Both the position numbers and the translations under genes were made by a program. A stretch of DNA of 33,821 bases from Bacteroidales bacterium (lineage in GTDB: Bacteria > Bacteroidota > Bacteroidia > Bacteroidales > B18-G4), in the NCBI GenBank assembly GCA_030618905.1, contig JAUXCL010000004.1, positions 1 to 33,821 on the forward strand, given 5' to 3'. This document shows positions 1 through 33,821 of the stretch, one piece after another (positions within the stretch are counted from its first letter, which is position 1; the number at the start of each line of letters is the position of its first letter). Under the pieces are notes generated by a model, which saw only the letters and a list, made by a program, of their open reading frames with translations, ran no database searches and was not told the origin of the DNA.

Positions 1-852
1 GATGCTGTTTCCTATCAATCCGGTGGTATTTTGTCCTTGCGTTGTTCTTTCACGTACGGTGATAAGGTAGATGCCAGCCAGGCCTTCACTCAATTAATTG
101 CAAAAGGCTTAAAAATGCCTGCATATAATTACGGCATCTGTTCATTTTCCTATACACATGCTTTGCTGAAAGCGCAAAAGCTAAAAGATCAGGGAGTGCT
201 CGATAAACTACAACCAAAATATGTAATTCTTGGGTGCTGGAAAGGCTTGCCTGATCGATCCAGATCGCCCTTTCCACCTGTCGCATCCAAAAAACTTCCT
301 TTGGCAGCTGCTTATATTTCTAAGGATGGAGAAGAAATTAAAATACACGCTCCGTTGAAAACCAGGCACGCTTTCATAATGATAGAATTGTACCGCGAGG
401 AAGGAATCAAAATGAGTTTCAAAAAATTTGTAAAAATATTTATAGCTGCTCCCCGGTACGTTTACCTTTATATTAAAAATAACCGTTTGTATCAAAAACT
501 GAGAGAACACAAATTTCGTAATGAAGTGTCAGATTACGATGTCTATGATTTTTATTTTACAGGTATTGAAAGCCTGTTTTCAGACTATAAAACCAAAATC
601 ATAGTTCTATTCATGCCAAATACGCCCAATGAAAACCCAGATAAGGCTTTGCAAAAAGCCATCACCAATCATCCCGGTATTATTCTTGTCAATGGGCTAC
701 AAGCACTCAAAAAGTACAGTGTTCCGACCCGCGATTATCAGGGAAAACATCCACGACCTACTGCGCACAGAGCCTATGCACGAGAGACAATTAACTCCAT
801 CAAGGCTTTACAGAACCCGTCACCCATCACTCGTCACTCGTCACGGAATTAG
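1..852 (+). CDS. SGNH/GDSL-hydrolase-like protein, 5' end truncated by the window edge
   Basis: The frame is open to base 1 (DAVSYQSGGILSLRCSFTYGDKVDASQAF...). CSFTYG resembles SGNH block I (GCSFTYG/GDSxTxG), and the C-terminal GKHPRPTAHRAYA resembles the Dx(G)HPnxxAH catalytic-His block. The listed start at 31 is a TTG inside the frame, so it is probably not the true start. Confidence 0.65.
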   Translation, partial: DAVSYQSGGILSLRCSFTYGDKVDASQAFTQLIAKGLKMPAYNYGICSFSYTHALLKAQKLKDQGVLDKLQPKYVILGCWKGLPDRSRSPFPPVASKKLPLAAAYISKDGEEIKIHAPLKTRHAFIMIELYREEGIKMSFKKFVKIFIAAPRYVYLYIKNNRLYQKLREHKFRNEVSDYDVYDFYFTGIESLFSDYKTKIIVLFMPNTPNENPDKALQKAITNHPGIILVNGLQALKKYSVPTRDYQGKHPRPTAHRAYARETINSIKALQNPSPITRHSSRN

Positions 853-3800
853 TAATAATTCCCCGCCTTCTGCATCCTCCTGTAATTCACATAACCCATC
901 ACTGAGACCATGAAAATTATGGCAACGGTATAGTATACAAACATGGGAACTGGTACAGGATCGCCTTGCGCGTAAGAGTGTAATCCGGATAAATAGTAGT
1001 TCACGCCAAAATATGTCATTAATACTGTGCTAAAGCTGATCAGGGAAGCGAAATTAAAGGCAAATATGCCCTTCAGGCCCGGTATCAGTCTCATGTGGAC
1101 AACAAAGGAATATATCAGCACCGTGATAAGCGCCCAGGTTTCTTTTGGGTCCCAGCCCCAATACCTTCCCCATGACTCATTAGCCCAAACAGCACCCAGG
1201 AATGTGCCTATGGTGATGAGAATTACACCGATAATCAGGTTCATCTCATTGATATTGGTGATTTCTTTGATGGTCTCGCTCAGCTTCTGGAAATTATTCT
1301 TGTTTTGAAAGTTGATCAGCATCAGGTTCAGGAAGCCCAGCAGCGCACCGATGGCAAGAAAACTATAACTGGCCGTGATCACAGCTACGTGAATGACCAG
1401 CCAGTATGACTTCAGAACCGGAACCAGGTTGGTAATTTCCGGATCTAACCAACTCAGATTGGCCACCATTAGCGTAAGTGATGCCAGGATAGCCGTAGTT
1501 GCTAAAGTGATCTTTGATTTCCTCATGAAAAGGAACCCTGAAAACAGCAGGGCCCAGGCAATATAGATCATGGTTTCATATCCATTGCTCCAGGGGGCAT
1601 GACCACCGATATACCACCTGGCTGCAAGCCCAATGGTATGTAATAAGAAACCGAACCCGATCAGGTAGATCAAGACCTTTTCTACTATCCTGAACCTGTT
1701 CTTCTGATTGATCACATTGACAAAGAATAAGATCAACAGGATGAAACCCGTAAGGGCGTAAAAAGGAAATAATCTTTTGAAAATATTGATCTTATTATAC
1801 CTGATTTCCAATGTTGTCTTGAATGAAGGAGGGATTATCTCAGTGCCATATCTTTCCTGGAATGTTTTGAGGTAATCAAGATACTCGTCAGCCAGGGCCC
1901 AATCACCATTAGAAGTTGATTCAGAGATAGCGCTATAATACAATGGCAGAATAGTTCTGACAAATCCCAGGTCAGTACTGTCGAAGACAGCATCAGCGTT
2001 ATTTGCCGAATACCATTTATTATTCTCATCTCCCGGTTTTGGGAAAATAGTTAAAAAGTCCCCGGTATACACCATGTAAATGATATTCACCCGTTCATCT
2101 ACCTTGATCACATCTTTGTCCAGGCTATTCTTTTCGGCGGGTTTTTTATTGTGTGCTGCTTCCACCAGGCCCGAAAGTTTATAACTCCCGTTTTGCATGT
2201 CAATAAAGTCATTAAACGATGCAAATTTCCCTGAAATACCAAGAAATTTTTTCAATTCGGCATCAGATACTTTAATCATTGGGACGGCCTGCCATAAACC
2301 CGGATTGGATAGCATGCTCAGGAATACCTGTTCCGCATTTAATCCCAGGATCTTATCTTTACGGTGTACTTTCCGCAGTATCTCTGCGGATAAAGTATTG
2401 ATAGGCTTGATCCTGCCGTTCTTATCCTGGACCAGCAATGCGCCAAAATCAGCTGCATGCTTTTTGTCAATGGCAATCTGATCCGTAAATACTGAATGAT
2501 CTATGGGCTGGTTCATCTGATGATCCTGTGCGTTGGTATAGGCAGGTAACACCATAAGTCCAAGCAACAGCATACCAGCCGCCTTGCTGACTGTTTTCTT
2601 CTTTGATGAAGCCCTTGCCAGGATCCGGAATCTGCTATGGCGGCTAAAGAAGCTGAAAAACATCCCAACTGTGAGGAAAAAGTATCCGATATAAGTGACG
2701 ACGGTTCCCCAGGCATCATGGTTGACAGAAAGGATGGTGCCTTTCTCATCTTTATCGTAGGATGATTGGAAAAATCTGTATCCGCTATAATTAAGTACAT
2801 TGTTCATGAAAATCCGGTAAGGCATTTCGAGGTTTGAACGTTCATCGATAACCGTTATCTCACTGGCGAAAGATGATGGGCTCATCGATCCGGGGTAGCG
2901 TTCCAGCTGAAAATCGTTCAGGTATAATGAAAATGGGATTTCAATATTCTTCGATCCATAAGCAAGGGAAACCGTCACAGCACCTAAATTCTTTTCGACC
3001 GGTACACCCAGCATATTTTTACCGCCCAGGACCGGAACTTCTATGGTTTTCCCCTCATGCGTAACATCAAAAATGACTGCATCGATGGCACTTATCATGG
3101 AGCCATGATGAGCTGAGACTAATTTAGTTTTTGCTGAGGTAAATAAGTTGTTGAATACTATGTTTTTACCGTTAATATTATAAATCTTAAGGGTTTCAAG
3201 TTGATAAATATTCTCTTTTACCAGAGTGTCAACGGTATTCTCCATCATATTCCTCAAGAGCATGTCATATGGTGAAATAACATGAAAGGCACCTTCTTCA
3301 TATAAGATGCGAATATCTGCAGCCTGATCAATGTCGCCCTGGAAGCTAATCAGGACATTATTGATTTGCCTGAAATCACCTTGCTTAATGAAATAATTCA
3401 TTCGCCCAGCCATGTCCATGGTCACCAATGAAACAATAGGAATTCCGTCCGGAACCTCAATAACAGTTTCAGCAGCATGGGGTACAAACTCTTTAAATTC
3501 TATTTTGTAGTCCTTATCATTGGCCTGTAACGTCTTACTGAACTTGTTTGTCTTGAAAACCGAAAAGTAATAAGGATAATCATGGTAAGTTTCCTGCTGT
3601 CCCTCCCTGATCCAAACCTGTACAAAAGTGTTGTCTGAAATGAAATGATTGGATGTTTCTCCCTCGCGGATGTTCATGGTTCCTTCAGATCCAAGAAAAC
3701 GCGTAATTGCAGCCCCCAGCAGGATAATGATAAATGCCAGGTGAAAGACCAGCGCACTGAGTTTTTTCAGTCGGTACAACTTGTATTTAAAGATGCTGCC

Positions 3801-3986
3801 AATCAGGCTGATACAGGTGATAAGCAAGAGCAGCTCGAACCAGGTTGCATTGTAAACGAGCGTCCTGGCGCCCATGGTCCCATAATCATTCTCAATAAAT
3901 GTAGCAGTTCCAATGACTGCAGCAAAAATGAGGATTAAAGTCCCGGCAAATTTCATGGAGAATATAAAGTCAAATATCTTATTCAT
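849..3986 (-). CDS. ccsBA: Cytochrome c biogenesis protein, ResB-CcsA fusion (CcsBA, system II)
   Basis: 1045 aa. N-terminal ResB-like membrane segment and large periplasmic region; C-terminal CcsA with a WWD-type motif (WANESWGRYWGWDPKETWALIT) and conserved HAPWSNGYE. Confidence 0.93.
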   Translation of the reverse strand: MNKIFDFIFSMKFAGTLILIFAAVIGTATFIENDYGTMGARTLVYNATWFELLLLITCISLIGSIFKYKLYRLKKLSALVFHLAFIIILLGAAITRFLGSEGTMNIREGETSNHFISDNTFVQVWIREGQQETYHDYPYYFSVFKTNKFSKTLQANDKDYKIEFKEFVPHAAETVIEVPDGIPIVSLVTMDMAGRMNYFIKQGDFRQINNVLISFQGDIDQAADIRILYEEGAFHVISPYDMLLRNMMENTVDTLVKENIYQLETLKIYNINGKNIVFNNLFTSAKTKLVSAHHGSMISAIDAVIFDVTHEGKTIEVPVLGGKNMLGVPVEKNLGAVTVSLAYGSKNIEIPFSLYLNDFQLERYPGSMSPSSFASEITVIDERSNLEMPYRIFMNNVLNYSGYRFFQSSYDKDEKGTILSVNHDAWGTVVTYIGYFFLTVGMFFSFFSRHSRFRILARASSKKKTVSKAAGMLLLGLMVLPAYTNAQDHQMNQPIDHSVFTDQIAIDKKHAADFGALLVQDKNGRIKPINTLSAEILRKVHRKDKILGLNAEQVFLSMLSNPGLWQAVPMIKVSDAELKKFLGISGKFASFNDFIDMQNGSYKLSGLVEAAHNKKPAEKNSLDKDVIKVDERVNIIYMVYTGDFLTIFPKPGDENNKWYSANNADAVFDSTDLGFVRTILPLYYSAISESTSNGDWALADEYLDYLKTFQERYGTEIIPPSFKTTLEIRYNKINIFKRLFPFYALTGFILLILFFVNVINQKNRFRIVEKVLIYLIGFGFLLHTIGLAARWYIGGHAPWSNGYETMIYIAWALLFSGFLFMRKSKITLATTAILASLTLMVANLSWLDPEITNLVPVLKSYWLVIHVAVITASYSFLAIGALLGFLNLMLINFQNKNNFQKLSETIKEITNINEMNLIIGVILITIGTFLGAVWANESWGRYWGWDPKETWALITVLIYSFVVHMRLIPGLKGIFAFNFASLISFSTVLMTYFGVNYYLSGLHSYAQGDPVPVPMFVYYTVAIIFMVSVMGYVNYRRMQKAGNYY

Positions 3987-4127
3987 AACAGGTAGGATGT
4001 TGATGTAAGCTGAACCAGCTTTATTTATAAGCGTTCAAAATTAATGAAAATAGCAGGCGGTCTGATGGATAATGATATATATCATACTCAGCCAGATTAA
4101 ACCATATTTCAGATTCAGAAGAGCTTG

Positions 4128-5294
4128 CTAATGATGATGCAGACTTTCTTCAAGGTATGGATGATTCCTGGCAACCAAAGGTGCTTTGGCCAGCGACCAG
4201 GCAACTACGAAAGCAAAGATGCCAAGGTAGCCGATAAAGGTTCCGATCTCGATATAATTGATCTCCAGTATACCATAAGTGCCTACGATAACTTGCTGAT
4301 ACAGGTCAACCCATTGTCCAAACATCAGGAGTATACCAATGGCAAGTAATGCATTTTTATTGGTGGCTATTTTGCCGGAAAGCAGGAGAATAAATGGCAC
4401 TAACCAATTGATGATCAACTCCGCATAGAAAAAGAACTGGAATTCCCCTTTGGTTCTGGGAAGGTAATATATCGTCTCTTCGGGAATATTGGCATACCAG
4501 ATGAGGATATACTGCGAAAACCAGGTATAAGCCCAGATGACTCCAAGGATAAGTATATATTTTGAAAAATCCCTGAGGTGCGATTTATTGAGAAATGGAA
4601 GGTAACCTGTTTTATTCAGGATAATGATGACCATAACAATAATCACAGAACCGTGGTAGAATCCCATTACAAAGTTTCTCACAGCAAATATGGTACTGAA
4701 CCAGTGTACATCGATCGACATGATCCAGTCGAATGAGGCCAGAGAAAAGGTGATAGCAAGTACAAAAATGTATACTTTGGAATAGAATTCACTTTTTTGA
4801 AAATATTTCAACCCACCTTCCTGGTCTTCTTTTAGTGAGTATCTGCGCAATAAATAGTTGAGGAATGTCCAGACTATAAAAAACAGTGCGTACCTGGCAA
4901 TGAAGAATGTGGTGTTGAGATAAGGGGACTTGTGTGCGATGAGGGCATCATGTTCAACAGCATCATGGTGTGCCCAATGATACAGGTCAGGTAAGCCGAA
5001 CAGTATGATTGGCAGCATTAATATGCCGGCAACTGGAATGAAACTTGTAATGGCCTGTGGGATACGGACAAATGCTGAGGACCATCCTGATTGTGAGATG
5101 TATTGGATGGCTGCAAAGAAGCTTGCACCGATAGCGATGGTCAGAAAGTAATAGTTACTCATCAGCAGATTTGCCCATGTTTTGACAGGATTGGACATCA
5201 ATCCGAAAATCACCGTGATAACCCCAATACCAAAAAGGGAGAGGGAAATGTATTTAAATATGGGTGATATGGTCAGTTTCTTATCCATTATCAT
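4128..5294 (-). CDS. actF: Alternative complex III subunit ActF (quinol:cytochrome c oxidoreductase membrane subunit)
   Basis: 388 aa polytopic membrane protein in canonical order after ActE; WYANIPEETIYY and SIDVHWFSTIFAV are typical of ActC/ActF-like NrfD-related proteins. Confidence 0.88.
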   Translation of the reverse strand: MIMDKKLTISPIFKYISLSLFGIGVITVIFGLMSNPVKTWANLLMSNYYFLTIAIGASFFAAIQYISQSGWSSAFVRIPQAITSFIPVAGILMLPIILFGLPDLYHWAHHDAVEHDALIAHKSPYLNTTFFIARYALFFIVWTFLNYLLRRYSLKEDQEGGLKYFQKSEFYSKVYIFVLAITFSLASFDWIMSIDVHWFSTIFAVRNFVMGFYHGSVIIVMVIIILNKTGYLPFLNKSHLRDFSKYILILGVIWAYTWFSQYILIWYANIPEETIYYLPRTKGEFQFFFYAELIINWLVPFILLLSGKIATNKNALLAIGILLMFGQWVDLYQQVIVGTYGILEINYIEIGTFIGYLGIFAFVVAWSLAKAPLVARNHPYLEESLHHH

Positions 5295-5339
5295 TATTTT
5301 TTAATTGTTTCCAAGCTGATTATTCCTTTTCGTATTGAT

Positions 5340-5912
5340 CTATTTAGCGATTGACCGCAAATAATTGATGATCATCCACCTGTTTTCCGCTGTGATCTGT
5401 CCCCCGTGAGGTCCCATCAGTCCCGACAGGGAACCCATGGTGATGATATGATAAAGCTCACCATCGGGTTTGCCCTGCACATAAGCATCAACCAGTGATG
5501 TTGGTTTAGCTTTAAATTTTTTGCTGCTATACAAAAACCCATCTCCAGCCCCTGTCTTTCCATGGCAGTTCAAACAATAGATAGTATATTGTGCTTTACC
5601 TTTTACCAGGCTGATCCCATTGGCTTCAACCGGGTTGATCAATTCTTCACCGGCCCTGAGCTGATCAGGATATGAGCGTTTTTTATAGGGATAAGCTTTA
5701 TAACCACGCGGAATGGTCCCTTCTACCGGGGTTAGCATCGTTACGGAATCGATAAATACCGGGTTTGGACTATACGCATTGTAAGCTTCAGAATAATACA
5801 TATCGGGCATATAGGCATATCCCGGATTACTCCGGTCATGGTTACAGGCGGAAGCCATCAACAGGAGTCCGGCAAACAGCACTAATTTATACTTTCGAAT
5901 GAATGTTATCAT
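5340..5912 (-). CDS. actE: Alternative complex III subunit ActE, monoheme cytochrome c lipoprotein
   Basis: 190 aa, lipobox-like MASAC, one CLNCHGKTGAGDG heme motif, located between ActD and ActF. Confidence 0.9.
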   Translation of the reverse strand: MITFIRKYKLVLFAGLLLMASACNHDRSNPGYAYMPDMYYSEAYNAYSPNPVFIDSVTMLTPVEGTIPRGYKAYPYKKRSYPDQLRAGEELINPVEANGISLVKGKAQYTIYCLNCHGKTGAGDGFLYSSKKFKAKPTSLVDAYVQGKPDGELYHIITMGSLSGLMGPHGGQITAENRWMIINYLRSIAK

Positions 5913-5923
5913 GACTGCTAAGA

Positions 5924-6472
5924 TTAATCGTTTTCTTCTTCAATATATCCCTCGGGGAGAGGCTTTTCAGCTATTTCCACCGCTCCGGTTTCTTCCAGTA
6001 CCTTATTGATCTGAGATATGTCATCAGCACTTAATTCGGGATCTTTTTCAATAACAATGGCAAATTTATCATCAGTTGTCCGGGGATCGATCATCACCAC
6101 CTTTTTACCCGGGCCTAGTTTTTGACGGATGAAAAAGGTCATAAAAGTCAGCAATGTGGCCACAAATATTGTGGCTATAAACATGATGATGATAAATGAA
6201 AGTGAATTCAGCGGCTTACCCCCGAATTTTAGCGGATAACTCACAACAGATGTCCAGTAGAGGAACGCAAATGACACAGAAACGCCAATGACACCATAGA
6301 TAAATGTGAGGTATGGCAGTCGTGTTTTCAGGTTTAATGCTTCAAACACCCCATGAACCGGAAATGGAGAAAAGACATTTTTAATCTTAATGCCCTTTTC
6401 CCTGATCTTAAGAATGGCACTTACCAGCACATCCGGGTCATCGTAAACGCCAATGATTTCAATCTTTTCCAT
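5924..6472 (-). CDS. actD: Alternative complex III subunit ActD (DUF3341)
   Basis: 182 aa; IIGVYDDPDVLVSAILKIREKGIKIKNVFSPFPVHG matches the DUF3341 signature; two TM segments. Confidence 0.92.
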   Translation of the reverse strand: MEKIEIIGVYDDPDVLVSAILKIREKGIKIKNVFSPFPVHGVFEALNLKTRLPYLTFIYGVIGVSVSFAFLYWTSVVSYPLKFGGKPLNSLSFIIIMFIATIFVATLLTFMTFFIRQKLGPGKKVVMIDPRTTDDKFAIVIEKDPELSADDISQINKVLEETGAVEIAEKPLPEGYIEEEND

Positions 6473-6476
6473 TATC

Positions 6477-7841
6477 TTATTTTTTTACTATGCTTGTTTC
6501 TTTTAAGATCCCTTTGATCTCAGAGATTGCGATCATGGGGATATAGCGGAAGAAGAGTAATATTCCAAGAAAGAATATTCCAAGTGTTCCGATAAAAATA
6601 GCTGCCTCGATAAATGTCGGTTCATAGGTGGCCCAGCTGGAAGGCAGAAAGTCCTTTGAAAGGGAAGTCACTACGATCACATACCTTTCAAACCACATCC
6701 CGATATTAATGAAAATAGAGATGATAAATACCAGGGTGATGTTGCTCCTGATCTTTTTGAACCAGAAAAGCTGAGGAATTATGGTATTACATGTGATCAT
6801 TGTCCAGAAGGCTACCGTATACTCACCGGTCACCCTGTTTTTCATGAAGGTAAACATCTCATATTCGGTTCCTGAATACCAGGCGATGAACAACTCTGTT
6901 GCATAAGCAGTTCCCATGATGAGACTGATGAAGGTCAGTATTCGTGCAATAGCATCAAGGTGACCTTTGGTCACATAATCCTGGTATTTAAATACCTTTC
7001 TGACAATGATCATCAGGGTGAGCACCATGCCAAATCCTGAAAAGATGGCGCCAACCACAAAATAGGGTGGGAATATTGTTGTATGCCAGCCGGGCATAAT
7101 TGAGGTGGCAAAGTCCATGGATACGATGGAGTGGACAGCGATAACCAGCGGAGCAGCAAGCCCACCGAGAAGCAATGATGCAGTTTCAAACCTTAGCCAT
7201 CCTCTTGCAGTACCGACCCATCCAAAGCTAAGGAAACCGTAAACTGCCTTTTTGGTTTTTGATATCGACCGTTCGCGGATATTTGCAAAATCAGGGATCA
7301 TGCCAATATACCAGAATACTGCCGATGCCATAAGATATGTGCTGATCGCCACAACATCCCAGAATAGCGGGGAGTTGAAATTATCCCATATCGGTCCCCG
7401 TGTATTCCAGTAAGGCAGGATGAAAAATGCATTCCAGATTCTTCCCATATGCAGCATGGGGAACATACCGGCGCAAATCACCGCCACAACTGTCATCGCT
7501 TCAGCGGCACGGTTAATTGATGTCCTCCACTTCTGCCGCATGATTAATAAAAATATGGAAAAAGCGGTTCCGGCATGTCCAATACCTATCCACCATACAA
7601 AGTTGATGATTCCGAAACCCCAGGCAACGTTATTGTTCACCCCCCATGTGCCAATCCCTGTTGAAACGGTTACATAAATGGCCCATAAACCCAATACCAT
7701 CATACCAGTGCTGATGAACATTGCCAGGAACCACCATTTGGGTGGTGACTTGGCTTCCAGCGGTCTTAAGATATCTTCCGTGACCTGATGGTAAGTTTTA
7801 TCGCCTTTTACGAGTATACCTCGAACGCCAATATTATACAT
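6477..7841 (-). CDS. actC: Alternative complex III subunit ActC (NrfD/PsrC family)
   Basis: 454 aa, multi-TM; GIGHAGTAFSIFLLIMRQKWRTSINRAAEAMT and MLHMGRIWNAFFILPYWNTRGPIWDNFNSPLFWDVVAISTY are ActC hallmarks. Confidence 0.94.
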   Translation of the reverse strand: MYNIGVRGILVKGDKTYHQVTEDILRPLEAKSPPKWWFLAMFISTGMMVLGLWAIYVTVSTGIGTWGVNNNVAWGFGIINFVWWIGIGHAGTAFSIFLLIMRQKWRTSINRAAEAMTVVAVICAGMFPMLHMGRIWNAFFILPYWNTRGPIWDNFNSPLFWDVVAISTYLMASAVFWYIGMIPDFANIRERSISKTKKAVYGFLSFGWVGTARGWLRFETASLLLGGLAAPLVIAVHSIVSMDFATSIMPGWHTTIFPPYFVVGAIFSGFGMVLTLMIIVRKVFKYQDYVTKGHLDAIARILTFISLIMGTAYATELFIAWYSGTEYEMFTFMKNRVTGEYTVAFWTMITCNTIIPQLFWFKKIRSNITLVFIISIFINIGMWFERYVIVVTSLSKDFLPSSWATYEPTFIEAAIFIGTLGIFFLGILLFFRYIPMIAISEIKGILKETSIVKK

Positions 7842-7860
7842 AATGATAATTTTTTTCCAT

Positions 7861-10812
7861 TCAATTTTTGTTTCTCACTTTTGTCATATAACTGACAGAA
7901 GGAAGCGTATGTAAATATTCCAGTAACTGATATGTCCTTGGATCTTTCAATAATCTGGAGATCTCACTTTCCGGGTCATTCATATTGCCAAAAATGATAG
8001 CATTTCCAGGGCATGATTGCTGGCAGGCAGGTTTGATCTCCCCATCATCCAATATTCGCCCTTCGTTTTTAGCCAATAATTTCTTTTCCTGGATACGCTG
8101 TACACAGAATGAGCATTTCTCAACCACACCTCTTGACCTGACGGTAACATCAGGATTGAGGACCAGCTTTTCCTGCTCGCTGTTCATGTTATAGTCATAT
8201 TCATCATTGTCAACAAACTCGAACCAGTTAAAACGCCTGACCCGGTATGGACAGTTGTTCATGCAATAACGCGTTCCGATACAACGGTTATAAGCCATCT
8301 GGTTAAGCCCTTCATTACTGTGTGGCGTGGCTGCGACGGGACAAACATTTTCGCAGGGAGCATTATCACAATGCTGACACATCACCGGTTGGTGCACCAC
8401 TTCAGGATTATCCGGATCATCAGAATAATACCTGTCAATTCTTATCCAGTGCATGATACGCCTGTTTTTAACTTCTTCTTTTCCAATAACAGCCACATTA
8501 TTTTCGGCCTGACAGCTGATAATGCAGTTGCCACACCCGATACAGGCATTCAGGTTGATGGCCATGCCCCAATGGTATCCGTCATATTCCGGGATTTCAT
8601 ACAAGGTCAGGTTTTGCTTGGCAATATCCATGTGGATTTCATTGCCGGAATTGGGTTTCTCCTGCCATTGATCAAGGGTCGTTTCCCTGACAATAGGACG
8701 TCCTTCCATGCTATTGTGGGTTTGAGTAGTGGCCAGGGGGTAGGTCTTGCCTGTTACTTTCTCCAGTTGCACCACCCTGCCTGAAAGTTTACGAAGTCCT
8801 TCAAAGGAATTGATGTATGGATAGAGGTTCTTGCCAATGCCTTCGGCTACCTTGCCTGCAATAAGCCTTCCATACCCAAGAGCAACGGAGACAGTACCAT
8901 GTGCCTGACCTGCTTGTATCAGTGCCGGCAATTCCAATTCACCATTGATGGACAGTATATCTTCCTGTTCAATGCCATGCTCCCCGGCATATTTAGGAGG
9001 AATGCAAATGTAATTATCCCAAACGGCTGTTGTTATCGGATCGGGCATTTCCTGCAACCAGGGATTATTGGCATTTTTGCCGGATCCGATCGACATTTTT
9101 TCATACAAGACCAATTCCAGCCCATTATCATTACTGGAAAGTGCTTTCAAGGGTACATCCTGAAAAGCAGGTTGATCTTTTTCTATTTGTTCAATGTGCA
9201 TGATGCCATCATGAACAGCCTGGTACCAAAAATCGGAAAACAACATGAATTGATCCTGTTGTGAAAACAGCTCTTGTTCCCAATATGCTTCAAGATAAGC
9301 GGCATAATCCGTATCCGATCCCATCCACTTGATTAAAGAATCCTGGAACTGCCTGGTGTTAAATATTTTTTGTATTGCCGGTTGGGCCAGGCTATAATAG
9401 CCTTGCTTAGGTTCTGCATCATTCCATGATTCAAGATAATGGTTGTCAGGACAGACATATTCAGCAAGGTCAGCTGTTTCATCAATCCTGTCAGAAAATG
9501 AAATACTGAGATCAAGCTTAGCCATGCCATCAGCAAATTTCTTCGCATCAGGATAGTCATATGCCGGATTCACGTTGTAAATCAGCAATGCACCTACATT
9601 TCCATTGGCCATATCCTCTACCAGTCTGGTCATCTCCTGATCAATACCCTGCCTGATAAACATGGGTTTACTGAGGTCGATGGTATGTCCGTAGTTGCCC
9701 AATAAGTTATTAATCGCATTGACAATGAGCTGTATGCCCAGGTCATTAGCCCCCGAAATAAGCAATGATTTCCCTTTGTTCCTGAGCAGCTCCAGAGCCA
9801 GCTCATGCACATCAACCGGTGTAGCGGGTGCATTATAAGTGCCGGTTCCAACAGTGTTGGCAATTTCATTGTAAAGATTGAGCAGTACTGCCCCTTCATC
9901 AGAAGGTTTGATGCTAACACGTTCATCTGCATTTGAACCGGTCAGCGACATGCCGGATTCATATTGCAGATGGCGCGACATGGGAAGTCCGTTGACCAGG
10001 TTCCTCCTGCTGGAATACTGTTTGGCAAACTCGACAGGGGAAAGCCAATTTCCAAGAAAATCCGCATTGAATCCCACAATCAGGTCTGCTTTGTCAAAAT
10101 AGTATGAAGGAATGGCTTTTGAGCCGAATTGCATCTCGTTTGCCTGCAGTAAGGCAGAGGCCGAGATGGTATCATAACTTACCCATGCTGTTCCAGGGAA
10201 TTTAACCTGGAATTCACCAATCAGCTTTTTAGTGGCAGGGCTGATGATGGTAGAGCTGAGCATGACTATCTTTTTTCCTGCTGATGACAGCTTCTCAAGT
10301 TTGGAAATGATCTCGGCATCTATGGTTTCCCAATCGGCTTTTTCATTTTTCTTTAAAGGCTCCCTGAATCTTGCTTCATCATACAAACTCAAAACTGATG
10401 ATTGAACCCTTGCACTGGTTCCTCCCCGGGAGATGGGGGATAATTCATTTCCCTCTATTTTGATCGGCCTGCCTTCCCTTGTTTTCACAAGAATACTGCA
10501 ATAATCCTGTCCGTCAAAAAAGGTTGAAGCATAATAATTGGCGACTCCCGGTACCACTTCCTGTGGTTGATTCAGGTAGGGAATGGCTTTGCGTACCGGT
10601 GTTTCACAACTCGTTGCGATCGCAGCATAACCAACGGTGAAGCCCAGCATTTTTAAAAAGTCACGCCGGTTTGATTTACCTCTTATCTCGTCATCTGTCA
10701 GACCTTCAATTGGAGACTCAGCATTGCTTTCCTGTTTTTCCAATTTCGAACTGTCTTCCGCTGGGTTTGAATGCTGCTTATATTCTTCTATGCTTTGCCA
10801 GTATTTTTTCAT
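7861..10812 (-). CDS. actB: Alternative complex III subunit ActB (fused molybdopterin-oxidoreductase-like and 4Fe-4S ferredoxin-like protein, Tat signal)
   Basis: 983 aa; Tat motif NRRDFLKMLGF; Fe-S motifs CIGCGNCIISC, CQHCDNAPCENVCP, CIGTRYCMNNCPYRVRRFNW, CSFCVQRI...CQQSCP. Confidence 0.95.
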   Translation of the reverse strand: MKKYWQSIEEYKQHSNPAEDSSKLEKQESNAESPIEGLTDDEIRGKSNRRDFLKMLGFTVGYAAIATSCETPVRKAIPYLNQPQEVVPGVANYYASTFFDGQDYCSILVKTREGRPIKIEGNELSPISRGGTSARVQSSVLSLYDEARFREPLKKNEKADWETIDAEIISKLEKLSSAGKKIVMLSSTIISPATKKLIGEFQVKFPGTAWVSYDTISASALLQANEMQFGSKAIPSYYFDKADLIVGFNADFLGNWLSPVEFAKQYSSRRNLVNGLPMSRHLQYESGMSLTGSNADERVSIKPSDEGAVLLNLYNEIANTVGTGTYNAPATPVDVHELALELLRNKGKSLLISGANDLGIQLIVNAINNLLGNYGHTIDLSKPMFIRQGIDQEMTRLVEDMANGNVGALLIYNVNPAYDYPDAKKFADGMAKLDLSISFSDRIDETADLAEYVCPDNHYLESWNDAEPKQGYYSLAQPAIQKIFNTRQFQDSLIKWMGSDTDYAAYLEAYWEQELFSQQDQFMLFSDFWYQAVHDGIMHIEQIEKDQPAFQDVPLKALSSNDNGLELVLYEKMSIGSGKNANNPWLQEMPDPITTAVWDNYICIPPKYAGEHGIEQEDILSINGELELPALIQAGQAHGTVSVALGYGRLIAGKVAEGIGKNLYPYINSFEGLRKLSGRVVQLEKVTGKTYPLATTQTHNSMEGRPIVRETTLDQWQEKPNSGNEIHMDIAKQNLTLYEIPEYDGYHWGMAINLNACIGCGNCIISCQAENNVAVIGKEEVKNRRIMHWIRIDRYYSDDPDNPEVVHQPVMCQHCDNAPCENVCPVAATPHSNEGLNQMAYNRCIGTRYCMNNCPYRVRRFNWFEFVDNDEYDYNMNSEQEKLVLNPDVTVRSRGVVEKCSFCVQRIQEKKLLAKNEGRILDDGEIKPACQQSCPGNAIIFGNMNDPESEISRLLKDPRTYQLLEYLHTLPSVSYMTKVRNKN

Positions 10813-10836
10813 AATCTTTATTGCGTTAAATGGCGA

Positions 10837-11997
10837 TTAATAATGGCATTTCTGACAATCATTGCCTCCGATATCATCAACAGTAACTATCGTCTTTTTG
10901 CCACTCTTCAATTGTTCATGCAATTTCTCATAACTCCTGTAGAAATCATTATTGATGAACTGTACTTCAGTCCTCCGGTGACAATTCACGCACCAGCCCA
11001 TGCCAAGGTCGTTCACCTGCTGGATCCGGTCCATTTCCTTTACTTCTCCATGGCATTGAGCACAATCAATATTACCCACTGAAACATGCTGGGCATGATT
11101 GAAATATACATGGTCAGGTAAATTGTGGACTTTTACCCATTCGATGGGTTTATGGGTTTCAACAGCTGCATATATTTTGGCAATTTCTTCTTTTCCGGTT
11201 TGTGTTCCCTCTTTGACCACATTATGGCAATTCATACACACAGCAACACTGGGTATCCCGGCATGCATGCTTTCATCAACAGTACTGTGGCAATATTTAC
11301 AATCAGTCTGGTTATCACCCGCATGTATCCTATGCGAAAACTGAATGGGTTGATCGGGCTCATAATATTGCTGCCGGCCCAGGTTCTGAGCTTCCAGGAT
11401 GCTTACTTCCGTGACAACAGCAGCTGAGATGAGGATTATGATAATGTGGATTGCTTTTACCTTGACGATCCTGGTGATTAACAGGTCGAGCAGGGCGATC
11501 AGGATAATGATGACGGATATGAAAAATGAGACCTGCAGGTTAGAAAATGGATTCTCCGTATCTGCCATAAACACGTATTGATCTTCGGTAGCATGCTCAT
11601 CTGCTGCTGCTTCTGTCTTGACTGCCATGTCATAATTTTCTATGTAGGCGAGCACGGCATCTACCTGTCCGGTGGTGAAGTTATTAGGAGGCATCGGGAT
11701 CTTATTATTCTCCTCAAAGATCTTAACCGCATATTCATCTCCTGCCTGCACCAGTTCCTGGGAGTTGATGATGAACTTAACCAGCCATTCCTTTTCAAGG
11801 CGTTCGGTGACACCTTTAAGGTCCGGTCCGATCAGCTTTCCTTTCCCGATCGTATGGCACGCGGCACATACCTTGAATAATTGTTCACCTTCATCCTGGG
11901 CTTGTAATTCCCAGCCTGAAATCATGAATAATAATGCGATAATGGAAATAATTTTGAGGAAATATTTCGCAGGCTTACAGAAATGTAAATTGTGCAT
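10837..11997 (-). CDS. actA: Alternative complex III subunit ActA: N-terminal monoheme c domain, TM segment(s), then pentaheme domain
   Basis: 386 aa with six CxxCH motifs: CAACH (N-terminal), then CKYCH, CMNCH, CAQCH, CVNCH, CQKCH; signal peptide and internal hydrophobic helices. Confidence 0.93.
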   Translation of the reverse strand: MHNLHFCKPAKYFLKIISIIALLFMISGWELQAQDEGEQLFKVCAACHTIGKGKLIGPDLKGVTERLEKEWLVKFIINSQELVQAGDEYAVKIFEENNKIPMPPNNFTTGQVDAVLAYIENYDMAVKTEAAADEHATEDQYVFMADTENPFSNLQVSFFISVIIILIALLDLLITRIVKVKAIHIIIILISAAVVTEVSILEAQNLGRQQYYEPDQPIQFSHRIHAGDNQTDCKYCHSTVDESMHAGIPSVAVCMNCHNVVKEGTQTGKEEIAKIYAAVETHKPIEWVKVHNLPDHVYFNHAQHVSVGNIDCAQCHGEVKEMDRIQQVNDLGMGWCVNCHRRTEVQFINNDFYRSYEKLHEQLKSGKKTIVTVDDIGGNDCQKCHY

Positions 11998-12013
11998 ACC
12001 AAAAGTAATTTAA

Positions 12014-12361
12014 TTACAGAAGAAGAATTCTGAGGTTTTTGGTTCTTAGTATCTTACCCAATATCCCGGTCATAAAATACCAGAGACATACTGGAAGATA
12101 AAAATATAAATTAAATTGAATAGAATGAAAAAAAATTAAAGAAGGGTTCGATCCGGACTTTTTGGCATACTGATCTGAGGTATATTCTCCGGATGCCAGT
12201 GCCATCAACACCTTGGTGCCACTGAGGAGTCCGGAATAATAATCGTTTTGTTTGAAATGGGGGATCATTTCATAGTCGATGATGCGTGAAACGATAGCAT
12301 CCGGAGTGGCCCCTGGAATCAGTATCAGGGTAAGATATGAATATTAAAATAAGCTTTTCAT
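12014..12361 (-). pseudogene. Degenerate TPM-domain (YgcG-like) gene: 5' codons plus C-terminal remnant, TPM core missing
   Basis: ATG at 12359-12361 directly abuts the stop of the upstream TPM gene. The frame reads MKSLF*YSYLTLILIPGATPDAIVSRIIDYEMIPHFKQNDYYSGLLSGTKVLMALASGEYTSDQYAKKSGSNPS... with an in-frame TAA at 12344-12346. (I)PDAI..RII..E(M)IP.F...DYY.G...G...LMALA.GEYT is the C-terminal part of TPM proteins; most of the TPM domain is absent. Confidence 0.7.
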
Positions 12362-12808
12362 CTAATCTTTGCCAAAAGATATTTCATCGGGCAATTCATT
12401 GACATCATCTGTCTGGTATGGATAGTGTTTTTTAAGGTATCTCCCAATGTCCGTGATCCCTTCGATCAGGCCCTCAGTGAATTCTGCTTCCCTGAAATAG
12501 TTCAGCATCCTGGCTTTGATCTCTTCCCAAAAGTTTTCGGGAACTGCTTTATTAATTCCCTCATCTCCGATGATAGCGAATTTCCTGTTTTTAATGGCGA
12601 GGTAAAATAAAACACCATTTCTAAGCTCTGTTTTATTGATCTTGAGTGTTTTGAAGATATAAGCACCCCTGTTCATCACATCACCATCGCAAACATTTTC
12701 GATATGGACTCGGATCTCTCCCGAGGTATCCAGTTCGGCATTGAGAATGGCTTGTTTGATGTCCTCTTGCTGTTCTTTGCTAAAAAAACTACGCGCTGAT
12801 TTGCCCAT
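12362..12808 (-). CDS. TPM-domain protein (soluble, YgcG-like)
   Basis: 148 aa; FFSKEQQEDIKQAILNAELDTSGEIRVHIE...GVLFYLAIKNRKFAIIGDEGINKAVPENFWEEI is the TPM fold signature; adjacent to lemA. Confidence 0.88.
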   Translation of the reverse strand: MGKSARSFFSKEQQEDIKQAILNAELDTSGEIRVHIENVCDGDVMNRGAYIFKTLKINKTELRNGVLFYLAIKNRKFAIIGDEGINKAVPENFWEEIKARMLNYFREAEFTEGLIEGITDIGRYLKKHYPYQTDDVNELPDEISFGKD

Positions 12809-12839
12809 GCTTAAATGATATTATGTTTCGATAACAGAA

Positions 12840-13433
12840 TTAGAATTTCACTTCCGGTGCTTGCTCCATCCCTTGTACGCCTTCGAAATATGGCATCTTG
12901 CCAAATCCGAAAATGCCAGCAAGTAAGTTATTCGGGAATGTCCTGATGTAGCTGTTGTAATCAAAAGTCGATTCATTGAATTTCCTCCTGGCATTGGTGA
13001 TCCAGTTCTCCGTACCTTCCAGCTGCACCTGTAAATCCCTGAAATTCTGATTGGCTTTCAGATCAGGATAGCGTTCAACAACGACCAGCAATTTCGATAA
13101 TGCTGACGATAGTCCGTCCTGGGCCTGCTGAAACTGACGTATGGATTCCGTGTTCAAATCTTCAGGCTTTACGGTTACGGAGGTGGCCCTGGCCCTGGCT
13201 TCTACAACCTCAGTCAGGGTTTCCTGTTCATGGTCTGCGTAACCTTTTACAGTGTTGACTAGATTTGGGATCAGGTCAGCACGCCGTTGATAATTGTTTT
13301 CTACCTGCGACCATTTTTCACTGATCCCTTCTTCCAAAACGACCATATTGTTATATCTCCCTTTAAACAAGAAATAGGCTGCCACCAGGAGTACAACAAT
13401 GACAATGATAGTAATGATCCTGCTTTTATTCAT
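12840..13433 (-). CDS. lemA: LemA family protein
   Basis: 197 aa; N-terminal TM, YNNMVVLEEGISEKWSQVENNYQRRADLIPNLVNTVKGYADHE...YPDLKANQNFRDLQVQLEGTENWITNARRKFN. Confidence 0.95.
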   Translation of the reverse strand: MNKSRIITIIVIVVLLVAAYFLFKGRYNNMVVLEEGISEKWSQVENNYQRRADLIPNLVNTVKGYADHEQETLTEVVEARARATSVTVKPEDLNTESIRQFQQAQDGLSSALSKLLVVVERYPDLKANQNFRDLQVQLEGTENWITNARRKFNESTFDYNSYIRTFPNNLLAGIFGFGKMPYFEGVQGMEQAPEVKF

Positions 13434-13540
13434 TTGATGATATAATTTTGTTCACCGATAAAACGAAAATAGATAACTCTAAAGTACATAAACTCGATGA
13501 ATAAATTATCATGTGATTCGTTTTATTTTAAGCTATTGAA

Positions 13541-15445
13541 TTATTCAATAATCTTGATACTTCTGTTAATAAACTCCGACATGCTCTTTCCTTTAAGTAA
13601 GTTCTGTGACAGCAATGCCAGGTCATATAATTGCTTGACAAACTGGTCTTGCATATCTTCTTTTCCTTCATCCAGTATTTTGGTCATGACCGGATTGTTA
13701 ACGTTGACAACCAGGTTCATTTGGTCAGGCAAATCTCCAAAACCAAATCCGGATCCTCCAAGTGCTGACATGTCTTTCATACGGCGCATGTATTCTGGCC
13801 TTGTGATGATCACAGGCAGGTCTTCTTCACCCAGATTTTCCAAGACAACAGTGAACTTTTCCTTTTCAATATTTCTCTCCACTATACCTTTTAGCGTCTC
13901 TTTTTGCTTGTCGTCCAGTTTTGAGGGCAACTCGTCTTCCTTCATGATGAGCTTATCGATGGTGTCGGCATCTACCCTGGTAAAGACAGTATCCTGAAAT
14001 TTTTGTTCCAGTGTATTGATGAAATGATTGTCTAATACACCATCAAGTAAAAGCACATCATAGCCCCTGTCTTTTGCAGTTTCAATGAATGTGTGCTGAT
14101 CTTCAAGGGCATTTGAATACAGGTATACAAGTTTTTTATCCTTGTCAGTCTGATTGGTCTTGATATGCTTTTTGTACTCATTGAAAGTGAAGTATTTGCT
14201 TTCAGTATTCTTTAGTAAGGAAAACTTCTCGGCCCGCTCGTAAAATTTTTCCTCTGAGATCATACCATAGATGATAAAGACCTTAATGTCATCCCATTTT
14301 TCCTCAAAGCTTTTCCTGTCTTTTTTGAATAACTCTTCCAGTTTATCAGCTACTTTACGCATAATATAACCAGAGATCTTCTTGACACTGGCATCACTTT
14401 GTAAGAAAGATCGGCTTACATTTAAAGGGATATCCGGTGAGTCAATCACCCCATGAAGTATGGTCAGAAAGTCAGGCACTATACCTTCAACAGAATCGGT
14501 AACAAACACCTGGTTGCTGTAAAGCTGGATTTTATCGCGCTGGACTTCAACATTCTTTTTAACCTTTGGAAAATATAAGATCCCCGTCAGGTTAAATGGA
14601 TAATCCACATTAAGATGGATTTGGAACAGCGGCTCATCAAATGACATGGGATATAATTCCCTGTAGAAATTCTTATAATCTTCATCATTACAATCCGCAG
14701 GTTTTTTCTTCCACAATGGATCTGTATTGTTGATGATCCTGGGTTTTTCCACTTCTATGGTCTTGTCGTTACCATCTTTATCTTTCTTACCTTCCACCTT
14801 TTCAAAGGTCTTTTCCATACCAAACTGGATTGGTATGGGAAGGAATTTACAATACTTTTTCAGCAGCCCGAGGATCTTGTGGTCCTCAAGAAATTCTTTA
14901 GATTCTTTATCCATATGCACAATGATCTCAGTGCCCCTGTCAGCTTTTTCAATTTCCGTCATGGTATAATCAGGGCTACCGTCACATTCCCAATTGATGG
15001 CTTTTGTGCTACCTCCTTTTTTGTAAGTTTTGGTTTGGATTTCCACCTTATCGGCAACCATGAAAGATGAATAGAATCCCAGTCCGAAATGTCCAATAAT
15101 GGCATTTCTTTCCGCCTCGGTTTTAGTTTTGAACTTTTTCACGAATTCCTCTGCACTGGAGAATGCGATCTGGTTGATATATTTGTCAACTTCTTCCGCA
15201 TTCATACCGATTCCCCTGTCTTTTACCGATAGGGTCCCTGCCTTTTTGTCAACCACGACCTGTATGGTCAGGTCGCCCAGTTCTCCCTTGAATGCACCTA
15301 CTGACACCAATGTTTTTAGCTTTTGTGTGGCATCTATTGCATTTGAAATGAGCTCCCTGAGAAAGATCTCATGATCTGAGTAAAGGAACTTTTTAATGAT
15401 GGGGAAAATGTTTTCGGTCTGAACGTTGATTTTACCTTTCTGCAT
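13541..15445 (-). CDS. htpG: Molecular chaperone HtpG (Hsp90)
   Basis: 634 aa; QTENIFPIIKKFLYSDHEIFLRELISNAIDA, GLGFYSSFMVADKV and other Hsp90 motifs. Confidence 0.97.
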   Translation of the reverse strand: MQKGKINVQTENIFPIIKKFLYSDHEIFLRELISNAIDATQKLKTLVSVGAFKGELGDLTIQVVVDKKAGTLSVKDRGIGMNAEEVDKYINQIAFSSAEEFVKKFKTKTEAERNAIIGHFGLGFYSSFMVADKVEIQTKTYKKGGSTKAINWECDGSPDYTMTEIEKADRGTEIIVHMDKESKEFLEDHKILGLLKKYCKFLPIPIQFGMEKTFEKVEGKKDKDGNDKTIEVEKPRIINNTDPLWKKKPADCNDEDYKNFYRELYPMSFDEPLFQIHLNVDYPFNLTGILYFPKVKKNVEVQRDKIQLYSNQVFVTDSVEGIVPDFLTILHGVIDSPDIPLNVSRSFLQSDASVKKISGYIMRKVADKLEELFKKDRKSFEEKWDDIKVFIIYGMISEEKFYERAEKFSLLKNTESKYFTFNEYKKHIKTNQTDKDKKLVYLYSNALEDQHTFIETAKDRGYDVLLLDGVLDNHFINTLEQKFQDTVFTRVDADTIDKLIMKEDELPSKLDDKQKETLKGIVERNIEKEKFTVVLENLGEEDLPVIITRPEYMRRMKDMSALGGSGFGFGDLPDQMNLVVNVNNPVMTKILDEGKEDMQDQFVKQLYDLALLSQNLLKGKSMSEFINRSIKIIE

Positions 15446-15668
15446 ATCTATCTTATTTTTCTTATGTTATCTGTGTTGAATTTACTTGCTTTGGCTTATC
15501 ACAAACGCTGTGCCAATGGGTCAGGCCTGACATTTTGACGTTGTTTTAACTTACACCGACCTCTCTGATGCGGACGTAATTTAGACTGATTACATTTATA
15601 AATCATGAATATATTTTCTATTTTAGCAAGCATAATTATCGTAAAACTTACCTGTAACAGCATACATC

Positions 15669-16694
15669 ATGGATATTGATAAGATTAATTGGGGCGAGTT
15701 GCCATTTGCTTATTTTAAAACTGATTATAATGTGAGATGTTATTACCGCGACGGGCAATGGGGAGAAGTTGAGGTTTCTTCATCGGAATATGTACCCATC
15801 CATATCGCTGCCACCTGCTTGCACTATGGGCAGGAAGCTTTCGAAGGTATAAAGGCCTTCAGGGGTGTTGATGGTAAATTGCGTGTGTTCAGATGGGAAG
15901 AAAATGCCAAGAGGATGCGTGAATCTGCCAAGGGCATCATGATGGCAGAGGTCCCGGATGATGTTTATAAAGAGGCCATAATGAAAGTCATCAAGTTGAA
16001 CGAGAAGTATGTACCTCCTTATGGAACTGGTGCTGCGCTGTATATAAGGCCTTTGCTAATGGGTACAGGGCCACAGGTTGGTGTCAGGCCTGCCACTGAA
16101 TACATGTTCATGATCTTTGTTGGCCCGGTTGGTCCCTACTTCAAGGAAGGGTTCAGTCCAGTTAAGATCCAATTGGTCAGGGATTATGACAGGGCTGCTC
16201 CACAGGGTACCGGGCATATTAAAGTAGGTGGTAATTATGCCGCCAGTTTACGTCCGGCAGAGAGGGCAAAAAAGGAAGGATATTCATCCGTTTTATTCCT
16301 TGATTCTCATAAGCGCAAACATATTGACGAGGCCGGCCCTGCCAATTTTTTTGGCGTTAAAGGCAATACATATATCACACCTGATTCACATACGATCCTG
16401 CCTTCGATCACCAACATGAGTATTCGTACCCTTGCCAAAGACATGGGCATGAAGGTCGACATGCGAAACGTACTGGTGGAAGAACTGGATGAGTTTGATG
16501 AAGTAGGCGCTTGCGGAACAGCTGCGATCATCACGCCAATTTGTATGATCGATGACAGGGAAACCGGTAAACAATACAGATATTGTAAAGATGGAAAAAC
16601 CGGCCCGATTTCTACAAAGCTTTACAATAAGCTCAGGGCCATTCAGTTTGGTGAAGAACCGGATCCATACAACTGGAATACCATTATAGATTAA
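15669..16694 (+). CDS. ilvE: Branched-chain amino acid aminotransferase
   Basis: 341 aa class IV aminotransferase; LHYGQEAFEGIKAFRG, GTGHIKVGGNYAASL, EVGACGTAAIITPI. Confidence 0.95.
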   Translation: MDIDKINWGELPFAYFKTDYNVRCYYRDGQWGEVEVSSSEYVPIHIAATCLHYGQEAFEGIKAFRGVDGKLRVFRWEENAKRMRESAKGIMMAEVPDDVYKEAIMKVIKLNEKYVPPYGTGAALYIRPLLMGTGPQVGVRPATEYMFMIFVGPVGPYFKEGFSPVKIQLVRDYDRAAPQGTGHIKVGGNYAASLRPAERAKKEGYSSVLFLDSHKRKHIDEAGPANFFGVKGNTYITPDSHTILPSITNMSIRTLAKDMGMKVDMRNVLVEELDEFDEVGACGTAAIITPICMIDDRETGKQYRYCKDGKTGPISTKLYNKLRAIQFGEEPDPYNWNTIID

Positions 16695-17520
16695 TAAGCT
16701 CAGAATTTTCCAGGAAATACTTCATTTGTCGCTGGAGCTTCAAGGCTTCCTCCCTTGCTTTTTCAGCAAAGTCTTCATCCTGTGAGGCATAGATAATGCT
16801 TCTGGATGCATTTACCAGGATGCCACAATCCTTGTTCAAACCGTATCTGGCTACATCTTCAAGGCTGCCGCCCTGGGCGCCCACACCAGGCACCAGCAAG
16901 AAATGTTCAGGGATAATTTTTCTGATCTCTCCAATCATCTCTGCCTTTGTGGCTCCAACCACAAACATGGTATTTCCTTGATTGCCCCACTGACTGGTGG
17001 TTTTGAATACCCGCTCATACAGCTTGTCGCCTCCCGGAACCTCGAGCATTTGAAAGTCATCTGATCCCTTGTTAGAGGTCAATGCAAGGAGGATAACCCA
17101 TTTATCCGGGATGGAAAGAAAAGGTGAGATGGAATCTTCTCCCATGTAAGGGGCCACTGTAATGGCGTCGAAATTCAGATTGGATAAGAAAGCCCTGGCA
17201 TATTGAAGTGATGTATTCCCGATGTCACCACGTTTGGCATCGGCAATTGTGAATACTTCGGGGTAATTGGTATTCAGGTAATTGATCGTTTTTTCGAGGC
17301 TCATCCAACCTTTGGCCCCCAGGCCTTCATAAAAAGCAATATTTGGCTTGAAGGCAACGCTCATTTCATGCGTGGCATCAATGATCTGCCTGTTGAACTC
17401 ATAAATGGGATCTTCTGTATCCAGCAGATGTTTTGGGATCTTTTCCAAGGCTGTATCCAGTCCTACACATAAAAAAGATCTTTTGCTTTTTATCTGTGTA
17501 ACGAGTTCATTCCTGTTCAT
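16684..17520 (-). CDS. pyrF: Orotidine 5'-phosphate decarboxylase (type 2)
   Basis: 278 aa; FLCVGLDTALEKIPKHL, TIADAKRGDIGNTS, LLVPGVGAQGG. Confidence 0.95.
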   Translation of the reverse strand: MNRNELVTQIKSKRSFLCVGLDTALEKIPKHLLDTEDPIYEFNRQIIDATHEMSVAFKPNIAFYEGLGAKGWMSLEKTINYLNTNYPEVFTIADAKRGDIGNTSLQYARAFLSNLNFDAITVAPYMGEDSISPFLSIPDKWVILLALTSNKGSDDFQMLEVPGGDKLYERVFKTTSQWGNQGNTMFVVGATKAEMIGEIRKIIPEHFLLVPGVGAQGGSLEDVARYGLNKDCGILVNASRSIIYASQDEDFAEKAREEALKLQRQMKYFLENSELINL

Positions 17521-17553
17521 AATTATACTGTCATCAAGTAAGGATTTCCTGTA

Positions 17554-18624
17554 TTATGAAAGCTCTTCCTTAAGCCTTTCTGCATTTTCAGCGATTTGCA
17601 ACTTGTCGATCACCTCGTCAATATCACCGTTGATGATATTTTGTAAATTATACATGGTGAGGTTGATGCGATGGTCGGTCACCCTGCCCTGAGGCCAGTT
17701 ATAGGTCCTGATCTTGGCCGACCTGTCGCCGGTAGAGACCATGGTCTTACGCTTGGAGGAGATATCATCGAGGTACTTCTTGTATTCCATCTCGTAGATC
17801 CTGGTACGAAGCACGGTCAATGCCTTCTCATAATTCTTGATTTGTGATTTCTGGTCCTGGCAGGTTACCACAATGCCTGTTGGAACATGCGTTAACCTGA
17901 CAGCGGAATAGGTAGTATTTACTGATTGCCCTCCCGGACCTGAAGAACAATATGTATCTCTCCTGATGTCCTCTTGTTTTACTTCCACATCAAATTCATC
18001 TGCTTCGGGTAGTACCACGACTGATGCCGCTGATGTATGCACCCTGCCCTGGGTTTCTGTCTTTGGTACACGCTGGACCCTGTGCACACCTGACTCGTAT
18101 TTCAGGCGGCCATAAACGTCATTTCCGATGACATTGAAAATCACCTCTTTAAACCCACCTGCCGTGCCTTCAGTCTCGCTGACAGGCTCCACTTTCCATT
18201 TTTTGTTTTCGCAATACTTCAAATACATCCTGTAAAGGTCGCCAGCGAAGATGCTGGCTTCATCACCTCCTGCACCAGCCCTTATCTCAACGATAGAGTT
18301 TTTACCATCCTGCGGATCAGCGGGAATAAGCATAATCCTGATCTTCTCTTCCATAGCGCCCCTGTCACGTGTAAGATCAATTAATTCCTCCTTGGCAAGA
18401 TCACGGAATTCATCGTCCTTCTCGTTTTTAAGGATATCCCTGGCAGAGTCGATATTGTCCAGAATGTTCTTGTATTTATGATAAGCATTGATCATAGGCT
18501 GGAGATCTTTGTAGTCTTTGTTCAGCTTGATGTAGCGTTTCATATCCGACATCACTTCAGGCTGGTTCATTTCATCCTCGATAGCTTTCCAGCGCTTATA
18601 TATATCCTCTAATTTCTCCAGCAT
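17554..18624 (-). CDS. prfA: Peptide chain release factor 1
   Basis: GGQ motif ([27 protein letters not shown]). Start reassigned from 18648 to ATG 18622-18624 ([12 protein letters not shown]) because a Shine-Dalgarno AAAGGAG (18630-18636) lies 5 nt upstream and a TAnnTTTG box lies at 18646-18653. Confidence 0.96.
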
Positions 18625-18733
18625 ATCTGCTCCTTTAATGGCATGCAAATGTACAATTAATTACAATAAACGATTTACCATCCAATGACCAACATAATAT
18701 TCAAATTCATGATATGTAATCAGGATATAGAAT

Positions 18734-19204
18734 TTACCAGTTTTTAAATGGGTTCTTCATTAACATTGAGTTGAAATAGCGAACATCGCCGGTTACTTCC
18801 TCCCCTAACCAATCCGGTCGGTCAAAATGATGATCTTCGGATGGCAGTTCAATTTCTGCAACAGTTAAACCTTGGTTGTCACCGTAAAATTCATCTACTT
18901 CAAATTTTAAACCACTTTGTTCGGGGACAATGAAACGTGTTTTATCAATCACACCCGCTTCGCAAATCTTAAGCAATTCGTCAGCTTCTGAGATTGGAAT
19001 TTCTGTTTCCCATTCAAAACGGCTGGCCCCGCTTTGGTTGCCAATCCCTTTTATGGTTAAATATCCTTTATCCCCTTTAATCCGCACCCTTACCGTTCTT
19101 TCAGGAACAGATGATAGATATCCCTGTGTTATTCTTGTTTCTTTAATGACAAGTGGTTTATAATCCCCCTTCACTAAAAATTTTCTTTCTATTTCTTTTG
19201 CCAT
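18734..19204 (-). CDS. CYTH-domain protein (triphosphate tunnel metalloenzyme-like)
   Basis: 156 aa; MAKEIERKFLV (ExExK), TVRVRIKGDKGYLTIKG, FEVDEFYGDNQGLTVAEIEL. Confidence 0.93.
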   Translation of the reverse strand: MAKEIERKFLVKGDYKPLVIKETRITQGYLSSVPERTVRVRIKGDKGYLTIKGIGNQSGASRFEWETEIPISEADELLKICEAGVIDKTRFIVPEQSGLKFEVDEFYGDNQGLTVAEIELPSEDHHFDRPDWLGEEVTGDVRYFNSMLMKNPFKNW

Positions 19205-19234
19205 GATTATTTACAATTTCAAGGAATTCATGCT

Positions 19235-20404
19235 TTAATATTCAAACTCCCCAAATGCTGATCTGATCGTAAGCTTCTTCTTCCCGGATGGCTCCACATG
19301 CCCGATGATCCGGGCATCGATATGGAAAGTTTTTGAAATGCTGATGAGGTCTGCTGCAATGGCTTCAGGTACATACAGCTCCATGCGATGGCCCATGTTG
19401 AAGACTTTATACATCTCCTGCCATGGAGTATGGGACTGCTCTTGTATGAGTTTGAAGAGAGGGGGTGGAGAGAAGAGATTATCTTTAATAACATGCAGGG
19501 TATCCACAAAATGTAAGATCTTGGTCTGCCCACCGCCACTGCAATGGACCATGCCGTGAATCTGTCCACGGTAAGCATCCAGTATTTGCCTGATGACCGG
19601 GGCATAGGTACGGGTAGGGGACAGGATCAATTTGCCGACATCCACAGCATCCACCTCAGTAGAGTCTGTTAGTTTTTTCTTTCCACTATATACCAGGTTC
19701 TCCGGAATACTTTGATCAAAACTCTCAGGATACCGGATAGCATATGAATGGTCCAAAACATCATGCCTGGCTGAAGTAAGCCCATTGCTTCCCATGCCTC
19801 CATTATAAGCATGCTCATAAGTAGCCTGTCCGAAGGAAGCCAGCCCGACGATGACATCCCCGGCACGGATCTGATCGTTGCTGATAATCTCCGAACGCTT
19901 CACTCTTGAAATCACTGTAGAGTCAACAATGACCGTTTTAACCAGGTCGCCAACATCAGCCGTTTCACCTCCTGTAGAGTAAATCCCGATACCCATCCCC
20001 CTTAAATCCTCCAGGAATTCTTCTGTGCCGTTGATGATTGCAGCAATCACTTCCCCGGGAATGTTTTGTTTGTTCCTGCCTATGGTGGATGAAAGCAATA
20101 TATTATCTGTAACTCCAGCACATAATAAATCATCCAGGTTCATGACGACAGCATCCTGAGCGATTCCCTTCCATACGGAAAGTTCGCCGGTCTCTTTCCA
20201 GTACAAGTAAGCAAGAGAGGATTTCGTTCCGGCACCATCCGCATGCATGATATTGCAATAAGCCTTATCATCGCCGAGGATGTCCGGGATGATCTTGCAG
20301 AAAGCATTGGGGTAAAGGCCTTTGTCAATATTCTTTATGGCATTGTGGACATCGCTCTTACTGGCTGATACACCTCTGCGTGAATACCTCGATTCGGAAG
20401 ACAT
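19235..20404 (-). CDS. purM: Phosphoribosylformylglycinamidine cyclo-ligase-like protein (PurM/AIR synthase)
   Basis: AIR synthase motifs (DGAGTKSSLAYLY, DLLCAGVTDNILLSSTIGRNK, GIYSTGGETADVGD, GQIHGMVHCSGGGQTK). Start trimmed to ATG 20402-20404 (MSSESRYSRRGVSASK); the ORF-track extension to 20521 overlaps the upstream gene. Confidence 0.88.
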   Translation of the reverse strand: MSSESRYSRRGVSASKSDVHNAIKNIDKGLYPNAFCKIIPDILGDDKAYCNIMHADGAGTKSSLAYLYWKETGELSVWKGIAQDAVVMNLDDLLCAGVTDNILLSSTIGRNKQNIPGEVIAAIINGTEEFLEDLRGMGIGIYSTGGETADVGDLVKTVIVDSTVISRVKRSEIISNDQIRAGDVIVGLASFGQATYEHAYNGGMGSNGLTSARHDVLDHSYAIRYPESFDQSIPENLVYSGKKKLTDSTEVDAVDVGKLILSPTRTYAPVIRQILDAYRGQIHGMVHCSGGGQTKILHFVDTLHVIKDNLFSPPPLFKLIQEQSHTPWQEMYKVFNMGHRMELYVPEAIAADLISISKTFHIDARIIGHVEPSGKKKLTIRSAFGEFEY

Positions 20405-20429
20405 GATCTGATATCGGAATATGATGTTA

Positions 20430-22898
20430 TTAATATTCGAAAGTGATTTTCTGTGTTGAATTGTCAATCTTATAATTGCCAATTTTTTGCAGCAAGCGCT
20501 TACCAAATACCATAGGTTCATTCAGTCGGTGGCTTACAGTGACTTCCACATCAAGTATGGTTTTGCTGGCAATGCGTAATTCTTTGATGACAAATACTGC
20601 CCCGTTTCTAATGGTGTTACTACCCAGTACCTCTTTCGGGTCGCCATTGAAATCTTCTTTACTGATGGATCCTTCATTAAGCATGGCAAGTCCTTTTTCA
20701 AGGGACACCTGTACAGGTTTTTCAGGATCATAATAGAACCGCTCATCAAATCCATTGATGATGCAAGGGATGATCAATATACCCGTATTGGGCTCTGTAG
20801 TGAATTTTACGACATTATCTTCGGGATTGATCTGGATATTTACCTGTGCGATCTCCTCACCTGCTATCCTTGATTTGGGAATATAGTCTTTCCTCAGCAC
20901 CCTGAAATCTGTCCGGCGGTTTAGCTGGTGTGCCTCTTCTTTTACCTCGGTGCTGGGCAGAGCCTCAATATATTCTTCGTTAAGCACGTCACCTTCCTTA
21001 AAAGTATATCCTGCCCTGGGCATGTCTTTTAACATCAGCCTGGGTTGGCGTTCACCATAACCTTTGGCCACCAGGCGGTCAGGATCAATGCCCCTTAATA
21101 TGAGATAGTCAACCACCGACTGTGCACGTTTCTGTGAAAGAATATCATTCCTTTCATAGGAATCCCTCGAATCGGTATGTGAAGCAAGCTCAACGACAAT
21201 GCGTGGATTCTCATCCAGAGTGGTGACCAAACCCTGTAGTGAGTCCTCATATTGTGGCTTGAGATCCCACTTGGCCAGATCATATAAAATTTCAGGAAGA
21301 ATAATTGGTTCCTCCGGAATGGGCTTCAGTACAAAATCTTTGTTGAAATCTGTACCCACTTCAACACCAACAGTGGTGATCTTGGCAGCTGAGTTGAAAT
21401 ATTCGTCTTTGGTTACAATGATGTCGTATGTAGTATTTGGCAATACCTGTGTTTTACCAAACATATAAAAACCCTGGTCATTGGTACGTGTGGAAACAGA
21501 GATCCCATCTGATCCTATCATGGTAATGGTGGCATCAAGAACATACTGAAGCGTACGATCATCCGTAACAACTCCCTTGATTGTAAATTCCAGCGGAGGA
21601 ATAATAAAAGAAAATATATCTTCCCTGCCTTTTCTGCCTCTTCGGTCAGAAGCAAAAAATCCCATTTCCAGTTCTTCATGAAAGCAAATACTAAAATCAT
21701 TAAAGGTAGTATTCAGCGGATAGCGCATATTCACCGGTTCGCCCCAATTGCCTTCTTCATCAATGGCGGAGTAAAAAATATCCAGTCCACCCATTCCGGG
21801 ATGACCATCTGAGGCAAAATACAACAGTGTATCGCTTCTCAGGCATGGGAATAACTCCTCACCGGGAGTATTGATGACAGGCCCAAGGTTAAAGGGTCTG
21901 CTGAAAGGTTCTGATATTGTTTCCCTGAAGGCTACCCATATGTCTTTTCCTCCTGAACCTCCTGTTTTATTGGAAGAAAAATAAATGATCAGCTCGTTGG
22001 CACTTACAGCCGGATGTCCTATGGCAATTGAAGAATCCCGGCCCAACACGACTATTTGAGGTTTGCTCCAATTTCTTCCGGCCCGGTCAGCAGTATAAAT
22101 CTGGCAACCCATTTGCCGTTTTTCTACATTGGGACATCGGGTGAAATATAAAGTGTTAAACCTGCTGTTCATGACGCCAACACCCTCATTATCTTCGGTA
22201 TTGATTCCATCTTCACCGGTAGTGAGCAAAGTAGGCTCACTCCACTCTTCCTTGCGGTCAAGGCGGGTATAGAACAGATCACTGAATGCCATATCAGTCC
22301 ATTCGTCTTTGCCTTTCCCCGTTGAACTTTCACGTGTGGAAGTAAAAATCAGGTCATTAAAATTGCTACTGGAATAGATGGGGGAAAAATCTGATTCCCT
22401 GGAATTGATCTTTTTGATATACTCAATTTCATATTTGGATGGATTATCAATCCAATCCTGGATGAAATCACAGGATAAAGCACCATTAAAACCCCGGATA
22501 TCCTCAGGCTCTGCTTCCACATAAGCATTATAATACTCTTTAGCTTCTTCATAATTACCATCCATCTTCAGGGTTTCGGCATAACGAAGCAAAAGGATAG
22601 GGGCTTTCTTATCGTAATTTGAGCGGATCAATCGCTTGTACTGGGACTTGGCCTTTTTGTAATCAGCCATAAACCAGTAACACTCAGCAATCTGGAAATA
22701 TATTCGGTCTTTCTCAGCCTTGTTGTTCTTGACCTTATTAACGACCTTTTGGTATCGTTCAGCAGCCAGTGCAAATTTCTCATCCTCAAAAGCCTCATCA
22801 GCACCTTTGGCATAGTACCTGGTCTTTTGGGCTTGTACGCTTCCAGCCGTTATCAATAATGCGCAGATTACAAACAGAACAACCTTGCTGATTTTCAT
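20430..22898 (-). CDS. PorE-like OmpA-family protein: signal peptide, TPR, PD40/WD40-like propeller, carboxypeptidase-regulatory-like domain, OmpA C-terminal domain, plus a C-terminal retropepsin-like degenerate domain
   Basis: 822 aa. TPR (EKFALAAERYQKVVNK...), PD40-type repeats (SDFSPIYSSSNFNDLIFTSTRES; HPAVSANELIIYFSSNKTGGSGGKDIW; DTLLYFASDGHPGMGGLDIFYS), CRD (FTIKGVVTDDRTLQYVLDATITMIGSDG), OmpA (VVELASHTDSRDSYERNDILSQKRAQSVVDYLILRGIDPDRLVAKGYGERQP). Confidence 0.82.
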   Translation of the reverse strand: MKISKVVLFVICALLITAGSVQAQKTRYYAKGADEAFEDEKFALAAERYQKVVNKVKNNKAEKDRIYFQIAECYWFMADYKKAKSQYKRLIRSNYDKKAPILLLRYAETLKMDGNYEEAKEYYNAYVEAEPEDIRGFNGALSCDFIQDWIDNPSKYEIEYIKKINSRESDFSPIYSSSNFNDLIFTSTRESSTGKGKDEWTDMAFSDLFYTRLDRKEEWSEPTLLTTGEDGINTEDNEGVGVMNSRFNTLYFTRCPNVEKRQMGCQIYTADRAGRNWSKPQIVVLGRDSSIAIGHPAVSANELIIYFSSNKTGGSGGKDIWVAFRETISEPFSRPFNLGPVINTPGEELFPCLRSDTLLYFASDGHPGMGGLDIFYSAIDEEGNWGEPVNMRYPLNTTFNDFSICFHEELEMGFFASDRRGRKGREDIFSFIIPPLEFTIKGVVTDDRTLQYVLDATITMIGSDGISVSTRTNDQGFYMFGKTQVLPNTTYDIIVTKDEYFNSAAKITTVGVEVGTDFNKDFVLKPIPEEPIILPEILYDLAKWDLKPQYEDSLQGLVTTLDENPRIVVELASHTDSRDSYERNDILSQKRAQSVVDYLILRGIDPDRLVAKGYGERQPRLMLKDMPRAGYTFKEGDVLNEEYIEALPSTEVKEEAHQLNRRTDFRVLRKDYIPKSRIAGEEIAQVNIQINPEDNVVKFTTEPNTGILIIPCIINGFDERFYYDPEKPVQVSLEKGLAMLNEGSISKEDFNGDPKEVLGSNTIRNGAVFVIKELRIASKTILDVEVTVSHRLNEPMVFGKRLLQKIGNYKIDNSTQKITFEY

Positions 22899-22985
22899 TA
22901 TTTTACTGAAATATTAATTATTCTCAATGATCCAGATATACAACGGTATTTTACCACATTTATTAGGGCATAAAATCAAAAACAA

Positions 22986-23273
22986 TTATTTCTTATCTGT
23001 TTCCTCAACTGGTGGCTTTTTTGCGGGTGCTTCCACGTCAATATCTATATCGACATTCATCTCACTCTTGAAATGATTCACCTCCTGGTTGATTTCTTTC
23101 TTGATCTGATTAGAAGCATTCCTGACTTCATTGAAGCCTTTGCCCAATGTCCGTGCAATTTCCGGAATCTTACTGGGTCCAAAAACAACAAAGATCACAA
23201 TGATGACCAGAAGGATCTCGCCCCCACTGATATCAAGAAACAATAAACTATCAAATGATTGACTCAGATTCAT
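22986..23273 (-). CDS. tatA: Sec-independent (Tat) translocase subunit TatA/TatB family
   Basis: 95 aa; GGEILLVIIVIFVVFGPSKIPEIARTLGKGFNEVRNA, FGP hinge and amphipathic helix. Confidence 0.92.
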   Translation of the reverse strand: MNLSQSFDSLLFLDISGGEILLVIIVIFVVFGPSKIPEIARTLGKGFNEVRNASNQIKKEINQEVNHFKSEMNVDIDIDVEAPAKKPPVEETDKK

Positions 23274-23291
23274 TACAGAAGCAAAAATAAT

Positions 23292-23321
23292 AAAAAGTCC
23301 CGATTAAAACCGGGACTTTTT
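23292..23321 (-). terminator. Rho-independent terminator for secDF (potentially bidirectional)
   Basis: Perfect 11-bp stem AAAAAGTCCCG / CGGGACTTTTT with an 8-nt loop, in the gap between secDF and tatA. Confidence 0.85.
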
Positions 23322-23347
23322 AAATCACTGTTATATTGATAAAATGA

Positions 23348-26300
23348 TTATTTTCTTCTTTTTGCGCCCTGTGCATTTTTGGCTTTCAGTGCTTCCCTCT
23401 TTTTGCCGGCACCCAGGAGGTCAAATGCAACCGGGCTGGCATTGAAGAGTGAGGAATAGGTACCAATAAGGATACCAACAAGCAAGGCAAAGGTGAATCC
23501 TCTGATAATCTCACCACCAAAGATGAATATCGCTAACAATACCACCAATGTTGTACCTGATGTATTCAGCGTTCTGGCAAGAGTACTGTTCAGGGCATCA
23601 TTGATATTGGTCTTCAACTCTTTCTTGGGGTGCAGGCCTGTAAACTCCCTGATACGGTCGAAGATGATCACGGTATCATTGATTGAATATCCAATAATCA
23701 TCAGGATCGCGGCAATAAATGCCTGGTCAATCTCCATACTAAAGGGCAGGAGATTATAGAATAGTGAAAACAATCCTATGGTGATCAAGGAGTCATGGAA
23801 AAGCGCAATCACACCTGCCAGACCAAATTGCCATTTCTTAAACCTGATGGCGATATAGATGAAGATCACAATCAATGCAAAAAAGATAGCCATGAAGGCC
23901 CTGTTTCTGATATCATCTGCGATGGTTGGCCCAACCTTCTGAGAACTAAGAATCCCGATCATCTTGTCTTCACTCTCAACATCCGAAGAGAATTCCATGT
24001 AATTAATCTCCTGATCCTGATAGAATGGTTTTAAGCCATTAAAGAGTTTGGTCTGTATTATAGAATCCACTTCAGGTGCATTGTCATCAATCAAATATTT
24101 GGTTGTGATTTTGACCTGGGAATTGGGCCCAAATGTCTTAACCTCCGGAGCCACATTGTCAAACTCAGCTGTCAGTTCATTCCGGATATCTGCAACAATG
24201 ACATTCTGATCAAAACGGACTATATAGGTACGTCCTCCCGTAAAATCAATACCCATATTCAATCCCCGGGTGACCAGTGATCCAATGCCGACAAGGATTA
24301 TAATGGCAGAAAAGATATAAGCTTTCTTGCGCATACCCAGAAAGTCGATATGCATGTTCACCAGTGCGTTACGGTTGAAAGTGTGATCGAATGTAATTGT
24401 CTTGTTCTTATCAAGCAGGTGGTTGAATATCAACCTGGTGATAAAAATCGAGGTGAATAATGATGAAAGCAGACCAATGATCAGTGTGGTTGCAAAACCC
24501 TGAACAGGACCGGTACCGAATGTGTAGAGTACGATACCTGTCAGCAATGTGGTCACGTTACCGTCAATGATGGCCGAATATGCGTTTTTATAACCATCTG
24601 TAATGGCCAGTCGCATGCCTTTGCCTGCCCTGACCTCTTCCTTGACACGTTCAAAGATGATCACATTGGCATCCACTGCCATACCCAGGGTAAGCACGAT
24701 ACCGGCGATACCCGGCAAGGTCAGCACTGCACCGAGGGAGGCAAGTACACCAAGGATAAAAAAGATGTTGGTCAATAGCGCAAGGTCAGCTACCCATCCT
24801 GCACGGTTGTAATAGAACACCATATAGATCAGTACCAGGAGAAAGGCGATAATGAAGGACCAAAGTCCTGCGTTAACAGCTTCTTTACCAAGTGAAGGCC
24901 CTACTACTGCTTCCTCAACAATCCTTGCAGGAGCGGGTAATTTACCTGCTTTAAGGATATTGGCAAGGTCTTTTGCTTCTTCAATACTCATGTCTCCACC
25001 TGAGATGGATGACCTGCCATTCGGGATCTCTACATTAACGTTTGGATATGAATGGATATAACCATCAAGAACGATAGCTACTTGCCTGCCAATGTTTTCA
25101 CCTGTCAGCCTTCTCCATACCCTGGCACCATCAGCATTCATGTTCATGGTTACTTCAACCCTGCCATATTGGTCATAGTCCTGGCGTGCATCAACCACAA
25201 CATCTCCTTCCAAAGCAGCTGTTCCTTCACGTGATGTAACTTTCAAGGCGACAAGCTCAAGGATGTTGGTGCCCTTGCGGGGCTTGCTGGTCCAGGCAAA
25301 TTTCAGGCTCTTTGGAAATACTTTTGTCCTTTTCAACATATTGTTGATCCTGGCAGTATCTTTTATGGCTGCAAAACCTAATGTGGCATTGTCCTGTGGT
25401 ACATTTTCCCTGTCTACGTTGATAATGAGATAGGCAAATAATGGATTATCTTTTGCATAATCATCGAAAGATTTATCTGCAACATCCAATTCTGTGGTAT
25501 CACTTTCCAGTTTGTCGAGTAAGGATGATGTAGCACTGGTATCATCGATGCTTGCTTCTGGCTCAGCTTCTATAATCTTTCCTGCAGAATCTACCGGCTG
25601 CAGTACCTCCTGCTCCATTTCACCCAATTCAGCAGCATCAACACTTTCGTCCTGGCTTTCGCCTGTTGCCTCGGTTGACATAAACCTTAATTTGCTGTTG
25701 GCCTCAACAAAATAGCCAATTACTTCAGGCAGGCTATAGGTCTCCCAGAATTCAAGTTTAGCAGTTCCCTGGAGCAATTTTCTTACACGTGCCGGGTCTT
25801 TGATGCCAGGAAGTTCAACAAGGATTCTTCCGGAACCGGCCAGTTTCTGAACATTTGGTTGGGTAACCCCGAAACGGTCAATACGGGTCCTGAGAATATT
25901 AAAGGAGCGGTCAAAGGCGCCTTCGGTTTCAGCCCTGATAACAGCCAGTACATCTTCATTGGTGGAATTATAACTGATCATGTCCTTCAGCTCAACCGTG
26001 CTGAATACTGCTGCCATGCTTTCAGCAGGTGCTATCTGCGTCCAGGTTTCACCAAAAAGAGTAACAAAGTCCTTGGTGCTTCTTCTCTGGTTTTGATAAG
26101 TCTGCCGCATCACTTCCCTGAATGTAGGATCCTGGCTGTAATCAGAAAGGGCATTTACAATATCACCAATCTTCACTTCAAGGGTGACATTCATCCCACC
26201 TTTCAGGTCAAGACCAAGGTTAAGCTCACGTTCTTTTGCTTCTTTGTAAGTATATTTTCTGATTAGAATATTTAATACAACCTGGTTAGACATGGAGTCC

Positions 26301-26524
26301 TTGTAATAGCTCTCCCTGGCGTGGTGAATAGAATCAAGCAAGAATTTCTCCCTGAGTTCATCTCCTTTAGCCAGTGTTGTGGCAAGGTTAACAGCATGCT
26401 GTGATGTGGCATACTCCCTTGCATTACGCTCAACCTTTCCGGTAATATATGTAAATGATAGTTGGAATAGGCATACGACGGCAAATGCAATTGCAAACAA
26501 CTTAATAGCCCCTCTACTTTGCAT
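23348..26524 (-). CDS. secDF: Protein translocase subunit SecDF (fused SecD-SecF)
   Basis: 1058 aa; GLDLKGGMNVTLEV (SecD), GMAVDANVIIFERVKEE, then SecF GLNMGIDFTGGRTYIV and GYSINDTVIIFDRIRE. Confidence 0.97.
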   Translation of the reverse strand: MQSRGAIKLFAIAFAVVCLFQLSFTYITGKVERNAREYATSQHAVNLATTLAKGDELREKFLLDSIHHARESYYKDSMSNQVVLNILIRKYTYKEAKERELNLGLDLKGGMNVTLEVKIGDIVNALSDYSQDPTFREVMRQTYQNQRRSTKDFVTLFGETWTQIAPAESMAAVFSTVELKDMISYNSTNEDVLAVIRAETEGAFDRSFNILRTRIDRFGVTQPNVQKLAGSGRILVELPGIKDPARVRKLLQGTAKLEFWETYSLPEVIGYFVEANSKLRFMSTEATGESQDESVDAAELGEMEQEVLQPVDSAGKIIEAEPEASIDDTSATSSLLDKLESDTTELDVADKSFDDYAKDNPLFAYLIINVDRENVPQDNATLGFAAIKDTARINNMLKRTKVFPKSLKFAWTSKPRKGTNILELVALKVTSREGTAALEGDVVVDARQDYDQYGRVEVTMNMNADGARVWRRLTGENIGRQVAIVLDGYIHSYPNVNVEIPNGRSSISGGDMSIEEAKDLANILKAGKLPAPARIVEEAVVGPSLGKEAVNAGLWSFIIAFLLVLIYMVFYYNRAGWVADLALLTNIFFILGVLASLGAVLTLPGIAGIVLTLGMAVDANVIIFERVKEEVRAGKGMRLAITDGYKNAYSAIIDGNVTTLLTGIVLYTFGTGPVQGFATTLIIGLLSSLFTSIFITRLIFNHLLDKNKTITFDHTFNRNALVNMHIDFLGMRKKAYIFSAIIILVGIGSLVTRGLNMGIDFTGGRTYIVRFDQNVIVADIRNELTAEFDNVAPEVKTFGPNSQVKITTKYLIDDNAPEVDSIIQTKLFNGLKPFYQDQEINYMEFSSDVESEDKMIGILSSQKVGPTIADDIRNRAFMAIFFALIVIFIYIAIRFKKWQFGLAGVIALFHDSLITIGLFSLFYNLLPFSMEIDQAFIAAILMIIGYSINDTVIIFDRIREFTGLHPKKELKTNINDALNSTLARTLNTSGTTLVVLLAIFIFGGEIIRGFTFALLVGILIGTYSSLFNASPVAFDLLGAGKKREALKAKNAQGAKRRK

Positions 26525-26563
26525 GTTTTTAGAATTTTATGATTCTTCGAAAATTTGAGGGTG

Positions 26564-26594
26564 CAAAAATAGAATAATATTTATTAATTAACAA
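26564..26594 (-). promoter_or_regulatory. Bacteroidetes-type promoter for secDF
   Basis: On the minus strand, TTG-N20-TATTTTTG (matching TAnnTTTG) at 26564-26571, about 40 nt upstream of the secDF ATG. Confidence 0.55.
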
Positions 26595-26660
26595 TTTTAG
26601 CCGTGGATAATTTCAAAAAACCCAAAACCTTATAAATTCCCATTTCTATTTTAGCAATAA

Positions 26661-27626
26661 TCAGAAATACAGATGGTTAACCAGGTAACCCCGGACATAA
26701 TCCCCAATACCAGATTCCAGGGAATAAAAAGGTTTATCATAACCAAGGGATCTGAGCTTCTCCATATTGGCTTCGGTGAAGTATTGGTATTTATCCCTGA
26801 TGTCTTCAGGAGTAGGAATAAATTCAATGCTTTCAGGAATTTCCAGTGCGCTGAATGTGGCTTTGGCAAGGTCAGAAAAAGTTCTGGCTTTTCCGGTGCC
26901 CAGATTATAGATCCCGCTATGCAGTGCTTGCTTCATCAGGAAGTACATGACGGAAACCACATCTTTGACATACACAAAATCACGCAGCTGCTGACCGTCG
27001 GCATAATCAGGGTGATGCGATTTGAAGAGCCTGACTTTCCCGGTATCCATAATCTGGTGAAAGGCATGGAAGATAACAGAAGCCATGCGTCCTTTGTGAT
27101 ATTCATTGGGTCCGTAAACATTAAAAAACTTCAGGCCGGCCCAATAGGGCGGGGTATCCGGCTGTTGTAATACCCATTTGTCAAATTCATTTTTTGAAAT
27201 ACCGTAAGGGTTAAGTGGTTTTAATTGATCAGGCAGGGCGGGATCATCATCATATCCATATTCACCCAAACCATAGGTTGCAGCTGAAGAAGCATATATT
27301 AAAGGGATTTGAAACGCTGTGCAAGCTTCCCACATGGCTTTTGAATAATTCAGGTTGAGCCTGTCAAATACAGACATATCGAATTCAGCAGTATCAGTGC
27401 GGGCACCGATATGGAAAATAAAATCAATTTCCCGGTGATGGGTTTTCAGCCAATCAAAAAATAAGTCCCGCTCGATTTTATCGCTATAGGATTTATCTTC
27501 AATATTCCTGTTTTTTTCAGGGAAAGAAAAGTCATCCACCAGGATGATGTCTTTTCGCCCCTGCTTGTTCAGCTCACTGACAAGGGCACTTGCAATAAAT
27601 CCGGCTGAACCTGTTACTGTTATCAT
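26661..27626 (-). CDS. hldD: ADP-L-glycero-D-manno-heptose 6-epimerase (RfaD/HldD-like SDR epimerase)
   Basis: 321 aa; MITVTGSAGFIAS Rossmann start, YASSAATYG, NPYGISKNEFDKWV, FFNVYGPNEYHKGRMASVIFHAF, LRDFVYVKDVV. Confidence 0.92.
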   Translation of the reverse strand: MITVTGSAGFIASALVSELNKQGRKDIILVDDFSFPEKNRNIEDKSYSDKIERDLFFDWLKTHHREIDFIFHIGARTDTAEFDMSVFDRLNLNYSKAMWEACTAFQIPLIYASSAATYGLGEYGYDDDPALPDQLKPLNPYGISKNEFDKWVLQQPDTPPYWAGLKFFNVYGPNEYHKGRMASVIFHAFHQIMDTGKVRLFKSHHPDYADGQQLRDFVYVKDVVSVMYFLMKQALHSGIYNLGTGKARTFSDLAKATFSALEIPESIEFIPTPEDIRDKYQYFTEANMEKLRSLGYDKPFYSLESGIGDYVRGYLVNHLYF

Positions 27627-27641
27627 TTCTTAAGTATAATG

Positions 27642-27713
27642 ATGTTCAAATTTCAAGATGTAAAGTTCGAGGTTCAAACATCATTTGAAATCTGAACCTT
27701 GAACCTTGAACAT
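27642..27713. repeat. Imperfect inverted-repeat intergenic element with GAACCTTGAACCTTGAAC core
   Basis: Outer arms ATGTTCAA (27642-27649) and TTGAACAT (27706-27713); inner GTTCGAGGTTCAAA against GAACCTTGAACC; fills the gap between hldD and the MFS gene. Confidence 0.6.
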
Positions 27714-27717
27714 GGCC

Positions 27718-29109
27718 CTATGATTTTTCTTCCACTACATTCGATGGAAGCTCCAGCCCATACCCCGATGTTTTATCATCCCATTTTAACAGCAGGGCGA
27801 AGATAAATCCGAGAACTCCAAATGCCACAAAAATCAATATTGTAGGTGTGTATTCAAGTCTTGACCCGGCTTCGATCATCTCGGGTGTTATGCCCGGGTT
27901 GGTTTTATCGAGCACATATCCTGCAAGGATGGGTACGGCAAAGAGTCCTAAATTCTGTAGAGAGAACATGGCCCCGTAAGCTGATCCTATCCTGGATTCC
28001 GGGACAATCTTGGCGACAGATGGCCACATGGCTGCAGGTACCAGTGAAAAAGCTACGCCCAGCAGGATCATCAGGACATAAACATTAAAGTTTGTGAAGC
28101 TGAATAATAAATGCACGATGATCAGGATCAGTGAACCATAGATCATGAATGTAGCACTTTTGCCTTTCTTATCCACCAACCATCCAAAGATTGGTGTAAA
28201 CAATACCGTACCATATGGTAGCAAAGAAGCAATATCTCCACTGGCTTGTTCCGACATGCCAAACTTATGGAAGAAGAAATCAGGTGCATATTTCAGGAAT
28301 GGGAAAACTGCTGCATAGAATGTCACACACAAAGCTGCGATGAATAAGAACGACCTGTTTGTTAATAATTTCCACAGATCTGAAATATGAAATTCTTCAT
28401 CTTTGGCCAGCAGCCTTTCGTTGGATTTAATTTGCCGGTCAAGTTTAACATCGTAGATCAGGTAGATCAGGAAGGTCAGGAAGCCGATCAGTAGAACCAA
28501 AACACCGAACCAGATGGGGAATGACCAGAAACCATCTAATTTCAATCTTGGAGCAAGGTTAAAAGCCAGTGCTGAACCAATTCTTGCCATGCCCAGGTTA
28601 AGCGCAAATGCCAGTGCAATTTCATAGCCTTTAAACCACTTGACCAGTATCTTACTGGTGACCACTATACTTGTCTCAGCGCCCAGGCCGAAGATCAGCA
28701 TACCCAGCGACATCATCTTAACTTCAGGGGAATAAGAGGTTAAAAATGAACTCATAAACTCATGTCCGATTCCTCCCTGTACGTAATAATCAGAAGCGCC
28801 ATAGGCTGTCAGTACGGCACCGATCAGCATAAAGACTGCAAAAAGTGAGCCCGTTGGCCGGATCCCCAGTTTATCAAGGATAATCCCGCCAAGGATAGCC
28901 ATCAGCAAAAAGGTATTCGGAAAAGCATAGAAACCAACGATAATTCCATAATCGCTTGATGATATATTCAGTTGCTCCTGTAAAGTTGACTTTAAAGGGG
29001 ACAAAACATCATAGAAAAAATAATTGGCAGCCATGAGCAGGCTGACCAGAACCATCATTGCCCATCGTGCCCGGGGTGAGTCTTTCAATAGTTTTTTAAC
29101 CTCGTTCAT
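27718..29109 (-). CDS. Major facilitator superfamily transporter
   Basis: 463 aa; 12-TM-like pattern, GGIILDKLGIRPTG and GWLVDKKGKSATFM loop motifs. Confidence 0.88.
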   Translation of the reverse strand: MNEVKKLLKDSPRARWAMMVLVSLLMAANYFFYDVLSPLKSTLQEQLNISSSDYGIIVGFYAFPNTFLLMAILGGIILDKLGIRPTGSLFAVFMLIGAVLTAYGASDYYVQGGIGHEFMSSFLTSYSPEVKMMSLGMLIFGLGAETSIVVTSKILVKWFKGYEIALAFALNLGMARIGSALAFNLAPRLKLDGFWSFPIWFGVLVLLIGFLTFLIYLIYDVKLDRQIKSNERLLAKDEEFHISDLWKLLTNRSFLFIAALCVTFYAAVFPFLKYAPDFFFHKFGMSEQASGDIASLLPYGTVLFTPIFGWLVDKKGKSATFMIYGSLILIIVHLLFSFTNFNVYVLMILLGVAFSLVPAAMWPSVAKIVPESRIGSAYGAMFSLQNLGLFAVPILAGYVLDKTNPGITPEMIEAGSRLEYTPTILIFVAFGVLGFIFALLLKWDDKTSGYGLELPSNVVEEKS

Positions 29110-29135
29110 CAGCTGATTTTAAGATTGATAAGGGC

Positions 29136-29143
29136 CAAAAATA
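29136..29143 (-). promoter_or_regulatory. -7 box (TATTTTTG) of putative promoter for the MFS gene
   Basis: Exact TAnnTTTG match on the minus strand 26 nt upstream of the MFS ATG. Confidence 0.45.
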
Positions 29144-29201
29144 CGATTAATTTCCTTAGCAATTAATGCACAGTGTTTAAACTCCTTCCGGATAATAGTA
29201 T

Positions 29202-29209
29202 TATCTTTG
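29202..29209 (+). promoter_or_regulatory. -7 box (TATCTTTG) of putative promoter for the T9SS endopeptidase genes
   Basis: Exact TAnnTTTG match 39 nt upstream of ATG 29249; a TTTA lies about 22 nt further upstream. Confidence 0.45.
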
Positions 29210-29248
29210 GCTGATTACAAATGCAAACAAAACCCTAACTAGCTAAAA

Positions 29249-31678
29249 ATGAAAAGAATAAGAATTTTATCCTTGTTTGCAACAGCCCTTCTGCTTGTTG
29301 CGTTCAATGTAAAGACATTTGCCCAGATCTCTCAGGGGGGGATCCCTCCAAGTTTCCTTTATCCAGCCATTAACGAACAGGTTGAAGTAAAGGATTTTCG
29401 TGCCCCCGACATGGAACAGATTAACAGGGAAGATGCAGAAAACAGGGAACTTGGATACCCGAAACCTTTTCGTGTTGCTGTTGCTATTCCTGTAAATTTA
29501 TCCATTGAGAATGCAGGTACCTGGACAGAGCTGCCGGATGGTGGCAGGATCTGGAGAATAAAACTGTCTTCAGAAGGCGCAGTGGCACTTGGTGTATATT
29601 ATGATGACTTCTGGCTGCCATCAGGCGGGGAACTCTATCTTTATAATGAGAACAGAGACCATGTCATTGGTGCTTTTACAGAAGAGAACAATAATGCTGA
29701 ATGTGTATTCGCTAATCAATTGATCGAAGGCGAGATAATTACACTGGAGTATTACGAGCCCGAAGGAACTACAATCCAGCCCAACATCAATATTTCTGAA
29801 ATTGCCTATACTTATCGGGGGGTGCATTTTGAGCATGTAACTGACCGGGGCGGCTCTGCCTGGTGTATGATCAACATCAACTGTGTGGAAGGTGATGACT
29901 GGCAGGATGAAAAGCATGGGGTCGTTAAGCAATTCATGAAAATAGGCATATACTATTACCTGTGTACAGGCACATTGATTAATAATACCAGCCAGGATAA
30001 GACACCGTATGTACTTACCGCCTGGCACTGTGGTGAGAATGCAAGTTCCGGAGACTTGAACCAATGGGTATTCTATTATAATTATGAGTCGTCTACTTGC
30101 TCCGGCAACTGGGGACCATCTGGCTATTCCCAAACAGGATGCCAGAAAAGGGCAGAGGGAAGTTTTGTATTAGGATCTGATTTCCTGCTCTTAGAGTTAA
30201 ATTTAAATGTGCCTACTTCCTATAATCCTTATTTTAACGGTTGGGACAGGAGAAACGTTTCGGCCGACAGTGGAGTTAACATTCATCATCCACAGGGGGA
30301 TATAAAAAAGATATCGACATTTGATGAACCGGCAGGTTCATCTCAGTGGAATAATAACGGGGTGCTCTCTCACTGGCGTGTGTGGTGGGCTGAAACCGTT
30401 AACGGATTATCCATCACAGAAGGTGGCTCATCCGGTTCACCATTATTTAACCAGGTTGGACGTGTTGTTGGTGACCTTTCAGGTGGTCCTCCGGATGATT
30501 GTAACAGCCCCCTTTACAGTCTGTATGGCAAAGTATATTGGTCCTGGGACCAGATGGGAAGCGCAAATTCACAACGTCTTGAACCATGGCTTGACCCTGA
30601 AGGCTCCGGTGTAGAGGTATGGGATGGTATGTATGAAGCGACAGCCCCGGATCCGGATTTCGCAGCTGATGTGACGACCATTCAAACTGGCGGGGAGGTC
30701 AACTTTGAGGACCTGACAACAGGTAATCCATTGGATTGGGAATGGGACTTTGAAGGAGGTACACCAAATACATTTGTGGGGAAAGAACCACCGGCAATTC
30801 AATATGATACCCCCGGAAAATATACTGTCTCACTGACTTCATCCAATACCATCGGATCAAATACCAAGGATAGTGTGGAGATGATTACTGTTGGAGCACC
30901 AGCGGCTGATTTTTCTGCTGACCATACCTATCTCATGAATGGTGATACATCCAACTTTTTGGATGAATCTATTGGTGACCCAACAGAATGGTACTGGGAA
31001 TTCCCGGGAGGTGAGCCAGCTACTTCTACAGCTCAGAATCCTGAAAATATCATTTATACGGAAACTGGTCAATACGATGTAACCCTTGTGGCCATTAATG
31101 AATATGGCAACGATACGCTTGTGAAAGAGGAATTTATTACCGTTGGTGGTCCATTTGCAGCCTTTATAGCTGATGAAACCAATATTGTTGCCGGTGAATC
31201 GGTTACCTTTACCGATCTTTCGATCAACAACCCGGCCACATGGTCCTGGAAATTCACCGGAGGTTCACCGGGAAGCTTTAACGGCCAGGTCCCCCCTGAA
31301 ATTACATACAATAACCCCGGTAATTATGCTGTTAAGCTTACCGTCAGTAGTGATATGGGATCGGATTTCGAAAACAAGATCGGCTATATCCAGGTGGGTA
31401 CAATTGGCATTGATGAAGGTTCGGTTGACAATGATGGCGTGAAGGTTTATCCTAATCCCAGTACCGGTATCGTTAACGTTCTTTTTGAAGAAGTATCATC
31501 ACTGGTAGATCAGATCAAAGTGGTCAATGCTTTTGGAGAAGAGATATACATATTAGAGCCGGGCCAATCCGGATCACAATTTGAAGTGGACCTTTCAGAT
31601 CAGCCAAATGGTGTATATTTCCTGAATATTACAATAGGAGATAAGGTGATCAGTGAAAAGGTTTATATCATGAAATAA
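29249..31678 (+). CDS. T9SS-secreted Lys-C-like serine endopeptidase (S1 fold) with three PKD domains and type A sorting domain
   Basis: 809 aa; signal peptide; catalytic-type motifs VLTAWHCG (His), GSDFLLLELN (Asp), EGGSSGSPLFN (Ser); three PKD repeats ending ...MITVG, ...FITVG, ...YIQVG; C-terminal VKVYPNPSTGIVNVLFEE...LSDQPNGVYFLNITIGDKVISEKVYIMK is a T9SS type A CTD. Confidence 0.93.
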   Translation: MKRIRILSLFATALLLVAFNVKTFAQISQGGIPPSFLYPAINEQVEVKDFRAPDMEQINREDAENRELGYPKPFRVAVAIPVNLSIENAGTWTELPDGGRIWRIKLSSEGAVALGVYYDDFWLPSGGELYLYNENRDHVIGAFTEENNNAECVFANQLIEGEIITLEYYEPEGTTIQPNINISEIAYTYRGVHFEHVTDRGGSAWCMININCVEGDDWQDEKHGVVKQFMKIGIYYYLCTGTLINNTSQDKTPYVLTAWHCGENASSGDLNQWVFYYNYESSTCSGNWGPSGYSQTGCQKRAEGSFVLGSDFLLLELNLNVPTSYNPYFNGWDRRNVSADSGVNIHHPQGDIKKISTFDEPAGSSQWNNNGVLSHWRVWWAETVNGLSITEGGSSGSPLFNQVGRVVGDLSGGPPDDCNSPLYSLYGKVYWSWDQMGSANSQRLEPWLDPEGSGVEVWDGMYEATAPDPDFAADVTTIQTGGEVNFEDLTTGNPLDWEWDFEGGTPNTFVGKEPPAIQYDTPGKYTVSLTSSNTIGSNTKDSVEMITVGAPAADFSADHTYLMNGDTSNFLDESIGDPTEWYWEFPGGEPATSTAQNPENIIYTETGQYDVTLVAINEYGNDTLVKEEFITVGGPFAAFIADETNIVAGESVTFTDLSINNPATWSWKFTGGSPGSFNGQVPPEITYNNPGNYAVKLTVSSDMGSDFENKIGYIQVGTIGIDEGSVDNDGVKVYPNPSTGIVNVLFEEVSSLVDQIKVVNAFGEEIYILEPGQSGSQFEVDLSDQPNGVYFLNITIGDKVISEKVYIMK

Positions 31679-31714
31679 ATGCATAATAGGAACTTATTGA
31701 TTGTTTGGGCATTC

Positions 31715-33607
31715 ATGCGAACTTTAAAAATTACTCTTCCTGCACTCCTTATCATTTTGTTTTTATGCTTAAATGCTGAAGCACAGATCAGCCAGGGAGG
31801 AATGCCCATAAGTAATGATTTACTTTCATTAAGTAAAGATGCCAATACCCTGATTATTCCCAGGCCTGATGTGAGTTATTCTTCAACCGGGATATCTGAT
31901 AAACGCATAGAACCAACCCTTGTAGGCCCTGTTATTCCTATTCATATTTCATTGCTTGAAGAAGGAACCTGGACAGATTTACCGGGAGGACAACGGATCT
32001 GCAGGCTGAAAATAAAATCTGAGGGAGCCCTTGGAATGGCATTATATTATAAGTCTTTCGAAATAGGCGGGGATGCTACACTCTTTATCTACAATCCGGG
32101 ATATTCTTTTGTTATTGGGGCATATACTGCTGTGAACAATCCTGACAAGGGATCATTTGCAACTGAACTTATTCCAGGTGATGAACTCATCCTTGAATAC
32201 CACGAATCAGGCAGTTCTTCAATGTCTGAAATTGAAATATCCGGATTGCTATATGCTTATCAACATGTTCCTTATACAGTCCCGGGGCAAAAGGATTTTG
32301 GGAGCTCTGGCTTTTGCGAGGTCAATGTTAACTGCCCTGAAGGAACAAACTGGCAAAGGGAAAAACGGGGTGTCGCCAGGATTCTGTTATACACCGGCAG
32401 TTCAGCTTTTTGGTGTTCCGGATCACTTATAAATAATGTCAGGCAAGATAGTACACCTTATTTTCTGACTGCTTCTCATTGTGGACAAAATGCCACCACA
32501 GCTGATTATGCAAAATGGATATTTTATTTTAATTATGAATCTCCTTTTTGTGAAAACCCGGGAACTAATCCATCACACCAGTCATTAACGGGTTCAACAC
32601 TGATTGCAAAGGCAACTGATGCTACATCAACGGGATCGGATTTTAAATTATTACTCCTTAACGATTATTTACCAGAGGATTACAACCCTTTCTTCAATGG
32701 CTGGAGCAATGAAAATGAGCCCGGCAATACGGGTGTAGGTATTCACCACCCCAAGGGTGATATTAAAAAGATCTCTACATATACAGACGTATTAAAGTCG
32801 ACAGCTTACGGAAGCAATGCTGTAGATCCGGATGAAAAATTCTGGAGGGTTGTCTGGGCTCCCACCCAAACGAACCACGGTGTTACAGAAGGTGGGTCAT
32901 CAGGAAGTCCTATTTTTAACCAGGGGGGTAAGCTCATCGGTACCTTATCAGGTGGCTTTGCTTCCTGTACCAACCTTGAAATGCCCGACTATTACGGTAA
33001 GTTTTCTTATTCCTGGATGTCGAATGGAACTGGCAGCCAACAACAGCTGAAGCCCTGGTTGGATCCTGATAATACAGGCCTGAAAGAGATTGAAGGTTTT
33101 GGTTATGGGTTTATTTTATCAGCCAGTTTCTATACGGATACAACTGCTATCGTTATCGGTGACTATGTTCATTTTCAGGATAATTCAGTTGGGGACCCTT
33201 CAAACTGGATCTGGCATTTTCCCGGAGGAAAGCCTGCTTACGCAGAAGGACAGGATCCCGGCACCATTAAATACGATAGCTATGGGTATTATGATGTCAT
33301 GCAAATCGTTTATAAAGGTGGTTTGACCGATACCCTGGTACGGCAAAACTATATCCATGTGGGTGCCAGTATATATCCGGTTCCGGCGATCGATTACATC
33401 AACTTTAACTTCGGAAACCGGGAAGTCAGGCACATTGAGGTTAAACTTTATGATACCTGGGGGAGACTTGTCAAGGAAGTCCGGAATACCAATGGTAAAT
33501 CCAAAAGATTCAAATGGGATATTTCCGATGTTCCAGTCGGGATGTATATCCTGAGATACAAGGTTGACGGGCAGGAGAGCCAGGTAGTGAAGATAATAAT
33601 TGCGTGA
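31715..33607 (+). CDS. T9SS-secreted Lys-C-like serine endopeptidase paralog with one PKD domain and sorting domain
   Basis: Motifs FLTASHCG, GSDFKLLLLN, EGGSSGSPIFN; one PKD (YTDTTAIVIGDYVHFQDNS...YIHVG); CTD IYPVPAIDYINFNF...SDVPVGMYILRYKVDGQESQVVKIIIA. Start placed at ATG 31715 (MRTLKITLPALLIILFLCLNAEAQ, a good signal peptide) rather than 31679. Confidence 0.92.
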   Translation: MRTLKITLPALLIILFLCLNAEAQISQGGMPISNDLLSLSKDANTLIIPRPDVSYSSTGISDKRIEPTLVGPVIPIHISLLEEGTWTDLPGGQRICRLKIKSEGALGMALYYKSFEIGGDATLFIYNPGYSFVIGAYTAVNNPDKGSFATELIPGDELILEYHESGSSSMSEIEISGLLYAYQHVPYTVPGQKDFGSSGFCEVNVNCPEGTNWQREKRGVARILLYTGSSAFWCSGSLINNVRQDSTPYFLTASHCGQNATTADYAKWIFYFNYESPFCENPGTNPSHQSLTGSTLIAKATDATSTGSDFKLLLLNDYLPEDYNPFFNGWSNENEPGNTGVGIHHPKGDIKKISTYTDVLKSTAYGSNAVDPDEKFWRVVWAPTQTNHGVTEGGSSGSPIFNQGGKLIGTLSGGFASCTNLEMPDYYGKFSYSWMSNGTGSQQQLKPWLDPDNTGLKEIEGFGYGFILSASFYTDTTAIVIGDYVHFQDNSVGDPSNWIWHFPGGKPAYAEGQDPGTIKYDSYGYYDVMQIVYKGGLTDTLVRQNYIHVGASIYPVPAIDYINFNFGNREVRHIEVKLYDTWGRLVKEVRNTNGKSKRFKWDISDVPVGMYILRYKVDGQESQVVKIIIA

Positions 33608-33641
33608 AACGTGAAGTGGAGCGAGACGAAGCCGAGCGACA

Positions 33642-33658
33642 TCCCGCCAGAGGCGGGG
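33642..33658. repeat. GC-rich palindrome (CCCGCC-AGA-GGCGGG), possible REP-like element or hairpin
   Basis: Perfect 6-bp stem with 3-nt loop, plus a T-G wobble, just 3' of the second endopeptidase; embedded in the GC-rich block gagcgagacgaagccgagcgacatcccgccagaggcgggga. Confidence 0.6.
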
Positions 33659-33699
33659 AGGGAAGAATAAACAGATAAACGATATTATTTGAGATTTAA

Positions 33700-33763
33700 C
33701 AATATAACAATATAACAGTATAACAATATAACAATATAACAGTATAACAATATAACAATATAG
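33700..33763. repeat. 8-bp tandem repeat, 8 units (CAATATAA/CAGTATAA), with 24-bp higher-order period
   Basis: Units read directly: CAATATAA CAATATAA CAGTATAA CAATATAA CAATATAA CAGTATAA CAATATAA CAATATAG. Confidence 0.95.
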
Positions 33764-33821
33764 CAATCCAAATTTGAACCTAGAACCAATATCACTTCCC
33801 ACTAACCGAATACTTCTCCCA

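Follow-up and report, generated by a model that had tools for sequence, protein, structure and literature searches.

A C-terminal retropepsin-fold domain lacking its catalytic motif in PorE-type proteins of mostly uncultured Bacteroidales

The PorE protein of P. gingivalis is needed for secretion by the T9SS and binds PorP, as shown for that species only, and it has been proposed to tether the PorK/N rings to peptidoglycan (PMC9143113). The P. gingivalis protein is a lipoprotein, and its OmpA domain is the last domain described (PMC7192894). Bacterial retropepsin-like aspartic proteases are known separately, for example, APRc of Rickettsia conorii (5C9B/5C9F) and RloA of Pseudomonas (PMC12239564). 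The gene described here lies in a window of 33,821 nucleotides, i.e., the whole stretch of DNA that was analysed, and encodes a PorE-type protein of 822 amino acids with a signal peptide, TPR, PD40 beta-propeller, CarboxypepD_reg-like, and OmpA_C domains, followed by a pseudo-retropepsin domain (Table 1).

The window protein has the PorE domain order of TPR, beta-propeller, CRD, and OmpA_C, with the OmpA domain delimited at residues 543–619 by Pfam or at 534–668 by its match to the solved domain of P. gingivalis (6TOP), the closest solved structure. Its best family in NCBIfam was T9SS_PorE (NF052230), with 551.5 bits over residues 13–669, far ahead of CHU_0125; this score is below the family cut-off of 600 bits, so the T9SS role of the window protein rests on homology. 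Reading of the sequence revealed a signal peptide and no lipobox, and in this respect the protein does not fit an outer-membrane lipoprotein. In the PorE survey, candidate lipoboxes were present in 4 of 59 forms fused to the domain versus 14 of 48 short forms. We also considered whether the domain might stand in for a lipid anchor, but this idea was rejected: outside the P. gingivalis-like group, a lipobox is missing from most of the short PorEs as well. The T9SS complement of the genome includes SprA, PorP-family, and GldM/PorM proteins and 85 CTD matches, two of them inside the window. The porE gene is located between tatA-secDF and purM, and among 72 fused loci, purM was at most 3 kb away in 47 and secDF in 30. 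The listed purM ORF (19235–20521, minus strand) overlaps porE if it starts at 20521; the more likely start is at 20404, just past the end of porE at 20430. Elsewhere in the window, two adjoining trypsin-like proteins with Por_Secre_tail domains, one of which also has PKD domains, are encoded at 29249–33607 (plus strand) and are likely T9SS cargo. The genes at 4128–11997 (minus strand) resemble those for QrcABCD or alternative complex III subunits, and include one for a 983-amino-acid protein with molybdopterin-type and Fe-S regions.

Table 1. Features of the porE-type gene and of its 3' extension, in window coordinates
Feature	Position	Strand	Basis
porE-type gene, 822 aa	20430..22898	-	ORF 22898..20430; Pfam and NCBIfam
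OmpA region	20895..21299	-	Pfam, 6TOP match, peptidoglycan-contact residues
Linker between OmpA and pseudo-retropepsin, about residues 671–695	20814..20888	-	Low model confidence
Pseudo-retropepsin domain, residues 696–822	20433..20813	-	AlphaFold2, Foldseek PDB, DTG-only profile
Degenerate active-site loop DPEKP, residues 724–728, replacing D[TS]GAS	20715..20729	-	Alignment of fused copies
Helix–loop, residues 739–752 (MLNEGSISKEDFNG in the window)	20643..20684	-	PorE-only conserved columns 739, 740, 745, 747, 750

The first-pass annotation had read the last approximately 126 residues, beyond the OmpA domain and quoted there as the translation of 20810..20433, as retropepsin-like, and the predicted fold, the structural matches, and the family profiles all agreed with this reading. 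The tails of 48 relatives within the order (alignment A1) share a common core, and the AlphaFold2 model based on this alignment (pLDDT 90.4, pTM 0.81) is a retropepsin beta-barrel. The 25 matches found in the PDB with Foldseek at E ≤ 0.001 were retropepsins, Ddi1 retropepsin-like domains, a putative endopeptidase, and penicillopepsin; the R. conorii retropepsin ranked first (4.9e-6), with the Ddi1 retropepsin-like domains next, and was also matched by the tail sequence profile searched against the PDB (E = 0.0014). At the level of families, the noteworthy recurrent matches to the tails were to aspartyl proteases only: Pfam gag-asp_proteas (PF13975) was matched by 28 of the 48 tails at E ≤ 1 (best 2.3e-5) and TIGR02281 clan_AA_DTGA by 22 (best 1e-6). 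The window tail by itself had no Pfam or NCBIfam match at E ≤ 10, so relatives are needed to recognize the domain. A profile built from only the 41 relatives with an intact DTG retrieved the window tail at 4.3e-20 (shuffles, 0 of 2000) and matched none of the PorE proteins without the tail. These relatives had been collected by means of the tail profile, which makes the test less than fully independent; the structure and the matches to Pfam and TIGR do not depend on that collection. The second hydrophobic-hydrophobic-Gly motif of the fold is also present, as MVFG at residues 796–799, and its Gly is found in 59 of 77 fused copies. We conclude that residues 696–822 (approximately 127 residues) form a genuine, conserved domain that has the retropepsin fold but no catalytic D[TS]G.

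In place of the catalytic D[TS]GAS, the window protein has DPEKP; Asp724 (codon GAT, 20729–20727, within YYDPEKP) is present, and the TG turn is absent. The first-pass annotation had recognized this replacement and had judged that the domain looks like a pseudoprotease, a description that proved to apply well beyond the window. In 77 PorE-fused copies, the column of the catalytic Asp contained D in 34, E in 12, N in 8, and other residues in the remainder, and no copy had [TS]G in the next two columns, whereas D[TS]G was intact in all 25 non-PorE relatives of the same survey. In a second collection, which shares genomes with the first, D[TS]G was found in 0 of 74 PorE-fused copies versus 17 of 19 other matches, the latter obtained from a class-level search. 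As the DTG turn has been lost in every PorE-fused copy examined, the term pseudoprotease holds for the family and not only for the window gene. One paralogue (L124) has DPGTS at the active-site loop, a possible vestige of the active site. These observations support the view that the C-terminal domain of this PorE family is a pseudoprotease, in which the catalytic residues were lost and the fold was kept under purifying selection.

The survey of PorE orthologs for the extension showed that the fusion is shared by a large set of Bacteroidales, most of them uncultured. The retropepsin domain was found in 121 of 393 genomes of the order, about 105 of which (counted from the list) carry it as a PorE fusion, and the remainder as stand-alone forms or other fusions. 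In the family of the window genome, the gene occurs in nine of nine genomes, with one tail interrupted by a contig end. Outside the order, there was no PorE fusion among the full-length matches examined (248 phylum-level and 295 class-level genomes). In a tree of the PorE core, 58 of 59 fused proteins fell into one clade, the exception (L132) grouping with short forms, and the labels changed twice compared with a shuffled mean of 36; in a tree of the domain, one branch (support 86) separated 66 PorE rows from 25 DTG rows. This pattern fits a single fusion followed by some losses, although trees cannot prove the direction. Sister short-form PorEs (L058–L064) have low-complexity tails in place of the domain, and those of L058, L059, and L061 are rich in Pro, Lys, and Asn. 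The PorE of L275 has a Pro/Lys linker; its C-terminal segment resembled a SPOR domain on visual inspection, an assignment dropped for lack of Pfam support. Other arrangements occur in the order: in L106, L108, L111, L115, L117, and L118, TPR proteins of 685–742 amino acids end in a retropepsin domain with an intact DTG, representing a separate fusion; a 518-amino-acid ORF of L197 encodes a TPR protein with tandem retropepsin domains, the first with LDFGCD and the second with an intact DTG; and a non-PorE relative in L190 has FDTVAS instead of DTGAS. An ancestor of the large PorE clade probably gained a DTG-bearing retropepsin-like domain of the type seen in secreted or TPR-linked proteins of the same order. 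The loss of catalysis would have coincided with the fusion or come shortly after it, with vertical inheritance of the fold under purifying selection thereafter. The trees, motif counts, and dN/dS values support this scenario.

Within the OmpA domain, D576, N584, and R591 coincide with the stem-peptide contacts of P. gingivalis PorE and were invariant in 71 fused rows. The model of OmpA together with the tail (pTM 0.74) consists of two well-folded domains joined by a linker with pLDDT of about 65–78. Because the three stem-peptide-binding residues are retained, the pseudo-retropepsin is placed at the cell-wall end of PorE, where, judging from homology and the model, it would sit on a linker of approximately 20 residues. 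There it most likely acts as a docking module. Its partner would be a different periplasmic protein, belonging to the T9SS or the envelope, or else another copy of PorE, bound via the dimer interface of the retropepsin fold. When the 77 fused copies were compared with the DTG relatives, the columns conserved solely in the DTG enzymes lay mostly in the catalytic loop and the LLLGqS strand, whereas those conserved solely in PorE were 739, 740, 745, 747, and 750, meaning that the old cleft is less constrained and the helix–loop more so. This conservation hints weakly that the helix–loop 739–752, rather than the old substrate cleft, may be the docking face. The best explanation, and one that we consider likely, is that an inherited pseudoprotease has taken on a new role as a docking module where PorE meets the peptidoglycan; binding is what we infer, as is true of the "binding or scaffold module" that the first-pass annotation had suggested. 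In simpler terms, a retropepsin-derived domain without its cutting site, preserved by selection, is probably a binding part of PorE. A wider proposal, for and against which we see the case as evenly balanced, is that the retropepsin fold has become a dedicated adaptor, devoid of catalysis, in a bacterial secretion machine, and that in this clade the pseudoprotease ties the T9SS anchor at the peptidoglycan either to itself or to a second partner. Against a docking module, P. gingivalis PorE functions without the domain and the sister lineages mentioned above also lack it, so it is dispensable for the core role of PorE, and the conservation of the helix–loop could reflect packing and not a binding face.

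Among the other explanations, the one that survives best, as a possible but distinctly less favored reading, is that the domain mainly homodimerizes, pairing two PorE C-termini through the ancestral retropepsin dimer interface, so that anchors are bridged around the T9SS ring and no other ligand is bound. Retropepsins work as dimers, and the C-terminal strand region is well preserved in the fused copies (F820 in 70, D812 in 59, and I811 in 57 of 77), but the strongest PorE-specific conservation is that of the helix–loop 739–752. It is improbable that the domain is a functionless, decaying relic. Although the catalytic site is gone, some sister lineages lack the domain, and several pairs show faster evolution of the tail than of OmpA (among the more distant pairs, most have more amino-acid change in the tail), the frame is intact in about 105 genomes, near-invariant positions extend across dozens of family-level groups, and in the two pairs whose synonymous change was not saturated, the tail dN/dS was 0.10 and 0.09, resembling the rest of the gene. 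The tail domain is maintained, yet less constrained than OmpA. A still active aspartic protease, using Asp724 and a divergent loop, is very hard to credit and was rejected: the Asp of the window and of 34 copies and the DPGTS of one paralogue would favor it, but the residue is replaced in 43 of 77 copies, including by E, N, G, S, and L, the [TS]G pair is missing from every PorE copy examined, and the otherwise conserved LLLGqS strand is relaxed. That the tail has some other beta-rich fold of convergent retropepsin likeness, as the lack of a Pfam match to the window tail alone might suggest, is scarcely plausible, given sequence-profile matches (1e-6, 4e-20) beyond fold likeness and structural matches at E ≤ 0.001 that were all to aspartic proteases or their retropepsin-like domains.

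We found no description of a PorE–retropepsin fusion in the open-access literature searched; PorE and bacterial retropepsins are each known, and what appears to be new is their fusion with clade-wide loss of catalysis. If the adaptor reading is true, the anchoring architecture of this clade differs from those of P. gingivalis and F. johnsoniae. The clade-wide extra domain on PorE offers a testable handle. It is also a clear bacterial case of a retropepsin fold retained without catalysis, and intact relatives from the same order are available to compare it with. The window protein and P. gingivalis PorE (PG1058; NF052230; 6TOP) have in common the order of TPR, beta-propeller, CRD, and OmpA, and the same three peptidoglycan-binding residues at identical positions; in contrast to the P. 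gingivalis protein, in which OmpA (534–668) is last, the window protein continues for 154 residues past residue 668 and lacks a lipobox. The tail resembles the bacterial retropepsin-like aspartic proteases (PF13975, TIGR02281) in fold, domain length, and sequence profile, but it has no D[TS]G and forms the C-terminus of a peptidoglycan-anchored scaffold, not a free enzyme. The nearest sequence relatives found are the DTG-bearing proteins of Bacteroidales, which are stand-alone forms of approximately 180–250 amino acids or TPR–retropepsin proteins of 685–742 amino acids; they share a GxLxxxDxxG loop with the PorE tails, but their active-site motif is intact and they are not fused to PorE.
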